Source: Streptomyces curacoi (lineage in GTDB: Bacteria; Actinomycetota; Actinomycetes; Streptomycetales; Streptomycetaceae). From it: a DNA stretch of 64,000 nt. The position numbers and the translations under genes were made by a program. The notes beneath the pieces were generated by a model. It was not told the DNA's origin. It was given only the letters and a program-made list of their open reading frames with translations, and ran no database searches. Of this stretch, positions 1 through 64,000 are shown in pieces. Each line of letters starts with the position of its first letter. Position 1 is the stretch's first letter. Where the stretch lies: assembly GCF_001513975.1 (NCBI RefSeq), contig NZ_KQ947988.1, positions 310,001 to 374,000 of the forward strand, read 5' to 3'.

Positions 1-127
1 CCGCTTCGCCCCTGCCGCCCCTTTCGACGCTGGGCTTGACGCCGGTCCGCCCGAACGTGACCGCGCCACATCCGTGGGCGCCCCCCGACACACCCGCCGA
101 CAGACCCCCACTCGCAAGGAGTTCAGC

Positions 128-1054
128 GTGCACGCCTCCCCCCGCCACGCCCTGGTCAGCGCCGCCGTCGTCAGTGTGCTGGCGGTGACGTCCGCCTGCG
201 GCGGGCAGGACGACCGGCAGCCGGCGGCCGACTCGATCGGGGTCTCGCACACACCGTGGGAGAGCACGGCCGAGGCCTCCGCGACCGCGTCTCCGAGTGC
301 CTCCGCCTCCCCGTCCGCCGACCCGTCCGCCTCCGCCTCCGCTGCCGCGTCCCCCTCCGCGTCCGTCTCGGCGTCCGCGGCCCTCGCGAAGGAGACCGGC
401 GCCGCGGCGAGCGGCGCGGGCGCGGCGCCCGGCGGTCAGGCGGCCCCTGCGCCCGCCGCGCCCGACTTCCCGGTGCCGGCCGAGGTGGGCGACGCCACCC
501 AGCTGATCACCGTCAAGGCCAGCGGCTCGTACGCCACCGTCACCGCCTGGGCCAAGGGTTCCGCCGGTTGGAAGGCGCAGTTCAGCACGAGCGCCGGCCG
601 GGTCGGCTCCAACGGCGTGACCGACGGGGCGACCCGCCGGCAGAGCACGTACACCACGCCCACGGGCACCTACACCATCACCGAGGGCTTCGGTCATGTG
701 GCCGGCGGCACCGCCATGCCGTACCACGTGGTCACCGAGGACGACTGGTGGGTGCAGGACCCCGAGTCGAAGTTCTACAACTCCCTGCACGGCGAGGAGG
801 GCGCGGACTTCCCGCTCACCGAGTCCGGCGACCGGGGCAGCGAGCACCTCATCAACTACCCCGTGCAGTACGCCAAGGCGCTCGTCATCAACTTCAACCG
901 CTGGCCGGCGACTCCCGGCCGGGGCGCCGGTATCTTCCTGCACGTCAACGGCAGTGGCGCGACGGCGGGCTGCGTCTCGGTGCCCCGGGCCACCATGGAC
1001 CGGATCATGGGCTGGATCACGCCGTCCGCCCGTCCCCGGATCGCCATCGGCTGA
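128..1054 (+). CDS. L,D-transpeptidase (YkuD-fold) lipoprotein
   Basis: Predicted exported peptidoglycan-modifying enzyme of 308 residues. I chose the GTG at 128 because AAGGAG ends 6 bases before it and it gives a clean signal: a hydrophobic stretch followed by the lipobox VTSAC, with Cys24 as the lipidated residue. Residues 45-115 form a low-complexity Ser/Ala/Pro linker typical of cell-wall-spanning lipoproteins. The C-terminal domain carries His272 and Cys282 in HVNGSGATAGCVSV, which fits the active-site pattern of ErfK/YbiS/YkuD L,D-transpeptidases, with Cys as nucleophile. These enzymes make 3-3 peptide cross-links or attach proteins to peptidoglycan; some actinobacterial members of this looser form are simply annotated as 'L,D-peptidoglycan transpeptidase YkuD-like'. 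The motif is not the strict HGT form, so the acyl acceptor is uncertain. It stands alone, followed by an independently transcribed amidase gene. Confidence 0.82.
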   Translation: MHASPRHALVSAAVVSVLAVTSACGGQDDRQPAADSIGVSHTPWESTAEASATASPSASASPSADPSASASAAASPSASVSASAALAKETGAAASGAGAAPGGQAAPAPAAPDFPVPAEVGDATQLITVKASGSYATVTAWAKGSAGWKAQFSTSAGRVGSNGVTDGATRRQSTYTTPTGTYTITEGFGHVAGGTAMPYHVVTEDDWWVQDPESKFYNSLHGEEGADFPLTESGDRGSEHLINYPVQYAKALVINFNRWPATPGRGAGIFLHVNGSGATAGCVSVPRATMDRIMGWITPSARPRIAIG

Positions 1055-1193
1055 TCAATATGCCGTGATCTGCGTCACTCAAGCCTCAAGTCCCACGTCA
1101 GCGGGTGACAGTTCCTGAAGCCTGTGCGCTGTTTGTATATGCCACCTGTGTGACAGGTGATGCGACCGTGACCATTTCCTAGGGGTGGGACAG

Positions 1194-3899
1194 TTGAGTC
1201 CTCGCAGGACCCATGCGTACAAACCGCTCAGCCTCAAGAGACGGGCGTGGCTGACGGTGGGCGCCGTCGTGCTGAGCGGTGCCGGCGTCGTGACGTACGC
1301 GATCGCGGATCCGTCCACGCCGGCCGACGCCAAGCGGGACGGCCGCGAGCCGTCGATCCGCACGCTCAAGCTCAAGGATCGCGGCTCGGGCCGCAAGGGC
1401 CTGGCCAAGCAGGAGACCGGCCGCTTCAGCGCGGTCGTGCTGACCTGGAACGACCCCGAGGCGAAGGCCAAGGGCACTCCCGAGGTGCGTACCCGGGACA
1501 TCGAGACCGGCAAGTGGTCGGGCTGGCAGAAGCTGACGATCGAGCCGAGCCAGGCGGACGGCGCCGAGGGCGAGCGGGCCGCTCTGCGCGGCGGTACGGA
1601 GTCGGTGTGGACCGGTGACTCCGACGGCATCGAGGTGCGGGTCGTCAACGCGGACGGCACCGAGGCGGCCGGCCAGCCCACCGGCATGGACGTCAAGCTG
1701 CTCGACCCGGGCACGGACCCGGAGGGCGCGATACAGCCGGCCGCGTTCGCCGCGGAGGAGACCACGGCACCGGCCACGCAGTCCCCGGTCCCGACGCAGA
1801 CGGTCACGCCCACGGAACCGGTCGAGCCGACCGACCCGGCCACGGCGCCCGGCACCCCGGCGCCCACGGACACGCCGACGGCGACCGCGACGCCCACCCA
1901 GTCCCCGTCCCCGACCGCCTCCCCCACCCCGACCTCGACGGTCCCGGCGCCCCGTCCCTCGACGGTCGTCAAGCCGCCGATCATCACGCAGGCCGAGTGG
2001 GGCGCCTCGACGGACTACGACGGCACGCCGGAGTACGGCACCGAGATCAAGGCCGCCGTCATCCACCACACCGGCGTCGACAGCGACAACGGCCTGTCCT
2101 GCGCCGAGTCCCGGGCCCGGATGCGCACCATCCAGCAGGCGCACTTCAGCCAGGGCTACTTCGACATCGGCTACAACTTCGTCGTCGACCGGTGCGGCCA
2201 GATCTTCGAGGGCCGCAGCGGCGGCATGGACCTGCCGGTGATCGGCGCGCACGACGCCGGCTTCAACACCAACACGGTCGGCATCTCGTACATCGGCAAC
2301 TTCGAGTCGGCCCAGCCGAGCCGCGCCGGCATGGACGCGATCTCGCGGGTCATCGCCTGGAAGTTCGGCATGTACGGCATCGACCCGACCGGCAAGGTCA
2401 CGCTGACGTCCGGCGTGGACCAGGGTTACAGCGGCAACAAGATCCCGAAGGGGCAGTCGATCACGCTGCCGCGGGTCTTCGGCCACCGGGACACCAACGC
2501 CACGGCCTGCCCCGGCGCCAACCTCTACCCCAAGCTCAGCCGGATCGCCCAGGTCGCCAAGACCCCGGGCATCTCGCACGCCCTGGCCACCACGGACTAC
2601 AACCGTGACGGCATCACCGACCTGGTCACCGGCACGCCCCGCGCGCTGAGCAACGGCGGCACCCTCACGGTCGTGCCGGGCGGCATCGACGGCCCGGTCA
2701 CCGCCTCGAAGCGGACGATCACCCAGAACAGCACCGGCGTCCCCGGCGGCCACGAGTCCGGCGACAACTTCGGCGCCTCGACGGCGTGGGGCGACGTCAA
2801 CGGCGACGGCTACGCCGACCTCGCGATCGGCGCGCCCGGCGAGGACGACACCAGCGGCAACGCCGACCGCGGCTCGGTCACCGTGCTGTACGGGCCGGGG
2901 CTCGACTCCGGCTTCTCGTACTCCACGTCGGGCAGCGTCACGGCGGCCGGGGCCAAGCTCGGCTCCACGGTCACCGTCGGCGACTTCAACGGCGACGGCA
3001 AGGCGGACGTGTTCTCGGCCGGCACCGGCAAGGGCGGCAACTGGAACGCGAAGCTGACCGGCGGCACGACGGCCACCGGCACGCTGACCTCCGCCACGGG
3101 CGCGGTCGCCTACCTGGACGCCGCGACCGGCGACTTCAACCGGGACGGCTACGCGGACGTCGCCCTCAACTACCGTGACACCGGCGGCATCGGCCGTGTG
3201 GTCCGCTTCGCGGGCTCGGCGACCGGTCTGACCAAGGCCGGCGTGATCTCCGTCAAGGGCGGCCGCTCCATCGCCGCGGGTGACGTCAACGGCAACGGCT
3301 ACGACGACATCGTCATCGGCCAGCCGGTGGCCTCGGAGTCGGGCGGTCTGTCGGGCGGCCAGATCACGATGGTGCCCGGCACGTCGACCGGCTTCACCAC
3401 CACGGGCATGACGACGATCCACCAGGACACGGCGAACGTCGCGGGCGGCAACGAGTCCGGCGACCTGTTCGGCGCCTCGGTCTCGGTCGGCGACTACAAC
3501 GCCGACGGCTTCGCCGACGCCCTCACCGGCGTCCCCGGCGAGGACTTCCCGCGCAGCGGCGTGAACCAGACCAACGCGGGTGACGCGCTGCTGGTCAAGG
3601 GCACGTCATCCGGCCTGACCGGCACCGGCTCGATCCGTATCTCGCAGGAGACCACGGACGTCCCCGGCAGCGCGGAGTCCGGCGACCTGCTGGGCTCGGC
3701 GGTGTCGCTGACGGACCTGTCGGGCTACGGCCGCGCCGACCTGACGTTCGGCGCGGAGGGCGAGGACGGCACGGACGGCATCCTGCTGCACATCCCGAGC
3801 AACAGCACGGGCCTCGGCTACAAGCAGGCGGTCATCTACAGCAAGACCACGCTGGGCACCCCGACCGACGCCCACCTGGGCCAGACGCTGACGCCGTAA
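1194..3899 (+). CDS. Secreted PGRP-type N-acetylmuramoyl-L-alanine amidase with FG-GAP repeats
   Basis: Large exported protein of about 901 residues. The TTG at 1194 is preferred because AGGGGTGGGA sits just upstream; an in-frame GTG at 1185 lies inside that ribosome site. An N-terminal hydrophobic segment follows KRRAW. A Pro/Thr/Ser-rich linker spans roughly residues 190-255. Then comes an amidase_2/PGRP domain with AEWGA, the zinc-ligand pattern IHHT (His291/292), GHRD (His431) and Cys439, so the zinc site looks intact. The rest is a beta-propeller-like series of FG-GAP/VCBS repeats with calcium-type loops such as DVNGDGYAD, DFNGDGKAD, DFNRDGYAD and DYNADGFAD. The expected role is cleavage of the amide bond between muramic acid and L-Ala, with the repeats as surface-binding or folding modules. 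Joining a PGRP domain to an FG-GAP propeller is common in Streptomyces secreted proteins. Confidence 0.88.
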   Translation: MSPRRTHAYKPLSLKRRAWLTVGAVVLSGAGVVTYAIADPSTPADAKRDGREPSIRTLKLKDRGSGRKGLAKQETGRFSAVVLTWNDPEAKAKGTPEVRTRDIETGKWSGWQKLTIEPSQADGAEGERAALRGGTESVWTGDSDGIEVRVVNADGTEAAGQPTGMDVKLLDPGTDPEGAIQPAAFAAEETTAPATQSPVPTQTVTPTEPVEPTDPATAPGTPAPTDTPTATATPTQSPSPTASPTPTSTVPAPRPSTVVKPPIITQAEWGASTDYDGTPEYGTEIKAAVIHHTGVDSDNGLSCAESRARMRTIQQAHFSQGYFDIGYNFVVDRCGQIFEGRSGGMDLPVIGAHDAGFNTNTVGISYIGNFESAQPSRAGMDAISRVIAWKFGMYGIDPTGKVTLTSGVDQGYSGNKIPKGQSITLPRVFGHRDTNATACPGANLYPKLSRIAQVAKTPGISHALATTDYNRDGITDLVTGTPRALSNGGTLTVVPGGIDGPVTASKRTITQNSTGVPGGHESGDNFGASTAWGDVNGDGYADLAIGAPGEDDTSGNADRGSVTVLYGPGLDSGFSYSTSGSVTAAGAKLGSTVTVGDFNGDGKADVFSAGTGKGGNWNAKLTGGTTATGTLTSATGAVAYLDAATGDFNRDGYADVALNYRDTGGIGRVVRFAGSATGLTKAGVISVKGGRSIAAGDVNGNGYDDIVIGQPVASESGGLSGGQITMVPGTSTGFTTTGMTTIHQDTANVAGGNESGDLFGASVSVGDYNADGFADALTGVPGEDFPRSGVNQTNAGDALLVKGTSSGLTGTGSIRISQETTDVPGSAESGDLLGSAVSLTDLSGYGRADLTFGAEGEDGTDGILLHIPSNSTGLGYKQAVIYSKTTLGTPTDAHLGQTLTP

Positions 3900-3914
3900 C
3901 ACCCACCGGCGCGC

Positions 3915-3957
3915 ACTCGGCCGGGACCCCGTCCACCGCACGGGGTCCCGGCCGAGT
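3915..3957. terminator. Strong bidirectional hairpin terminator
   Basis: A perfect 18-bp inverted repeat (arms 3915-3932 and 3940-3957) with a 7-base loop lies 15 bases after the amidase stop codon and before the end of the opposing gene at 3987. Its position between two converging genes suggests it ends both transcripts. There is no U tract, as is usual in Streptomyces. Confidence 0.85.
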
Positions 3958-3986
3958 CATGTCCTGCGGGCGTCAGCTCCGCCGGA

Positions 3987-4484
3987 TCAGGTCCGAGGAC
4001 CGGCCGCCTCCGTCGCGTCCCGGCACAGCAACCGCAGCGACCCGTCGCCCGCGAAACACCGCCGCGCCTCGTCGATCGGATCCCACATCCGTCCGTCGGG
4101 CGTACGGATCCAGTGGTCGCCGCCCGCCGTCCACCACTCCGCGCCGGTCTGACGGACGATCACCTCACCGGCGTACGCGCCGAGACCGCGCAGCATGGTC
4201 TCCACGGCGGCATACGGCGTCCGCTCGCGGCGCAGCTCGTCGATCATCCGGTCGACCCGCCACAGGCTCTGCGCCGAGTAGTCGAGCCTCAGCCGCGCCC
4301 CCTCACGCATCGTCGCCACCGCGTCCGCCGCCCATCGCACCGGCTTGGTCGCAGCCGAGGGCCTGGTGTCCTGCTGAGTCGTCACATCCTGGAAGAGCGT
4401 GGCCGAACAGCTTTTCGTCACGCCGATCCGGGGGCTGCCCGGGACCGGTGCAGGACCGCCGCACCTCCGCCCCACGACGGTCAC
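3987..4484 (-). CDS. Conserved hypothetical protein, 165 aa
   Basis: I do not recognise the family. The GTG at 4484 has GGGGGAG a few bases upstream; an internal GTG 33 codons later is an alternative, but its ribosome site is too close. The first 35 residues look unstructured. The rest is a compact soluble domain with mixed helices (MREGARLRL, RVDRMIDEL) followed by a Trp-rich beta part (EWWTAGGDHWIRTPDGRMWDP). No signal peptide, membrane segment or metal motif is visible. It converges on the amidase gene, with a terminator between them, and diverges from the DUF1877 gene at 4569. Confidence 0.6.
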   Translation of the reverse strand: MTVVGRRCGGPAPVPGSPRIGVTKSCSATLFQDVTTQQDTRPSAATKPVRWAADAVATMREGARLRLDYSAQSLWRVDRMIDELRRERTPYAAVETMLRGLGAYAGEVIVRQTGAEWWTAGGDHWIRTPDGRMWDPIDEARRCFAGDGSLRLLCRDATEAAGPRT

Positions 4485-4568
4485 AGGACTCCCCCAGGGA
4501 CCAGGTTTACCGGCCGTCAGGTTGACGCGGGAGTGACGCTTCCCCGCTCCCGTGCGCTCCAGTCACCG

Positions 4569-5063
4569 ATGAGCATGTACTTCCATCTCCGCGCGGTGCC
4601 GCCCTCGGCGCTGCGCAACAGCGCGACCTGGTTCCAGCGCCTGTTCGAGGACGACTGGGACACCGTGCGGGAGCGGATCGGCCGGCATCGCGAGGAGGTG
4701 CTCGACAAGCTGTACGGCGAGTTCGAGCTCCTCTACAGCGGCATCCCCCCGAACCACGCGCCGGAAGGCCCCCGGACCCATGTGGTCCTGGGCGGTCGCC
4801 CGGTGTTCCCCGCCGACTCCGCCGTGCCGCCGTTCCTGCTGCTCACCGCGGCCCAGGTGACCGAGGTCGCCGCGTACCTCAAGTCGGCCGACTTCGACGA
4901 CCTGTGGCGGCACGCGCGGACGAAGCTGCTGCGGCCGTACCGCGCGTCGGACGCGGAGACGGAGCTGCGCGGCCTCTTCGCGGCGACGCACCGCGACCTG
5001 ACCGCCTTCTACGCGCAGACGGCCCAGTACGGCGACGCGGTGGTGAAGTGGCTGATGACCTGA
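4569..5063 (+). CDS. DUF1877 (YfbM-like) family protein
   Basis: A 164-residue soluble protein starting at ATG 4569 (MSMYFHLRAVPPSALRNS). The opening pattern, with an early Phe/Leu-rich strand and a Pro-Pro turn, a following helical block and the signature area LTAAQVTEVAAYL, matches DUF1877/YfbM proteins as I know them. The family has no established biochemical role. No catalytic motif is evident. It is convergent with the hypothetical gene at 5144-5755 and is likely monocistronic. Confidence 0.68.
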   Translation: MSMYFHLRAVPPSALRNSATWFQRLFEDDWDTVRERIGRHREEVLDKLYGEFELLYSGIPPNHAPEGPRTHVVLGGRPVFPADSAVPPFLLLTAAQVTEVAAYLKSADFDDLWRHARTKLLRPYRASDAETELRGLFAATHRDLTAFYAQTAQYGDAVVKWLMT

Positions 5064-5143
5064 CGGCCCGAGCAGGTCAGCGGGCGAGGGAAGGCCGGGA
5101 GGCCGGCAGGAGGCCGCGAGACCAGCGGGAGGCCGGCCGAAGG

Positions 5144-5755
5144 TCAGACCCTCCCCCGCGCCCGCCGCGACACCACCGCCCGCAGCACCCGCCGGCCCTC
5201 CGTGGAGACCTCCAGCGCCCGGCGCAGCCCGCCCGCGCCATGCCCGGCGAGCAGTTCCAGGACGCTGATCTGGCGGCGCAGTTCGGCGGCGACGAGCGGT
5301 GACATGCCCTCCGTACGGCCCTCGACGGCGGTGCCCCCCGCTCGCACCGAGTTGAGCGCCTGAGGCAGGGCGTCGCCCGAGGACGCGTCGTCCTGGGCGG
5401 GATCGAGCAGCCGGTGTATCTGCAGCGAGGCGACCGAGCAGGCGTCGGCCCAGATCCGCGCCTCGGCGGCGGACCGGACGGCCGGGGCCGCGGCCAGCAT
5501 CCGCCGGGCGAGCAGCGCGGCCTCGTCCTCGATGTCCTCGTCGTCCACGACATCGGCGATGCCCAGCTTGCCGCGCACCTGCTCCAGCAGCTCGCCCCAC
5601 CCGGCCGGGTCCCCGCCGGCCGCGAGGTTCGCCCACAGCGGCCGCAGCACCTCGTCGTCACCGCCCAGCAGCGGCATGCACCGATCCAAACAAGCCAACC
5701 CGCTGGCGGCCAATCCGCGTTCGTCGGCCTGAGCGATCAGTTCCACCAGGCTCAT
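5144..5755 (-). CDS. Conserved hypothetical helical protein, 203 aa
   Basis: I do not recognise this family. The start was set at ATG 5755 (MSLVELIAQADERG), which has GGGAGG about six bases upstream; reading further upstream adds 15 unlikely residues. The protein is almost entirely alpha-helical and acidic in the middle (DVVDDEDIEDEAALLARRML), with a basic C-terminus ending RRARGRV. There is no signal peptide or membrane segment. It lies in the same orientation as the 167-aa gene at 5873 and the hexosaminidase gene, so a loose operon is possible, although a 117-base gap separates it from its neighbour. Confidence 0.58.
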   Translation of the reverse strand: MSLVELIAQADERGLAASGLACLDRCMPLLGGDDEVLRPLWANLAAGGDPAGWGELLEQVRGKLGIADVVDDEDIEDEAALLARRMLAAAPAVRSAAEARIWADACSVASLQIHRLLDPAQDDASSGDALPQALNSVRAGGTAVEGRTEGMSPLVAAELRRQISVLELLAGHGAGGLRRALEVSTEGRRVLRAVVSRRARGRV

Positions 5756-5872
5756 CCACGCCTCCCTGAGCGGGTCTTTTGTGAGGGTCGGAGTCTGCAC
5801 ACAGGACCCTGGCAGGCCCCTTCCTTAACGGAGCCCGCACTTCCCCTTACTGCGTGCAACGGCTCGGGAGTG

Positions 5873-6376
5873 TCACAGCGGCACCACACCGAGCCGGTCG
5901 AGCAGCCGGAAGAAGAGGTTTTCGGCCAGAGGATCCGCATCAGCGGTGAGTACGTCGAGCAGTGACCCGGCGTTCACCTCGTGCCCGGCCTCGGCGGCCC
6001 AGGCGACGGCCCGCTCGGCGGCGTCGGGGGGTTCGAGGAAGTAGTCCTCAAGGGTGAGCCCCTCGTTCCCGGCACTGAGGTATCCGGCCATGGCGGCCCG
6101 CGCCAGACAGGTCGTCCACGCCCCGCTCTCGGGCGCCGCCGCCTCGACGACCACGCAGTCGCTGTCCATGACGTACCCGAAGAGCGCGGGCGCCCCCGTC
6201 TCCTGGGCGAGTGCGTTCATGCTCCCGACGTCACCGCCGCTGCTCGGGTACTCCCACACCTGCCAGCCGCCCGGCGCCTCCTCGCGCAGGGTCATGCCCT
6301 GCGCGCGCGACAGCACCTCCAGCTCCGCCAGCGGCCGCTCCCCACGGCCTACGACGAAGTACCCCCAGTAGCCCAT
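5873..6376 (-). CDS. Conserved hypothetical protein, 167 aa
   Basis: A small soluble protein starting MGYWGYFVVGRGERPL. Its N-terminal Tyr/Trp-rich strand, the central DSDCVVVEAAAPESGAWT segment and the acidic helical C-terminus resemble other Streptomyces proteins annotated only as hypothetical. No catalytic pattern, export signal or membrane helix is visible. It lies 88 bases downstream of the GH20 hexosaminidase gene on the same strand and may be co-transcribed with it, but nothing in the sequence points to a shared function. Confidence 0.58.
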   Translation of the reverse strand: MGYWGYFVVGRGERPLAELEVLSRAQGMTLREEAPGGWQVWEYPSSGGDVGSMNALAQETGAPALFGYVMDSDCVVVEAAAPESGAWTTCLARAAMAGYLSAGNEGLTLEDYFLEPPDAAERAVAWAAEAGHEVNAGSLLDVLTADADPLAENLFFRLLDRLGVVPL

Positions 6377-6464
6377 CCCGGTTCCCCCTGGCTGTTCGGT
6401 TCGGCTCGGGCCGAATACACCACAGTCGTACGCGGGTTCGCAGCCGTATGGGCCAATCCACTGC

Positions 6465-8138
6465 TCAGCTCAGCCGGTCCGCGAGCGCCCTGAACTCCGC
6501 CCAGGACAACTCCGGCCGCCCCGCGTCCCACAGTTTCTGCACCGTCGCCCGCAGCGGCATCCGGATCCCGGCCGCGACCTGCGCCTGCGTCTGCGCGTTC
6601 GCCAGATCGCACCAGACCGCGAAGGACCCGCCCAGGATCTGGTCGTCGTACGTCCCCGGCACGGCCACCGTGCCCCGCACCACCCGCGGCGTCCACTGCT
6701 CGTAGATCCGCTCGCCCGTCGGATAGACGAACGTCTGCGGCTCCCCCAGCACGTAGTAGAGGAACTCGTCGTTGTAGTTGATCAGCTCGCGCCCGGCCCT
6801 CAGATACTCCACGGGCACCCGCGCGCCGATCTCCTTGCCCGTCCAGTACGCCACCTGGATCTCCTTGTCCGGCTGGACGGAGGTGTCCCGGAAGAACCCG
6901 TCGTTCCACGCCCGCACCGTCCGGTCATGGGCGCGGACGGTGTCGGCGCGGTCGTTGAGCCACCCGGTGGCGAGGTCGGCGACGGTGGCGCCGGCGCCGT
7001 GGGCCTCGCGGGCGGCGGTGGCGAGCTGCGGGTAGGACGCCTCGGGGTCGGAGACGACCAGCGCCTGGTACTCGTCGCCGCCGAGGTGCCACTGGCTCCC
7101 GGGGAACAGGTCGACGTACTCGTTGAGCAGGTCGTCGACGATCTCGGCGGACTCGCCCTTGGAGATGTCGATCGCGCCGCGCGTCGCGACCCCCCGCACA
7201 TTGCGCAGCTGCAGGTCGGGATGCGCGGCGATGACCGCACCGAGATGCCCGGGCGAGTCGATCTCGGGCACCACGGTGATGTGCCGACTGGCCGCCAGCT
7301 GGACGATCTTCCTGACCTGCGCCTTGGTGAGGTGCTGCCGCGACACCACCTCGGGATGCGAGTCGGACTCGATACGGAACCCCTGGTCGTCGGAGAAATG
7401 CAGACCCAGCTGGTTGAACTTCAGGTCCCCCAGCTCCCGCACCCGGTCCTCGATCCAGTCCGCGGTGAAGTGCTTGCGGGCGATGTCGAGCATGAACCCG
7501 CGCACCGGCTTGGCCGGCTCGTCGCGCACGACCCCCTCCGGCGCCGTGCCCCCGCCGTGGACCTCCTGCTTGAGCGTCCGCGTCCCGTAGAAGACCCCCG
7601 CCTCACCCGGCCCGCTGATCGTCACGCGCCCGCCGCGCACGGTCATGGTGTACGACTCCGGGTCCGCGCCCTCGTCGTCGTTGAGGGCCAGTCGTACGTC
7701 CCCGGCGCGCACGTCGTCCTTCTCGCCGGCGTACGTCAGCCCCAGCTCACCGGCGATGAGCCGCCCCTCGTCGGCGAGCTCGCCGTCGCTCACCACGACG
7801 CGCTCGCCCTGCGCGGGACGCCAGCCGGGCCCGCGGGCGGCGGTGTGGGAACGTACGGCGGGGATGGTCCGGGGAGCCTGCGACAGCGGGTACGACCGGG
7901 TGGGCGACGGAGTCGGGCTGGGCCTCCCCTGCGGGGCGGAGGGCGAGGCGGCCTCGGACGTGCCCGGGGCGGTGCGCCGCTGCTCCGACCCGGCGGGCCC
8001 TCCGTCGTCGCCGGTGGCCAGCAGCCCGAGGCTCACCCCGGCCGCGACCGTCACGACGACCACCGCGACGATCAGCACCCACGTCTGCTTCAGCGCCCTC
8101 TTCGCCGGCGCCCGGCGCCTGTGCTTGTGCTGGCTCAC
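6465..8138 (-). CDS. Beta-N-acetylhexosaminidase, GH20, membrane-anchored or secreted
   Basis: A 557-residue exported glycosidase. A basic N-terminus is followed by one hydrophobic helix (about residues 20-41) and a Ser/Pro/Thr linker to about residue 100. A GH20b-type N-terminal domain (about 105-200) precedes the TIM barrel, which begins around RGFMLDIARKHF. The catalytic Asp-Glu pair is Asp355-Glu356 in WHLGGDEYQAL. GH20 enzymes use substrate-assisted catalysis to remove terminal GlcNAc or GalNAc, here probably from chitin oligosaccharides or cell-wall fragments. No lipobox Cys is present, so the hydrophobic helix may be an uncleaved anchor or a signal peptide. Its promoter region (8139-8292) is shared divergently with the UraD-like gene. 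Confidence 0.9.
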   Translation of the reverse strand: MSQHKHRRRAPAKRALKQTWVLIVAVVVVTVAAGVSLGLLATGDDGGPAGSEQRRTAPGTSEAASPSAPQGRPSPTPSPTRSYPLSQAPRTIPAVRSHTAARGPGWRPAQGERVVVSDGELADEGRLIAGELGLTYAGEKDDVRAGDVRLALNDDEGADPESYTMTVRGGRVTISGPGEAGVFYGTRTLKQEVHGGGTAPEGVVRDEPAKPVRGFMLDIARKHFTADWIEDRVRELGDLKFNQLGLHFSDDQGFRIESDSHPEVVSRQHLTKAQVRKIVQLAASRHITVVPEIDSPGHLGAVIAAHPDLQLRNVRGVATRGAIDISKGESAEIVDDLLNEYVDLFPGSQWHLGGDEYQALVVSDPEASYPQLATAAREAHGAGATVADLATGWLNDRADTVRAHDRTVRAWNDGFFRDTSVQPDKEIQVAYWTGKEIGARVPVEYLRAGRELINYNDEFLYYVLGEPQTFVYPTGERIYEQWTPRVVRGTVAVPGTYDDQILGGSFAVWCDLANAQTQAQVAAGIRMPLRATVQKLWDAGRPELSWAEFRALADRLS

Positions 8139-8292
8139 GGCGCCAACCTAGGCCCTGTGAGGACCATGGACGTCCACCACACGTTCCGAAACTCTCCCGT
8201 TCGACTGAAATTCGGGCATCCGTCGGACACCTCACGTCCACACTCGGTAACGTGGCGCCACTCCTCTCCCAGAATCCCCTGCCGAAACCCAC

Positions 8293-8841
8293 GTGACGCC
8301 CACACACCTTCCTGGCCGAGTCGCCATACCGTCCTTGCCCACCGTCCTGGACGCCTTCAACACCGCGCCCGCCGACGACGCTCGCGCACTCCTTCTGGCC
8401 TGCCTTCGCAGCGTCCGCTGGGCCGAACGTTTGGCCGCCCACCGCCCCTACCCCGACGTCGACTCTCTATTGGCAGCCTCGGACGAGGCGGCGTACGACT
8501 TGACGCCGGGGGATCTGGCGGGGGCATTGGCAGCCGAGACGCTCCCCGTGTTGCCGGAGGGCGTGTATGGCGCGGCATATACAGCACTTAACGCCGCGCA
8601 TGCCGCATACGAGGCCAAGTTCGGACACGTCTTCGTCATCTGCCTGGACGACGTACCCCCGGAAGAAACGCTTGACCACGTGCTGGCGGCCATCAGGTCA
8701 CGATTGACAAACGACCCGGAAGAGGAACGAGTCCTTACCGCAGAGGAACTCCGGCGCCTGGCAAAAGGGCGGTTGGTCCGCGCCCTCAGGGGCGCGAGGA
8801 ACTGCGCAACAAGCCCCAACGGCACCGCACTCGGCAAATAA
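8293..8841 (+). CDS. UraD-like (OHCU decarboxylase fold) protein, active-site His absent
   Basis: A 182-residue protein, GTG start at 8293. The C-terminal half matches 2-oxo-4-hydroxy-4-carboxy-5-ureidoimidazoline decarboxylase: AAYEAKFGHVFVICL, then the RSRLTNDPEEER and ELRRLAKGRLVRAL helices. True UraD proteins carry a HPRIG-like loop with the catalytic His after the 'L..AL' helix; here that place reads ALAAETLPVLP with no His. It is therefore either a paralogue with another role or an inactive relative. No uricase or HIU hydrolase gene is adjacent, which also argues against a purine-degradation role at this locus. It stands between the divergent hexosaminidase gene and the sdh operon. Confidence 0.72.
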   Translation: MTPTHLPGRVAIPSLPTVLDAFNTAPADDARALLLACLRSVRWAERLAAHRPYPDVDSLLAASDEAAYDLTPGDLAGALAAETLPVLPEGVYGAAYTALNAAHAAYEAKFGHVFVICLDDVPPEETLDHVLAAIRSRLTNDPEEERVLTAEELRRLAKGRLVRALRGARNCATSPNGTALGK

Positions 8842-8936
8842 CCGAGCAAACCACCCCATTAGCCGTAAATCACCCATCCGCGTGCCAGTTTGATCACACC
8901 ACCAGACCCGGGCTCAGCCCAGCGGCAGCGCATCGC

Positions 8937-8942
8937 TACGAT
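8937..8942 (+). promoter_or_regulatory. Candidate -10 element of the sdh operon promoter
   Basis: TACGAT matches the Streptomyces vegetative -10 consensus and lies about 88 bases upstream of the sdhC start. No clear -35 hexamer is visible at the expected spacing, so this is a weak call resting on the -10 match and on position. Confidence 0.4.
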
Positions 8943-9029
8943 GCTGGGGGCCGGTGGACCGTACCCGGCCGGGCCCGACCGACAGCACAAGCCGGCGCGG
9001 CCCCAATCCCCGCTCCCGGAGGAACTTCC

Positions 9030-9410
9030 GTGCCGGCTGGAACGCTGTACCGCGGCCGGGAAGGAATGTGGTCCTGGGTGGCTCACCGAGTCACCGGCGT
9101 CCTCATTTTCTTCTTCCTGTTCGTTCACGTGCTGGACACCGCCCTCGTCCGTGTCTCCCCCGAGGACTACGACAAGGTCGTAGCCACGTACAAGACGCCG
9201 ATCGTCGCGCTGCTGGAGTACGGCCTCGTCGCCGCCATCCTCTTCCACGCGCTCAACGGCCTGCGTGTCATCGCCGTCGACTTCTGGTCGAAGGGCCCGC
9301 GCTACCAGAAGCAGATGCTCTGGTCCGTCGTCGGCCTCTGGCTCGTGCTGATGCTCGGGGCGATCTACCCCGTCCTCGGCCACGCCGCTCGTGAACTGTT
9401 CGGGAGCTGA
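9030..9410 (+). CDS. sdhC: Succinate dehydrogenase cytochrome b556 subunit
   Basis: A 126-residue membrane subunit of respiratory complex II. The GTG at 9030 has GGAGGA seven bases upstream. Three membrane helices are visible (about residues 20-40, 62-80, 95-115). His residues in FLFVHVLDTAL and ILFHALNGLRV sit where haem b ligands are found in SdhC. It anchors SdhAB to the membrane and helps form the quinone site. It is the first gene of sdhCDAB; sdhD starts 5 bases after its stop, so the genes are co-transcribed. Confidence 0.93.
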   Translation: MPAGTLYRGREGMWSWVAHRVTGVLIFFFLFVHVLDTALVRVSPEDYDKVVATYKTPIVALLEYGLVAAILFHALNGLRVIAVDFWSKGPRYQKQMLWSVVGLWLVLMLGAIYPVLGHAARELFGS

Positions 9411-9415
9411 CGCGC

Positions 9416-9898
9416 ATGTCCACCACTGAAACCACCGCATCCGGGATCGGCCCGGTCGAGGGCGAGTCCCTCTACAACGTCGACAACCCGGCCCCCTACA
9501 TCGAGGCCCCGCGCAAGCGCACCAAGAAGACCCCGAAGCCCACCCGGGGCAACTTCGAGATGGCCGCCTGGCTGTTCATGCGCCTGTCCGGCATCGTGCT
9601 GGTCGTCCTGGTCATCGGCCACCTGCTGATCCAGCTCGTCCTGGACGGCGGCGTGTCCAAGATCGGCTTCGCCTTCGTGGCCGGCCGCTGGGCGTCCCCC
9701 TTCTGGCAGATCTGGGACCTGCTGATGCTGTGGCTGGCGATGCTGCACGGCGCCAACGGCCTGCGCACGGTCATCAACGACTACGCGGAGCGCGCGAACA
9801 CCCGGCTGTGGCTGAAGGGCCTGCTCTACACCGCCACGGTGTTCACCATCCTGCTGGGCACGCTGGTGATCTTCACCTTCGACCCGAACATCCGCTAG
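9416..9898 (+). CDS. sdhD: Succinate dehydrogenase membrane anchor subunit
   Basis: A 160-residue partner of SdhC. A hydrophilic N-terminal extension of about 50 residues ([17 protein letters not shown]) precedes three membrane helices. His in [10 protein letters not shown] and the [11 protein letters not shown] motif mark the haem/quinone region and mirror the motif in SdhC. It begins 5 bases after sdhC, and the sdhA ATG lies 23 bases after its stop. The length and layout are normal for Streptomyces complex II. Confidence 0.92.
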
Positions 9899-9921
9899 GC
9901 ACGGGGCTGAGGCAACCACTC

Positions 9922-11676
9922 ATGAAGATCCACAAGTACGACACCGTCATCGTCGGCGCCGGTGGCGCCGGTATGCGCGCCGCCATCGAGTCGACGAAGC
10001 GCAGCCGCACCGCCGTGCTGACCAAGCTCTACCCCACCCGCTCCCACACGGGCGCCGCGCAGGGCGGTATGGCCGCCGCGCTGGCCAACGTGGAGGAGGA
10101 CAACTGGGAGTGGCACACCTTCGACACGGTCAAGGGCGGTGACTACCTGGTCGACCAGGACGCCGCCGAGATCCTGGCGAAGGAGGCCATCGACTCCGTC
10201 CTCGACCTGGAGAAGATGGGCCTGCCGTTCAACCGCACGCCGAACGGCACGATCGACCAGCGCCGCTTCGGCGGTCACTCCCGTAACCACGGTGAGGCCC
10301 CGGTCCGCCGGTCCTGCTACGCGGCCGACCGCACCGGCCACATGATCCTGCAGACGCTGTACCAGAACTGCGTCAAGCACGGCGTGGAGTTCTTCAACGA
10401 GTTCTACGTCCTGGACCAGCTGATCACCGAGGAGAACGGCGTCAAGAAGTCCGCCGGTGTCGTCGCCTACGAGCTGGCGACCGGTGAGATCCACGTCTTC
10501 CAGGCGAAGGCCGTGATCTACGCCTCCGGCGGCTGCGGCAAGTTCTTCAAGGTGACGTCGAACGCGCACACGCTGACCGGTGACGGCCAGGCTGCGGTCT
10601 ACCGGCGGGGCATCCCGCTGGAGGACATGGAGTTCTTCCAGTTCCACCCGACCGGCATCTGGCGCATGGGCATCCTCCTGACCGAGGGTGCGCGCGGTGA
10701 GGGCGGCATCCTGCGCAACAAGGACGGCGAGCGCTTCATGGAGAAGTACGCGCCGGTCATGAAGGACCTCGCCTCCCGTGACGTCGTCTCCCGCTCCATC
10801 TACACGGAGATCCGCGAGGGCCGCGGCTGCGGTCCCGAGGGCGACCACGTCTACCTGGACCTGACCCACCTCCCGCCGGAGCAGCTGGACGCCAAGCTCC
10901 CGGACATCACCGAGTTCGCCCGTACGTACCTCGGTATCGAGCCGTACACGGACCCGATCCCGATCCAGCCGACGGCCCACTACGCGATGGGCGGCATCCC
11001 GACGAACGTCGAGGGTGAGGTCCTCGCGGACAACACCACGGTCGTCCCCGGTCTGTACGCGGCCGGCGAGGTCGCCTGCGTGTCCGTGCACGGCGCCAAC
11101 CGCCTCGGCACCAACTCGCTGCTGGACATCAACGTCTTCGGCAAGCGGGCCGGCATCGCCGCGGCCGAGTACTCCCAGACGGCGGACTTCGTCGAGCTGC
11201 CGGAGAACCCGGCGCAGTTCGTGATCGACCAGGTGGAGCAGCTGCGCTCCTCCACCGGCACCGAGCGGGTGGCGACGCTCCGCAAGGAGCTGCAGGAGAC
11301 CATGGACGCGAACGTCATGGTGTTCCGCACCGAGCAGACGATCAAGACGGCGGTGGAGAAGATCGCGGAGCTCCGCGAGCGCTACAGGAACGTCGCGATC
11401 CAGGACAAGGGCAAGCGGTTCAACACCGACCTGCTGGAGGCCATCGAGCTCGGCAACCTGCTCGACCTGGCCGAGGTCATGGCGGTCTCCGCGCTGGCCC
11501 GCAAGGAGTCCCGCGGCGGTCACTACCGCGAGGACTACCCGAACCGCGACGACGTCAACTTCATGCGCCACACCATGGCGTACCGCGAGGTCGGCGCCGA
11601 CGGAACCGAAACCGTCCGTCTCGACTACAAGCCGGTCGTCCAGACCCGCTACCAGCCGATGGAGCGTAAGTACTGA
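9922..11676 (+). CDS. sdhA: Succinate dehydrogenase flavoprotein subunit
   Basis: A 584-residue catalytic subunit that oxidises succinate to fumarate. The start was set at ATG 9922, giving [20 protein letters not shown] with the FAD dinucleotide fold directly at the N-terminus. His42 in [11 protein letters not shown] is the expected site of covalent FAD attachment. [16 protein letters not shown] and the late [13 protein letters not shown] motif complete the active-site and FAD-binding pattern. The C-terminal helical domain ends [17 protein letters not shown]. The stop codon overlaps the sdhB start (ATGA), implying translational coupling, which fits the tight SdhA-SdhB stoichiometry. Confidence 0.96.
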
Positions 11677-12437
11677 TGGCTACCCCCGTTATGGACAAGG
11701 TGGAGGCGGAGTCCGCCGCGTCCCCGTACATCACGGTCACCTTCCGGGTCCGCCGCTTCAACCCGGAGGTCTCGGCCGAGGCGACCTGGGAAGACTTCCA
11801 GCTGGAGATCGACCCGAAGGAGCGCGTCCTCGACGGCCTCCACAAGATCAAGTGGGACCTGGACGGCACGCTGACCTTCCGCCGCTCCTGCGCCCACGGC
11901 ATCTGCGGCTCGGACGCGATGAGGATCAACGGCAAGAACCGTCTTGCCTGCAAGACCCTCATCAAGGACATCAACCCCGAGAAGCCGATCACGGTCGAGC
12001 CCATCAAGGGCCTGACGGTCCTGAAGGACCTGGTCGTGGACATGGAGCCGTTCTTCCAGGCGTACCGGGACGTCATGCCCTTCCTCATCACGAAGGACAC
12101 GAACGAGCCCACGCGCGAGCGGCTTCAGTCGGCCGAGGACCGCGAGCGCTTCGACGACACCACGAAGTGCATCCTCTGCGCCGCCTGCACGTCCTCCTGC
12201 CCGGTCTTCTGGAACGACGGCCAGTACTTCGGCCCGGCGGCCATCGTCAACGCGCACCGCTTCATCTTCGACTCGCGTGACGAGGCCGGCGAGCAGCGCC
12301 TGGAGATCCTCAACGACAAGGACGGCGTCTGGCGCTGCCGCACGACCTTCAACTGCACGGACGCCTGCCCGCGCGGTATCGAGGTCACGAAGGCGATCGC
12401 CGAGGTGAAGAAGGCGCTGATCACGCGCCGGTACTGA
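11676..12437 (+). CDS. sdhB: Succinate dehydrogenase iron-sulfur subunit
   Basis: A 253-residue electron-transfer subunit. The plant-type [2Fe-2S] ligands are Cys72, Cys77, Asp80 (CAHGICGSD) and Cys92; the Asp is the usual substitution in this family. The [4Fe-4S] and [3Fe-4S] clusters are bound by CILCAACTSSCP (from Cys165) and CTDACPRGIEV. It passes electrons from the SdhA FAD to the quinone site in SdhCD. It is the last gene of the operon, starts inside the sdhA stop codon, and is followed by a strong hairpin. Confidence 0.95.
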   Translation: MATPVMDKVEAESAASPYITVTFRVRRFNPEVSAEATWEDFQLEIDPKERVLDGLHKIKWDLDGTLTFRRSCAHGICGSDAMRINGKNRLACKTLIKDINPEKPITVEPIKGLTVLKDLVVDMEPFFQAYRDVMPFLITKDTNEPTRERLQSAEDRERFDDTTKCILCAACTSSCPVFWNDGQYFGPAAIVNAHRFIFDSRDEAGEQRLEILNDKDGVWRCRTTFNCTDACPRGIEVTKAIAEVKKALITRRY

Positions 12438-12458
12438 GGTCGGTTGCCGTACGTCCGT

Positions 12459-12491
12459 GAGGGCCCCGTCTCCGGTGGAGGCGGGGCCCTC
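12459..12491. terminator. sdh operon terminator hairpin
   Basis: A 10-bp perfect stem GAGGGCCCCG / CGGGGCCCTC (12459-12468 and 12482-12491) with further pairing inside lies 22 bases after the sdhB stop codon. No U tract follows, as is usual in Streptomyces. Confidence 0.85.
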
Positions 12492-12592
12492 GGGCATATG
12501 CCACACCATCGGGTGAACGTGGCTGCGAAGGACGGGCAGGCATGGTCCGTCCTACGATGATGCTCTCGACGCCAGCCCACGGGAGGCACCTG

Positions 12593-13192
12593 ATGTCCGC
12601 AGCAGCTGTCGAGCGGCCGCACGCCGACCGTCCGTTGATCGCGGAGGCGAACCTCATCATGGAGCGTCTTCCGGGCCGCCGCGTCGAGATCATCGGAGGA
12701 CAGCTTCTCTTGAGTCCAGCACGGGACGGCCCACACTCCGGGGCCCTGATGCTCTTCGCGGCCCCCTTCCTACAGCTCGGCCTGGTGCGGCCGCTGCCGG
12801 GTATCGGTCTCTGGCCGCCGACCGGGCCTGAGGACTATGTGATCCCCGACCTGTCGGTGGTCGACGACGACTATCGCGATCACCTCGTGGAGAACAGTTG
12901 CTACGACCCGGCCTGCTTCCGGCTCGTCATGGAGGTCACCTCCAGCAACTGGAAGACGGACTTGCGGGCCAAGGTCGTCTCCTACGCCAAGGCCAAGATC
13001 CCCGTCTACGTCATCATCGACCGTCGGCATCAGCGCCTTCACGTCCTGACGGACCCGGTCCGGGACAGCTACGCCACCCATCACATCCACACCGCCGGCG
13101 AACTGGTCACACTCCCTGAATCCGTCGGCGGCAAGGTCGCCCTGGACGTGGCCGAGCTCCTCAAGGCCGGCGAGCCTCACACGAACGGCTGA
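12593..13192 (+). CDS. Uma2-family (DUF820) endonuclease-like protein
   Basis: A 199-residue soluble protein. The ATG at 12593 has GGGAGG six bases upstream. It shows the Uma2/DUF820 pattern: an N-terminal helix and strand pair (RRVEIIGGQLLLSPA), then the PD-(D/E)XK-like core PDLSVVDDDY, then LVMEVTSSNWKTDLRAKVVSYAKAKIPVYVIIDRR split over strands. The Asp of PDLSV, the Glu of MEVTS and the Lys of the following helix correspond to the family's nuclease-like residues. These proteins are abundant in Streptomyces and cyanobacteria; their biological role is mostly unknown. No partner gene is adjacent. Confidence 0.85.
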   Translation: MSAAAVERPHADRPLIAEANLIMERLPGRRVEIIGGQLLLSPARDGPHSGALMLFAAPFLQLGLVRPLPGIGLWPPTGPEDYVIPDLSVVDDDYRDHLVENSCYDPACFRLVMEVTSSNWKTDLRAKVVSYAKAKIPVYVIIDRRHQRLHVLTDPVRDSYATHHIHTAGELVTLPESVGGKVALDVAELLKAGEPHTNG

Positions 13193-13290
13193 GCCGCAAC
13201 GGCCCGATCAGGCCAAAGTTGGACGACAAACCAGCCCTCTCTCCTCCAACTGCTGTGGCTCATAGGTCCATTGGTCACCAAGCTGTCCCC

Positions 13291-13976
13291 ATGTCACTCC
13301 TGAGGAAAGCCGCCGTGCTCCTGGCCGCGGCCTCCGCGCTGGTCAGGCATCCCCCACCGCCTCAGCAACACTCTCCCCGGTTCTCGCACGGGAGAACTTC
13401 AACCATCTCCCCCTCGGCCCGGTCACCGAAGGCAGGGGCTGGATCACCGACGCCTCAGACGGCACCCTGACCGTCGCCCCCAGCGGCACGGGACACGGCC
13501 GCGAACTGCGCATCCGCACCCAGGGCAACGGCCGGGCCTTCCTCGTCTTCCCCTAGCTGACCGCCCCCGGCAACAGCTTCTGGGCCCGCCTGCGTCTGCG
13601 TGTCGACGCGTTCCCCAGCGCCTCCGACTGGGCGCACTGGACGATCGCCGAGGCGTCCGGCTCGGACTCGCCCACGCTCGTCCGCCCTCTGGGCGGCCAG
13701 TACGCCCCCACCGACCGGGGCGACTTCTGGGGCGCCGGCTCCGACCTCGGCCCCACGGGCGACTGGACGTCCTGGAAGACCTCGGCGCCGGCGACGGCCG
13801 GCGCGTGGCAGTGCGTGGAGTTCCACCTCGCCTCCGACTCCTTCCTCTTCCCGACCTTCGACAAGCTGAAGCTGGGCCGGCAGCTCTACCAGGCCGACCC
13901 CACGCCGTCGTCGTACGACATCCGCCTGGACGACATCGCGCTGAGCGGCGTCGCGTGGGGGGGCTGCGAGGCCTGA
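13291..13976 (+). pseudogene. Decayed secreted protein gene (Cip1-like), frameshift plus in-frame stop
   Basis: A broken gene. ATG 13291 opens a signal peptide (MSLLRKAAVLLAAASAL), but the frame is lost near 13340-13347. Moving to the next frame restores the end of a signal sequence (ASPTASATLSPVLA) and a mature start (RENFNHLPLGPVT). That frame then meets TAG at 13554-13556 after GRAFLVFP, and continues clearly protein-like (SFWARLRLRVDAFPSASDWA, AGAWQCVEFHL, YQADPTPSSYDIRLDDIAL) to TGA at 13974. Relative to intact homologues as I remember them, a stretch between the EFHL segment and FLFPTFDKLKLG appears deleted. The reading resembles Cip1-like secreted polysaccharide-associated proteins. 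Three independent lesions make a functional product unlikely. Confidence 0.75.
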
Positions 13977-14048
13977 CCCTGCCGACCACAGTACGAGCCG
14001 CCACTGACAATCACGGGTTCTGACCGATCATCCCCTTACCCTGACGGT

Positions 14049-14459
14049 ATGTCAGATGACGAGTCGTACGAGCTGCTCGGGTTCGACAACGTGCTGCTGC
14101 CGGTCGGCGACATCGGCGAGGCCGTCGGGTTCTACGAACAGGCCGGGTTCACGGTGGGATTCCGGCTCGACGAGGCCGGGATCGCGCTGCTGAAGGTCGG
14201 GGGCGAGACCCCGGGGATCCTGCTGCGGCAGGAGGAGGCACTGGGGCACCGGCCGCCGCCGTGGCCCTCCCCGCGCGTGTGGCTGGAGGTGCCGGATGCG
14301 CGGGCGGCTGCGCGGGCGTTGGGCGACGCGGGCATCGCGCTGATCGACGAGCCCGCCCCCGTGGTCACCGGCTGGACCGTCGAGATCTCCGATCCCTGGG
14401 GGAACGTCATCGGGTTCACGGACTACTCCAAGCGGCCGGAACTCGGGCGCAGGCCCTGA
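14049..14459 (+). CDS. VOC (glyoxalase/bleomycin-resistance fold) protein
   Basis: A 136-residue single VOC module with paired beta-alpha-beta-beta-beta units: FDNVLLPVGDIGEAVGFYEQ opens the first and PSPRVWLEVPDARAAARAL the second, ending in IEISDPWGN-type sequence (VEISDPWGNVIGFTDY). The family ranges from glyoxalase I to drug-binding proteins; the substrate cannot be inferred. TACCCT at 14037-14042 stands six bases before the ATG and there is no ribosome site, so a leaderless transcript is possible. The neighbours are a pseudogene and the DCC operon, neither of which suggests a role. Confidence 0.82.
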   Translation: MSDDESYELLGFDNVLLPVGDIGEAVGFYEQAGFTVGFRLDEAGIALLKVGGETPGILLRQEEALGHRPPPWPSPRVWLEVPDARAAARALGDAGIALIDEPAPVVTGWTVEISDPWGNVIGFTDYSKRPELGRRP

Positions 14460-14525
14460 CGACACTCCCCGCACGGGCGGGACGGGACTCCTGAACGGAC
14501 GTGACGCAGCCCTCACCCCCTTGAG

Positions 14526-14539
14526 TTGAACACGTTCAA
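14526..14539. promoter_or_regulatory. Operator copy 1, TTGAACACGTTCAA
   Basis: Inverted repeat TTGAAC-NN-GTTCAA overlapping the -35 element. An identical-arm copy lies 45 bp downstream (about four helical turns), so two repressor dimers could bind the same face of the DNA. The binding protein is unknown; the TetR regulator encoded at 16803 is the nearest candidate. Confidence 0.65.
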
Positions 14540-14554
14540 AGGCAGGTCTACAGT
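14526..14554 (+). promoter_or_regulatory. Vegetative promoter overlapping the first operator
   Basis: TTGAAC (14526-14531) and TACAGT (14549-14554) are separated by exactly 17 bases, an excellent principal-sigma-type promoter. Its -35 hexamer is the left half of an operator palindrome, so a repressor bound there would block polymerase. It drives the membrane/DCC gene pair that begins at 14600. Confidence 0.7.
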
Positions 14555-14570
14555 CTTCCCTGGCAACGTT

Positions 14571-14584
14571 TTGAACGCGTTCAA
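14571..14584. promoter_or_regulatory. Operator copy 2, TTGAACGCGTTCAA
   Basis: Second inverted repeat TTGAAC-GC-GTTCAA, a perfect palindrome. It lies downstream of the predicted transcription start and just before the ribosome site of the gene at 14600. Confidence 0.65.
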
Positions 14585-14599
14585 GAAGGGGGAGGCGCC

Positions 14600-15007
14600 A
14601 TGGACCGCACGGTCATCGCCTACGTCATCTACCTCGTCGTCAGCATCGCCCTCACCATCTGGGTGGCCCGCACACTCAGCCGCAACGGCCGGATCTTCCT
14701 CGCCGACGTCCTGCGCGGGAACGAGAAGCTCGCCGACGCCGTGAACCACCTTCTGGTGGTCGGCTTCTACCTCGTCAACCTCGGCTTCGTCGCCCTGTAC
14801 CTGAGCGACGACGAGACCGTCGTCGACACCCGCGGCATCTTCGAGGCCCTGTCCACCAAGCTGGGCGTGGTGCTGCTGGTGCTCGGCGTGATGCACCTGG
14901 GCAACGTCTACGTGCTCAACAAGATCCGGCGGCGTGGCGTGCTGGAGCGGGAGCAGGTGCCGCCGGTCGCGCCGCAGGGCTGGGTCACTCCGTCGGCCGG
15001 GGCGTGA
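14600..15007 (+). CDS. Small integral membrane protein, 135 aa
   Basis: A three-helix membrane protein (about residues 4-22, 49-68 and 86-106) starting at ATG 14600 with GGGGGAGG upstream. I do not recognise a named family, but similar proteins sit next to DCC-type thiol oxidoreductases in other actinobacteria as I recall. The C-terminus is a short cytoplasmic-looking tail with Arg/Lys after the last helix (NKIRRRGVLEREQ). Its stop is 4 bases before the DCC gene start, so the two form an operon, controlled by the promoter and twin operators at 14526-14584. Confidence 0.72.
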   Translation: MDRTVIAYVIYLVVSIALTIWVARTLSRNGRIFLADVLRGNEKLADAVNHLLVVGFYLVNLGFVALYLSDDETVVDTRGIFEALSTKLGVVLLVLGVMHLGNVYVLNKIRRRGVLEREQVPPVAPQGWVTPSAGA

Positions 15008-15011
15008 ACCG

Positions 15012-15563
15012 GTGACCGGCGCCCCCGTCCGCCGACTGACCGTCCTCTACGACGGTGAGTGCTCCCTGTGCACGTACCTGCGCGACTGGCTCGTACGCCA
15101 GCCGCAGTTGGTGCCGCTGGAGCTGGTGCCGGCCGGGTCCGACGAGGCCCGCCGGCGCCACCCCGGCCTCGACCACGGCGCCACGCTCGGCGAGATCACC
15201 GTCGTCGGCGACGCCGGGCAGGTCTACCGGGGCGCCGCCGCCTGGATCGTCACCCTGTGGGCCCTGCGCGAGCACCGGCCGCTCGCGCATCGCCTCAGCA
15301 CACCGTCAGGGGCCCGGCTCGCCAGGGGGGCCGTGCTCGCCGCCGCCAAGTGGCGCGAGATGCAGTGGGGTGCGGCGCGGTCGGGTGAGGCGCAGTGGGG
15401 TGCGGCGCGGTCGGGTGAGGCTCAGTGGGGTGCGGCGCGGCAGAGCGACGCGCAGTGGGGCGGGCGGGTCTACCGGCGCGCCGACGGGTGGTCGTACGAC
15501 CCGAGTTGGGGCTGGACGTACGACCCACCGGGCTGCGCCGGCGGCGCCCCCGTCACGCAGTGA
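15012..15563 (+). CDS. DCC-family (DUF393) thiol-disulfide oxidoreductase-like protein
   Basis: A 183-residue protein starting at GTG 15012. The N-terminal VLYDGECSLCTYLRDWL carries the DCC signature: Asp then a CxxC pair (Cys-Ser-Leu-Cys) at the start of a thioredoxin-like fold. The VYRGAAAWIVTLWAL helix is also typical. The core ends near residue 115; the rest is unusual: a 10-residue unit, QWGAARSGEA, repeated about three times (encoded by the 30-bp repeat at 15361-15460), then a Trp/Tyr-rich tail (DGWSYDPSWGWTYDPPG). The repeat probably expanded recently and its length may vary between strains. It is expected to act on a redox substrate with its membrane partner at 14600. Confidence 0.78.
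   Translation: MTGAPVRRLTVLYDGECSLCTYLRDWLVRQPQLVPLELVPAGSDEARRRHPGLDHGATLGEITVVGDAGQVYRGAAAWIVTLWALREHRPLAHRLSTPSGARLARGAVLAAAKWREMQWGAARSGEAQWGAARSGEAQWGAARQSDAQWGGRVYRRADGWSYDPSWGWTYDPPGCAGGAPVTQ
15361..15460 (+). repeat. 30-bp coding tandem repeat, about 3.3 copies
   Basis: Copies start at 15361, 15391 and 15421, with a partial copy at 15451. The first two are nearly identical and the third has diverged at its end. It encodes the Gln-Trp-Gly-Ala-Ala-Arg unit of the DCC protein and keeps the frame. Confidence 0.9.
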
Positions 15564-15739
15564 GCCCGGCGCCGAGAAAGGGCGCCCGCACTCTGTTTTG
15601 GCATGCGCTCTTCCAAAACGGCGCTGGGGTTGGCACGCTGCCTCCCGGTTCTCCACTCCGCACTCGCACCGACTGCCTGTCAGCCGGGCGGCCCGTCCGG
15701 TCGCCCGGTCCCCACATCGCAGAAGCAGAAGGAGTACGC

Positions 15740-16765
15740 GTGAGAGGCACACCCCGCGTCACCCGCATACCCCGCCCCCTCCTCGGCACCCTCGTCGGCG
15801 TCACCGCGCTGCTCACCGCCGGCGCCCTGGCCACACCCGCGGGCGCCGCGCCGAGGCCCGACACCCCAGCCGGCGTCAGCTCCGTCTCGGCGGACGCGCA
15901 GAAGCAGGCCCGTGACTTCTGGACCCCGGAACGGATGCGGGCGGCGACCCCGCTCGACCTCATCGACGTCAACGGCCACATCGACGGCGGCTCCGCACCC
16001 CTCAAGGGCCGGGCGACCACGATCGCGCCCAGCGCCCCGGCCAAGGCCCTCGGCAAGGCCGCCGCCGACATCGGCCTGCTGGCCTTCCCCAACAGCGGCG
16101 GACAGTGGACCGGCGGCGGTGCGGTCGTGTCCACCGCGGGACGGGTGTTCTTCACCTACCAGGGACGTACGGCGTCCTGCTCCGGCAACGCCGTCACCAG
16201 CGCCAACAAGAGCACCGTGATCACGGCGGGCCACTGCGTGAAGCTGGAGGGCGCCTGGCACACCAACTTCGTGTTCGTGCCGGGCTACCACGACGGGCAG
16301 GCCCCCTACGGCCGCTGGACCGCGTCGAAGACCCTGTCCACCCCGCAGTGGACCGCGAGCGAGGACATCAACTACGACATCGGCGCGGCGGTCATGGCCC
16401 CGCTGGACGGCAAGCGGCTGACGGACGTCGTCGGCGGTCAGGGACTGGCCTTCAACACCGGCTACAACCTGCCCATGTACTCCTTCGGCTTCCCGGCCGC
16501 CTCGCCCTACGACGGCGAGAAGTTCATCTACTGCAGCGGCAACACCAGCCGGGACTTCCTGCTCTCCAACGACCACGGCATGAACTGCAACATGACCGGC
16601 GGCTCCAGCGGCGGCCCGTGGTTCACCAAGTTCAACGAGTCCACGGGAACCGGGCTGCTGTCCTCGGTGAACAGCTTCAAGTACAACTTCCTGCCGAACC
16701 GGATGTACGGCCCGTACTTCGGCGCCGACGCCCAGAACCTCTACCAGACGGCACAGGCCTCCTGA
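15740..16765 (+). CDS. Secreted trypsin-fold serine protease (V8/glutamyl endopeptidase-like)
   Basis: A 341-residue exported protease. The GTG at 15740 has AAGGAG upstream and opens a signal peptide cleaved near AGAAP (about residue 37). A pro-region follows to about residue 110. The catalytic triad is visible: His165 in ITAGHC, Asp213 in NYDIGAAV and Ser290 in MTGGSSGGPW. The arrangement fits the V8-like or trypsin-like S1 serine peptidases. It is probably activated by removal of the propeptide outside the cell. It lies alone between the DCC operon and a TetR gene; no inhibitor gene is adjacent. Confidence 0.9.
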   Translation: MRGTPRVTRIPRPLLGTLVGVTALLTAGALATPAGAAPRPDTPAGVSSVSADAQKQARDFWTPERMRAATPLDLIDVNGHIDGGSAPLKGRATTIAPSAPAKALGKAAADIGLLAFPNSGGQWTGGGAVVSTAGRVFFTYQGRTASCSGNAVTSANKSTVITAGHCVKLEGAWHTNFVFVPGYHDGQAPYGRWTASKTLSTPQWTASEDINYDIGAAVMAPLDGKRLTDVVGGQGLAFNTGYNLPMYSFGFPAASPYDGEKFIYCSGNTSRDFLLSNDHGMNCNMTGGSSGGPWFTKFNESTGTGLLSSVNSFKYNFLPNRMYGPYFGADAQNLYQTAQAS

Positions 16766-16802
16766 CAGTGGGCCGAAACGGCACTCGTTAGGCTCTCGTT
16801 CC

Positions 16803-17681
16803 GTGCCCTCGAAGAACGACAGCCCTGAACAGGGCGACGCGCCCAGCAAGTCCGAGCAGACCCGTGCGCTGATCCTGGAGACCGCCATGCGGCTGTTCCA
16901 GGAGCGCGGCTACGACAAGACGACGATGCGGGCGATCGCCCAGGAGGCCGGGGTCTCCGTCGGCAACGCGTACTACTACTTCGAGGGCAAGGAACACCTG
17001 ATCCAGGGCTTCTACGACCGGATCGCCGCCGAGCACCAGGTGGCGGTCCGGGCGGTCCTGGCCCGGGAGACCGACCTGGAGGCGCGGCTCGCGGGCGTGT
17101 TGAAGGCATGGCTGGACATCGCCACGCCGTACCACGAGTTCGCGGTGCAGTTCTTCAAGAACGCCGCCGATCCCGACAGCCCGCTCAGCCCCTTCTCCCC
17201 GGAGTCGGAGCACGCGCGCGTGGAGGCCATCAGCGTCCATCGGCAGGTACTGGCGGGCGCCACGAAGACCAAGGTGCCCGAGGAGCTCCGGGACGTCCTG
17301 CCCGAGTTGATGTGGCTCTCCCAGATGGGGCTCGTCCTGTACTGGATCTTCGACCGGACCGAGGGCCGCGAGCGCAGTTACCGGCTCGCCGAGCGGGGTG
17401 CCCGGCTGACCGCGCGGGGCGTCGCACTGGCTCGGTTCCGGGTGCTGCGGCCGCTCGTGCGCGAGGTGCACGAGCTGTTCACGGACTTCCTGCCGGGGAT
17501 GACGAAGGTGATGCCGGATCCGGCGAAGGAGAAGGAGAAGGCCAAGGAGGAGGCGAAGGCCAAGGAGGAGGAGAAGGCCAAGGAGGAGGAGAAGGTGAAG
17601 GAGGAGGAGAAGGTGAAGGGGAAGGCGGACAAGAAGAAGGGCGTCGAGAAGGGGGCGCCCGCCCCGGACGAGCGGCCCTGA
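16803..17681 (+). CDS. TetR-family transcriptional regulator with Lys/Glu-rich tail
   Basis: A 292-residue regulator starting at GTG 16803. The TetR N-terminal HTH is clear at residues 18-65 (RALILETAMRLFQERGYDKT, then VSVGNAYYYFEGKEHL). The ligand domain runs to about residue 235. The last 50 residues are almost only Lys, Glu and Ala (KEKAKEEAKAKEEEKAKEEE and onward), encoded by aaggaggag-type repeats, which may form a charged single helix or disordered tail. Most TetR proteins lack such a tail. It is a candidate for the regulator of the twin operators at 14526-14584, but no such palindrome lies directly upstream of its own gene. Confidence 0.88.
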   Translation: MPSKNDSPEQGDAPSKSEQTRALILETAMRLFQERGYDKTTMRAIAQEAGVSVGNAYYYFEGKEHLIQGFYDRIAAEHQVAVRAVLARETDLEARLAGVLKAWLDIATPYHEFAVQFFKNAADPDSPLSPFSPESEHARVEAISVHRQVLAGATKTKVPEELRDVLPELMWLSQMGLVLYWIFDRTEGRERSYRLAERGARLTARGVALARFRVLRPLVREVHELFTDFLPGMTKVMPDPAKEKEKAKEEAKAKEEEKAKEEEKVKEEEKVKGKADKKKGVEKGAPAPDERP

Positions 17682-17697
17682 GAGCTCGTGGCGGCGG

Positions 17698-18144
17698 TCA
17701 GTCGACGGCGCCTCCACGCGGGGCCGCGTCCCGCTCGTCGGCGCCGGCGTCGACGAGGATCAGCGCCCACACCGTCTTCCCGTGTCGTCCCCGGCCCCAC
17801 ACCCCCCACGCCGCGGCCAGGTTCTCCACGAGGTGCAGGCCGCGGCCGGCCTCCTCGAAGTTCCCCACCATGCGCAGTCGCGGCTCGAGTTGCCCCTCGT
17901 CCGACACCTCGATCAGGCAGGAGCCGTCGGCGAGCGCGGTCACGGCGACCTCGAACTCGCGCTCCACGAGAGGGCCGTGGCGTACGACGTTGGTGGCCAG
18001 CTCGGAGACGAGCAGCACCGCGTCCTCCAGCGCCGGGTCCCGTGGCGTGTGCCCCCAGTCGGCCAGGTGGTCCCGGACCCGGCGCCGGGCGAGACCGACG
18101 GACGCCGGGTGCCGGGGCAGCCGGAAGGCGTTGCGTCTCAACAC
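17698..18144 (-). CDS. SpoIIAB-like ATP-binding (HATPase) regulatory protein
   Basis: A 148-residue single-domain ATPase of the anti-sigma/RsbW type. The N-box is ELATNVVRHG, the G1 box EVSDEGQ, the G2 box GRGLHLVENLAAAWG, and the end of the Bergerat fold HGKTVWALIL. Such proteins are numerous in Streptomyces, where they act as anti-sigma kinases or as unassigned regulators. No anti-anti-sigma or sigma gene is adjacent. It converges on the TetR gene, with only 16 bases between the stop codons. Confidence 0.85.
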   Translation of the reverse strand: MLRRNAFRLPRHPASVGLARRRVRDHLADWGHTPRDPALEDAVLLVSELATNVVRHGPLVEREFEVAVTALADGSCLIEVSDEGQLEPRLRMVGNFEEAGRGLHLVENLAAAWGVWGRGRHGKTVWALILVDAGADERDAAPRGGAVD

Positions 18145-18240
18145 GTCTGCTCCTCACCCCGCCCACACCTCCGTCACATGGTGCAGTGCCGAGTGGGTCC
18201 CCGGCATCAGCGGGGGAACTGTCAAGGCCGCGAGATCGCG

Positions 18241-19797
18241 TCAGATCCAGTTGAGGCGCCAGAGCCGGAACACACCGGTGCCGTCGGCCAGATACTGGCC
18301 ACCGCCGACGTCCTCACTGGTGACCACGTACTCCTTGGCCTGCCACAGCGGGATGACCGGGACATCGTGGGCGACGGCCTCCTGCAGCGACCGGAAGTCC
18401 CGTGTGGCTTCGCTGCGGTCGGCGTACTGCTGGCTGGATGCGATCAGCCGGTCGACGGTCTTGTTGCGGTACCCGGTGTTCATGGTGCCGTCGGCGCCGA
18501 CGAGCGGGCCGCCATAGGTGTCCGGGTCGGGGAAGTCGGCGACCCAGCCGACGGCGTACGCGTCGAGCTTGCCGCTCGCCCAGCGCTTTTGGAAGTCGGT
18601 CCACTCGTAGCCCTTGACCGTCACCTTGAACAGGCCGCTCGCCTCCAGTTGCCGCTTGATCTCCGCGGCCTCCTCGGCGGCGGCGCCGCGGCCGGTGGCG
18701 TAGCCGTAGGTGAAGCGGACGGGCAGGCTCACACCGGCCTCGGAGAGCAGGACGCGCGCCTTGGCGGGGTTCAGCTTGGGATACGCGTCGAAGAACGACG
18801 TCGTGTGGCCGGTGATGCCGGTCGGGATCAGCGAGAACAGCGGGTCGACGGTCCCCTTGTAGACGGTGGCCGCCAGCCGCTCGCGGTCGATCAGCCAGGC
18901 CATGGCCTGCCGGACCCGGACGTCGTGCAGCGGCGAACCCGCGCGCGTGTTGAAGTAGAGGTTGCGGATCTCGGAGCTGTCGGCCTCCGAGACACGCTGG
19001 CCCGGATCGGCGGCGTTCAGGGCGGCCAGGACCTGCGGCGGCAGGGTGCGGGTGGCGACGTCGACCCGCTTTGCCTTCCAGGCGTCGTCGAGGGCGTCCG
19101 CGTCGGCGTAGTAGCGCAGTTCGACCGGGCTCCCGGTGTCCTTCAGGGCGCCCTTGTAGTGCGTGTTGGGCGCGAGGACGGCCTTCTTGCCCTTCGTGTA
19201 CGCGGTCAGGGTGTACGGGCCTGTGCCGTCGACAGCGTTGTCGGTGCGCAGAGCGGCGGCCGGGTACCTGTCGCGGTCGACGATGGCGCCCGCCCCGGTG
19301 GCCACCTTCAGCGGGAACGTGGCGTCGGGCGACGACAGATGGAAGGTGACGGTACGTCCGCTCGCGCTCACCGAGGCGAGGGTGTCCAGGAGGGCGGACG
19401 GGCCGACGTCCGACTTGATCCGCTTGACCCGGTCGAAGGAGTACTTGACGTCCTGCGCGGTCATCGCCCGCCCGCTCGGGAAGGTGAGCCCCTCGCGCAG
19501 TTCACAGCGATAGGTGCTCAGACCCGACCCTACGAAGGCGCAGCTTCGGGCCGCGTCCGGCACGGGTGTGACACCGCCCGGCTCGAAGGTCAGCAGTGAC
19601 TGGAAAACGTTGTTGAACAGCGCCCAGGAGCCCGCGTCGTAGGCGCCGGCCGGGTCGAGCGACGTAACGGCGTCCGTCGTGCCGACCGCGATGGTCCTGT
19701 TCTCGTCGTCCTGCGACGGCAGCAGTTGCCAGCCGCCCACTCCCACGGCCGCCAGCACGAGCAGCGTCGCGAGAATCCGCATGCGAACCGAACGCAT
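18241..19797 (-). CDS. ABC transporter substrate-binding protein, peptide/nickel type (SBP family 5)
   Basis: A 518-residue solute-binding protein starting at ATG 19797. The N-terminus MRSVRMRILATLLVLAAVG is a signal or anchor, but no lipobox Cys follows, unlike most Gram-positive binding proteins. The mature part shows the DppA/OppA pattern: VTSLDPAGAYDAGSWALFNN, FEPGGVTPVPDAA, REGLTFPSGRAMTAQDVKYS, and later RVRQAMAWLIDRERLA. It should bind an oligopeptide or similar ligand. No permease or ATPase genes are adjacent, so it is an orphan that must work with a transporter encoded elsewhere or act as a sensor. Confidence 0.87.
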   Translation of the reverse strand: MRSVRMRILATLLVLAAVGVGGWQLLPSQDDENRTIAVGTTDAVTSLDPAGAYDAGSWALFNNVFQSLLTFEPGGVTPVPDAARSCAFVGSGLSTYRCELREGLTFPSGRAMTAQDVKYSFDRVKRIKSDVGPSALLDTLASVSASGRTVTFHLSSPDATFPLKVATGAGAIVDRDRYPAAALRTDNAVDGTGPYTLTAYTKGKKAVLAPNTHYKGALKDTGSPVELRYYADADALDDAWKAKRVDVATRTLPPQVLAALNAADPGQRVSEADSSEIRNLYFNTRAGSPLHDVRVRQAMAWLIDRERLAATVYKGTVDPLFSLIPTGITGHTTSFFDAYPKLNPAKARVLLSEAGVSLPVRFTYGYATGRGAAAEEAAEIKRQLEASGLFKVTVKGYEWTDFQKRWASGKLDAYAVGWVADFPDPDTYGGPLVGADGTMNTGYRNKTVDRLIASSQQYADRSEATRDFRSLQEAVAHDVPVIPLWQAKEYVVTSEDVGGGQYLADGTGVFRLWRLNWI

Positions 19798-20012
19798 GGG
19801 TGTGCCCTCTCCCCGGCCCTCGACGGGGCCCCGCGTGAAGCAGTGATTTTGCGCCACTCCCCTAAGTGGCGCGCACACCTAATCACACCTGTTTCATCAG
19901 GGGGAAGAGGATTCTGACGACATGGGAAAGAACTTACCTACGGGTGTTTCCGGCAGGTTTCACAGGCCGTACACAGGCGGCGCGGGACGCGGCGACCGGC
20001 GGGTCCGGCGCC

Positions 20013-21470
20013 TCAAGCCTGACGGGACGCCAGCTCGATCACCGTGATGTCCGACGGGGCGCCCACGCGTGTCGGCGGGCCCCAGGCGCCCGCGCCCCGG
20101 CTGACGTACAGCTGGGTGTCGCCGTACCGCTCCAGGCCGGCCAGGGTCGGGTTGGCCAACTCCGCGACGAGGTTGCCGGGCCAGAGCTGGCCGCCGTGGG
20201 TGTGGCCGGAGAGCTGGAGGTCGACACCGTGGTCGACGGCGTCGTGGATCTGGACCGGCTGGTGGGCGAGGAGCACGCACGCGCGTGCTCTGTCCCGGTC
20301 GCCGAGGGCCTTGGCGAAGTCGGGGCCCTGGCCCTCGCTCTCCCCCGCGACGTCGTTGACACCGGCCAGGTCGAAGTGGGGCAGTTCGGTGCGGCCGTTC
20401 TCCAAGGGGCGCAGGCCCAGGCGGCGTACTTCCTCGACCCACTGCTCGGCTCCCGAGAAGTACTCGTGGTTGCCGGTGACGAAGAAGCTTCCGTGCCGTG
20501 CTCTCAGCTGGGCGAGCGGAGCCGCCGCCGGGCCGAGGTCCTTCACGCTGCCGTCCACCAGGTCGCCGACCACCGCGATGAGGTCGGGCTGGGTGCCGTT
20601 GATCGTGTCGACGACCTTCTGGGCGAAGCCCCGGCCCAGGACGGGACCCAGGTGGACGTCGCTGACCACCGCGATCCGGTAACCGTGCGCCGCGCGCGGG
20701 AGCTTGGCCAGGGGGACGGTGACCCGCTTCACCTGCGGGCCGCGCAGAACGCCGTAGGTGCCGTAGCCGACGGTTCCCACGGCGGCCGCGGCGGCGGCGC
20801 CGGCGATGACCCGGGAGACGAAGAGGCGGCGGGTGGGGGTGGCCAGAGGGCGTGACGGGTCGGCGGAGTCCGGGGCGGGGGTAGGGGTAGGCGCAGGTCC
20901 AGGGGCAGGGGCGGGCGTGAACGACGGGGCCGAGCCGGTCTGGGGCGAGGGGGACAGGGCTGTCGTGAATGCGGGGCCCTGGCCGGTCGTAGGCGCCGGG
21001 TCCAGGCCCGTCACGGGCACCGGGGCCGGGGCCGGGCCGGAGGCGGGCGGCGCGGTCTGGGGGGCGGCCGGCTCGGCGGCGGGTGACATGGCCGCCGTCA
21101 CTCCCACCGGCAGCAGCTCCGGCTCGGGGACGGCTTCCTCGGCGCGCGCACGCCGCTCGACCCACCGCCGCAGCAGGGGTCGTACGACTTCACCCGCCAG
21201 CACACCCAGCAGCAGGTATATCGACAGGGCCAGCCACAGGAAGCCCGGCCAGGCCAGGACCTGCTGGAGCGGGAAGGGCGCGCCCGCGCGTTCGGCGACG
21301 AAGGCCGCGACCGTCAGTGCCCATCCGCCGGCGATCACCACCGCGCCCGCGCGGCGCACGAATCCGGGACCGCGGGTCGTGTCGCGGAACAGTCGGCGCC
21401 ACACCAGCCAGTTGCCCGCCACCAGGGCGGACAGCACGAGCAGTGCGACGAGTGCGAAGACGATGACCAC
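20013..21470 (-). CDS. Membrane-anchored metallophosphoesterase (YaeI/YkuE-like)
   Basis: A 485-residue membrane protein. Three N-terminal helices lie at about 1-22, 41-60 and 72-95; a long Pro/Ala/Thr-rich linker runs to about residue 205; then RRLFVSRVIAGAAAAAAVG forms another hydrophobic segment with a twin-arginine look. The phosphoesterase core carries all five metal-binding blocks: SDVHLGP (Asp271, His273), GDLVDG, GNHEY, LLAHQP and SGHTHGGQ. Members of this group act on UDP-diacylglucosamine-like or other phospho-lipid substrates, but the substrate here is unknown. It is likely extracytoplasmic. The small membrane protein gene at 21528 lies just upstream on the same strand. Confidence 0.88.
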   Translation of the reverse strand: MVIVFALVALLVLSALVAGNWLVWRRLFRDTTRGPGFVRRAGAVVIAGGWALTVAAFVAERAGAPFPLQQVLAWPGFLWLALSIYLLLGVLAGEVVRPLLRRWVERRARAEEAVPEPELLPVGVTAAMSPAAEPAAPQTAPPASGPAPAPVPVTGLDPAPTTGQGPAFTTALSPSPQTGSAPSFTPAPAPGPAPTPTPAPDSADPSRPLATPTRRLFVSRVIAGAAAAAAVGTVGYGTYGVLRGPQVKRVTVPLAKLPRAAHGYRIAVVSDVHLGPVLGRGFAQKVVDTINGTQPDLIAVVGDLVDGSVKDLGPAAAPLAQLRARHGSFFVTGNHEYFSGAEQWVEEVRRLGLRPLENGRTELPHFDLAGVNDVAGESEGQGPDFAKALGDRDRARACVLLAHQPVQIHDAVDHGVDLQLSGHTHGGQLWPGNLVAELANPTLAGLERYGDTQLYVSRGAGAWGPPTRVGAPSDITVIELASRQA

Positions 21471-21527
21471 GCCGACGTTCCCTTTCCGTTGCGTGCTGGG
21501 TGAACGTCCCGGGCTCCGGTCGAGTTC

Positions 21528-21767
21528 CTATGACGTCCGGCGCAGTGCGCGCACTCCGCGCAACCCAATGACCCCGATGACCGTCCCCAATACGAAGGAG
21601 ACGACGGCGAGCAGCAGGTGCACCCAGAAGTACGCCGTCGGGTGACCGTCCTCGAACGCGAGCCCGCTGCTGTCCTTGATCAGGTTTTTGACGAAAGTGA
21701 CCCAGATGACCCAGCTCCACACCCCGAAGGCGAGCAGGAACCAGGAGACGGGGCGGCTGAGCTTCAT
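21528..21767 (-). CDS. Small two-helix membrane protein, 79 aa
   Basis: A short membrane protein starting MKLSRPVSWFLLAFGVWSWV at ATG 21767. Two hydrophobic helices (about residues 8-27 and 46-70) flank a polar loop (DSSGLAFEDGHPT). It belongs to a conserved but unnamed Streptomyces membrane family, known to me only through the S. coelicolor neighbour of the carboxypeptidase gene. It lies 57 bases upstream of the phosphoesterase gene on the same strand and diverges from the carboxypeptidase gene. Confidence 0.75.
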   Translation of the reverse strand: MKLSRPVSWFLLAFGVWSWVIWVTFVKNLIKDSSGLAFEDGHPTAYFWVHLLLAVVSFVLGTVIGVIGLRGVRALRRTS

Positions 21768-21858
21768 GGCTTCAGTATCACCGTCACGTGCCCGGTTCCC
21801 CGAGCGGGGTGGGGTCGGAAGCGGGACTTCCATGGGAAGGGCATGTACGTTCTCGGTC

Positions 21859-23145
21859 GTGCCCGCACCCAAGAAGACCGTCAGGCGATCCCTGCTGGTC
21901 GCTTCCGCCGTCCTGTCGTCCCTGGCGCTGACCGCGCCCGTCTCCCACGCGGCTCCCAAGCCGTCACCGAGTACGAGCCCCTCGGCCACTCCCCCGGCGA
22001 ACATGTCGACCGTGGGCGGCGAGCGGCTGGGACAACCCGGCACCCAGGTCGACCTCGCGAGCGGCGTCCCCGTCCTGCCCAAGGACCTGAGCGCCCGCTC
22101 CTGGATCGTCGCCGACGCCGAGTCCGGCGATGTGCTCGCCGCGCACAACGCGCACTGGCGGCTGGCGCCGGCGAGCACCATGAAGATGCTGTTCGCCGAC
22201 ACGGTGCTGCCGAGGTTCCCGAGGACCACCGAGCACAAGGTCGTCCCCTCCGACCTGGCGGACGTCGGGGCCGGCTCCAGCCTGGTCGGGATCAAGGAGG
22301 GCGAGACGTACACCGTCCACGACCTGTGGCTCGGGGTCTTCCTGCGCTCGGGCAACGACGCGGTGCACGTCCTGTCGAAGATGAACGGCGGGATCAAGAA
22401 CACCGTCGAGGAGATGAACGAGCACGCCGAGGAGCTGCAGGCCCTCGACACGCACGCCGTCTCCCCCGACGGTTACGACGCTCCGGGCCAGGTCTCGTCG
22501 GCGTACGACCTGACGCTGATCGCCCGCTCCGGGCTCCAGAAGAAGGACTTCCGCGAGTACTGCTCGACCGTCACCGCCAAGTTCCCGGGCGAGACGAAGA
22601 AGAACAAGAAGGGCAAGCAGGTCCGCGAGTCCTTCGAGATCCAGAACACCAACCGGCTGCTGGCCGGGGACAGCGACATCCCCGTCTACCAGGGCATCGC
22701 GGGCGTCAAGAACGGCAACACGACGAACGCGGGCGCCACCTTCACCGGGGTCGCCGAGCGCAACGGCAAGGTGCTGCTCGTCACCGTCATGAACCCGGAG
22801 AAGAACGAGCACAACGAGGTCTACAAGGAGACCGCGAGGCTCTTCGACTGGGGCTTCCAGGCGGCCGGCAAGGTGCAGCCGGTGGGTGAGCTGGTGCCGC
22901 CGAAGAACGCCGCGCAGCCCGGCGCCCAGCCGGGTGCGAACGACTCCGGGGAAGCCGGTGGCGCCGGGAACTCCGGGGAGTCCGCGAAGCCGGCGGTGGG
23001 TGCCTCGGCCGCGACCGGGTCGAGCGGCATCGGCGTCGCGCTCGGCATCACCGGCGGGCTGCTGGTGCTGCTCGCGGCGGGCGCGTTCCTGATCAACCGC
23101 CGGTGGCCGCTGCCCGACCTGGTGCGCCGTCGGAACCGCCCCTGA
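21859..23145 (+). CDS. D-alanyl-D-alanine carboxypeptidase (S11, DacA/DacC-like)
   Basis: A 428-residue exported penicillin-binding protein that trims the terminal D-Ala of peptidoglycan stem peptides. The GTG at 21859 is preferred because it opens a good signal peptide (VPAPKKTVRRSLLVASAVLS) and TACGTT sits exactly seven bases before it, as in leaderless Streptomyces mRNAs; ATG 21832 is an alternative. The serine nucleophile is Ser106 in STMK (SxxK), the second motif is Ser164-Gly-Asn, and the third box is KNG (284-286) instead of KTG. A Gly/Ala/Glu-rich linker leads to a C-terminal membrane helix and a basic tail (RRWPLPDLVRRRNRP), so it is membrane-tethered. Its 3' end overlaps the convergent YihY gene by 53 bp. 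Confidence 0.9.
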   Translation: MPAPKKTVRRSLLVASAVLSSLALTAPVSHAAPKPSPSTSPSATPPANMSTVGGERLGQPGTQVDLASGVPVLPKDLSARSWIVADAESGDVLAAHNAHWRLAPASTMKMLFADTVLPRFPRTTEHKVVPSDLADVGAGSSLVGIKEGETYTVHDLWLGVFLRSGNDAVHVLSKMNGGIKNTVEEMNEHAEELQALDTHAVSPDGYDAPGQVSSAYDLTLIARSGLQKKDFREYCSTVTAKFPGETKKNKKGKQVRESFEIQNTNRLLAGDSDIPVYQGIAGVKNGNTTNAGATFTGVAERNGKVLLVTVMNPEKNEHNEVYKETARLFDWGFQAAGKVQPVGELVPPKNAAQPGAQPGANDSGEAGGAGNSGESAKPAVGASAATGSSGIGVALGITGGLLVLLAAGAFLINRRWPLPDLVRRRNRP

Positions 23146-24226
23146 GCCCGGGCTTGGCGGGCCCGCCGGGGTGGTCGGGCCCGTCTGGGCCTTGGGACTT
23201 GCCTGGGCCTTGGGACGTGCCTGGGACTTGGGACGTGCCTGGGACTTGGGACCTGCCTGGGACTTGGGACGTGCCTGGGCCTTGGGACTCGTGTGTGCCT
23301 TCGGACCCGTCCGAGGCTTCGGACTCGCCGGTGTCCTCCTGCCCGTCCGAGTCCTCGGGGGCGTCGGCGAGTTCGACCTCCTTGCTCTGCGTCGCCGTCC
23401 AGGCGGCGCAGAACACCACCAGCTTCGCGGTGAAGTTGATCCACAGCAGCAGGGCGACGGGCACGCCGAAGGCGCCGTACGTGCTCCTCGTGGCCACGCC
23501 CTGCATATAACCGCTCAGCAGCAGCTTCAGCAGTTCGAACCCGATCGCGCCGATGAGTGCGGCCACCATCAGACGGCGGCGCGGCGGTTCGACGCCGGGC
23601 AGCAGGGTCAGGACGTACAGCAGCACCAGGAAGTCGGCGAGTACGGCGACGGCGAACGCGGCGATGTACAGCAGCGCCCCGCCCAGGCCGCCCTCGTCGA
23701 TGCCGATCTGCCGGGTGATCCAGCCGACCATGGCGCTGGCGATCGTGGAGGCCACGATCGTCACCAGCACCGCGCCGCCCAGGCCCACCAGGACGCCCGC
23801 GTCCTTGGCCTTGCGCAGGACCGGGTTCTCCTCGTCGTCGGGCAGCTCCCACACCGCGCGCAGGCACTCGCGCATGGAGCCGACCCAGCTGATGCCGGTG
23901 AACAGCAGCACGGCGCCGGCGATGAGACTGACGGTGCCGGCGTTCTGGACCAGGGTGTCGATGTCGAGCTGCTCGGAGATGCCGGGCACCTGGTCGGCGA
24001 TCTTGCCCTCCAGCGTGGCCTGCTGCTTCTCGCTGAGCGTCGCGGCGGCCACCGCGGCGGACAGGGTCAGCAGCGGGAAGAGCGCGATGAAGCTGGTGAA
24101 CGTCATCGCGGCGGCCAGCCGTGTCCACTTCACGCGGTCCATGCGCTCGTACGAACGCCACGCGTGCGTGGTCGCCAGCCGGGTGAACAGCGGCCCGACT
24201 ACCGGGAGTTTCTTCAGCCAGTCCAT
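23093..24226 (-). CDS. YihY/BrkB-family inner membrane protein
   Basis: A 377-residue membrane protein from ATG 24226 (MDWLKKLPVVGPLF). The family pattern is clear: LAAAMTFTSFIALFPLLTL, then ISWVGSMRECLRAVW, then about six helices, ending in YGAFGVPVALLLWINFTAKL. It was once called ribonuclease BN and its true function is unknown. The C-terminal 90 residues are acidic, then a Ser-Gln-Val-Pro-Gly-Thr repeat encoded by 18-bp tandem repeats at 23187-23290. The start overlaps the GtrA gene end by 13 bp, so the two are coupled, placing it at the end of the PAP2-UbiA-GtrA-YihY run. It overlaps the carboxypeptidase gene tail to tail. Confidence 0.87.
   Translation of the reverse strand: MDWLKKLPVVGPLFTRLATTHAWRSYERMDRVKWTRLAAAMTFTSFIALFPLLTLSAAVAAATLSEKQQATLEGKIADQVPGISEQLDIDTLVQNAGTVSLIAGAVLLFTGISWVGSMRECLRAVWELPDDEENPVLRKAKDAGVLVGLGGAVLVTIVASTIASAMVGWITRQIGIDEGGLGGALLYIAAFAVAVLADFLVLLYVLTLLPGVEPPRRRLMVAALIGAIGFELLKLLLSGYMQGVATRSTYGAFGVPVALLLWINFTAKLVVFCAAWTATQSKEVELADAPEDSDGQEDTGESEASDGSEGTHESQGPGTSQVPGRSQVPGTSQVPGTSQGPGKSQGPDGPDHPGGPAKPGLRGGSDGAPGRAAATGG
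23187..23290. repeat. 18-bp tandem repeat in the YihY C-terminal tail
   Basis: About five to six copies of a unit like ACTTGGGACGTGCCTGGG, in frame, encoding six-residue Ser-Gln-x-Pro-Gly-x units. Small differences (ct/gt, acct/acgt) separate copies. The repeat lies in a hydrophilic tail and is probably length-variable. Confidence 0.85.
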
Positions 24227-24681
24227 GATCCGACTCTGCCCTCCACGCGGAAGACCAATGTCCGAGTGCCCCAGAACCGCAGGACCGTAGCCAGCGCCAT
24301 CCCGATTACCGCACCGGAAACAGTGTCCGCGCGCTGGGAGGTGAGGCCGAGGCCGTAGTGGCTCACGGTGAGACACAGGAGCTGTACGACCGCTCCGGCG
24401 ATGTTCACCGCGAAGAAGACGGCACAGGGGCGCAGGCCCCGCGGGCGGGTGTGACGGTAGGTGCCGAGGGCGTTCCCGGCGTAGGCGACCGAGCACCCGG
24501 CGACGAAGGAGAGCGCCTTGGCCGTGAGGGGGTCGAGGGCGGCGGGGCCGCGGAGGCAGGTGAAGAGGGCGAGGTCGACGGCGTAGGCGAGGAGACCGAC
24601 GGCGGCGAAGCCGAGCAGTTCACGGCGGGTGGCTCTCGGGGGCCGGGGTTGACGTCGGCCGGGTGTGGGGCCTGCGCTCAC
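24214..24681 (-). CDS. GtrA-family membrane protein (Rv3789-like)
   Basis: A 155-residue, four-helix membrane protein: ELLGFAAVGLLAYAVDLALF, ALSFVAGCSVAYAGNALGTY, AVFFAVNIAGAVVQLLCLTV and AVIGMALATVLRFWGTRTLV. The N-terminal Gly-Phe-Ala and the RFWGTRTLVF ending are typical of GtrA, a family linked to moving polyprenyl-phosphate sugars. In mycobacteria Rv3789 is a GtrA protein encoded beside dprE1-dprE2 and implicated in arabinan precursor metabolism. The GTG at 24681 is the best start but has no strong ribosome site, so the N-terminus is uncertain. It overlaps the YihY start. Confidence 0.78.
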   Translation of the reverse strand: MSAGPTPGRRQPRPPRATRRELLGFAAVGLLAYAVDLALFTCLRGPAALDPLTAKALSFVAGCSVAYAGNALGTYRHTRPRGLRPCAVFFAVNIAGAVVQLLCLTVSHYGLGLTSQRADTVSGAVIGMALATVLRFWGTRTLVFRVEGRVGSWTG

Positions 24682-24839
24682 CCACGCCTGCGCGCCCACC
24701 GATCCGCCCTCACCCACCCCCGCACACGTGCCCACCGCTCCACGTCCCCCCACCCCCAACCACCTCCCAGTCGCCCCGCGTCCGCCCCGCCGATTGCGCG
24801 CACCTGTCGGCTCATCTCCGTCGCTCCACGCGCGCGTGC

Positions 24840-25832
24840 CTACCAATTGGCCACCGCCAACCCGTACATCGCCAGCCACACCACCCCGATGAGGGCCAGC
24901 GCGCGGTCGCGCAGGACGACTTCCTCGGGTTCGCCCGCCGTGCCGCGGTCGGCGAAGACGGCGTACCGCAGGATCGCGAGGATGAAGGCGACCACGGACA
25001 GCTGGCGCCAGGGCAGCACGCTGGTGTGCGGGACACCGCCCTCCTCCAACGCCCACAGGCAGTAGCCGAGGACGGCGACCCCGGCCGCCAACTGCCAGAC
25101 GAAGCGCAGATAGCCGGTGGTGTACTCGGTGAGCAACGCGCGCGTGGCGCCCGCTTTCCCGGCCATCTGCACGGCCTCGGAGTAGCGCTTGGCCGACACC
25201 ATGAACAGCGCCCCGAACCCGGTCGTGATCAGGAACCAGCGCGAGAGCGGGATGCCGAGCGCGAGCCCGCCGACCATCGCCCGCATCAGGAACCCCGTCG
25301 TGACGACGACGAGGTCGACGACCAGGACGTGCTTGAGGCTGACGCAGTACGCCAGTTGCATGCCGATGTACGCAGCGAGCAGCGCCGCGACGGCCGGTGA
25401 GGTCAGCCAGGCCGCGGCGGCCGGTGCGAGGACGGCCAGGGCGCCTCCGACGGCGTATGCGACGGGCACGGGGACCTGTCCGGCGGCGACCGGGCGGTGC
25501 CGCTTGGTGGGGTGGGCGCGGTCCGCTTCGGCGTCGCGGGCGTCGTTGATCAGGTAGACGGCGGCGGCACAGGCGGTGAAGAGGGTGAAGACGACCGCGA
25601 GTTGGGTCAGGGCGTGGGCCGAGAAGAGCCGGCCGGCGGCGGCCGGAGCGGCGATGACCAGGATGTTCTTGACCCACTGCTTGGGGCGCGCGGTCTTGAC
25701 GAGGCCCTTCAAGAGCGTGCGGGGGCCGCGTGGGCGAGGGGGCGGCGCGGCCCCTCGCGGGGGCGTGCGCTGCTCATGGAGCGCGGCCTGCCTGGTGTGC
25801 GCCGCGCTCGTGAGGGGCGCGGTCTCAGTCAT
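24840..25832 (-). CDS. Decaprenyl-phosphate phosphoribosyltransferase (UbiA superfamily, DPPR synthase)
   Basis: A 330-residue integral membrane prenyl-phosphate transferase. A 40-residue Pro-rich tail precedes KTARPKQWVKNILVIAAP, the opening of the Rv3806c/UbiA group. The first metal motif is NDARDAEAD (Asn97-Asp105), followed by HPTKRHRPVAAG; the second polar loop contains YCVSLKHVLVVDLVVVTTG. About nine helices are predicted. The family transfers 5-phosphoribose from PRPP to decaprenyl phosphate, the first committed step to decaprenylphosphoryl arabinose. Its ATG overlaps the PAP2 stop codon (ATGACTGA), so it is translationally coupled to the phosphatase that would act next. Confidence 0.86.
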   Translation of the reverse strand: MTETAPLTSAAHTRQAALHEQRTPPRGAAPPPRPRGPRTLLKGLVKTARPKQWVKNILVIAAPAAAGRLFSAHALTQLAVVFTLFTACAAAVYLINDARDAEADRAHPTKRHRPVAAGQVPVPVAYAVGGALAVLAPAAAAWLTSPAVAALLAAYIGMQLAYCVSLKHVLVVDLVVVTTGFLMRAMVGGLALGIPLSRWFLITTGFGALFMVSAKRYSEAVQMAGKAGATRALLTEYTTGYLRFVWQLAAGVAVLGYCLWALEEGGVPHTSVLPWRQLSVVAFILAILRYAVFADRGTAGEPEEVVLRDRALALIGVVWLAMYGLAVANW

Positions 25833-26361
25833 CGGCGTGCCCTCTCCTCATCCAGCCCGCCCCGAGGCACGCCGTGAGCGCCCCCAGTACCGCGCCCGCC
25901 GCCACGTCCGAGGGGTAGTGCACGCCGACGACCAGCCGCGACACGCACATCGCGGCAGCGAGCGGCGGGATCGCGTACGCGCCGAGCGCGCCGTAGGCGA
26001 CGGCGGCGGCCGCCGCGGAGGTCGCGTGGGAGCTGGGAAAGGAGTGCCGGCCAATGGTGCGCACGAGGGGCTCGACATGCGCCGGGCGCGGGCGGCGCAC
26101 CACCCTTTTCACCCCCATGCTGACGAGGTGCGCACCCGCGGTGAGCGCCGTGCCGCGCAGCCAGGCGCCGCGTCGCGCACCGTCCACGGCGGCCCCCGCG
26201 AGACCCGCCGCCAGCCACAGCGCGCCGTGTTCGCCCACCCGGGAGAGGGCCCGCGCGGCCACGGCGACACGTGGGTCACGGCCGCGGACGTGGAGCGCTG
26301 AAAGGATTCGGCGGTCCAGGCCCCGAAGGCTTCGGTGGTCCATGTCGTCGAGGTGATCCAT
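25825..26361 (-). CDS. PAP2-family phosphatase (Rv3807c-like)
   Basis: A 178-residue membrane phosphatase. The three PAP2 motifs are KRVVRRPRP, SFPSSHATS and SRLVVGVHYPSDV, so the catalytic His/Arg set looks complete. Four to five helices are predicted. In mycobacteria the neighbour of the UbiA gene, Rv3807c, is a PAP2 protein proposed to dephosphorylate decaprenylphosphoryl-5-phosphoribose; the coupling to UbiA here fits that role. It is the first gene of the leftward operon and diverges from dprE1 across a 112-bp gap. Confidence 0.86.
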   Translation of the reverse strand: MDHLDDMDHRSLRGLDRRILSALHVRGRDPRVAVAARALSRVGEHGALWLAAGLAGAAVDGARRGAWLRGTALTAGAHLVSMGVKRVVRRPRPAHVEPLVRTIGRHSFPSSHATSAAAAAVAYGALGAYAIPPLAAAMCVSRLVVGVHYPSDVAAGAVLGALTACLGAGWMRRGHADD

Positions 26362-26473
26362 GTGGACTCACTGTTCACGCCAACGCCGCCAGAATTACGG
26401 CAATATTGAGCGACATCCCATTAATCACCCATTTCGGGGAGGCAAGGAATGTTTCAGAACTAATCGCTCATAA
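26362..26473. promoter_or_regulatory. Divergent AT-rich promoter region between PAP2-UbiA and dprE1-dprE2
   Basis: This gap is strikingly AT-rich for the genome (GAATTACGGCAATATTG, CATTAATCACCC, TAATCGCTCATAAATG). It must hold promoters for both arms of the DPA gene set. No ribosome site precedes either possible dprE1 start. TACGGT at 26482-26487 lies seven bases before ATG 26495, a leaderless-type arrangement inside the longer reading. I see no convincing palindromic operator. Confidence 0.55.
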
Positions 26474-27850
26474 ATGGGCGATACGGTCGCCGACATGCCT
26501 GCCGACACCGTCTCCGTCACAGGATGGGGCCGCACCGCCCCCACTGCCGCCCGTCTGATCCGCCCACGGAGCTACGAGGAGGCCGTGGCCGCCGTCCGGG
26601 ACTGCGGGGCCCGCGGGGGCATCCCGAGGGGCCTGGGGCGGGCGTACGGGGACGCGGCCCAGAACGCCGGGGGCGCGGTGCTCGACATGACCGGCCTGGA
26701 CCGTATCCACGCGATCGACGCCGACGGCGGCACCGTGTTGTGCGACGCGGGTGTCTCCCTGCACCGGCTGATGGAGGTTCTGCTGCCGCTCGGCTGGTTC
26801 GTGCCCGTGACGCCCGGCACCCGCTATGTGACGGTCGGCGGCGCGATCGGTGCCGACATCCACGGCAAGAACCACCACGTCTCGGGCTCGTTCTCCCGCC
26901 ACGTCCTCTCGCTGGAGCTCCTCACCGCCGACGGCGCGATCCACACCGTCCGCCGAGGCACGCCCCTGTTCGACGCGACCACCGGCGGCATGGGTCTGAC
27001 CGGCGTGATCCTCACGGCGACGGTCCAGCTCCAGCCGGTCGAGACCTCCTTGATGTCCGTCGACACGGAACGCGCGCGGGACCTCGACGACCTGATGGCG
27101 CGTCTCGTCGCAACCGACGACCACTACCGCTACTCGGTCGCCTGGATCGACCTGCTGGCGCGCGGCGCGGCGATGGGACGCGCGGTGCTCACGCGCGGCG
27201 ACCACGCGCCCCTGGCGGCGCTGCGCGAAGGCACGCGCGCGCGCAGAGACCCACTCGGCTTCCGCCCCTCCCGGCTGCCCGCCGCCCCCTCCTTCCTCCC
27301 GGAAGGGCTGCTGAGCCGCCGTACCGTGGGCTGGTTCAACGAGCTCTGGTACCGCAGGGCGCCACGCGCGCGTACCGGCGAACTGCAGAAACTGGCCACC
27401 TTCTTCCACCCCCTGGACGGCGTGCCCCACTGGAACCGGATCTACGGCCGGAGCGGCTTCGTGCAGTACCAGTTCGTCGTCGGACGCGGCCAGGAGGACA
27501 CGCTGCGCCGGATCGTGCACCGCCTCTCGGAACAGCGCTGCCCGTCCTTCCTGGCCGTCCTCAAGCGCTTCGGGGACGCCGACCCCGGCTGGCTCTCGTT
27601 CCCCCTGCCCGGCTGGACGCTGGCCCTGGACATCCCGGCCGGGCTGCCCGGCCTCGGCGCCCTCCTCGACGAGTTGGACGAGGACGTCGCCGCGGCGGGC
27701 GGGCGCGTCTACCTCGCCAAGGACTCCAGGCTGCGGCCCGAGCTGCTCGCCACGATGTATCCGCGCCTGGACGACTTCCGCGCACTGCGCGCGAAGGTGG
27801 ACCCGCGCGGCGTGTTCGTGTCCGACCTGGCCCGCCGCCTCGGCCTGTAG
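26474..27850 (+). CDS. dprE1: Decaprenylphosphoryl-beta-D-ribose 2'-oxidase
   Basis: A 458-residue FAD enzyme of the vanillyl-alcohol oxidase fold, very close in pattern to mycobacterial DprE1: LTGWGRTAP-like start (VTGWGRTAPTAARLI), RGLGRAYGDAAQNAGG, VTVGGAIGADIHGKNHHVSG with His130 (equivalent to His132), HPLDGVPHWNRIYG and VYLAKDSR with Lys416 (equivalent to Lys418). It oxidises decaprenylphosphoryl ribose to the 2'-keto form. The benzothiazinone-target Cys387 of M. tuberculosis corresponds to Ala384 in GWTLALD, a change associated with natural resistance. ATG 26474 is given; ATG 26495 is also possible. It is the first gene of the rightward arm. Confidence 0.9.
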   Translation: MGDTVADMPADTVSVTGWGRTAPTAARLIRPRSYEEAVAAVRDCGARGGIPRGLGRAYGDAAQNAGGAVLDMTGLDRIHAIDADGGTVLCDAGVSLHRLMEVLLPLGWFVPVTPGTRYVTVGGAIGADIHGKNHHVSGSFSRHVLSLELLTADGAIHTVRRGTPLFDATTGGMGLTGVILTATVQLQPVETSLMSVDTERARDLDDLMARLVATDDHYRYSVAWIDLLARGAAMGRAVLTRGDHAPLAALREGTRARRDPLGFRPSRLPAAPSFLPEGLLSRRTVGWFNELWYRRAPRARTGELQKLATFFHPLDGVPHWNRIYGRSGFVQYQFVVGRGQEDTLRRIVHRLSEQRCPSFLAVLKRFGDADPGWLSFPLPGWTLALDIPAGLPGLGALLDELDEDVAAAGGRVYLAKDSRLRPELLATMYPRLDDFRALRAKVDPRGVFVSDLARRLGL

Positions 27851-27858
27851 CCCCCGCC

Positions 27859-27965
27859 ATCACGCCGACATCACGCCCGCCATCACCCCGGCATCACGCC
27901 CGCTATCAACCCGGCATCCCGCCCGCCATCAACCCGGCATCCCGCCCGCCATCACCCCGGCACCA
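27859..27965. repeat. 23-bp tandem repeat between dprE1 and dprE2
   Basis: Copies start at 27859, 27882, 27905 and 27928, with a partial copy at 27951. The third and fourth are identical; the others differ at a few positions. The unit is pyrimidine-rich (ATCAACCCGGCATCCCGCCC plus GCC). It fills most of the 152-bp gap between the stop of dprE1 and the GTG of dprE2. Confidence 0.9.
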
Positions 27966-28002
27966 ACCCGGCATCGGATCACTCGGATCTCTAGGAGCTG
28001 TC

Positions 28003-28758
28003 GTGAAGGACGCCTTCGGCATCCCCCAGTCCCTGCTCGTCCTCGGCGGTACGTCCGAGATCGCGCTGGCCACCGCACGCCGCCTCATCGCGCGCCGTAC
28101 CCGCACGGTGTGGCTGGCGGGCCGCCCTTCCCCCGCCCTGGAGCAGTCCGCGGCCGAGCTGCGCGACCTGGGCGCGGACGTGCACACCGTGGCCTTCGAC
28201 GCCCTCGACCCCGAGTCCCACGAGACGGTGCTCGGCAAGGTCTTCGCGGAGGGCGACGTCGACATGGTGCTGCTCGCCTTCGGAATCCTCGGCGACCAGG
28301 CACGCGACGAGCGGGAGCCGCTGAACGCGGTGCGGGTCGCCCAGACCAACTACACGGGTGCCGTGTCGGCGAGCCTGGTCAGCGCACGCGCCCTGCAGAC
28401 CCAGGGCCACGGCTCGCTCGTCGTCCTCTCCTCCGTCGCCGGCGAGCGGGCCCGGCGGGCCAACTTCATCTACGGCTCCAGCAAGGCCGGCCTCGACGCC
28501 TTCACCCAGGGCCTGGGCGACGCCATGCACGGCACCGGCGTCCACGTCATGGTCGTACGCCCCGGATTCGTACGGTCGAAGATGACCGCGGACCTGGCGG
28601 AAGCACCTCTCGCGACCACCCCGGAGGCGGTCGCGACGGCGATCGAGCTGGGCCTGCGGCGACGCTCGGAGACGGTGTGGGTGCCGGGCACGCTCAGGGT
28701 CGTGATGTCGGCCCTGCGGCATGTGCCGAGGGGACTGTTCCGCCGGCTGCCGCTGTAG
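28003..28758 (+). CDS. dprE2: Decaprenylphosphoryl-2-keto-beta-D-erythro-pentose reductase
   Basis: A 251-residue short-chain dehydrogenase. The GTG at 28003 has TAGGAG five to ten bases upstream. The N-terminal nucleotide site is LLVLGGTSEIALATARRL, with Ser-Glu in place of the usual last Gly pattern, as in DprE2; the catalytic Tyr and Lys are in IYGSSKAGLD. It reduces the keto sugar made by DprE1, completing 2'-epimerisation to decaprenylphosphoryl arabinose. Size and motifs match the mycobacterial enzyme (about 254 residues). It follows dprE1 after the repeat-filled gap and ends at the rightward arm of the set. Confidence 0.9.
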   Translation: MKDAFGIPQSLLVLGGTSEIALATARRLIARRTRTVWLAGRPSPALEQSAAELRDLGADVHTVAFDALDPESHETVLGKVFAEGDVDMVLLAFGILGDQARDEREPLNAVRVAQTNYTGAVSASLVSARALQTQGHGSLVVLSSVAGERARRANFIYGSSKAGLDAFTQGLGDAMHGTGVHVMVVRPGFVRSKMTADLAEAPLATTPEAVATAIELGLRRRSETVWVPGTLRVVMSALRHVPRGLFRRLPL

Positions 28759-28865
28759 GTCTCGGTTCGGCGGCGCCCCTGGAGACGGGCGGGGCTGTAT
28801 CCATACGCGGCTCGGCGCGCGAGCGCGACCGGCCACAACGGCGCCGCAGACGATCGACGACACAT

Positions 28866-28971
28866 CGCGGCACCCAACCGACACGGCCCTCACCCGTCGC
28901 GGCACCCAACCGACACGGCCCTCACCCGCCGGGGCACCCAACCGACACGGCAGCCGCCCGTCGCGGCACCC
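28866..28971. repeat. 32-bp tandem repeat downstream of dprE2
   Basis: Copies begin at 28866, 28898 and 28930, with a partial fourth at 28962. The core CGGCACCCAACCGACACGGC is constant. They lie in the 238-bp gap between the convergent dprE2 and 2'-5' RNA ligase genes. No cas genes or variable spacers are present, so this is a minisatellite, not CRISPR. Confidence 0.88.
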
Positions 28972-28996
28972 ACCGCGTCGCGGCCTGCCGGCGGAG

Positions 28997-29575
28997 CTAA
29001 TTCGCGGGAATCGACCCGCGCTCCGCATGGCCCGCCTGCGGCGGCACCACCGCGCCCCCGAAAGCGAAGTCCCGCAGCTTGCGCCACACGCCGTCGGCGC
29101 CCTGTTCGTAGAGGGCGAAGCCGGTGCAGGACCAGTGGGCCTCGTAGTCGGCGAGCTCCTCGAAGGCGCGGTCCATCGCCTGGTCGTCGATGCCGTGGGC
29201 GACCGTGACATGCGGGTGGTACGGGAACTGCAGCTCGCGCGCGACGGGCCCGGAGGCGTCGCGGACCTGCTTCTGCAGCCAGGTGCAGGCCTCGGCGCCC
29301 TCGACGACCTGGACGAAGACCACCGGCGAGAGGGGCCGGAAGGTGCCGGTACCGGACAGCCGCATCGGGAAGGGGCGGCCGGCGGCCGCGACCTCGGCGA
29401 GATGCGCCTCGATCGCGGGCAGCAGCGAGGCGTCGACCTCCGTCGGCGGCAGCAGCGTGACATGCGTGGGGATGCCGTGAGCCGCGGCGTCGCCGAAGCC
29501 CGCGCGCCGCTCCTGGAGCAGGCTGCCGTGAGGCTCCGGGACCGCGATCGACACGCCGATCGTTACGGTCCCCAC
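28997..29575 (-). CDS. 2'-5' RNA ligase-family (2H phosphoesterase) protein
   Basis: A 192-residue soluble protein. The GTG at 29575 has AGGAG six bases upstream. The two HxT/Sx motifs of the 2H phosphoesterase superfamily are HVTLLPP and HVTVAHG, spaced about 80-90 residues apart, forming the catalytic pair. Families of this type (LigT/ThpR/cyclic phosphodiesterase) act on 2',3'-cyclic or 2'-5' phosphodiesters of RNA or nucleotides; the physiological substrate here is unknown. The C-terminal tail (GGAVVPPQAGHAERG) looks unstructured. It is downstream of trpS on the same strand. Confidence 0.83.
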   Translation of the reverse strand: MGTVTIGVSIAVPEPHGSLLQERRAGFGDAAAHGIPTHVTLLPPTEVDASLLPAIEAHLAEVAAAGRPFPMRLSGTGTFRPLSPVVFVQVVEGAEACTWLQKQVRDASGPVARELQFPYHPHVTVAHGIDDQAMDRAFEELADYEAHWSCTGFALYEQGADGVWRKLRDFAFGGAVVPPQAGHAERGSIPAN

Positions 29576-29656
29576 GTCATCTCCTGTCGTCCGTCGGTGA
29601 GCTCGTCGGTCGCGAGGAGCTCGTCCTGTTGTCACTCATGCCCCGTCGGTGAGCGT

Positions 29657-29680
29657 GAGTGGCCACGGATGCGGCCACTC
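29657..29680. terminator. Hairpin between trpS and the 2H phosphoesterase gene
   Basis: A perfect 8-bp stem GAGTGGCC / GGCCACTC with an 8-base loop lies about 110 bases after the trpS stop, reading on the minus strand. It may end the trpS transcript. Without a U tract the call rests on stem strength and position. Confidence 0.5.
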
Positions 29681-29789
29681 GGCTATCGACTGTACGGCTA
29701 CGGCTGTGCCGCGGGCAGGCGCAACCGTAGTGATGTGCAGCGCTGTGCGGTGGTACAGCAGTGTTCCGGCCGCCTGCCGTGGTGCGGGC

Positions 29790-31487
<1,698 letters not shown>

Positions 31488-31504
<17 letters not shown>

Positions 31505-32510
31505 GCGGTACGACGGCGAGGGCCGAAGGGCGTACGAGGGTGACGGCCGGCGTGCGTACGAGCGGGGCGGCGCCGGGCGGGACGAAAGCGCCGACGGTCC
31601 TGGTCGGCGACTCGGCGGCGGTGGCGGTGGCGGTGAGCGCGGCCGTCGCGGCGACCCGGCTCGGCTGCCCGAGGAGCTGCGGGTGCTGGGCCGCTCGCTG
31701 GACGGGCCGGGTGCGGCGGAGGGCGCGGAGACGATGGTCGAGCGTGTGCTGGGGCAGATACTCGCCCAGCAGCTGCCTGCTCCGGTCGCCGAGCCGCCGG
31801 GGGCTGCCGAGCGGCTGCGAGCGGTGCGGCGCTGGACACGGGCGCGGTGGCGCTCGCTGACCGCGGCGCTGTGCGGCCTGCTGACGGTGCTCGTGCTCAC
31901 GCCCCCGGTGCGGGCGGCGGTCATCGACTGGTTCGGCTTCGCCGGGGTCGAGGTGCGGTACGACCCGTCGGCGGTGCCCTCACCGGGCGCCGAGGTGCCC
32001 GGCTGCGGGCGGTCCGTTTCGCTGGCCGAGGCCGAGCGGCGGGCCGGGTTCGCGCCGGTGCTGCCCGAGGCGCTGGGGGCGCCGGACGCGGTCACGGTGA
32101 GCGCGCTGCCGCGGGACCGGTTCCTGGTGAGCCTGTGCTGGCGTGAGCCAGGGGGCACGATCCGGCTGGACGAGTTCCGGGCGCGCCTGGACCCCAGCTT
32201 CATCAAGGGGGTCCGCGAGCAGCCGGTGTTGCTGCCCGCGATCGGTGACACGCCGGGTGACGGAGTGCCGGACCCGGCCCTGTGGTTCCCCCGGCCGCAC
32301 CTGCTGAGCTTTCCGCTGGTGGACCCGCACGGCGGCACCTACACCTGGCAGAAGCGCACCGCGGGGCCGACCCTGCTGTGGACCTCTTCGGGCGGCCACG
32401 GCGTGGTCACGCTCCGGCTGGAGGGCGTTGCGGCGAAGAAGCGCGCGGTGGAGATCGCGGAGTCGATCGCGGGCCGGGCGGCCGGCCCTTCGACGACCTC
32501 CTCGAAATAG
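31488..32510 (+). CDS. Single-pass membrane protein, probable anti-sigma factor
   Basis: A 340-residue protein overlapping the sigma gene by 17 bp, from ATG 31488; GTG 31479 and ATG 31482 are alternatives too close to AAGGGGG. The cytoplasmic N-terminus is Arg/Gly-rich and then helical (about residues 60-120). One membrane helix (LTAALCGLLTVLVLTPPVRA) follows. The extracellular part has repeated folds (PVLPEALGAPDAVTVSALP, RPHLLSFPLVDPHG) including two Cys in PGCGRSVSL and VSLCWREPG. No zinc-binding HxxxCxxC motif is seen, so it is not a ZAS-type anti-sigma. The role is inferred from overlap and topology. Confidence 0.72.
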
Positions 32511-32590
32511 GCCCACGTACCTCCTCGAAGTAGGGCGCGTACCTCCTCGAAATAGGGCGCGCGTACCTCCTCGAAATAGGGCGCGCGGAG
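32496..32590. repeat. Tandem repeat of 22-24 bp duplicating the end of the anti-sigma gene
   Basis: ACCTCCTCGAAATAGG-like units start at 32496, 32519, 32541 and 32565. The first copy contains the last codons and stop of the upstream gene (ending TCC TCG AAA TAG); the later copies repeat that sequence with its stop codon after the gene. The unit is followed by a variable GCGCGC tract. Confidence 0.88.
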
Positions 32591-32678
32591 TGGGAACCCC
32601 GGCGGGCCGGGCGGTGTACCAGAAGTGACAGGCGGCCCGCGGACGGGCCGCACGGATCAGTTGCTTCGGGGGTTCGAA

Positions 32679-33404
32679 ATGCGCCGGTGGAAGGACAGGG
32701 TGCGTGGACTGACCGCGTGGACGGGGACGCTGGCGGCGAGCCTGGCTCTTGTCGTGTGGGGAGCCTCGCCCGCCCCGGCCGGAGGGCCGACGAGCGCGCT
32801 CGTGGTGTCGCCGGGGAGCGAGGAAACAGCGTCGCTGCACTACAGCGACAAGGAGTACGAGGAGCTGCAGCGGCTGCTGGGCCCCCTCGGCGGGGGCGAG
32901 GGGACGCGCACCAAGCCCCCGGAGGCCACGCTGGAGGCTGCCCGCCGGGTCAATGTCACCTGGCTGATCCACGATGTGGATCCCTGGCGGGTCGACTATG
33001 TGTACCTGGCGACCAGCAGTCGGCACATCTGGATACACACCACGACAAAGCCGACCGGATCCTTCGACGGCCTCTGGCACCAGGCCCAGAAGCCCACCCA
33101 GCTGCGGCAGCTGCTGAAGGAGCTGGGCGTCATGGGCGCCCCGAGTGAGCGCTCCTCAGAGATGGCCCCCGCTCCGGCCCCGGCCCGGACGGGCGGCACC
33201 TCGTCCGACACGGCGGCCCCGGTGACCCCGGCGGTCGGCGCCTCGGCGGCACGGGCGGACGACGGGGCCGGCGGATGGTGGGCACTGCCTGGCGCGGCGG
33301 CCGGGGCGGTGCTGGCGCTGGTGCTGCGGCCGTTCGTGTCACGGATACCGGCGAGGCTGCGCCGCCGTGAGAGCGGACCGCGGCAGGAACTGCTGGACGT
33401 GTGA
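32679..33404 (+). CDS. Secreted/membrane protein, 241 aa, unknown function
   Basis: An exported protein from ATG 32679 with a signal (LTAWTGTLAASLALVVWGAS). The mature part has a helix (HYSDKEYEELQRLLG) and a conserved-looking block, NVTWLIHDVDPWRVDYVYL and IWIHTTTKPTGSFDGLWHQA, before an Ala/Pro/Thr stretch and a C-terminal membrane helix with a basic tail (ARLRRRESGPRQ). I do not recognise the family; similar sigma-linked secreted proteins occur in Streptomyces. It follows the sigma/anti-sigma pair after a 168-bp repeat-bearing gap and may belong to the same regulon. Confidence 0.65.
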   Translation: MRRWKDRVRGLTAWTGTLAASLALVVWGASPAPAGGPTSALVVSPGSEETASLHYSDKEYEELQRLLGPLGGGEGTRTKPPEATLEAARRVNVTWLIHDVDPWRVDYVYLATSSRHIWIHTTTKPTGSFDGLWHQAQKPTQLRQLLKELGVMGAPSERSSEMAPAPAPARTGGTSSDTAAPVTPAVGASAARADDGAGGWWALPGAAAGAVLALVLRPFVSRIPARLRRRESGPRQELLDV

Positions 33405-33579
33405 CAGACACCGGTGGACGGTGCCGGCACTCGCAGCGGCGGCCCGGCGAGTGACCGGACCGCCGCGGGAGGAGTCACGACAACAGCTGATCGAACTGCG
33501 GATCCCGGGCCTCCCGCTCGGCTGGACGCCTAGCGGGGATCCGGCCGGTGAGTCCCGGCCGGGGAGACCGGTCGGGCCG

Positions 33580-35028
33580 TCAGCCCAGGTCGACCTCCGG
33601 GTAGAGCGGGAAGCCGGCCACGAGGTCGGTGGCGCGGTGGGAGATCTCGTCGGCGATCTTCGGGTCCAGAATGTGCTGGGCCTTGGACGGGGCGCCCTTG
33701 CTGGTGGTGCCGGGCTCGGTGGTGGTGAGGACGCGGTCGATCAGGGCGGCGACCTCGTCCATCTCGGCGGTGCCCAGGCCACGCGTGGTCAGGGCGGGGG
33801 TGCCGATGCGGATGCCGGAGGTGTACCAGGCGCCGTTGGGGTCGGCCGGGATCGCGTTGCGGTTGGTCACGATGCCGGAGTCGAGAAGCGCGGCCTCGGC
33901 CTGGCGGCCGGTGAGGCCGTAGGAGGAGGCGACGTCGATCAGGTTCAGGTGGTTGTCCGTGCCGCCGGTCACCAGGGTCGCGCCCCGCCGCATCAGGCCC
34001 TCGGCCAGCGCCCGGGAGTTGTCGACGATGCGCTGGGCGTAGTCGCGGAAGGACTCCTGGCGGGCCTCGGCCAGGGCGACGGCCTTGGCGGCCATGACGT
34101 GCGGGAGCGGGCCGCCGAGGACCATCGGGCAGCCGCGGTCGACCTGGTCCTTGAGGGAGTTGTCGCACAGGACCATGCCGCCGCGCGGGCCGCGCAGCGA
34201 CTTGTGGGTGGTGGTGGTGACGATCTGGGCGTGCGGGACCGGGTCGAAGTCGCCGGTGAGGACCTTGCCGGCGACGAGACCCGCGAAGTGGGCCATGTCG
34301 ACCATGAGCGTGGCGCCGACCTCGTCGGCGATCTCGCGCATGATCCGGAAGTTCACGAGACGGGGGTAGGCGGAGTAGCCGGCGACGATGATGAGCGGCT
34401 TGAACTCGCGGGCCTGGGCGCGCAGGGCGTCGTAGTCGATGAGGCCGGTGGCCGGGTCGGTGCCGTAGGAGCGCTGGTCGAACATCTTGCCGGAGATATT
34501 CGGGCGGAAGCCGTGGGTGAGGTGGCCGCCGGCGTCCAGGGACATGCCGAGCATGCGCTGGTTGCCGAAGGCCTGGCGGAGTTCGGCCCAGTCGGCCTCG
34601 GTGAGGTCGTTGACCTGGCGGACGCCGGTCTTCTCCAGGAAGGGCGCCTCGACGCGGTCGGCGAGGACGGCCCAGAAGGCGACGAGGTTGGCGTCGATGC
34701 CGGAGTGCGGCTGGACGTAGGCGTGGCGGGCGCCGAAGAGCTCGCGGGCGTGCTCGGCGGCGAGGGACTCGACGGTGTCGACGTTGCGGCAGCCGGCGTA
34801 GAAGCGGCGGCCGACGGTGCCCTCGGCGTACTTGTCGCTGAACCAGTTGCCCATCGCCAGGAGGGTGGCCGGGGAGGCGTAGTTCTCGGAGGCGATCAGT
34901 TTGAGCATCTCGCGCTGGTCGGCGACCTCCTGGCCGATGGCGTCGGCCACGCGCGGCTCGACGGCGCGGATCACGTCGAGGGCGGAGCGGAAGGCGGTGG
35001 ACTCGGTGGAGAGGGGCTCGGCTGACAT
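33580..35028 (-). CDS. glyA: Serine hydroxymethyltransferase
   Basis: A 482-residue PLP enzyme that interconverts serine and glycine and supplies methylene-THF. The PLP lysine is Lys276 in [14 protein letters not shown]. Other family blocks: [25 protein letters not shown] and [13 protein letters not shown]. It is about 60 residues longer than E. coli GlyA (417), mostly due to an insertion near residues 120-165 ([20 protein letters not shown]) and another at 435-460, a form found in actinobacteria. ATG 35028 has GGAGG five bases upstream. A ZTP riboswitch lies about 35 bases upstream, tying expression to one-carbon status. Confidence 0.95.
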
Positions 35029-35062
35029 GGGGACCTCCGGACGTCGTGTGCAGCGTTCACGG

Positions 35063-35166
35063 TACGGCCCAGGCGCACGGCACTCGGTGCTGGACGACAG
35101 GGTCCAGTGGGCCGCTCCCCGATGGTCGGTCCCATCCCAGCGCGCCAGTCACGGCCCGTCGATCAG
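35063..35166 (-). ncRNA. ZTP (pfl) riboswitch in the glyA leader
   Basis: On the minus strand the leader contains the conserved blocks of the pfl/ZTP motif in order: CCGTGACTGGCG, then GGGATGGGACCGACCATCGG with GGGAGCG next, then a variable stem (CTGGAC / GTCCAG) and GCCGTGCGCCTGGGC. The last block ends about 38 bases before the glyA ATG. ZTP riboswitches sense the purine intermediate ZMP/ZTP, which accumulates when 10-formyl-THF is low, and turn on folate-cycle genes. Placement before glyA is among the classic locations. I infer an ON-type effect; the exact expression platform (terminator or ribosome-site sequestration) is not evident. Confidence 0.86.
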
Positions 35167-35324
35167 CCTACCGGGCGCGCCGACGCACCATGGTCCCGCG
35201 TCCACCATGCGAGCAACGATAAGAAGGGGCCGAAAAGCACTCGTACGGCCAGAAATGGACAGTGGCCACGAGCCTCGTGCCGGCCGGAACACGAGCCCTC
35301 GTGGTGGCGGAAACGGAGAGCCCC

Positions 35325-36539
35325 GTGAGTACGTCGAGCACCACCGATTCCCTGATCTCCGCGATCGACGCGCACAGTGCCCACACCTACCACCCGCTGC
35401 CGGTCGTGGTGGCGACGGCGGACGGTGCCTGGATGACGGATGTGGAGGGGCGCCGCTATCTGGATCTGCTGGCCGGGTATTCGGCGCTCAACTTCGGGCA
35501 CGGCAACCGGCGGATCGTGGAGGCGGCGAAGGCGCAGCTGGAGCGGGTGACGCTGACGTCGCGGGCGTTTCATCACGACCGGTTCGCGGCGTTCTGCGAG
35601 CAGCTCGCCGAGCTGTGCGGGATGGAGATGGTGCTGCCGATGAACACGGGGGCGGAGGCGGTGGAGACGGCGGTGAAGACCGCCCGGAAGTGGGGGTACC
35701 GGGTCAAGGGCGTGCCGGCGGAGATGGCGAAGATCGTGGTCGCCACGAACAACTTCCACGGGCGTACGACGACGATCATCAGCTTCTCCACCGACCCGGA
35801 GGCGCGGGCGGACTTCGGGCCGTACACGCCGGGCTTCGAGATCGTGCCGTACGGGGATCTGACGGCGATGCGGGAGGCGCTGACGGAGAACACGGTCGCC
35901 GTGCTGCTGGAGCCGATCCAGGGCGAGGCGGGGGTCCTCGTTCCGCCGGCCGGTTATCTGCCGGCGGTGCGGGAGCTGACGCGGGAGCGGAACGTGCTGT
36001 TCGTGGCGGACGAGATCCAGTCGGGGCTGGGGCGGACGGGTCGTACCTTCGCGTGCGAGCACGAGGGGGTGGTGCCGGATGTGTATGTGCTCGGGAAGGC
36101 GCTCGGGGGCGGGGTCGTGCCGGTGTCGGCGGTGGTGTCGTCGGCCGATGTGCTCGGGGTGTTCCGGCCGGGGGAGCACGGGTCGACGTTCGGCGGGAAT
36201 CCGCTGGCCTGTGCGGTGGCGCTGGAGGTGATCGCGATGCTGCGGACGGGCGAGTTCCAGGCACGGGCGGCGGAGCTCGGCGCGCATCTGCACCGGGAGC
36301 TGGGGGCGTTGGCCGGGACGGGTCGGGTGACGGCGGTGCGGGGGCGCGGACTGTGGGCGGGGGTGGACATCGCACGGGCGCTCGGCACGGGGCGGGAGGT
36401 GTCCGAGAAGCTGATGGACCGGGGTGTGCTGGTGAAGGACGCCCATGGGGCGACGATCCGGATCGCGCCGCCCTTGGTGATCGGAAAGGAGGATCTGGAC
36501 TGGGGGCTCGCCCAGCTGCGGGGTGTGCTCGGGGTGTGA
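35325..36539 (+). CDS. rocD: Ornithine--oxo-acid aminotransferase
   Basis: A 404-residue class-III PLP aminotransferase converting ornithine and 2-oxoglutarate to glutamate semialdehyde and glutamate. The GTG at 35325 has GGAGAG just upstream. Motifs: YLDLLAGYSALNFGHGNRRI, MNTGAEAVETAVKTARKWGY, VATNNFHGRTTTIISFS, FVADEIQSGLGRTG and the PLP lysine in VLGKALGGG, followed by HGSTFGGNPLAC. The GYSALNFGH and NTGAEAVE combination is typical of RocD rather than ArgD. No arginase gene is adjacent. The gene diverges from glyA, with the riboswitch in the shared gap. Confidence 0.92.
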   Translation: MSTSSTTDSLISAIDAHSAHTYHPLPVVVATADGAWMTDVEGRRYLDLLAGYSALNFGHGNRRIVEAAKAQLERVTLTSRAFHHDRFAAFCEQLAELCGMEMVLPMNTGAEAVETAVKTARKWGYRVKGVPAEMAKIVVATNNFHGRTTTIISFSTDPEARADFGPYTPGFEIVPYGDLTAMREALTENTVAVLLEPIQGEAGVLVPPAGYLPAVRELTRERNVLFVADEIQSGLGRTGRTFACEHEGVVPDVYVLGKALGGGVVPVSAVVSSADVLGVFRPGEHGSTFGGNPLACAVALEVIAMLRTGEFQARAAELGAHLHRELGALAGTGRVTAVRGRGLWAGVDIARALGTGREVSEKLMDRGVLVKDAHGATIRIAPPLVIGKEDLDWGLAQLRGVLGV

Positions 36540-36551
36540 GACGGCTCGCCC

Positions 36552-37424
36552 TCAGTGGTGCGCCGTGTGGTCGAGGATCTCGGTGGCGAGCGCCTTGTGG
36601 ATCTCGGGTGGGAGGGCGTGGGCCATGCCGGGGATCTCGGCGAGGCGGGCGCCGCGGATGGTCTGGGTGAGGTGGTGGGCGTGCGGGAGGGGGTAGACCG
36701 GTTCGGCGGGGGCCGAGACGACGAGGGTGGGGACCTCGGTGCGGGCGAGTTGTTCGGTGCGGAGCATGCCCGAGGTGTCCGCGCGGGCGTGGGCGTCGCC
36801 GGGTGTGTGGTGGCCGGTGTGGGCGATGATCTTCCGCTCCAGGGCGCGGAAGTAGTCGGCGTCGAAGGGGAGTCGGTCGCCGGCCAGGGCCCGCCAGTGT
36901 TCCGTCCGCCGGTCCAGTTCCGCCTCCGGGCCCTGGTCCGTCCATGGCTGGGACCACAGTTCCATGACCTGGGGGTCCGGGCCGGGCAGTTCCTGCGACG
37001 GGGTGCGTGTGCCGTCGGGGTGGACGTACGGGGTGTCGCTGAGGGCGCCGGTGCCGATCAGGGTCGCGCTCAGCAGGCGGTCGGGGTGGTCGGCGATCAG
37101 GAGCTGGGTGAGCATGCCGCCCAGCGACATGCCGACGACATGGGCGCGCGTGACGCCGAGTCCGTCCAGGACCGCGAGGGCGTCGTCGGCGAGGGCCGTA
37201 AGGGGGTAGGGCTGCTCGTCGTAGGCCCAGGTGGAGCGGCCGGTGTCCCGGTGGTCGTAGCGGATCACCCGGTGCTGGGCGGCGAGCAGGGCGACGAGTT
37301 CGTCCGGCCAGCCGAGGCCGGGGGCCAGGGCGCCCATGATCAGCAGGAGTGGGGGTGCGTCGGGGGCGCCGTGGTCTTCCGCCCAGAGGCGGATGCCGGG
37401 TGCGGCGTCGATGAAGTGTTCCAT
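36552..37424 (-). CDS. Alpha/beta hydrolase, 290 aa
   Basis: A soluble alpha/beta-hydrolase fold enzyme. The ATG at 37424 has AAGGGAG four bases upstream. The nucleophile elbow is VVGMSLGGMLTQ (Ser), the oxyanion region is LLIMGALAPGLGW, the acid is likely Asp or Glu after VVSAPAEPVYPLP, and the His is in IPGMAHALP. Pattern and size resemble the group annotated as aclacinomycin methylesterase RdmC-like hydrolases. The substrate is unknown. A 22-bp imperfect palindrome lies 24 bases upstream of the start, so it is probably repressed by a TetR-type protein, but no regulator gene is adjacent. Confidence 0.86.
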   Translation of the reverse strand: MEHFIDAAPGIRLWAEDHGAPDAPPLLLIMGALAPGLGWPDELVALLAAQHRVIRYDHRDTGRSTWAYDEQPYPLTALADDALAVLDGLGVTRAHVVGMSLGGMLTQLLIADHPDRLLSATLIGTGALSDTPYVHPDGTRTPSQELPGPDPQVMELWSQPWTDQGPEAELDRRTEHWRALAGDRLPFDADYFRALERKIIAHTGHHTPGDAHARADTSGMLRTEQLARTEVPTLVVSAPAEPVYPLPHAHHLTQTIRGARLAEIPGMAHALPPEIHKALATEILDHTAHH

Positions 37425-37447
37425 GAGGCTCCCTTTGACTGGCCGTG

Positions 37448-37469
37448 CGAGACGAGACGTATCGTATCG
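37448..37469. promoter_or_regulatory. 22-bp palindromic operator upstream of the hydrolase gene
   Basis: A dyad with 18 of 22 positions symmetrical: left half CGAGACGAGAC, right half GTATCGTATCG. Each half is itself a repeat of a 5-6-bp unit. It is the size and shape of a TetR-family operator and lies 24 bp before the hydrolase ATG, probably overlapping its promoter (minus-strand TACGAT at the right half resembles a -10). Confidence 0.6.
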
Positions 37470-37602
37470 ATGGAGGAGGCGGGCAGGACACATGGTTTTC
37501 GGCCTGATGATTTCGGCCTCGCGACGCGGATTTCGAGGGGACGGGCGTCCGGGGAGGTGCGCTCAGGACAAGATGCGTGGCCCGAGGCGGGCGGCCGGGG
37601 GG

Positions 37603-38787
37603 CTAGAGGATCACATGGGGCAGGAAGCGTGCGTACTCGTCCGTGATCAGGCCGGACGACTCACGGATGCCGAGGCCCGCCGACTCGTCCTCGACGACCC
37701 ACGCGCCGAGGACGACGTGATTGCCGTCGAAGTCGGGCAGCGGGGCCAACTGCTGGTAGCAGCAGGGCTCGTCGCGCAGTACGGGATCCGCGCCCTTCTC
37801 GTGCACGGTCACGCCCGCGCCCTCCCGGCCCAGCAGCGGCTTGGCGACGTAACCCGTCGTCTCCGCCAGCTCCCGGGGCCCGTCGAGGTGGGCGGGAAGG
37901 AGGTTCGGGTGGTCCGGGTAAAGCTCCCAGAGGACGGCGAGGAGGGCCTTGTTGCTGAGGAGCATCTTCCAGGCGGGCTCGATCCACAGCGTCGTGCCGG
38001 TGCCGCCGCCGTTGTCGAGGGTGTCGAGGACGTGGTCGGCGAAGCGGTCGGTGGTGAGCCACTCCCACGGATAGAGCTTGAAGCAGCTGCGGATGAAGCG
38101 CAGTTGGGTGTCGACGAAGCGGCCCGAGAGGCGGTCCCAGCCGATCTCCTCCATGGAGATCCAGCCGGTGTCCAGGCCCGCCTGCTCCGCGGTCTCCTTC
38201 AGATAGGCGACGGTCATCATGTCCTCGCCGAGCTCGTCGGCGGAGGAGTACGCGAAGTAGAGCGGGTTGCCGGGCGGGAGCAGGGCGGACTGCTTCTTCC
38301 AGGCGGCGACGAGGCGTTCGTGGAGGGAGTTCCACTGGTCGGCGCCGGGGAAGCGTTCCTCCATCCAGAACCACTGCGGTGAGGCGGCCTCGACGAGGGA
38401 CGTGGGTGTGTCGGCGTTGTACTCCAGGAGCTTCGCCGGGCCGGTGCCGTCGTAGCGGAGGTCGAAGCGGCCGTAGACGGAGGGGAGTTCGGCGCGACGG
38501 CGCCAGGCCTCGGCGACGGCGTCCGCGACGCGCGGGTCGGTGATGCCGAGGTCGGCGAAGCGGTTCTCCGCGACGATGTGCTCGGCCGCCGTCAGGCACA
38601 TGCCGTGCAGTTCCTCGACGACCTCCTCCAGCGCCTCGACCTCCTCCAGGGAGAAGACGTAGTAGGCGCTCTCGTCCCAGTACGGGCGCAGGGAGTTGTC
38701 GGGGTGGCGGGTGAGGGGGTAGATGAGCCCCTGCTCCTCGACGGTCTGCTGCCAGCCGGGACGGGGCTCGATCGTGCGGCGCTCCAT
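37603..38787 (-). CDS. Glutathionylspermidine synthase-family ATP-grasp protein (YgiC/YjfC-like)
   Basis: A 394-residue protein with the YgiC-type pattern: Trp/Tyr-rich start (RPGWQQTVEEQGLIYP), FDLRYDGTGPAKLLEYNADTPTSL, DELGEDMMTVAYLKETAEQAG, WEWLTTDRF, EPAWKMLLSNKALLAVLW and the Gly-rich loop YVAKPLLGREGAGVTV. These are the substrate and ATP-grasp elements of the synthetase domain; the amidase domain of Gsp is absent. Streptomyces lack glutathione, so the true substrate is presumably another peptide or amine. It lies 24 bases after the small lipoprotein gene, an arrangement like ygiB-ygiC. Confidence 0.86.
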   Translation of the reverse strand: MERRTIEPRPGWQQTVEEQGLIYPLTRHPDNSLRPYWDESAYYVFSLEEVEALEEVVEELHGMCLTAAEHIVAENRFADLGITDPRVADAVAEAWRRRAELPSVYGRFDLRYDGTGPAKLLEYNADTPTSLVEAASPQWFWMEERFPGADQWNSLHERLVAAWKKQSALLPPGNPLYFAYSSADELGEDMMTVAYLKETAEQAGLDTGWISMEEIGWDRLSGRFVDTQLRFIRSCFKLYPWEWLTTDRFADHVLDTLDNGGGTGTTLWIEPAWKMLLSNKALLAVLWELYPDHPNLLPAHLDGPRELAETTGYVAKPLLGREGAGVTVHEKGADPVLRDEPCCYQQLAPLPDFDGNHVVLGAWVVEDESAGLGIRESSGLITDEYARFLPHVIL

Positions 38788-38811
38788 GTGCGTGTCCTGC
38801 CGATGCCGCGC

Positions 38812-39165
38812 TCAGCCGCCGCTGCTGCCCGAACCTGAGCAGCCGAAGCCGCCCCGGTCGACGGCCTCGCTGCGGCTGAAGGTGCCGTAGTCGGCGCGGC
38901 CGCTGGAGACGTCGGCGTCGTAGTACCAGGCGGCGTCGGAGCCGCCGGACCTCTTCTTGCCGCCCCTGGCGTACGACGAGCTCGAACCGGAGCCGGACTT
39001 GCAGTTCTTGTCCGCGATGACCTTGTAGCCCTCGTAGGTGTAGCTGTCGCGGTCGACGCAGCGGCGGTCGGGTTCCGAGCCGCAGGAGGTCAGGGCCGCC
39101 GCTATGACGCCCATGCCGCCGAGTACGACCGTGCTGGAGCGCAGCCGACGTCGCGTTTCCGCCAT
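38812..39165 (-). CDS. Small DUF1190/YgiB-like lipoprotein
   Basis: A 117-residue exported protein from ATG 39165 (GGGGGAGA upstream). The signal ends at a lipobox, AALTSCGSEP. The mature protein has two Cys (RRCVDRDSYTYEGYKVIADKN and the next KNCKSG), a Ser/Gly-rich low-complexity stretch and the C-terminal AVDRGGFGCSGSGSSGG. The Arg-Gly-Gly-Phe-Gly ending is the hallmark of DUF1190 (YgiB) proteins. It is co-transcribed with the ATP-grasp gene at 37603, which strengthens the YgiB-YgiC assignment. The function of the pair is not established. Confidence 0.75.
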   Translation of the reverse strand: MAETRRRLRSSTVVLGGMGVIAAALTSCGSEPDRRCVDRDSYTYEGYKVIADKNCKSGSGSSSSYARGGKKRSGGSDAAWYYDADVSSGRADYGTFSRSEAVDRGGFGCSGSGSSGG

Positions 39166-39194
39166 GTGTGTCTCCCCCGATGATCTGGCGCTTG

Positions 39195-39239
39195 TCCGTG
39201 GATCCGGTGTCCGTGGATCCGGTGTCCGTGGATCCGGTT
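39195..39239. repeat. 15-bp tandem repeat, three copies
   Basis: TCCGTGGATCCGGTG repeated at 39195, 39210 and 39225 in the intergenic region upstream of the lipoprotein gene. Not in a gene I accept. Confidence 0.9.
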
Positions 39240-39321
39240 GTTGTCCGGCGGACAGCCTAGAGATCGGTGAACGAGCCGGCGCAGGCACCCCCCGCGAGCA
39301 GCGGCCGCGGTGCGTCGCCGT

Positions 39322-40728
39322 TCACGGCAGCACCCGGCACAACGCCTCCAACGCCCCCGCCCACGCGTGGTCCGGCGGGGTGCCGTACCCGACGACCAGC
39401 GCGTCCAGCGGCTCCACGGTGGCGGCCTCGTGGCGGTAGAAGGTCAGGCCGTGCAGGGCCAGCCCCTGCCAGGTGGCGGCTTGGACCACCGACTGCTCGG
39501 CGCCGGGAGGCAGGCGCAGAACGGCATGCAGGCCGGCCGCGATGCCGGTGACCTGAAGGTGCGGGGCGTGGTCGGCCAGCGCCCGCACCAGGGCGTCTCT
39601 GCGGCGCCGGTAGCGCAGACGGGCGGCGCGGACATGGCGGTCGTAGGCGCCGGACGTGAGGAACTCCGCCAGGGTCAGCTGGTCCGGGGTGCCGCAGGTG
39701 TCCACGCCGCCCTTCGCCGCCGTCACCTCCGCCACCAGCGGCGGCGGCAGCACCATCCAGGCCAGGCGCAGGCCGGGAGCGAGGGACTTGCTGGCCGTGC
39801 CCAGGTAGACGACGTGGCCGGGGTCCAGGCCCTGGAGCGCCCCGACGGGCTGGCGGTCGTAGCGGAACTCACCGTCGTAGTCGTCCTCCAGGACCAGTCC
39901 CCCGGTGCGGCGCGCCCAGTCGACCACCGTCGCCCGGCGGTCGCGGTGCAGGGGCACGCCCATGGGGAACTGGTGGGCGGGGGTGAGGAGGACCGCGCCC
40001 TCGTGCGTCAACGCGCCGGGATCGGTGCCGAGTTCGTCGAAGGGGAGGGGAACCGTGGCCGGGCCGGCCGCCGTCAGCTGCTTCCAGTGCGGCACCAGGC
40101 CGTACGACTCCACCGCCACGGTCTGCACCCCGCGCCCCCGCAGCACCGTGCCGAGCAGTTGCAGACCGTGCACGAACCCCGCGCACACCACGATGTGTTC
40201 GGGGTCGGCGCGCACCCCCCGCGCGCGGGAGAGGTAGCCGGCGAGGGCGGTGCGCAGTTCCGGGCGACCGCGCGGGTCGCCGTAGCCGAGGGCCCGGTGC
40301 GGGGCGGCGAGGAAGGCGCGGCGGGCCGCCTTGAGCCACTCGGTGCGGGGGAAGGCGGCGAGGTCGGGGGTGCCGGGGACCAGGTCGTAGGCGGGGCGGG
40401 GGCGTTCGGGGCGGGACGGGGCCGGGGCGCGGGGTGGGGCGGTGGCGCCCGTCGGCGCGCTCACCGTGCGGTCGGCCACGCGGGTGGCCGAGCCCTGGCG
40501 GGCGGTGAGCCAGCCCTCGGCGACCAGTTCGGCGTAGGCCTCGGCGACCGTGTTGCGGGCGATCCCGAGGTCGGCGGCGAGGGAGCGGGAGGAGGGCAGA
40601 CGGGTGCCGGGGGCGAGGCGCCCGGTGCGGACCGCCTCGCGCAGGGCGTCGGTGAGGCCGCGGCGCAGGCCCGGGCCCGTCGGTTCCAGGTGGAGGTCGA
40701 TCCCCAGAGTGGCCCAAGGTTTCGGCAT
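39322..40728 (-). CDS. MocR/PdxR-type GntR regulator with aminotransferase domain
   Basis: A 468-residue fusion: a GntR winged helix at residues 18-85 (GLRRGLTDALREAVRTGRL, LPSSRSLAADLGIARNTVAE) and a fold-type I aminotransferase domain to the end. The PLP lysine is in YLGTASKSLAPGLRLAW, and LVLEDDYDGEFRYD is intact. These regulators bind PLP or PLP-amino-acid adducts to sense vitamin B6 or amines. It diverges from the CMD operon across only 47 bp, so it probably controls that operon and itself. No PdxS/PdxT genes are nearby, which argues for an amine or other effector rather than B6 synthesis. Confidence 0.9.
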   Translation of the reverse strand: MPKPWATLGIDLHLEPTGPGLRRGLTDALREAVRTGRLAPGTRLPSSRSLAADLGIARNTVAEAYAELVAEGWLTARQGSATRVADRTVSAPTGATAPPRAPAPSRPERPRPAYDLVPGTPDLAAFPRTEWLKAARRAFLAAPHRALGYGDPRGRPELRTALAGYLSRARGVRADPEHIVVCAGFVHGLQLLGTVLRGRGVQTVAVESYGLVPHWKQLTAAGPATVPLPFDELGTDPGALTHEGAVLLTPAHQFPMGVPLHRDRRATVVDWARRTGGLVLEDDYDGEFRYDRQPVGALQGLDPGHVVYLGTASKSLAPGLRLAWMVLPPPLVAEVTAAKGGVDTCGTPDQLTLAEFLTSGAYDRHVRAARLRYRRRRDALVRALADHAPHLQVTGIAAGLHAVLRLPPGAEQSVVQAATWQGLALHGLTFYRHEAATVEPLDALVVGYGTPPDHAWAGALEALCRVLP

Positions 40729-40775
40729 GGAAGTGGACCATACTCCTGGGCTGCTTCGCTCCTAGGGTCGAGATC
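40729..40775. promoter_or_regulatory. Divergent promoter/operator region, MocR versus CMD operon
   Basis: This 47-bp gap must contain both promoters. It holds a direct repeat on the minus strand (CCTAGGAGCGAAG and CCCAGGAGTATGG), the arrangement expected for a MocR/GabR-type dimer. TGGACCA occurs beside the second repeat. Assigning it to MocR is inference. Confidence 0.5.
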
Positions 40776-41288
40776 ATGACGACCACCGAAGTGACAGCGA
40801 CGAAGACCGTGGAGTACGCCCCCGAACACCCCGCCCGCCTGCAGTGGGCCCAGCTCGCCCCCGACGTCTACAAGGCGATGATCCGTCTCGACACGGCCGC
40901 CAAGCAGGGCCTCGACCACAGGCTGTACGAGCTGGTGAAGATCCGTGCCTCGCAGATCAACCACTGCGCCTTCTGCGTGGACATGCACACCAAGGACGCG
41001 CTCGCGACGGGCGAGAGCGTCGAGCGGATCGTCCAGCTCAGCGCCTGGGACGAGTCGCGGCACTTCTACACCGAGAAGGAGCTCGCGGCGCTGGAGCTGA
41101 CCGAGGCGGTGACCGTCCTGACGGACGGGTTCGTGCCCGACGAGGTGTACGAGAAGGCCGCCAAGCACTTCGAAGAGGCCGAACTCGCCCAGTTGGTCTC
41201 CGCGATCGCGGTGATCAACGCGTGGAACCGGTTCGGGGTGACCTTCCGCATGGCCCCGGGCCACTACCAGCCGGGACAGCGCGGGTGA
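40776..41288 (+). CDS. Carboxymuconolactone decarboxylase (AhpD-like) protein 1
   Basis: A 170-residue all-helical protein. The redox motif Cys64-x-x-Cys67 with His71 (NHCAFCVDMH) is the AhpD/CMD peroxidase-like site; the second signature is ELTEAVTVLTDGFVPDEVY. Such proteins reduce alkyl hydroperoxides or act as disulfide carriers. It overlaps the next gene by 4 bp (GTGA). The second gene is a clear paralogue: both share IRASQ-NHCAFC-DMH and TEAVTVLTDGFVPDEVYE, so the pair arose by tandem duplication. Confidence 0.9.
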   Translation: MTTTEVTATKTVEYAPEHPARLQWAQLAPDVYKAMIRLDTAAKQGLDHRLYELVKIRASQINHCAFCVDMHTKDALATGESVERIVQLSAWDESRHFYTEKELAALELTEAVTVLTDGFVPDEVYEKAAKHFEEAELAQLVSAIAVINAWNRFGVTFRMAPGHYQPGQRG

Positions 41289-41743
41289 CGGTCCGCACCC
41301 GGCTCCTCGACCAGGCGGTCGGGCAGGCGGTCGGGCAGGCCATGTCCACGCTCAGCGCGACGGCCAGGAAAGGCCTCGGCGACCCCGCGCTCGCCGAGCT
41401 CGTGGTGATCCGGGCCTCGCAGCTCAACCACTGCGCGTTCTGCCTGGACATGCATCTCGCCCTCGCCAGGAAGTACGGCGTGAGCGAGCGGCAGCTCGAC
41501 CTGCTGGCCGCCTGGGAGGAGGCCGAGGACGTCTTCAGCGAGCGGGAACGGGCCGCGCTCGCGCTGACCGAGGCGGTCACCGTCCTCACCGACGGCTTCG
41601 TGCCCGACGAGGTGTACGAGCGTGCCGCCGCGCACTTCGACGAGGCCCGGCTCGCCCATCTCGTCGGGCTGATCGTCGCCATCAACAACTGGAACCGGGT
41701 GATGGTCACCCGGCGCATTCCACCAGGGGGATACACACCGTGA
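41285..41743 (+). CDS. Carboxymuconolactone decarboxylase (AhpD-like) protein 2
   Basis: A 152-residue paralogue of the preceding protein, starting at GTG 41285 inside its stop codon. The motif is Cys50-x-x-Cys53 with His57 (NHCAFCLDMH). The N-terminus has a Val-Gly-Gln-Ala duplication (QAVGQAVGQAMS). It overlaps the PEP-mutase gene by 4 bp (GTGA). The two paralogues may act as a heteromer or as successive redox partners; no AhpC gene is adjacent. Confidence 0.88.
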   Translation: MTVRTRLLDQAVGQAVGQAMSTLSATARKGLGDPALAELVVIRASQLNHCAFCLDMHLALARKYGVSERQLDLLAAWEEAEDVFSERERAALALTEAVTVLTDGFVPDEVYERAAAHFDEARLAHLVGLIVAINNWNRVMVTRRIPPGGYTP

Positions 41744-42486
41744 CCCGCACCGTGACCAAGGTCGAGGCCTTCCGTGCCCTGCACCGGCGCCAGGCGCCCG
41801 GCGACCCGCTCGTCCTGCCCGGCCCCTGGGACGCCGCCAGCGCCCGCGTCTTCGCCGAGGCCGGGTTCCCGGCGCTCGCCACGCCGAGTGCGGGGGTCGC
41901 CGCCGCCCTCGGCTACGAGGACGGGCAGACCCCGGCCGAGGAGATGTTCGCGGCCGTCGCGCGGATCGTACGCGCCGTCGACGTGCCGGTGTCGGCGGAC
42001 ATCGAGGGCGGGTACGGGCTGGCGCCGACGGAGCTGGTGGAGCGGCTGCTGGAGACGGGCGCGGTGGGCTGCAACCTCGAGGACTCCGCGGACGGGGTCC
42101 TCAAGGACCCGCGCGAGCACGCCGACTGGCTCGCCGAGGTACGGCACGCCGCCGCCAACCGGCTCTTCGTCAACGCCCGCATCGACACCTTCGTCCGTGG
42201 TGCCGCCGAGCCCAAGCAGGCCGCCGAACGGGCCATCGAGCGGGCCGCGCTGTACGTCGCCGCGGGTGCCGACTGCGTGTACCCGATCGGTGCCCCCACC
42301 GACATACTGCCGCTGCTGCGGTCCGGTATCCAGGGGCCCATCAACGTGCACGGCACCATAACCGGGGACGGCCCCTCGCCCACCGAACTCGGTGAACTCG
42401 GGGCCACCCGGATCACGTTCGGGCCGGGGCTCCAGCGCCGGGCCGCCCAGGCACTGCGGGACATCGCGGCCGGCCTCGCGAAGTGA
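41740..42486 (+). CDS. Isocitrate lyase/PEP mutase-superfamily protein
   Basis: A 248-residue TIM-barrel enzyme. The family motif is VPVSADIEGGYGLAPTELVER (metal-binding Asp and the following Gly-rich loop) with VNARIDTFVRG and DCVYPIGAP later. Size fits the PEP mutase/carboxy-PEP mutase/oxaloacetate hydrolase group rather than full isocitrate lyase. The reaction cannot be pinned down: 2-methylisocitrate lyase, phosphonopyruvate hydrolase and others share this pattern. GTG 41740 overlaps the upstream stop, so it is co-translated with the two CMD genes and is the operon's last gene. Confidence 0.85.
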   Translation: MTRTVTKVEAFRALHRRQAPGDPLVLPGPWDAASARVFAEAGFPALATPSAGVAAALGYEDGQTPAEEMFAAVARIVRAVDVPVSADIEGGYGLAPTELVERLLETGAVGCNLEDSADGVLKDPREHADWLAEVRHAAANRLFVNARIDTFVRGAAEPKQAAERAIERAALYVAAGADCVYPIGAPTDILPLLRSGIQGPINVHGTITGDGPSPTELGELGATRITFGPGLQRRAAQALRDIAAGLAK

Positions 42487-42490
42487 CGCT

Positions 42491-42553
42491 CAGGACAGCC
42501 ACGCCGTCCTCCAGGACAGCCACGCCATCCGTCAGGACAGCCACGCCTTCCAC
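42491..42553. repeat. 21-bp tandem repeat at the 3' end of the binding-protein gene
   Basis: CAGGACAGCCACGCC starts copies at 42491, 42512 and 42533. The third copy contains the last codons and stop of the betaine-binding protein gene (minus strand, AWLS-stop); the other two are duplicates placed downstream of it. Confidence 0.88.
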
Positions 42554-43488
42554 GTGGACTCGTGGCTGTCCACCCACTTCTTCGCCGCCTCCTCGGGCGT
42601 CAGCTTCTGGTCGGCGATCATCAGGGAGACCTCGTTCTGGTCCTCGGTCGTCCACTTGAACTTCTTCAGCAGGGCCGCCGCGTCACCGCCGTTCCTGGCG
42701 AAGTCGGCGTTGAGGTACTTCTGCAGCGGGGTGTGCGGATAGGCGCAGGCGACCTTCTCCGGGTCCGCGTCGCAGCCCTCCTTGTACGCCGGCAGCTTCA
42801 CCTCGGTCATCGGGACCTTCTTGAACAGCCACTGGGGCTCGTACCAGTACGTCAGGAAGGGCTTCTTCTCCTTGGCGAACTGTTTGATCTGCGTGATCTG
42901 CGCGGCCTCCGACCCGGCGAACACCACCTGGTAGTCCAGGCCGAGGTTCTTCACCAGCGCCTTGTCGTTGGTGACGTAGGACGGCGAGCCGTCCATCAGC
43001 TGGCCCTTGCCGCCGCTCTCGGCGGTGCGCATCCGGTCGGCGTACTTGTTCAGGTTCTTCCAGTCGGTGACGTCCGGGTGCTCCTTGGCGAAGTACGTCG
43101 GGACGAACCAGCCGATGTGACCGGTGACGCCGAGGTCGCCGCCGTTCACGATCGTCTTCTTGTCCTTGATGTACCGCTGCTCCTCCTCCGGATGGCCCCA
43201 GTCCTCCATGATCGCGTCGACCCGGCCCTGACTGAGCGCGTCCCAGGCGGGCACCTCGTCGATCTGGACGGTGTCGACGCGGTAGCCGAGCTCGTGCTCC
43301 AGCAGGTACTGGGCGACGGCCACGTTGGCCTGGGCGCCCACCCAGGACTGCACGGACAGGGTCACGGTCCTGGCGCCCTGGGCGTTGGCGAACGGCGAGG
43401 TCTGCTTGGTCATGTCTGCGGCACCGCAGCCGGTGAGCAGCGCCAGCGAGGACACCGCGGCCACTACGGCAGTCGTACGAAGTCGCAT
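42532..43488 (-). CDS. Glycine betaine/proline-type ABC substrate-binding lipoprotein
   Basis: A 318-residue binding protein of the OpuAC family. The signal ends in LALLTGCGAAD with Cys21 lipidated. The mature protein has QSWVGAQANVAVAQYLLEHELGY, then the ligand-closing segments LSQGRVDAIMEDWGHPEEEQ and LTYWYEPQWLFKKVPMTE; the Trp/Tyr residues are the usual cation-pi box for a quaternary amine. It is the last gene of the bet/transport operon, one base after the permease stop. Osmoprotectant uptake is the likely role. Confidence 0.9.
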   Translation of the reverse strand: MRLRTTAVVAAVSSLALLTGCGAADMTKQTSPFANAQGARTVTLSVQSWVGAQANVAVAQYLLEHELGYRVDTVQIDEVPAWDALSQGRVDAIMEDWGHPEEEQRYIKDKKTIVNGGDLGVTGHIGWFVPTYFAKEHPDVTDWKNLNKYADRMRTAESGGKGQLMDGSPSYVTNDKALVKNLGLDYQVVFAGSEAAQITQIKQFAKEKKPFLTYWYEPQWLFKKVPMTEVKLPAYKEGCDADPEKVACAYPHTPLQKYLNADFARNGGDAAALLKKFKWTTEDQNEVSLMIADQKLTPEEAAKKWVDSHESTWKAWLS

Positions 43489-43489
43489 G

Positions 43490-45436
43490 TCACGCTCCCT
43501 TCTTCGCGCGGCGCTCGGTCGGCTGGGTCACCCGGTCCAGCATCAGGCCCAGGCAGACGATCGCGGCACCGGCCACCAGACCGGTCGCCAGGTCGCCCTG
43601 CGCGAGGCCGAAGACGACCTCGTAGCCGAGCGCGCCACCACCGACCAGGCCGCCGATGATGACGACGGCGAGGACGAGGACCACGCCCTGGTTGACGGCG
43701 AGCAGCAGCGCCCGGCGGGCGAGCGGAAGCTGGACCTGGCGCAGCTGCTGGGCGGGGGTCGCGCCGAGCGAGCGGGCCGACTCCATGGCGGCCGGGTCGA
43801 CCTGGCGCAGACCCTGGGTGGTGATGCGGACGACGGCGGGCAGGGCGTAGACGACGGCCGCGGCGGCCGCGGGGGCACGGCCCACGCCGAACAGGGCGAC
43901 GACCGGGATCAGGTACACGAACTGCGGCATCGTCTGGAAGACGTCCAGGACAGGGCGCAGCAAGCGCTCGACCCGGTCGCTGCGGGCCGCCGCGACACCG
44001 GTCGCGAAGCCCAGGACCAGGGTGACGGCGACGGCCGCCAGGACCTGGGAGAGAGTGTCGAGCGACGGCTGCCACACGCCGAGGACGCCGATCGCGGCCA
44101 TGGCGAGCACGGCGGTCAGCGCGGTGCGCCAGGTGCCGATCAGCCAGGCGAGCGTGGCGACGATCAGCAGGACCGACCACCAGGGCAGCCACTGCAGGCC
44201 GTCGCGCAGCGGGTCGAGGATCCAGGTGGTGAAGTGGGCGGCCCAGTCGGCGGTGCCGCCGATGACGGGGACGCCGGAGTAGAGGTGGTCGGTCATCCAG
44301 TCGACGGCACGGTTGACCGGCCCGGCGAAGTTCAGGGTCCAGGTGTCGGGCCAGTCGAGGCGGCCCGCCAGACGCCCGGCCACCGCCACGGCCACGGCGC
44401 CGGTCAGCGCGTACACCCAGCGCGCGCGGCCGTTGGGCTGCGGTTCGTCACCGAGCCGCTCCCCTGCGGCGCCGGTCACGCGGTCCAGTACGACGGCGAG
44501 CAGCACGATCGGGATGCCCGCGGTCAGCGCCGCGCCGACGTCGACCGAGGCCAGCGCCTGGTAGACGCGGTCACCGAGGCCGCCGGCGCCGATGACCGAC
44601 GCGATGACCGCCATCGACAGCGCCATCATGATCGTCTGGTTGAGGCCGAGCAGGAGTTCCTTGCGGGCCAGCGGGATACGGGCGGTCAGCAGCCGCTGCC
44701 GCGCGGTCGCGCCCAGCGACTCGACCGCCTCCAGCACCTCCTTGTCGGCGCCGCGCAGGCCGAGGGCGGTGAGGCGGGCCATCGGCGGGGCGGCGTAGAC
44801 GACGGTGGCCAGGACGGCGGCGGGCACGCCCATGCCGAAGACCAGCACGACGGGCAGGAGGTAGGCGTAGGCCGGGAGCACCTGCATGGTGTCCAGCACC
44901 GGGCGCAGGGCCCGGTCCATACGGTCGGACAGCCCGGAGGCGAGACCCAGCAGCGCGCCCACCACGACCGAGGCGAGGACCGCCACGACCATGAGCGCGA
45001 GGGTCTGCATGGTCGGGATCCACATGCCGAGGAACCCGCACGCCAGGAACGCCACACCGGTGCCGGCGGCGAGCCTGAGGCCCGTGACCCGCCAGGCGAC
45101 GAGCGCTGCGGCGGCGGTGACGCCGGCCCAGCCGGCGGCGAGCAGCACGAGGTACACGGCGCGTACGCAGACGACGACCGCGTTGCTGATGTGCCCGAAG
45201 AAGTAGAGGAACAGCGGGTGGCTGTCCCGGTTGTCGATGATCCAGGTGCTGGCCGTGGTGAGCGGCTCGGAGACGTCGACGGTCAGCGCGGCCGGCCAGC
45301 TGCCGCTCGCCCAGCGGGCGTTCGCCAGCGGTACGAGGATCGCGGCGGCGAGGACCAGGAGAGCGAGCTTGGCGACAGCCCGGTTTCTCAGGACCGCGGG
45401 CAGACCACGGGGAGTCGGTGCGGTGATCGTTGCCAT
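43490..45436 (-). CDS. Fused double permease of a betaine-type ABC transporter
   Basis: A 648-residue membrane protein from ATG 45436 ([20 protein letters not shown]) made of two ProW-like permease units in one chain. Each unit has the EAA-type loop: ESLGATARQRLLTARIPLAR in the first and RSLGATPAQQLRQVQLPLAR in the second, each followed by the GLNQTIMMALSMAVIAS / AVNQGVVLVLAVVIIGG motif. Most betaine importers use two copies of one short permease; here the dimer is fused. Its start overlaps the ATPase stop (ATGA). About 14 or more helices are predicted. Confidence 0.9.
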   Translation of the reverse strand: MATITAPTPRGLPAVLRNRAVAKLALLVLAAAILVPLANARWASGSWPAALTVDVSEPLTTASTWIIDNRDSHPLFLYFFGHISNAVVVCVRAVYLVLLAAGWAGVTAAAALVAWRVTGLRLAAGTGVAFLACGFLGMWIPTMQTLALMVVAVLASVVVGALLGLASGLSDRMDRALRPVLDTMQVLPAYAYLLPVVLVFGMGVPAAVLATVVYAAPPMARLTALGLRGADKEVLEAVESLGATARQRLLTARIPLARKELLLGLNQTIMMALSMAVIASVIGAGGLGDRVYQALASVDVGAALTAGIPIVLLAVVLDRVTGAAGERLGDEPQPNGRARWVYALTGAVAVAVAGRLAGRLDWPDTWTLNFAGPVNRAVDWMTDHLYSGVPVIGGTADWAAHFTTWILDPLRDGLQWLPWWSVLLIVATLAWLIGTWRTALTAVLAMAAIGVLGVWQPSLDTLSQVLAAVAVTLVLGFATGVAAARSDRVERLLRPVLDVFQTMPQFVYLIPVVALFGVGRAPAAAAAVVYALPAVVRITTQGLRQVDPAAMESARSLGATPAQQLRQVQLPLARRALLLAVNQGVVLVLAVVIIGGLVGGGALGYEVVFGLAQGDLATGLVAGAAIVCLGLMLDRVTQPTERRAKKGA

Positions 45437-46521
45437 CAGACCGTCTCCTTGGCGGTCCCGGCCACCACCTCGAGCAGTGCCTCGGAGTCCACCACCCCGA
45501 CGCACCGGCCCTCGTCGACCACGCGCGCCGGAGCCTTCGCGCGCGCGACCGCCTCGATCGCCTCGGACACCGTGGCGTCCGGCGCCACCGCCGGGCCGTT
45601 GCCCTGTTCCCCCGCCGACGCGGCCCGCATGGCCGTGCGCACGGTCATGACCTGCTCGCGTGGGACGTCCCGGACGAACTCGCGGACGTAGTCGTCGGCC
45701 GGGGAGCCCACGATCTCCTCCGGGGTGCCCAGCTGGACGACGGCGCCGTCGCGCATGAGGGCGATGCGGTCGCCGAGCTTCAGGGCCTCGTTGAGGTCGT
45801 GGGTGATGAAGACCATCGTGCGGCCCTCCTCGCGGTGCAGGCGGACGACCTCCTCCTGCATGTCCCGCCGGATCAGCGGGTCGAGCGCGCTGAACGGCTC
45901 GTCGAAGAGCAGCACCTCGGGGTCGACCGCGAGCGCCCGCGCGAGGCCGACGCGCTGGCGCTGACCGCCGGACAGCTGGCCCGGCCTGCGGTGCTCCATG
46001 CCCTCCAGGCCGACCTTGGCCACTACCTCGGCGGCCCGCTGGCGGCGCTCCGCCTTGCCGACGCCCTGGATCTCCAGGCCGTACGCCACGTTGTCGAGGA
46101 CCGTGCGGTGGGGCAGCAGGCCGAAGTGCTGGAAGACCATCGCGGCGCGGTGGCGGCGCAGTTCGCGCAGCCGGGACTTGTCCATGGCGCGGACGTCCTC
46201 GCCGTCGATGGCGATGGTGCCGGCCGTCGGCTCGATCAGCCGGGTCAGACAGCGCACCAGGGTGGACTTGCCGGAGCCGGACAGGCCCATCACGACGAAG
46301 ACCTCGCCCTTGCGGACGTCGAAGGAGACGTCCCTGACCGCCGCGGTGCAGCCGGTGCGGCTGCGCAGCTCGGCGGGCGCGAGCGCGGTCAGCTCCGGGT
46401 CGGCGGGGACCCGGTGCGCCTTCGGGCCGAAGACCTTCCACAGGCCTTCGACGGAGAAGACCGGCGCGGTCGGGGGCTTACGGGTCTCGGGCGTGGTGTT
46501 CTGTGTCGTCGTGGTCATCAC
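45436..46521 (-). CDS. Glycine betaine ABC transporter ATP-binding protein (ProV/OpuAA-like)
   Basis: A 361-residue ATPase. Walker [10 protein letters not shown] is at about residues 79-87, the signature [15 protein letters not shown] near residue 168, Walker [12 protein letters not shown] near 190, and [12 protein letters not shown] supplies the switch His. The C-terminal region ([20 protein letters not shown]) is one weak CBS-like unit, where ProV-type proteins often carry two; its sensing role is uncertain. It overlaps betA upstream (ATGA) and the permease downstream (ATGA), so the set is translated together. Confidence 0.91.
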
Positions 46522-48047
46522 GCGTCACCTCCCATCAGGTCGGCCGCCTTCTCCCCGACCATGAGCACCCCGATCATCGGGTTCACGGCGGTCATGGTCG
46601 GGAAGACGGAGGCGTCCGCGATACGAATGCCGTCCAGGCCGCGGATCCGCAACTGCGGGTCCACGACCGCCATTTCGTCGTCGGCGGCGCCCATACGGCA
46701 GGTGCCGGCCGGGTGGTACACGGTGTGCGCGACCTTGCGCGCGTACTCGCTGAGCTCCTCGTCGTCCGTGACCTCGGGGCCCGGGCAGACCTCGCGCTTG
46801 AGCCAGCCGGCCAGCGGTTCGGTCTTCGCTATCTCGCGAGCGATCTTGATCCCGTCGACCAACGTCCGCCCGTCGTAGTCGTCCTCGTCGGTGAAGTAGC
46901 GGAAGTCGAGCGCGGGCTTCACGGACGGGTCGGCGCTGGTGAGGTAGAGCCGGCCGCGGCTCTTCGGCTTGGGGATGTTCGGGGTCATCGAGACGCCGAA
47001 CTCCGGCCGCTGGTAGCCGAGGCGCTCCGGGTTGTCCGTGAACGGGATCTGGTAGAAGTGGAACATCAGGTCGGGGCCCTGGTGTTCGGGGTCGCGGCGC
47101 ACGAACAGGCCCGCGTCGGAGTCCATCGCGGAGTTGTCGGGGATCGGGCCGTGGGTCTCCCAGACGATCACCGACTCGGGGTGGTCGAGCAGGTTCTCGC
47201 CGACGCCGGGCAGATCGAGCGCCACGGGTATGCCGAGCGCCTCCAGGTCCGCCTTCGGTCCGATGCCGGAGTGCAGCAGCAGCCGCGGGGAGTCGACCGC
47301 CCCCGCGCACAGCACGACCTCGTTGCGGGCCCGTACGAGCAGTTCCTCGCCGTCCTTGGTGCGCACGTGCACGCCCTCGGCGCGGGTGCCGTTCAGCTCC
47401 AGCCTGTACGCCCACGTCTCCAGCAGGATCGTGAGGTTGTCGCGCTCGTCCATGATCGGGTGCAGATACGCCACCGACGCCGACGAGCGCTTGTTGGTCT
47501 CGGGGTGGTAGGCGAGGTCGAAGAAGCCGACGCCCTCGTGGAAGGGCTGCTTGTTGAAGCCCTCGACGCGCGGGACGCCGAGCGCGCTCTGCGCCGCGTC
47601 GACGAAGTCGCGGGCGATGGCGTTCCGGTCCTGCTCGTCGACCGGGACGATGTTGTTCTTCAGCCGGGCGTAGTAGGCCTCCATCGGCACCGTGCCCCAG
47701 CCCTTGGCGCCGGCCTCCTCCCACTCGTCCCAGTCGGACGGCAGCGGCTTGAAGGAGATGAGGGTGTTGTGGGAGGAGCAGCCGCCCAGGACGCGGGCGC
47801 GGCTGTGGCGGATGTGGGAGTTGCCGCGGGGCTGCTCGGTGGTCGGGTAGTCGTAGTCCAGCTCGCCGCCGAGCAGGCCCATCCAGCGGCGCAGGGTGAG
47901 GACGTCGTCCCGGCCGACGTCGCTGGGGCCGCCCTCGATCACGGCGACCGTGACGTCGGGGTTCTCGGTGAGGCGGGCGGCGATGACCGAGCCGGCCGTG
48001 CCGCCGCCGATGACGACGTAGTCGTATACAGGGGTGTTGGGGGACAT
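46518..48047 (-). CDS. GMC-family oxidoreductase, choline dehydrogenase-like
   Basis: A 509-residue flavoprotein. The FAD site is [19 protein letters not shown], the GMC signature [10 protein letters not shown] and the second GMC block [15 protein letters not shown]; the catalytic His lies in [16 protein letters not shown]. With betB and a betaine importer on both sides it most likely oxidises choline to betaine aldehyde, although GMC substrate specificity cannot be read from sequence alone. The start ATG is 48047; the gap to betB (145 bp) contains short GGACCGGTCAGGGGG-type repeats. Confidence 0.88.
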
Positions 48048-48120
48048 GGTGGGGGTACTCCAGGGGTCTTGCGAGGTCCTGCCCCGAGGGGGGAGGGGGC
48101 AGGACCGGGTCGAAGGGGCT

Positions 48121-48178
48121 GGACCGGTCAGGGGGTGGGCCGGTCAGGGGGTGGACCGGTCAAGGGGGGTGGACCGGC
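48121..48178. repeat. 16-18-bp tandem repeat between betA-like and betB genes
   Basis: Three copies of a GGACCGGTCAGGGGGTG-like unit, the last slightly longer and degenerate. They lie in the 145-bp gap between the two genes, on the downstream side of betB. Confidence 0.8.
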
Positions 48179-48192
48179 CGGGGGCCGAGCGG

Positions 48193-49719
48193 TCAGCCCG
48201 CGAACCAGCGGACGGGCTTCGGGGCGAGGTTCTGGTAGACGTGCTTGGTCTCGCGGTACTCGGCGAGGCCGGCGGGGCCGAGTTCGCGGCCCACCCCGCT
48301 CTTGCCGAAGCCGCCCCACTCCGCCTGCGGGAGGTAGGGGTGGAAGTCGTTGATCCAGACGGTGCCGTGGCGCAGGCGGCCCGCGACGCGCCGGGCCCGG
48401 CCCGCGTCGGCGGTCCACACCGCGCCCGCGAGGCCGTACTCGGTGTCGTTGGCGAGGGTGACCGCCTCGTCCTCCGTGCGGAAGGTCTCGACGGTGAGGA
48501 CCGGCCCGAAGACCTCCTCCCGTACGACCCTCATCTCGCGGTGGCAGTGGTCGAGGACGGTCGGCTCGTAGAAGTAGCCGCTCTCCGGCCGCTCGGGGGA
48601 CGGCTCGGGCCGCTTGCCGCCGGAGCGCAGCACCGCGCCCTCCTTGAGCGCGGAGTCGACGTACGCCTCGACCTTCGCGCGCTGCTGCTCGGAGACGAGC
48701 GGGCCGCACTCGACGCCGTCGGCGGTGCCCCGGCCGAGGCGGATCCTCTCGGCGCGGCGGGCGAGTTCGGCCACGAAGCGGTCCCGGACGGACTCCTCGA
48801 CGATGAGGCGGGCGCCCGCCGAGCAGACCTGGCCGCTGTGGATGAAGGCGGCGTTGAGGGCCTGGTCGACGGCGGTGTCGAAGGCCTCGTCGGTGGCGCA
48901 GGCGTCGGCGAAGACGACGTTGGGGTTCTTGCCGCCGAGTTCGAGGGCGACCTTCTTGACGGTCGGGGCGGCGGCCTGGGCCACCTTGGTGCCGCTGACC
49001 AGGCCACCGGTGAAGGAGACGAGGTCGACGTCGGGGTGCTCGGCGAGCCGGGCGCCGACCGAGTGGCCAGGGCCGGTGACGATGTTGGCGACCCCGGCCG
49101 GGAGGCCCGCCTCGACCAGCAGCTCGATGAGCGCGATGGTCGTCATCGGCGTGATCTCGCTCGGCTTGACCACGAAGGTGTTCCCGGCGGCCAGCGCGGG
49201 CGCGATCTTCCAACTGGCCTGGAGGAGGGGGTAGTTCCAGGGCGTGATCAGCGCGCACACGCCGACCGGCTCATGGACGACGACGCTGTGGATGTCGGAC
49301 GAGCCCGCGTCGACGACCCGGCCCGGGGCCTCGCCGGCGACGAGGTCGGCGAAGTAGCGGAAGGCGTCGGCGACGCAGTCGATGTCGACCCGGCCCTCTT
49401 CGAGGGTCTTGCCGGCGTCCCGGCTCTCCAGCAGGCCGAGCTTCTCGCGGTCGCGCACCAGCAGGTCGGCGACGCGCCGCAGCAGGGCCGCGCGCTCGGC
49501 GACGGGCGTACGGGGCCACTGCCCCTGACCGCCGTCGAAGGCGCGGTGAGCGGCCGCCACGGCCAGATCGGTGTCCTTCTCGTCACCCTCCGCGACCACG
49601 GCGAAGGGCGTCGCGTCCGCGGGGTCGAGGATCTCGCGCGTGGCTCCGGAGACGGCCGCACGCCATTCCCCTCCCGCGTGGATGGTGCTGCGCGCCTGGA
49701 GTTCCGTTCGTTCCGCCAT
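48193..49719 (-). CDS. betB: Betaine-aldehyde dehydrogenase-like aldehyde dehydrogenase
   Basis: A 508-residue NAD(P)-dependent aldehyde dehydrogenase. ATG 49719 is used; GGAAGG lies 12 bases upstream, so the start is not certain. Catalytic residues are Glu260 (VALELGGKNP) and Cys299 (SGQVCSAG); NAD-binding elements ITPWNYPLLQASWKIAPALA and SFTGGLVSG are intact. The position upstream of a GMC dehydrogenase and a betaine ABC importer supports betaine aldehyde as substrate, converting it to glycine betaine. It is the first gene of the betaine operon. No betI gene is adjacent. Confidence 0.9.
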   Translation of the reverse strand: MAERTELQARSTIHAGGEWRAAVSGATREILDPADATPFAVVAEGDEKDTDLAVAAAHRAFDGGQGQWPRTPVAERAALLRRVADLLVRDREKLGLLESRDAGKTLEEGRVDIDCVADAFRYFADLVAGEAPGRVVDAGSSDIHSVVVHEPVGVCALITPWNYPLLQASWKIAPALAAGNTFVVKPSEITPMTTIALIELLVEAGLPAGVANIVTGPGHSVGARLAEHPDVDLVSFTGGLVSGTKVAQAAAPTVKKVALELGGKNPNVVFADACATDEAFDTAVDQALNAAFIHSGQVCSAGARLIVEESVRDRFVAELARRAERIRLGRGTADGVECGPLVSEQQRAKVEAYVDSALKEGAVLRSGGKRPEPSPERPESGYFYEPTVLDHCHREMRVVREEVFGPVLTVETFRTEDEAVTLANDTEYGLAGAVWTADAGRARRVAGRLRHGTVWINDFHPYLPQAEWGGFGKSGVGRELGPAGLAEYRETKHVYQNLAPKPVRWFAG

Positions 49720-49840
49720 GATCGAGTGTTGCCTTCCGTTCCTGTTCAGAGTCCCTGCGTCACACACGTGTCACCCACGGGACCGGGTGCGCCTGCCCCC
49801 CGCCTTCGGATGCATGCGCGATCAGGGGCCGAAAGTGCGC

Positions 49841-49869
49841 TGTGTCACTGAACAGCTGTGTCACTGAAC
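49841..49869. promoter_or_regulatory. Direct repeat upstream of betB, candidate regulator site
   Basis: TGTGTCACTGAAC occurs twice (49841-49853 and 49857-49869), 16 bp apart. On the minus strand it reads GTTCAGTGACACA twice, about 120-150 bases before the betB start. It could be a site for a regulator of the betaine operon. Confidence 0.5.
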
Positions 49870-49929
49870 GCGCGAACAAACCGGGCGGAATCGGTTCGAT
49901 CGACGACGCGCAGCCACTCCCCTACACCA

Positions 49930-50499
49930 TCAAGGTGCCGGGAAGTCGGCCGGCGGGTCCTCCCCCACCCGTCCGTCGACCGACTCGCGGATCATGTCGG
50001 CCTGGCCGACGTGGCGGGAGTACTCCTCGATGAGGTCGGCCAGGATGCGCCGCACGCTGGGCGTCCGGCCGTCGGGCCAGGTGTGGCGGACCGGCTGGTC
50101 CACGCCTCCCTCGGACAGCACCTGCCGCAGGTTCCTCCGCGAACGGGCCACGGCCTCCCGCCACAGTGCGTACAACCGCTCCGGCTCGTCCGCCGCGGCC
50201 GACCGCCACTCCCAGCCGGGGTCGGCGTCCCAGTCGACCGCGTTCCACGGCGGGGGCAGCTCGGCCCCGAGCAGGCGCCGGGTGAAGTACTCGTCCTCGA
50301 CGAGGGCCAGATGCTTGAGGAGCCCGCCCAGGGTGAGGGCGGAGGGGCCGAGCCGCGCGCTCAGGCCCGCCGCGTCCAGGCCCTCGCACTTCCAGGCGAA
50401 GGTCCGGCGCTGCCGCTCCAGGGAGCCGATCAGGGTGTCCGCCTCGGTGCCGGCGACGGGCGGCTCAAGGAGGACCGGCTGTTCGCTGTCGTAGGTCAT
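49930..50499 (-). CDS. DinB-family (DUF664) protein
   Basis: A 189-residue four-helix protein. Family features: TLIGSLERQRRTFAWKCEGL, the helix with GGLLKHLALVEDEYF whose His is a metal ligand, and IEEYSRHVGQADMIRESVDG with a second and third His. In Bacillus and actinobacteria these act as mycothiol- or bacillithiol-dependent enzymes or damage-inducible proteins; this one looks like the DUF664 group. ATG 50499 has no ribosome site, but TAGTCT stands exactly seven bases before it, suggesting a leaderless message. It diverges from the WYL regulator. Confidence 0.84.
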   Translation of the reverse strand: MTYDSEQPVLLEPPVAGTEADTLIGSLERQRRTFAWKCEGLDAAGLSARLGPSALTLGGLLKHLALVEDEYFTRRLLGAELPPPWNAVDWDADPGWEWRSAAADEPERLYALWREAVARSRRNLRQVLSEGGVDQPVRHTWPDGRTPSVRRILADLIEEYSRHVGQADMIRESVDGRVGEDPPADFPAP

Positions 50500-50573
50500 G
50501 AGGGGCAGACTAGGAACCATTCCGGTCGATCCGCTTCCGGAACCTTCGGGAAATCACAGCACCTGGGCAGACG

Positions 50574-51611
50574 ATGAGCCACGCCGAGAGCCACGCCGAC
50601 AGCCCCACCGCCCGCGCCCTCCTGCTCCTCGAACTGCTCCAGAGCAGCCCCGGCATCACCGCCGACCGCCTCGCCGACCGGCTCGGCGTCTCCGAGCGCG
50701 CGGCACGCCGTTACGTCGGCATCCTGCGCGAGGCCGGCATCCCGGTGGAGTCCACCCGGGGCCCGTACGGCGGCTACCGCATCGGCCGGGGCCTGCGCCT
50801 GCCGCCGCTGATGTTCAGCCCGACCGAGGCGCTCGGCCTGGTCATGGCCGTACTGGACGGCCATCACGACGCGGCGGACCCGTCCGGCCCGGTGGGCAGT
50901 GCGCTCGGCAAGCTCCTGCGCGCCCTTCCCGAACCGGTCGCCCACCCGGCCGAGGCCGTGCGCAGGGTCAGCGCCCGGGGCGGCCCCGGCAGCACCGCGC
51001 GCCCCGACCCCGGCACCACGGCCACCCTCGTGCAGGCCGCCGCCGCGCACCGCCGTCTGCGGCTCGGCTACCGGCTGGGAACGCGCGGGGAGCGCACCAT
51101 GGAGGTCGATCCGTGGGCGGTGGTCGTGCACCACGGCCGCTGGTATCTGCTCTGCTGGTCGCACACCCGCGAGGCGCGGCGCGTCCTGCGTGTGGACCGG
51201 GTCGCCACGGTGACGGAGCTCCCCGACACCTTCGGGCCGCCCGCCGGTCTGAACCCCGCAGAGACGGTCGAGGAGCACCTCTCCGAGGGCTGGACCTACG
51301 AGGTGGAGATCGTGATCCACGCGCCCGCCCCGCTCGTCGCCGAGTGGCTGCCCCGCAGCCTGGGCCGCCCCGAGCCGGTCGACGACCGCACCACACGCCT
51401 CCTCGCCACCACCGACGAACCGGACTGGTACGCGGCGCAGCTCACGGCGATCCGGGCGCCGTTCCGCATCGTCGGACCGCGGGAGCTGCGGGAGGCGGCG
51501 GGCGCGCTCGGCCGGCGCCTCGCCGACGCGGCGGCCGGAGCGGTGACCGAAGCGGTGACCGAAGCGGTGGACCCGGGCAGAACCGTGGACCACGACAAGT
51601 CCTTTGACTAG
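50574..51611 (+). CDS. WYL-domain (YafY-type) transcriptional regulator
   Basis: A 345-residue regulator. An N-terminal winged helix (TARALLLLELLQSSPGITAD, RLADRLGVSERAARRYVGIL) is followed by the WYL domain, with Trp190-Tyr191-Leu192 in GRWYLLCW and VDPWAVVVHHG. A C-terminal helical WCX-like region ends in an Ala-Val-Thr-Glu repeat. WYL proteins sense ligands such as nucleic-acid fragments and often control stress or defence genes. It is divergent from the DinB gene, which it may regulate. Its stop overlaps the operator of the next gene. Confidence 0.9.
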   Translation: MSHAESHADSPTARALLLLELLQSSPGITADRLADRLGVSERAARRYVGILREAGIPVESTRGPYGGYRIGRGLRLPPLMFSPTEALGLVMAVLDGHHDAADPSGPVGSALGKLLRALPEPVAHPAEAVRRVSARGGPGSTARPDPGTTATLVQAAAAHRRLRLGYRLGTRGERTMEVDPWAVVVHHGRWYLLCWSHTREARRVLRVDRVATVTELPDTFGPPAGLNPAETVEEHLSEGWTYEVEIVIHAPAPLVAEWLPRSLGRPEPVDDRTTRLLATTDEPDWYAAQLTAIRAPFRIVGPRELREAAGALGRRLADAAAGAVTEAVTEAVDPGRTVDHDKSFD

Positions 51612-51619
51612 AGTCAAAG
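51602..51619. promoter_or_regulatory. MarR-type operator CTTTGACT-AG-AGTCAAAG
   Basis: An 18-bp palindrome, 8-bp perfect arms around AG, five bases upstream of the MarR-GNAT start and overlapping the WYL stop codon. MarR dimers bind sites of this size, and the position fits autoregulation. Confidence 0.65.
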
Positions 51620-51623
51620 AAAT

Positions 51624-52520
51624 ATGGAGCCAGTGTCAACGGAGCACCTGACGGCCTTCCGCCGCTTCAACCGTTACTTCACGCGCCGCATCGGCGTACT
51701 GGACGACCACTACCTCGGCCAGAACCGCCCGCTGGGCGAGGCCCGGCTGCTGTTCGAGATCTCCGAGTGCGCGGACGGCGCGTCCCTGCGTGAGCTCAGG
51801 ACCCGGCTCGGCCTGGACGCCGGGTATCTGAGCCGGATGGCCAAGGCCCTGGAGGCGCAGGGCATGGTCCGGCTGAGTGCGCACCCGCGGGACAACCGGC
51901 TGCGGATGATCGAGCTGACCGCGGCCGGGCGGGTGGAGGTCAAGGAGCAGAACCGGCGGGCGAACGCGGCCGCCGCCGCGCTGCTCGAAGGCCTCAGCGC
52001 GGCACAGCGCGCCGAGCTGACCGAGGCGATGGCCACCGCTCAGCGGCTGCTGCGCCTCGCCGGGATCACCGTCGACCTCGTCGACGGTGCCGCCCCGGAC
52101 GCCCGCGCCTGCCTGGACGCGTACGCGGCCGACATCGACAAGCGCTTTCCCGAGGGGTACGACAAGGACACCCTCGTACGGCCCCAGGAGGTGTCCGGCG
52201 ACGCCGGCGCCTTCTTCGTCGCCTACGAGGAGGAACGCCCGGTGGGCTGCGGGGCGCTGCGCCGCCTGGAACCCGGCGTCGGCGAGATCCGCCATGTCTG
52301 GGTGCACCCCGACGCCCGCCGCCTCGGCCTGGCCCGCCGCCTGCTGGCGGCCCTCGAACAGGAGGCGGCGGCACGGCAGTTGACCGTCGTACGCCTCGAC
52401 ACCCATGCCGTGCTCACCGAGGCGCAGGCGATGTACCGGGCGTGCGGGTACTCGGAGATCGCGGCCTACAACGACGACGTCTACGGCAACCACTGGTTCG
52501 AGAAGCGGCTGCGCTCATGA
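51624..52520 (+). CDS. MarR regulator fused to a GNAT acetyltransferase
   Basis: A 298-residue two-domain protein. Residues 1-145 are a MarR winged helix (RLLFEISECADGASLRELRT, LSRMAKALEAQGMVRL, DNRLRMIELTAAG). Residues 150-298 are a GNAT domain with the acetyl-CoA loop HPDARRLGLARRLLAALE and VRLDTHAVLTEAQAMYRACG. The combination occurs in actinobacteria and proteobacteria. It may link a small-molecule signal to acetylation, or the domains may serve separate roles. The ATG at 51624 lies immediately after its own operator-like palindrome, and there is no ribosome site, so the start may be leaderless. Confidence 0.88.
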   Translation: MEPVSTEHLTAFRRFNRYFTRRIGVLDDHYLGQNRPLGEARLLFEISECADGASLRELRTRLGLDAGYLSRMAKALEAQGMVRLSAHPRDNRLRMIELTAAGRVEVKEQNRRANAAAAALLEGLSAAQRAELTEAMATAQRLLRLAGITVDLVDGAAPDARACLDAYAADIDKRFPEGYDKDTLVRPQEVSGDAGAFFVAYEEERPVGCGALRRLEPGVGEIRHVWVHPDARRLGLARRLLAALEQEAAARQLTVVRLDTHAVLTEAQAMYRACGYSEIAAYNDDVYGNHWFEKRLRS

Positions 52521-52559
52521 GGACGCCCGGGGGAGGCGGCCGGGCCGCCTCCCCCGGTT

Positions 52560-53468
52560 CTACACCTGCGACGGCATCCAGTCCCGCGCCTTCTCCACCA
52601 GCAGATCGTGCAGGCCGGCAAGGCGCGGGTCGGACAGCGACCCGCAACGGGTCGCGAGATAGAAGGTGTTGATGGGTGGCAGCTCGGGCTCGATCAGCGT
52701 GACCAGTTCTCCGCAGGCGAGTTCACGGGTGCACAGATAGGTCGGGACCACCGAGATACCGGCGCCGGCGACGACGGCGGCGATGACTGCCCGCAGATCC
52801 GGTACGACCACGGCCGGATGCTCGGGCGGAGGAGTTTCGAACACGGTCCGCCAGTACCGGCGGATGAGGGGCACGGTCTCCGCATACGCGATCAGCGGAA
52901 CCTTCTCCAGCGCCCGCGGTCCGTCGACCGCGAGTGCTCCGGCGGGGAGACCGTCGGCGACCTGGGGCGCGGCGACGAGGGCGAACTCCTCGTCGGTCAG
53001 CGGGATTCCGTCCACGCCACGACATCGGGGCTGGATGGTGGAGATCACTATGTCCAGGTGGCCGCTCTTGAGGTCGGCCAGCAGCTCCGACGACTCGCCG
53101 AGACTGACGCGTACGTCCAGCCCGGAGGCGATCAGTGAGCTGATGGAAGGCAGGAGGCGGGCGGTGACCAGTTCCGCGGGCCCTCCGATGCGCAGGGGCC
53201 GGTTGCTCGGCGTCTGCTCGAAGTGGCGTCTGATCGCCGCGTTGATCTGGGTGATGGAGCTCTCGATGTCATGAGCAAGGGCTTTCCCTTCGACTGTCGG
53301 TACCGCCCCTTGTGGTGTACGGTCGAACAGCGGCTTCCCGAGTTCGCCCTCCAACCCGCGGATGTGCTGCGTGACCGAGGGCTGAGTGATACCGAGCTGC
53401 CGCGCGGCTTTGGTGAACGATCCTGTGTGATAGACGGCTATGAATGTTTGCAGCCATCCCAGTTGCAT
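52560..53468 (-). CDS. LysR-family transcriptional regulator
   Basis: A 302-residue regulator. The start was set at ATG 53468 (MQLGWLQTFIAVYHTGSFTK), giving an HTH of standard length (AARQLGITQPSVTQHIRGLE); the upstream extension has no domain. The effector domain (RPLRIGGPAELVTARLLPSI, VVPDLRAVIAAVVAGAGISV) follows the periplasmic-binding fold. It lies at the edge of the gene cluster at 53.7-61.3 kb, on the same strand as its left arm, and is the only regulator there. I infer that it controls the cluster through the dyad at 56715-56768. Confidence 0.9.
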   Translation of the reverse strand: MQLGWLQTFIAVYHTGSFTKAARQLGITQPSVTQHIRGLEGELGKPLFDRTPQGAVPTVEGKALAHDIESSITQINAAIRRHFEQTPSNRPLRIGGPAELVTARLLPSISSLIASGLDVRVSLGESSELLADLKSGHLDIVISTIQPRCRGVDGIPLTDEEFALVAAPQVADGLPAGALAVDGPRALEKVPLIAYAETVPLIRRYWRTVFETPPPEHPAVVVPDLRAVIAAVVAGAGISVVPTYLCTRELACGELVTLIEPELPPINTFYLATRCGSLSDPRLAGLHDLLVEKARDWMPSQV

Positions 53469-53550
53469 GTCATCCGGCCCCCCGTTGCCGGCACAGGGAG
53501 GCCGTGCCCAAGTCGGTGCGGTGCACGCCATCCCCCGTTGTTGATCTGGT

Positions 53551-53580
53551 ACGTACATGGCCTTTCTTGTAACGTACATG
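53551..53580. promoter_or_regulatory. Direct repeat ACGTACATG, 21 bp apart, upstream of the LysR gene
   Basis: Two identical ACGTACATG units at 53551-53559 and 53572-53580, spaced by two helical turns, 83-112 bases before the LysR start. A candidate autoregulatory or effector-regulator site. Confidence 0.5.
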
Positions 53581-53681
53581 ACCCAGAACGTGCCGACGGG
53601 CGGTTCGCTGGAGCAGTCGCGTAAAGCATGTGCAAACCGATCCGGCCCGCCCGCCGACAGTCTGGGATAGCAGCGAAGAGG

Positions 53682-54350
53682 CTAGGCGGCGGAGGACTGG
53701 CGGATGGCCAGCTCGGCCACCTTGGCCGCCGAGGCCGGGTTCTGACCCGTCACCAAGCGGCCGTCGGCCACCGCGTGTTCGGCGAAGTTCCCCGTCTTGG
53801 TGATCTTGGCGCCCTTCTCGATCAGCGCGGTCTCAAGCGCGAACGGAACCACGTCGCTCAGCCCGACGGCGTCCTCCTCCTCGTTGGTGAACGCCGAGAC
53901 CTGCTTGCCCTGCACGATCGGTGTGCCGTCGGCCAGCGTGACCGGCAGCAGACCGGCCGGGCCGTGGCAGACGGCCGCGACCACGCCGCCGCGCCGGTAG
54001 ATCGCCGACGCCAGTTCGGCCAGCTCGGTGGCGGCCGGGAAGTCCCACATCGTGCCGTGGCCACCGGCGAAGTAGATCGCGTCGTAGTCGGCGGCGTCGA
54101 GCTGGTCGGCGGTCGGGGTGTTCTTCAGCTCCTCGGCATAGGTGTCGAGGAACGCGGCGGAGACGGTGTCACCGTCCTTGACGCCGTCCCGAGGTGCTTC
54201 GCCGCCCTTGACGGAGACGAAGGCGATGTCCCATCCGGCCTTGGTGAACACCTCGGTGGGGTGGGCGACTTCGGGCACGTAGAAGCCGGTGGCACGGCCG
54301 GTGTCACCGAGCTGGTGGTGGGAGGTCAGGGCGAAGAGAACCTTCGGCAT
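53682..54350 (-). CDS. DJ-1/PfpI-superfamily protein, Hsp31-like
   Basis: A 222-residue protein starting MPKVLFALTSHHQL at ATG 54350 (AAAGGAAG upstream). The DJ-1 nucleophile elbow is VVAAVCHGPAGLL with Cys128 and His129; a Glu is present in YVPEVAHP, and FAGGHGTMWDFP is the Hsp31-type loop. Hsp31-like members show glyoxalase III or deglycase activity and respond to reactive carbonyls. It is the last gene of the left arm (cupin, DJ-1, HAD, this gene), 29 bases after the HAD gene. Its substrate in this cluster is unknown. Confidence 0.88.
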   Translation of the reverse strand: MPKVLFALTSHHQLGDTGRATGFYVPEVAHPTEVFTKAGWDIAFVSVKGGEAPRDGVKDGDTVSAAFLDTYAEELKNTPTADQLDAADYDAIYFAGGHGTMWDFPAATELAELASAIYRRGGVVAAVCHGPAGLLPVTLADGTPIVQGKQVSAFTNEEEDAVGLSDVVPFALETALIEKGAKITKTGNFAEHAVADGRLVTGQNPASAAKVAELAIRQSSAA

Positions 54351-54379
54351 GAAGGCTTCCTTTCTCTGCGGGGTTGGGT

Positions 54380-55111
54380 TCAGGCCGTGAGAGTGGCCAG
54401 TTCGGGCAGGTACACGCGCCGCTGCCGGCGGGCGATGGCGCGTTCGATGTGGTCCTCGGTGTGGTAGCCCCACCAGGCCCACAGGGATCGGGCCCCGGTG
54501 TCGCGGACGGCGAGCGCGTTGGTGATGTGGTCGTCGATGAAGGTCACCGCCTCGGCGGGCAGACCGTCGTTGTCCGCGAGGCGCAGGACGGCCGTGCGCT
54601 TGTCGGAGCAGTCGCCGATCACTTCGACCACGGTGTTCTCCAGCCGGTAGTGGGCCAGGATCTCCCAGACCGAAGCGGCGTCCTTGGCGGTGACGATCGA
54701 CGTGCCGCGCCCGCGGTGCCGGTGCAGCAGCTCATGGATGCCGGGGTAGAGGGTGTGCATGTCCAGCCAGGTGTCCGGCTGTTCCTGGCGCAGCGCGGCC
54801 CGCACGGCGGTCGCGCCCGCGGTGAGGGCGCTGAGCTTCTTGGGCGGGATGCGGGACAGCAGCGCTTCGTAGTCGTCGTTCGTCCGGATGGCCTCGGCGG
54901 CGGGACTGCGGGCGACCATGAAGTCCTCCAGCAGCCGCGCGTATCTGCGCACGGTGCGGAACCTGTCCAGGAAGCTCCTGGGCATCGCGTCGGCCAGTTC
55001 ACGGATCGGTTTCGCGGCGATCTGCCCGGGGTCGTGGTCGGCGTAATAGGTGACCAGTGCGCATTCGGTGAAGGCGTCGGCGATGACGCCGTCGAAGTCG
55101 AGTACCAGCAA
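54380..55111 (-). CDS. HAD-superfamily hydrolase
   Basis: A 243-residue HAD protein. The start is TTG 55111, with GGGGGA six bases upstream; this places the catalytic LLVLDFDGVIADAF motif (Asp5, Asp7) at the N-terminus. A helical cap follows (ADAMPRSFLDRFRTVRRYARL), then STSIVTA-type motif II (GTSIVTAKDAASV), Lys and the DDHITNALAVRD acidic motif. The family hydrolyses phosphate esters or C-halogen bonds; the substrate is unknown. The mid-region (WGYHTEDHIERA) and length suggest a phosphatase. It is part of the left arm of the cluster. Confidence 0.86.
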   Translation of the reverse strand: MLVLDFDGVIADAFTECALVTYYADHDPGQIAAKPIRELADAMPRSFLDRFRTVRRYARLLEDFMVARSPAAEAIRTNDDYEALLSRIPPKKLSALTAGATAVRAALRQEQPDTWLDMHTLYPGIHELLHRHRGRGTSIVTAKDAASVWEILAHYRLENTVVEVIGDCSDKRTAVLRLADNDGLPAEAVTFIDDHITNALAVRDTGARSLWAWWGYHTEDHIERAIARRQRRVYLPELATLTA

Positions 55112-55242
55112 AGGTGATCCCCCAAAGGTCGGTCCGGGGGTGCGGGGCGCCGGCTCTGTTGGCCGGGGGCAGCCGTCTCCGGCGCCCCGCACGATTCAGG
55201 CGGCAGTCCTCCCGGCCCGCCGGGCGGCGGGCGGGCCGGGGG

Positions 55243-55800
55243 TCAGGCCGCTGCCTGGGCCGTGGCCTCGGTCTTCGCGGCGACGGTGGCGAAGACCTGC
55301 TGCATGAAGCGGCCGACGTAGGCGTAGTACGAGCAGGTGATGATGTGGCCGTCCACGATCACATCGGAGTCCACCACGTTCGCGCCGGCGTTGATGACGT
55401 CGTCGCGCAGACCGATGTAGGCGCACGCGGTGCGGCCCTTGAGGACTCCGGCGGAGACCATGATCCACGGCCCGTGGCACAGGCCGGCGACGACCTTCTC
55501 GGCGGTGTCCATGGCACGGACGAAGTCGAGGACATGGGCGTCCTGGCGCACGCGGTCGGGAGCCTCGTGGCCGCCGGTGAGGATGACCGCGTCGTAGTTG
55601 CGAGCGTCGAGCTGGTCGAAGGCGACCAGCGGCTTGGCGGTCTTGTCCATCGGAAGCGGCACACCGTACTTGCCGACGACATCGGCGCCGTTCTTGGTGG
55701 CGACGTCCACGTTCCAGCCCTCTTCGATGAGCCGGTAGTAGGTGTAGACGACGTCGTGGTCCTGGAATCCGGGGCCGGTGATGATCACGGCACTGGGCAT
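55243..55800 (-). CDS. DJ-1/PfpI-family protein, 185 aa
   Basis: A 185-residue single-domain DJ-1 protein. The elbow is VVAGLCHGPWIMVS with Cys108 and His109; ILTGGHEAPDRVR lies beside it. The N-terminus PSAVIITGPGFQDHDVVYTY is unlike the usual glutamine-amidotransferase entry and more like the PfpI/YraA proteases and isonitrile-hydratase-like group. It differs clearly from the 222-residue Hsp31-like protein in this cluster, so the two are not a recent duplication. It is placed between the cupin and HAD genes. Confidence 0.87.
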   Translation of the reverse strand: MPSAVIITGPGFQDHDVVYTYYRLIEEGWNVDVATKNGADVVGKYGVPLPMDKTAKPLVAFDQLDARNYDAVILTGGHEAPDRVRQDAHVLDFVRAMDTAEKVVAGLCHGPWIMVSAGVLKGRTACAYIGLRDDVINAGANVVDSDVIVDGHIITCSYYAYVGRFMQQVFATVAAKTEATAQAAA

Positions 55801-55841
55801 GAGTGTCCTCCTGTACGTCGAAGCTGAAGGGATGTGCGCGG

Positions 55842-56615
55842 TCAGGCCAGGGCGAGGGAGAGGTAGTACTGGTCCAGCGCCGGGCGCCGGTCGTCCGCCT
55901 GGGCGGGGGCGAGGATGTCGATCTCGCCGGTGACCACACCGGTCAGGCCGAGCGGGACGTGGAACAGATCGCTCTGCTGGCGCCGGTAGAAGATGTCGGC
56001 GCCCGCGCGGATGGAGAAGGTGAACTCGCCGTCGGGCGACCGCTCACGCAGCCGGGCCTGCGGCAGATAGGAGACCGGCTTGGCCGGCAGCTCGGGAGCC
56101 TCGGTGTGCTCGGTCTCGTACGCGGTGTGCTCCCGGCTGTAGTTGTCCCGCAGCCGGATCAGGTCGAACTTGTTGCGCGGCGCCTCGATCTCGACCAGCC
56201 AGAGCGGGCCCGGGCCCAGGCTCCGAGTGGAGTGGAAGGCCCCGCCGCCGATGCGCAGGATCGTTCCCGCACCTACGGGGTGCTGGTCGGTGAGGGTGTC
56301 GGTGACTCCCTGGCCGGCCAGGCACAGCAGATAGGTGAGCTTGCGGGGATGGACATGCATCGAGGTGGACTGTCCCTCGTTGATCTTCAGGTTCCAGACG
56401 TCGATGAAGTCGTCCACGTAGATGCGGTACTCCATGCCCCACGGCTTGGGGATGACCTCGTTGAGGTGGTCGTCTCCGTCCAGGGTCTCGTTGCCGATCC
56501 GGCTTCCCTTGCGGACGACCTCGTTGAGGGCGGAGAAGTCACGCGGGCCCGGGTCGATCCGGGTCACCCGCTCGCGGGTCTGGGTTGCTGTCAGGCCTTG
56601 CGTCAGCTCGGACAT
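55842..56615 (-). CDS. Cupin-domain protein
   Basis: A 257-residue protein with a cupin core: EYRIYVDDFIDVWNLKINEG, then the metal-site motif SMHVHPRKLTYLL (His pair) and the second motif GAGTILRIGGGAFHSTRS, with a further His. The arrangement fits single-cupin sugar-isomerase, sugar-binding or oxygenase-like proteins. An extra C-terminal domain (RAGADIFYRRQQSDLFHVPL) is present. It is the first gene of the left arm, whose promoter must lie in 56616-56861. It could act on a sugar- or amino-acid-like intermediate. Confidence 0.82.
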   Translation of the reverse strand: MSELTQGLTATQTRERVTRIDPGPRDFSALNEVVRKGSRIGNETLDGDDHLNEVIPKPWGMEYRIYVDDFIDVWNLKINEGQSTSMHVHPRKLTYLLCLAGQGVTDTLTDQHPVGAGTILRIGGGAFHSTRSLGPGPLWLVEIEAPRNKFDLIRLRDNYSREHTAYETEHTEAPELPAKPVSYLPQARLRERSPDGEFTFSIRAGADIFYRRQQSDLFHVPLGLTGVVTGEIDILAPAQADDRRPALDQYYLSLALA

Positions 56616-56861
56616 GAGGATGCTCCCCCTTCGGTGTCGGCTGCGTCCCCCCGGCCGACAACGAACCTAGGGACCGGAGGGAGGAGATCCAAATAGCCGA
56701 CGCGCCAGGCCCCCATAACGAGCATTGGCCCTGAAGTCCTGCCAATGCCCCCCTGCTCGAACAGTTATTTGAAAGCCGGTCCGGAGGGATGTGAGGGTCA
56801 CGGAGCAGGCCCCCGCCACGGCAGGGGCACGGTCGTCTCCTTCGAGGAAGGGAAGCACGCT
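56616..56861. promoter_or_regulatory. Bidirectional promoter/operator region of the accessory cluster
   Basis: A 246-bp gap from which both arms of the cluster are transcribed. It contains GCATTGGC (56722-56729) and GCCAATGC (56741-56748) with an 11-base spacer, flanked by ATAAC (56715) and GTTAT (56764), giving a wide, symmetrical dyad. The region nearest the right-hand gene (56785-56861) shows several GGAGGG/GAGGAAGG segments that could be ribosome sites. I see no other palindrome. LysR-type regulators typically bind such interrupted dyads and activate divergently. Confidence 0.6.
56715..56768. promoter_or_regulatory. Long interrupted dyad, candidate LysR operator
   Basis: Perfect 8-bp arms (GCATTGGC / GCCAATGC) with an 11-base centre, extended outward by ATAAC and GTTAT. 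The T-N11-A layout with an 11-base centre is what LysR regulators recognise. Confidence 0.6.
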
Positions 56862-57671
56862 GTGAGCACACCTACTCCCGCCCGCGGACGCCAGATCACT
56901 CCCGAGCCCCGGACGCCGGGAACCATCACCACCCAGATCGACTCCATCGGCATCCTGGGCTATGAGTCGGTCTCCGAACAGGACTGCCTCACGCCCACCG
57001 AGATCTTCAAGGGCACCGCGATGGTGCTCAACGGATCCATCGCCCCCTGGCAGCGGGAAGCCGCCCCCCGGGACCTCGACGTGCGTCTGGTCGCCCTCGA
57101 ACCCGGCGTCGTGAAGATGCAGATGGGCACCAATGTCGTCCCCGACGGCGTCCTGTCGGAGGACGACCTGTTCGACATCTTCTACATCCCCGGCGGTGTC
57201 GGCTCGGCCGCGCTGCTGTCCGACGAGCGCGTGCTGAAGGCCATCCGCCGGCACCACGAAGCCGGCAAGGTCATCGCCGCCAACTGCTCCGGCGTCGGCG
57301 CGCTGGCCCGCTCCGGCATCGTCAACGACGAAACCCTCACCTCCGTGGCCGCCATCGCCCGCGGCATGCGCGGCGAGGGCTTCGACGTGCCGGAGAACCG
57401 CCGCATGTGGGTCGCCCATCCCGCCTCGCGCATCTGGACCTTCACCGGCTCCTACGGCATCAACGGCGGTGCCGTCGCCCTGGTTGCCCACTACTTCGGC
57501 CGCGAGGTCGGCACCATCGTGTCGATGATGTTCGACACCTACGGCGGTATCGGCGACGCCATCTTCGAAGAGGTCGGGCCCGAGTTCTACCACCACCCCG
57601 AGCTGGAGGAGGCCTTCCAGAACCTCTTCGAGCCGATGCTCTACCCGGCCAAGACCGACGACGCGCTCTGA
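56862..57671 (+). CDS. GATase1/DJ-1-superfamily protein, PfpI or isonitrile-hydratase-like
   Basis: A 269-residue DJ-1/GATase1 protein. The GTG at 56862 has GAGGAAGGGAAG upstream. The N-terminal core (TTQIDSIGILGYESVSEQDC) and the elbow KVIAANCSGVGALARSG with Cys142 define the fold; YIPGGVGSAALL is the oxyanion loop region. The closest named pattern is isonitrile hydratase (InhA) and AraC-associated DJ-1 domains. It is the first gene of the right arm. This is the third DJ-1-superfamily member within 4 kb. Confidence 0.84.
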   Translation: MSTPTPARGRQITPEPRTPGTITTQIDSIGILGYESVSEQDCLTPTEIFKGTAMVLNGSIAPWQREAAPRDLDVRLVALEPGVVKMQMGTNVVPDGVLSEDDLFDIFYIPGGVGSAALLSDERVLKAIRRHHEAGKVIAANCSGVGALARSGIVNDETLTSVAAIARGMRGEGFDVPENRRMWVAHPASRIWTFTGSYGINGGAVALVAHYFGREVGTIVSMMFDTYGGIGDAIFEEVGPEFYHHPELEEAFQNLFEPMLYPAKTDDAL

Positions 57672-57691
57672 CCAGAGGGGGCACAACACCG

Positions 57692-58840
57692 GTGGCTACC
57701 CAGGTCACACCCGTCTTCCTCCGTGACCTCAACTGGATACGCGGAGCCCTGCAGACCGCGGTGGCGCTCGAACACTCCACCATGCCGCTGTACTGCGCGG
57801 CCATGTACTCCCTGGAGGTCCAGAACTACCCCTCCTACAACACCATCCGCTCCGTGCTGATGGAGGAGATGGTCCACATGGCCATCGCCGCCAACATGGT
57901 CGCCGCCCTCGGCGGCACACCGCAGATCGCCACCCTCAACCCCACCTACGCCTCCCGAGGCCTGCCCGGCGGCGTCGCGCCTGATCTGCCGGTCATCCTG
58001 GCGCAGCTCTCACCACGCTCGCTGGAGAACTTCATGCGCCTGGAAGCGCCGGAGTTCATGCTCAACGCCCGTCAGCGCGCCGCCGTCTACCCGACGATCG
58101 GCGCCTTCTACGACGCGATCCGTGAGGCGATCGACAGCCACAAGGACGCCCTGCGGCGCGCCGTCGAGCAGGGCGGGCCGGCCAACCAGGTCGGCGGCAA
58201 CCTGGGTTACCTCACCTTCGAGCCGGCCGAGGGCGTCGACCCGGTGGAGAAGTTCCACGCCGGGCTCGACATCATCACCGAGCAGGGCGAGGGCCAGGGC
58301 CAGGGGACCGTGGAAGCGGGCGAGGACTTCCAGAAGGAAGGCTCTCACTACGCCCGCTTCGCCGAACTGCGCTACGGCCGCCGCTACCTCGCCCCCGACG
58401 GGGAGACCGAGATCTCACGGGAGAACGAGGCGCAGTTCTTCCAGGGCGAGGAGATCGTGTGGCCGGTGGTCATCAACACCCTCGCCGTGCCCTCCGACGG
58501 CTACCGGGCCGTCCTCGACAACGATCCGAGCGCCCCGGAGGTCCGCAAGGAGCTCGAAGGGTTCGACGACGCCTACACCCAGATGATGGCCGCCCTCGAC
58601 CGGGCGTGGAACGGGCCGGTGGAGACCTGGTGGCCGTCGCTCGGGGCGGCGGTGACGCAGATGGACCAGATGCGCGTCCGGTCCTGCTTCAACATCATGC
58701 GCCACCCGGTCCCGGAGCGGGCCATCAGCCGGCTCGAAGCCCTGTACCCCACCCAGTTCAAGGCACTTGAGCGGTACACCGATCTGACCCGGCCCGTCTT
58801 CTACGGCCCCCGTTTCATCAACAACAACGGCGGCCGCTGA
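57692..58840 (+). CDS. Ferritin-like protein of the VioB/RebD (PF12902-type) group
   Basis: A 382-residue protein starting at GTG 57692 (AGAGGGGGC upstream). The metal-site pattern is that of the ferritin-like domain found in iminophenylpyruvate dimer synthases: ALEHSTMPLYCAAMYSL with Glu27, and IRSVLMEEMVHMAIAANMV with Glu58-Glu59 and His62. Later, EDFQKEGSHYARFAEL resembles the second half of the helical bundle. In VioB, RebD and StaD such a domain couples two imino acids in violacein, rebeccamycin and staurosporine synthesis. Here it lacks the large N-terminal catalytic domain of VioB, and no tryptophan oxidase is nearby. It is expected to bind a diiron or haem cofactor. Confidence 0.75.
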   Translation: MATQVTPVFLRDLNWIRGALQTAVALEHSTMPLYCAAMYSLEVQNYPSYNTIRSVLMEEMVHMAIAANMVAALGGTPQIATLNPTYASRGLPGGVAPDLPVILAQLSPRSLENFMRLEAPEFMLNARQRAAVYPTIGAFYDAIREAIDSHKDALRRAVEQGGPANQVGGNLGYLTFEPAEGVDPVEKFHAGLDIITEQGEGQGQGTVEAGEDFQKEGSHYARFAELRYGRRYLAPDGETEISRENEAQFFQGEEIVWPVVINTLAVPSDGYRAVLDNDPSAPEVRKELEGFDDAYTQMMAALDRAWNGPVETWWPSLGAAVTQMDQMRVRSCFNIMRHPVPERAISRLEALYPTQFKALERYTDLTRPVFYGPRFINNNGGR

Positions 58841-58959
58841 GCACCCGATGCCGTCCGGTGGCCTGCGCCCGCAAGCCACCGGACGGCATCCGCCGCGCCC
58901 CCGCACACCAAGGGCGTCCACCGACACAGCCACTGCTACCTAAGGGGAACGTCACCGCT

Positions 58960-60171
58960 GTGCCACGCAAGTCCCATCACCTCCCGCTGGGCGGTCTGCT
59001 GGCCCTGGCCACGGCCGGGTTCCTGACCATGCTCACCGAAACCGTCCCCGCCGGTCTCCTCGGCGACATCGGCGGCGGACTCGCCGTGTCCGAATCCCAG
59101 GCCGGACAGCTCCTGACGATCTACGCCGCGGGCTCCGTGCTGGCTGCGATACCCCTGACGAGCCTCACCCGCGGCCTCCCGCGGCGGCCCGTCCTGGTGA
59201 CCACCGTCGCGCTCGTCGCCCTGGTCAACCTCCTCACCGCCGTCTCCGACTCGTACGCGCTGACCATGGCGGCCCGCTTGATCGCCGGTATGGGCGCGGG
59301 CGTGCAGTGGGCCATGATCGCCGGATACGCCATGCGCCTGGTCGACGAGCCCGTCAAGGGCCGGGCGCTGGCCATCTCCATGGCGGGCGTGCCCACCGCC
59401 CTGGCCCTCGGCGTGCCCCTGGGAACGTACGCCGGAAGTCTCCTCGGCTGGCGCTACACCTTCGCCGTCATGGGCGGGCTCGCCCTCGTCGTCGCCCTGT
59501 GGATCTCCGCCACCGTCCGCCCGTTCCCCGGCGAGGAAGCCGCCACGCGCATCCCGTTGCGCCGCGTCTTCCTCCTGCCGGGCCTGGCCGCCATCCTGGT
59601 CTCGGCCCTGCTGTTCGAGATCGGCCACATGAACCTCTACACCTACATCGACCCCTACCTCCGGCGCGCCGGGCTCGGGGACGCGGTCGGTCCCGTCCTG
59701 CTCGCCTTCGGTGTCGCCGCCATGGCCGGCCTGTTCGCCGCCGGAGCGTTCATCGACCGGAACCTGCGCGCCGTCGTCGTGGGAACCCTCGGCCTGTTCA
59801 CCGCCTGCATGGCCCTGTTCGGCCTGCTCGGTACCGAGGCATGGCCGGTCGTCGTCGTCATGTTCGGCTGGGGCTTCGCCCTCGGGCTCGCGCCGACCAT
59901 GTTCCAGGCCTCCTCCGCCCGCGCCGCCGGATCCGCGGCCGACATCGCCCAGGCCATGATCGTCACGGTGCTGAACGCGGGCATGTCCATCGGCTCCGTC
60001 ACCGGGGGCATCGCCCTCGACGTCGGTGGCGTCGACACCCTTCCGTGGATCTCCTGCGCGGTCTTCGCCGTTGCCCTGGCCATCGCCCTCGGCGCCCGCC
60101 GCAACGCCTTCCCCGCACCCGGCGCCGCGCCCGTCGCGCAGCCGGCGACCGAGCGGGAGGGGGTGGCATGA
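58960..60171 (+). CDS. MFS exporter, drug:H+ antiporter-like
   Basis: A 403-residue transporter with about 12 helices. The GTG at 58960 is preceded by TAAGGGGAA 11-12 bases upstream. Typical features: FLTMLTETVPAGLLGDIGGGL near the N-terminus, motif A-like RGLPRRPVLVTTVAL and motif C-like GYAMRLVDEPVKGRALAIS with PLGTYAGSLLGWR. The layout is that of the arabinose-efflux/CynX-like MFS subfamily used for sugar or small-molecule export. Its position in the cluster points to export of the cluster's product or of a toxic intermediate. Its stop overlaps the VOC start (ATGA). Confidence 0.9.
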   Translation: MPRKSHHLPLGGLLALATAGFLTMLTETVPAGLLGDIGGGLAVSESQAGQLLTIYAAGSVLAAIPLTSLTRGLPRRPVLVTTVALVALVNLLTAVSDSYALTMAARLIAGMGAGVQWAMIAGYAMRLVDEPVKGRALAISMAGVPTALALGVPLGTYAGSLLGWRYTFAVMGGLALVVALWISATVRPFPGEEAATRIPLRRVFLLPGLAAILVSALLFEIGHMNLYTYIDPYLRRAGLGDAVGPVLLAFGVAAMAGLFAAGAFIDRNLRAVVVGTLGLFTACMALFGLLGTEAWPVVVVMFGWGFALGLAPTMFQASSARAAGSAADIAQAMIVTVLNAGMSIGSVTGGIALDVGGVDTLPWISCAVFAVALAIALGARRNAFPAPGAAPVAQPATEREGVA

Positions 60172-60638
60172 GCCGCTTCTATCACGTCTGTTTCGTCGTC
60201 CCCGACCTGGAGGCCGCGATGCGGGACCTGTCCACCGCCGCGGCCGTCGAGTGGCGCGAGCCCATGGCGGCGTCGATCGGTGAGTGGGACTACCGGATCG
60301 TGTTCACCGCCGGAGGCGAGCCGTTCATCGAACTCATCGAAGCCCCGCCCGGCGGCCCGTGGGGCGACACCGATGAGCCCCGCTTCCACCATCTCGGCTG
60401 GTGGACCTCCGACATCGACGCCGGTACGGACCGGCTCGCCAAGGCCGGTTTCCCCCAGGCGTTCAGCGGATGCCCCTACGGCCGCCCGTTCGCCTACCAC
60501 CACATCGACAGCATCGGCGGACACGTCGAACTGGTCGGACACGGCCGCCAGCCCAGCTTCATCGACGCCTGGAACCCCGGCGGTGACCGGATGCCCGCCA
60601 TCAACGAGGAGGCCCACCCGTGGAACCCGTCACACTGA
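60168..60638 (+). CDS. VOC/glyoxalase-fold protein
   Basis: A 156-residue protein starting at ATG 60168 inside the MFS stop codon. It has the VOC layout: SRFYHVCFVVPDLEAAMRDL, IVFTAGGEPFIELIEAP, then the second half RFHHLGWWTSDIDAGTDRLA and GGHVELVGHG. His and Glu residues at the usual metal positions (His in HVCFV, Glu in EPFIELIE, His in HHLGWW, Glu in HVELVG) suggest an active metallo-enzyme, such as a glyoxalase or dioxygenase. It overlaps the SDR gene by 19 bp, so MFS, VOC and SDR are one translational unit. Confidence 0.85.
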   Translation: MSRFYHVCFVVPDLEAAMRDLSTAAAVEWREPMAASIGEWDYRIVFTAGGEPFIELIEAPPGGPWGDTDEPRFHHLGWWTSDIDAGTDRLAKAGFPQAFSGCPYGRPFAYHHIDSIGGHVELVGHGRQPSFIDAWNPGGDRMPAINEEAHPWNPSH

Positions 60639-61318
60639 TCACCGGCGGCTCGACCGGCATCGGCGCCGAAACAGCCCGCCGCCTGCTCGAGCAGGGCCAC
60701 CGGGTCGCCGTCACGGCCCGTCGCGCCGACCGGCTCACCGAGTTCGCGCGCAGCACGGACGTGGACAGCGACCGGCTCATGACGCTGCCGGGCGACACCG
60801 GCGACGCCGAACACGTGCGGCAGGCCGTCCGGATGACCGCACAGTCCTGGGGGCGGCTGGACAACGTCATCGTCAACGCCGGCTTCTCCCTGCCGGGCAC
60901 ACTCGCCGACCACCTTCCCGAGGCCATGCGCTCGATGATCCTCACCAACGTGCTCGGCCCCGCACTCGTCGTGCAGGCCGTGCTGCCGCACCTGAAGGAG
61001 ACCAAGGGACGACTCGTCCTGGTCGGCTCCGTCGCCGGCGTGAAGAACACCCCGGGCAACCTGTACTCGGTCACCAAGTGGGCCGTGCACGCCCTCGCCG
61101 AGAACACCCGCCTCATGGCCACGGCCGACGGCGTGGGCGTCACCCTGATCGCGCCGGGCATGGTCGACACCCCGTTCTGGGAGATCCGCGGCGGACGGCC
61201 CGACGCCCCGACCATGACCGCCGCCCAGGTCGCCGACTGCGTCCTCTTCGCCCTCAACCAGCCCGCGGGCGTGGACATCAACCACCTCCAGATGCGGCCC
61301 GTCGGACAGCTCAACTAG
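60620..61318 (+). CDS. SDR-family oxidoreductase
   Basis: A 232-residue classical short-chain dehydrogenase. The cofactor site is LITGGSTGIGAETARRLLEQ, the Asn of NVIVNAG is present, Ser is in LVLVGSVAG and Tyr-Lys in NLYSVTKWAVHALAE. It reduces or oxidises a carbonyl/alcohol with NAD(P)H. It begins inside the VOC gene and is the last gene of the right arm, followed by a perfect bidirectional terminator. No other redox enzyme of the cluster is adjacent. Confidence 0.88.
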   Translation: MEPVTLITGGSTGIGAETARRLLEQGHRVAVTARRADRLTEFARSTDVDSDRLMTLPGDTGDAEHVRQAVRMTAQSWGRLDNVIVNAGFSLPGTLADHLPEAMRSMILTNVLGPALVVQAVLPHLKETKGRLVLVGSVAGVKNTPGNLYSVTKWAVHALAENTRLMATADGVGVTLIAPGMVDTPFWEIRGGRPDAPTMTAAQVADCVLFALNQPAGVDINHLQMRPVGQLN

Positions 61319-61327
61319 GCCTGAACG

Positions 61328-61368
61328 CACCGGTCCCCGGCCGCTGTAGCAGCGACCGGGGACCGGTG
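61328..61368. terminator. Perfect 13-bp bidirectional terminator before mdh
   Basis: Arms CACCGGTCCCCGG (61328-61340) and CCGGGGACCGGTG (61356-61368) with inner CGCTG / CAGCG pairing in the loop. It lies 9 bases after the SDR stop and 33 bases before the convergent mdh stop, so it ends both transcripts. Confidence 0.9.
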
Positions 61369-61401
61369 GCGAAAGCGTCGCCCGAACCTGTCGGGCGGGG
61401 C

Positions 61402-62475
<1,074 letters not shown>

Positions 62476-62767
62476 TAGATCAGCGGTCAGGCTATCGCGC
62501 ATCCGGGATCCCGGACGGCCGGGTCCGTGTGGCCCACCCCACAGAATGGTCACCACTACGGCAAAAGGGGGCGGCCGCCCGGTCCGGGAGAGGGGGGACC
62601 TTGGGCGGCCGCCGGTGGGGGTACCGATTGCCGGACTCCCGTGGGGGTACGTTGCGCGTGCCCACTTTGCCGACGGCCATTCCTGCCCCACCGAAATTCT
62701 TTTCTCGCCCCCGCCGCCCCTACCCGTCCCATCCCCCAAGGGCTCCGCCCCTTCAACCCCGGACCCC

Positions 62768-62788
62768 CTGGGGGCCTGCGGCCCCCAG
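62768..62788. repeat. Hairpin CTGGGGGCC / GGCCCCCAG
   Basis: A perfect 9-bp stem with a 3-base loop. Similar GGGGGC-type hairpins are common in Streptomyces intergenic regions. It stands just before the repeat array and could be a terminator or part of the mobile-like repeat family. Confidence 0.7.
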
Positions 62789-62829
62789 ACCCCCGCTTCG
62801 GCCCCGAACGGGCCTCGTCCTCAAACGCC

Positions 62830-63480
62830 GGACGGGCTGAAATACGCGCCCGGCGCTGGGAAGCGACACCAATCGGGGCGTGCGCCCCAAGCGGGCGGGC
62901 GGAGGCTCGGGTGGGCGGGGCTCGGGTGGGCGAGGCTGCGGGGGCGGCGCGGCCTTCCCCTCCAGGACCGGACGGGCCGAAATACGCCGCCCGGCGCCCG
63001 GAAGTGACCACCACCGGGGCGCGCACCCCAAGCGGGCGGGCGGGGGCTCGGGTGGGCGGGGCTGAGGACGGCGCGGCCTCCCCCTCCAGCGCCGGACGGG
63101 CTGAAATACACCGGCCGACGCCCGGAAGTGACCACCACCGGAGCACGCACCCCAAGCGGGCGGGCGGGGGCTCGGGTGGGCGGGGCTGAGGACGGCGCGG
63201 CCTCCCCCTCCAGCGCCGGACAGGCTGAAATACACCGGCCGACGCCCGGAAGTGACCACCACCGGCGCGCGCCCCCAAGCAGGTAGGTGGGGGCTCCGGG
63301 TGGGCGGGGCCGGGGACGGCGCGGCCCCCCTCCAGAGCCCGGCGGGCCGGAATACCCCGGCCGGCGCCGGGAGTGACCGCCACCGGGGCGTGCGCACCAT
63401 GCGGGTGCGCGGGGGTTGGGGACGGCGCGGTCCTCCGCCTCCCGGGCCGGATGGGCTGGTTGTTGTCGGCCGGTGCTGAA
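62830..63480. repeat. Intergenic array of 108-140-bp imperfect repeats
   Basis: Units start at 62830, 62970, 63094, 63218, 63341 and a shortened one at 63449 (periods 140, 124, 124, 123, 108). Each opens with a GGACGGGCTGAAATAC-like block, followed by CGGAAGTGACCACCACCGG-like and AAGCGGGCGGGCGGGGGCTC-like blocks. The first unit is preceded by TCCTCAAACGCC, the arm of a palindrome widespread in Streptomyces genomes. Copies 2-4 are the most alike; the outer ones have decayed. Confidence 0.85.
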
Positions 63481-63539
63481 AGATGCGGGTCCGGCAGCGC
63501 CGGTTCAGGAACGGCCGGCGCATGTGCGCCGGTGTCCCG

Positions 63540-64000
63540 TCACTGCGTGCAGCCCTCCTGCCCCGCAGCCAGCGTCACGCAAGCCGTCGCGTCGCCCGCG
63601 TCCTTCACGGCCACCATCGGCGTGTACGCGATCGTGTCACCGGCGACGGTGATCGAACCGGTCTGCTTCGTCTTGCCGACCGTCACCACCACCTCGTCCC
63701 CCTGCGCGGCCTGCGTGATACGCCCCCACGCCGCGCCGCACGTCTCGCTGTAGCGCACCTCGACCACGGCCGCGCCGACGGTCGCGGTCTTGGCGGTCGT
63801 CACGAGGTCACCGCTGCACCCCATGCTCTCCGCGTCCTTGCCGGTGCAGGAGTCCCCGCTGCACTTCACCCCGGCCGGCAGGTCGGGGTCGGTCGTCGCG
63901 GACGGGGAGGGCGACTTGGCCGCGTCCCCGTTCTTGTCCTTGCCGCCGATGTCGGTCAGGTAGAACACCGCGGCGATCACGACCAGCACACCGACGACCC
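63540..64000 (-). CDS. DUF2690-type membrane protein, N-terminus beyond the window (partial)
   Basis: The C-terminal 153 residues of a larger protein cut by the right edge of the window. A membrane helix (VVGVLVVIAAVFYLTDIGG) is followed by a Lys/Ser/Pro/Thr linker and a C-terminal domain with four Cys: GVKCSGDSCTG, ESMGCSGDLV, RYSETCGAAWGRI and the terminal EGCTQ pair with ATACV. The VEVRYSETCGAAWGRI pattern is characteristic of DUF2690. In actinobacteria the missing N-terminus is often an XRE-type HTH, which would make this a membrane-linked regulator, but that cannot be seen here. Confidence 0.72.
   Translation of the reverse strand, partial: VVGVLVVIAAVFYLTDIGGKDKNGDAAKSPSPSATTDPDLPAGVKCSGDSCTGKDAESMGCSGDLVTTAKTATVGAAVVEVRYSETCGAAWGRITQAAQGDEVVVTVGKTKQTGSITVAGDTIAYTPMVAVKDAGDATACVTLAAGQEGCTQ

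Follow-up and report, generated by a model that had tools for sequence, protein, structure and literature searches.

A rare stand-alone PF12902 ferritin-like protein encoded beside a DJ-1 family gene in Streptomyces

The function of the PF12902 ferritin-like domain is, to our knowledge, known only from VioB and from the chromopyrrolic acid synthase RebD/StaD, both of which contain it. The two RebD-like proteins used here as controls share their invariant residues with the stand-alone ferritin-like protein described below (FLP), but they are much larger (1087 aa encoded at locus L091 and 1068 aa at L105, against 382 aa for FLP) and fall in a different part of the family tree; an amine oxidase gene identified by Pfam lies directly upstream in L091, and a similar gene, judged by eye, precedes the RebD-like gene of L105. 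In excerpts from the literature, VioB is described as having catalase activity with haem b and, as of 2021, no known structure (a review, PMC9705886), RebD as being both a catalase and a CPA synthase (PMC10076799), and haem as present in CPA synthases (PMC10851217). The solved structure closest to FLP is that of CC_0557 from Caulobacter (PDB entry 3HL1), likewise a stand-alone PF12902 protein, which matches the FLP model over its whole length (268 residues, VIA Z 22.7) and in which equivalents of E27, E59, H62, E200 and H219 can be read from the profile alignment. It differs from FLP in that identity in the structural alignment is 24%, the printed alignment has no equivalent of E216, and the entry title gives no function. 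Bacterioferritins have in common with FLP a helical bundle and the ligand order E, ExxH, E, ExxH, but they match the FLP model at a Z of only about 10, a value that the structure-comparison tool grades as ambiguous when the fold is a helical bundle. FLP differs further in its additional C-terminal helices and its metabolic gene neighbourhood.

The window, by which we mean the whole 64-kb stretch of DNA that was analysed, encodes FLP on its forward strand at positions 57692..58840, as assigned from the open reading frame, Pfam, an alignment and an AlphaFold model. The frame is open throughout, and its GTG start is preceded by a purine-rich AGAGGGGG stretch. PF12902 is the sole Pfam family on FLP and the domain is complete, residues 20–227 matching profile positions 1–220 of 221 with 161.6 bits (E 3.3e-47) against a curated cut-off of 22.3 bits. 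This HMM search bears out the ferritin-like domain that an earlier, sequence-only reading of the same DNA had proposed, and the coordinates, strand and motifs given in that reading are correct, the EHS motif being E27 and H28 and the EEMVH motif E58, E59 and H62. No PF12902 place besides FLP was found in its own genome (8.4 Mb, 31 contigs). The gene is genuine, and FLP is an uncommon, well-conserved variant within a family already known.

The AlphaFold model of FLP was built from 16 orthologues and has a moderate mean pLDDT of 71. Its best solved match is 3HL1 (Foldseek E 8.5e-6; Foldseek matches below rank 2 are noise with E > 0.5), and among the VIA-align matches listed 3HL1 is at the top and is followed by ferritin-like entries, with bacterioferritins coming after it; that other families are missing from these lists is given no weight. 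The model thus points to the four-helix ferritin-like bundle expected from the sequence-only reading. At the sequence level, the FLP-family profile also matches bacterioferritins (9viw with E 1e-5 and 1nf4 with E 6.7e-5), and a profile search of PDB sequences returned no PF12902 relative other than 3HL1.

The residues E27, E59xxH62, E200 and E216xxH219 of FLP reproduce the E, ExxH, E, ExxH order of a bacterioferritin-type ligand set, in which the EHS and EEMVH motifs provide E27, E59 and H62, and the set is completed by E200 in a QGEG motif and by E216xxH219 in EGSHY. In the model, E27 lies in the helix spanning residues 8–29 and E59xxH62 in that spanning 46–72, while E200 ends the helix 184–200 and H219 starts the helix 219–228, with E216 just ahead of it. 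Seven residues are invariant in all 55 aligned family rows (E27, E59, M60, H62, E118, E200 and H219). The E216xxH219 pair is kept in all 17 rows of the FLP clade. Of the other rows, 26 of 36 have an ExxH in this stretch, as does one of the two RebD-like rows. The aligned ranges start at model residue 10 and bacterioferritin residue 1, so that E27 would, if the alignment is ungapped, presumably equal bacterioferritin residue 18, a di-iron ligand. M60, next to E59, resembles the Met haem ligand of bacterioferritin; haem-free ferritins likewise carry Met at this position, and for this reason the invariance of M60 is not counted as evidence for haem. Ligand-residue conservation together with the fold match suggests that FLP likely has a bacterioferritin-type di-metal site, in which the metal would most likely be iron. 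By analogy with VioB and RebD, both reported as haem proteins, haem may have a role in FLP.

The VioB model TIGR04492, which has 1003 positions and a cut-off of 1250 bits, gives 19.4 bits on FLP over positions 669–831 only, so the rest of VioB is absent, and the sequence-only reading was right that the large catalytic region is missing; no VioB-model match was found in the FLP genome at E 0.001. It was also right that no amino-acid oxidase gene lies beside FLP, in that the amine-oxidase family PF01593 was absent by Pfam from 19 other genes scanned at 39.3–62.5 kb of the window, on both sides of the permease stretch at 43.5–45.4 kb; one of the 19, encoding a GMC protein at 46.5 kb, matches DAO over a short length and below the cut-off of that family. 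In a tree of 55 PF12902 rows (17 of the FLP clade, 36 others, one of them, L110, fused to a propeller, and two RebD-like), for which the program warned of several long branches, the FLP clade forms one side of a branch with 100/100 support and a stem of 1.21, and both RebD-like rows fall among the other paralogues. Twelve full-domain PF12902 matches, FLP included, were found in 296 actinobacterial genomes with at least 115 bits each, the other 15 places listed being partial and below 28 bits. The frames of the twelve span 372–1015 codons, the 1015-codon frame holding a predicted 370-aa gene, and all are too short for, or predicted without, a VioB-sized protein. FLP matches occur in 20 of 61 near-relative genomes, in one of which (G015) the match is through a RebD-like protein only, and five of the 61 hold a VioB/RebD-type protein that scores about 500 bits, under the VioB cut-off; three of these five (G004, G018 and G035) also hold a shorter PF12902 relative. 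The sequence-only reading had presented FLP as a VioB/RebD-type protein without its usual partners. This presumes that the VioB/RebD form is the usual one, when all twelve full-domain matches stand alone; FLP belongs to a clade of its own away from the two RebD-like rows, and its actual partner was overlooked. The description of FLP in that reading is right, and its framing as a VioB orphan is not borne out.

That partner is a DJ-1/PfpI protein (DJ1_a; 56862..57671, + strand; Pfam, alignment and model) whose gene stops 20 bp upstream of FLP on the same strand and which has a conserved Cys in an NCSG motif and Glu/Asp in an SEQD motif. Its GTG start at 56862 was placed from the alignment, the mechanical ORF opening at 56745. 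Cys122, Glu19 and Asp21 (in the numbering of 56922–57668) are invariant in 15 rows. For the model of DJ1_a (pLDDT 87.8), the Foldseek E-values of human DJ-1 and of a Clostridium relative (both 2.9e-12) hardly differ from that of isocyanide hydratase (3non, 4.7e-12). DJ1_a is likely a hydratase or hydrolase of some kind.

A single scan of genome contigs with short FLP peptides gave 17 FLP loci (L022–L038), and in 16 of these a DJ1_a relative with 45–87% identity lies at most 2 kb from FLP, the exception being a locus from a MAG (L032). Among 295 congeneric genomes, seven have FLP (E up to 1e-60) and eight have DJ1_a (E up to 1e-30), namely the same seven, where DJ1_a is at most 2 kb from FLP and 63–100% identical, and one that has only two DJ1_a matches of 29–35% identity and no FLP. 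The naive chance of finding the same 7 of 295 genomes is 2.8e-14, a value that ignores shared ancestry and is not taken as a probability, and the locus and genus samples overlap and are not independent (L039 is L022 and L042 is L028 at 100%, and L041 is 98% identical to L027). The linkage survives rearrangement, the two genes being co-directional in the loci termed type A below, whereas those of type B lie on opposite strands and are separated by an MFS gene. Two of 18 FLP-clade loci have no neighbouring DJ1_a, L032 and L107, the latter on a Burkholderia plasmid. In L032 (6490–9125) the FLP-clade gene immediately follows a gene of the animal haem peroxidase type (PF03098), with no DJ-1 neighbour found, and in L107 (11971–16128, from Burkholderia pyrrocinia) the FLP-clade gene, with 54% identity, lies beside RebB R-body genes, again with no DJ-1 neighbour. 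The FLP stretch of L024 as translated holds a stop, and this copy may be broken or misread. PDB entry 3FSE combines DJ-1 and ferritin-like folds in one chain and is a weak match to DJ1_a; the FLP-family profile does not match it at E up to 1, and nothing therefore assigns its ferritin-like half to PF12902. No published ferritin-like/DJ-1 gene set was found in the open-licence literature searched, and we make no claim that the set is unpublished.

Divergent from DJ1_a in the window is a minus-strand gene for a 257-aa cupin protein (55842..56615; Cupin_2 25.5 bits, just under the cut-off of 27.2), and it is followed on the same strand by genes for DJ1_b, a PfpI-type DJ-1 family protein of 185 aa (55243..55800), a HAD-family hydrolase of uncertain start (54380..55192; HAD_2 27.3 bits, cut-off 23.8), DJ1_c, an HSP31/glyoxalase III-like DJ-1 family protein (53682..54350; start placed at M45 of the mechanical ORF), and a LysR-family regulator whose true start is probably further in (52560..53579). 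On the plus strand behind FLP are genes for an MFS transporter (58951..60171, start likewise placed by us) and an SDR-family oxidoreductase (60620..61318); DJ1_b, DJ1_c, LysR, MFS and SDR were all assigned with Pfam. Three of the 16 DJ-1 places over the cut-off in this genome thus lie within 3.7 kb at the FLP locus. The GMC and aldehyde dehydrogenase genes at 46.5–49.8 kb look, with the OpuAC and ABC ATPase genes, like a choline/betaine operon, and they have no counterparts near FLP in the other type A loci described below. No PKS or NRPS gene was found among the window genes scanned. The conserved set does not include the PEP-mutase-like gene at 41.7 kb. Anti-phage defence was also considered, and no PADLOC family was matched by six proteins of the FLP gene set.

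DJ1_c is present in 16 of the 17 FLP loci, LysR and SDR in 11 each, the cupin, DJ1_b (over at least 73% of the chain) and HAD in 10 each, and the window MFS in four. Two arrangements can be distinguished. In type A (the window and L022–L031), LysR, DJ1_c, HAD, DJ1_b and the cupin are encoded on one strand and DJ1_a, FLP and SDR on the other; behind FLP there is an MFS gene of the window type in L022–L025, a different MFS gene in L026–L029, and none between FLP and SDR in L030–L031. In type B (L033, L035–L038 and G308/L089), where the gene calls are partly rough, one strand carries a GMC oxidoreductase and DJ1_a, in most cases with SnoaL and another DJ-1, and the other strand carries an MFS, FLP, DJ1_c and another MFS, joined in some loci by an aldo/keto reductase. 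Type B loci encode a GMC that differs from the window GMC, to which it is 30–35% identical. A fused ABM-glyoxalase-fold protein is encoded in some loci of both types and, in the Actinoplanes locus L034, between DJ1_a and FLP. None of the window flanks (malate dehydrogenase downstream; WYL, MarR-GNAT and MST upstream) has a match above 150 bits in the L022–L038 stretches, and since no tested flanking gene recurs there, the gene set seems to be placed at different sites. It is probably transferable.

The divergent gap between the cupin and DJ1_a genes contains a candidate operator (56690..56771) made of the inverted halves CAAATAG (56690) and TTATTTG (56765). Of ten type A loci examined (the window included and L025 left out), eight have halves of this type at a spacing of 73–74 bp, and the other two, L030 and L031, keep only TTAT at this spacing and have TTATTTG 95 bp away. 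The 64-kb window has three instances of the heptamers CAAATA[AG] or [CT]TATTTG, of which two are in this gap; a stricter pattern, from which the window differs in the first base, had no match in it, and the motif was not found in the six type B or Actinoplanes stretches searched. A natural guess is that the halves form a putative LysR operator. The motif is a side argument, and its count leaves the odds of the readings discussed below unchanged.

Part of the set also exists apart from FLP. Eight of the 295 congeneric genomes encode the cupin; FLP accompanies it in six and is missing from the other two, where the cupin identity is 53–55%. The two FLP-less Streptomyces loci (L087, 8589–15426; L088, 8928–17227) contain the cupin, DJ1_b and HAD and, after them, a gene judged by eye to be transporter-like, an SGL-like protein (below the cut-off), glucose-6-phosphate dehydrogenase and DJ1_c, the Pfam annotation of this pair having been run on L087. 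The Rouxiella badensis plasmid NZ_CP060593.1 has two copies of the cupin, DJ1_b (67%), HAD (24%) and DJ1_c, with LysR and MFS, in the same gene order as the Streptomyces set (L108, 18730–21511; L109, 10543–13220). Both copies lie near arsenic-resistance genes, and one looks damaged, matching HAD and DJ1_c in separate pieces only. No FLP or DJ1_a match was found in the Rouxiella module loci, and a blastn search of E. coli genomes with the module as it occurs in Rouxiella gave no match. Because the cupin–PfpI–HAD–HSP31 unit occurs without FLP, it is a unit of its own that FLP and DJ1_a have joined in type A, and the claim that FLP defines the pathway is weakened. The unit can be viewed as an unnamed module present in two phyla.

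Elsewhere, PF12902 family members tend to neighbour oxidases, and oxidases such as these typically make H2O2. A GMC oxidoreductase adjoins the PF12902 gene in 10 of 36 paralogue loci and comprises 534–645 aa where gene limits are available. The GMC-linked stand-alone PF12902 proteins are like FLP in size, domain and C-terminal helices, but they are about 30% identical to it and their partner is a GMC flavoprotein, not a DJ-1 protein. A LodA_N protein is encoded near one PF12902 gene (a single locus tested), and an excerpt of a paper on lodA genes places PF12902 genes near lodA in fungi (PMC4417212). In L110 (2110–6951), from a Rhizobium leguminosarum plasmid, PF12902 is fused behind a BNR/YCF48-like propeller in a 909-aa protein whose gene has genes for a LodA_N protein and a radical SAM protein nearby. 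In L111 (4041–12863, Mycetohabitans) and L114 (786–7047, Gloeothece), stand-alone PF12902 genes directly follow a family of 633–662 aa that has no Pfam match at E 0.01, and they lie near ebo-type genes (TatD and 3-dehydroquinate synthase-like, with EboE in L111).

We propose, tentatively and somewhat short of an even chance, that FLP is a di-iron enzyme, an oxidase or peroxidase, whose substrate is a small reactive metabolite, and that DJ1_a carries out the next step; we infer here the identity of the metal, the oxidase chemistry, the substrate, the order of the steps and the control by LysR. FLP, a stand-alone protein with a putative di-iron site, would oxidise a small metabolite using O2 or H2O2. 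DJ1_a, the second member of this two-enzyme unit and an enzyme with a conserved cysteine, would then convert what FLP has made (a carbonyl, imine or isonitrile-like compound) by hydration or hydrolysis. This second step is weakly constrained because DJ-1 family members have many activities. The cupin, PfpI, HAD, HSP31-like and SDR enzymes would process the same reactive compound, the MFS pump would export it, and LysR would regulate the set. It is plausible that FLP is an oxidase or oxygenase for a substrate other than those of VioB and RebD, as the sequence-only reading had suggested. The main rival, which is possible though rather less probable, is that FLP makes no product of its own and serves as a partner that consumes peroxide, in the manner of a peroxidase or catalase, within a stress set directed against reactive carbonyls, quinones or oxidants. 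This would agree with the catalase activities that the excerpts report for VioB with haem b (PMC9705886) and for RebD (PMC10076799), with the oxidase neighbours of PF12902 genes (GMC in 10 of 36 loci, LodA_N in one, amine oxidase at L091 and, in the excerpt cited, fungal lodA, PMC4417212), and with HSP31-like, PfpI and glyoxalase-fold neighbours that suit carbonyl defence. However, the window GMC has no homologue in ten type A loci (E 1e-8) and the type A set yielded no other flavin oxidase; a gene as rare and patchy as this one (7 of 295 genomes) would be unusual for a general stress function, and the linked transporter and SDR suit a specific compound better.

Two further readings are considerably less probable. 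FLP could be a VioB/RebD-like haem enzyme that couples imines supplied by an amino-acid oxidase encoded elsewhere, and the common Pfam family and the presence of the seven invariant residues in the two RebD-like proteins fit such a role; we regard it as quite improbable, given the different place of FLP in the tree, its 19 bits against the VioB model, the lack of an amine oxidase in the scan of the 19 other genes and of a VioB-model match (E 0.001) in the genome, and the size of the RebD-like controls with, in the one checked, an amine oxidase directly upstream. An iron-storage or Dps-like function, to which the ferritin-like fold and the bacterioferritin-type ligand residues could point, is the least probable and indeed very remote, for the conserved region of FLP past residue 260 aligns with 3HL1 whereas most bacterioferritin rows stop by model residue 259, and FLP is rare and kept in one metabolic gene set. 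To return to the oxidation followed by a DJ1_a step that we prefer, its more ambitious form, in which FLP–DJ1_a is an undescribed module where a di-iron FLP oxidises a small amine or alcohol, the cysteine enzyme DJ1_a hydrates the product, and the pair forms the core of an unrecognised pathway spread among actinobacteria, seems unlikely, a little more so than the peroxide-consuming role.

Through a small stand-alone PF12902 protein that has a full set of di-metal ligand residues and a linked partner enzyme, the role of the domain could be tested apart from the 1000-residue synthases. The linkage between FLP and DJ1_a, from which the main interest of the locus derives, offers a route to the substrate and makes the function testable.
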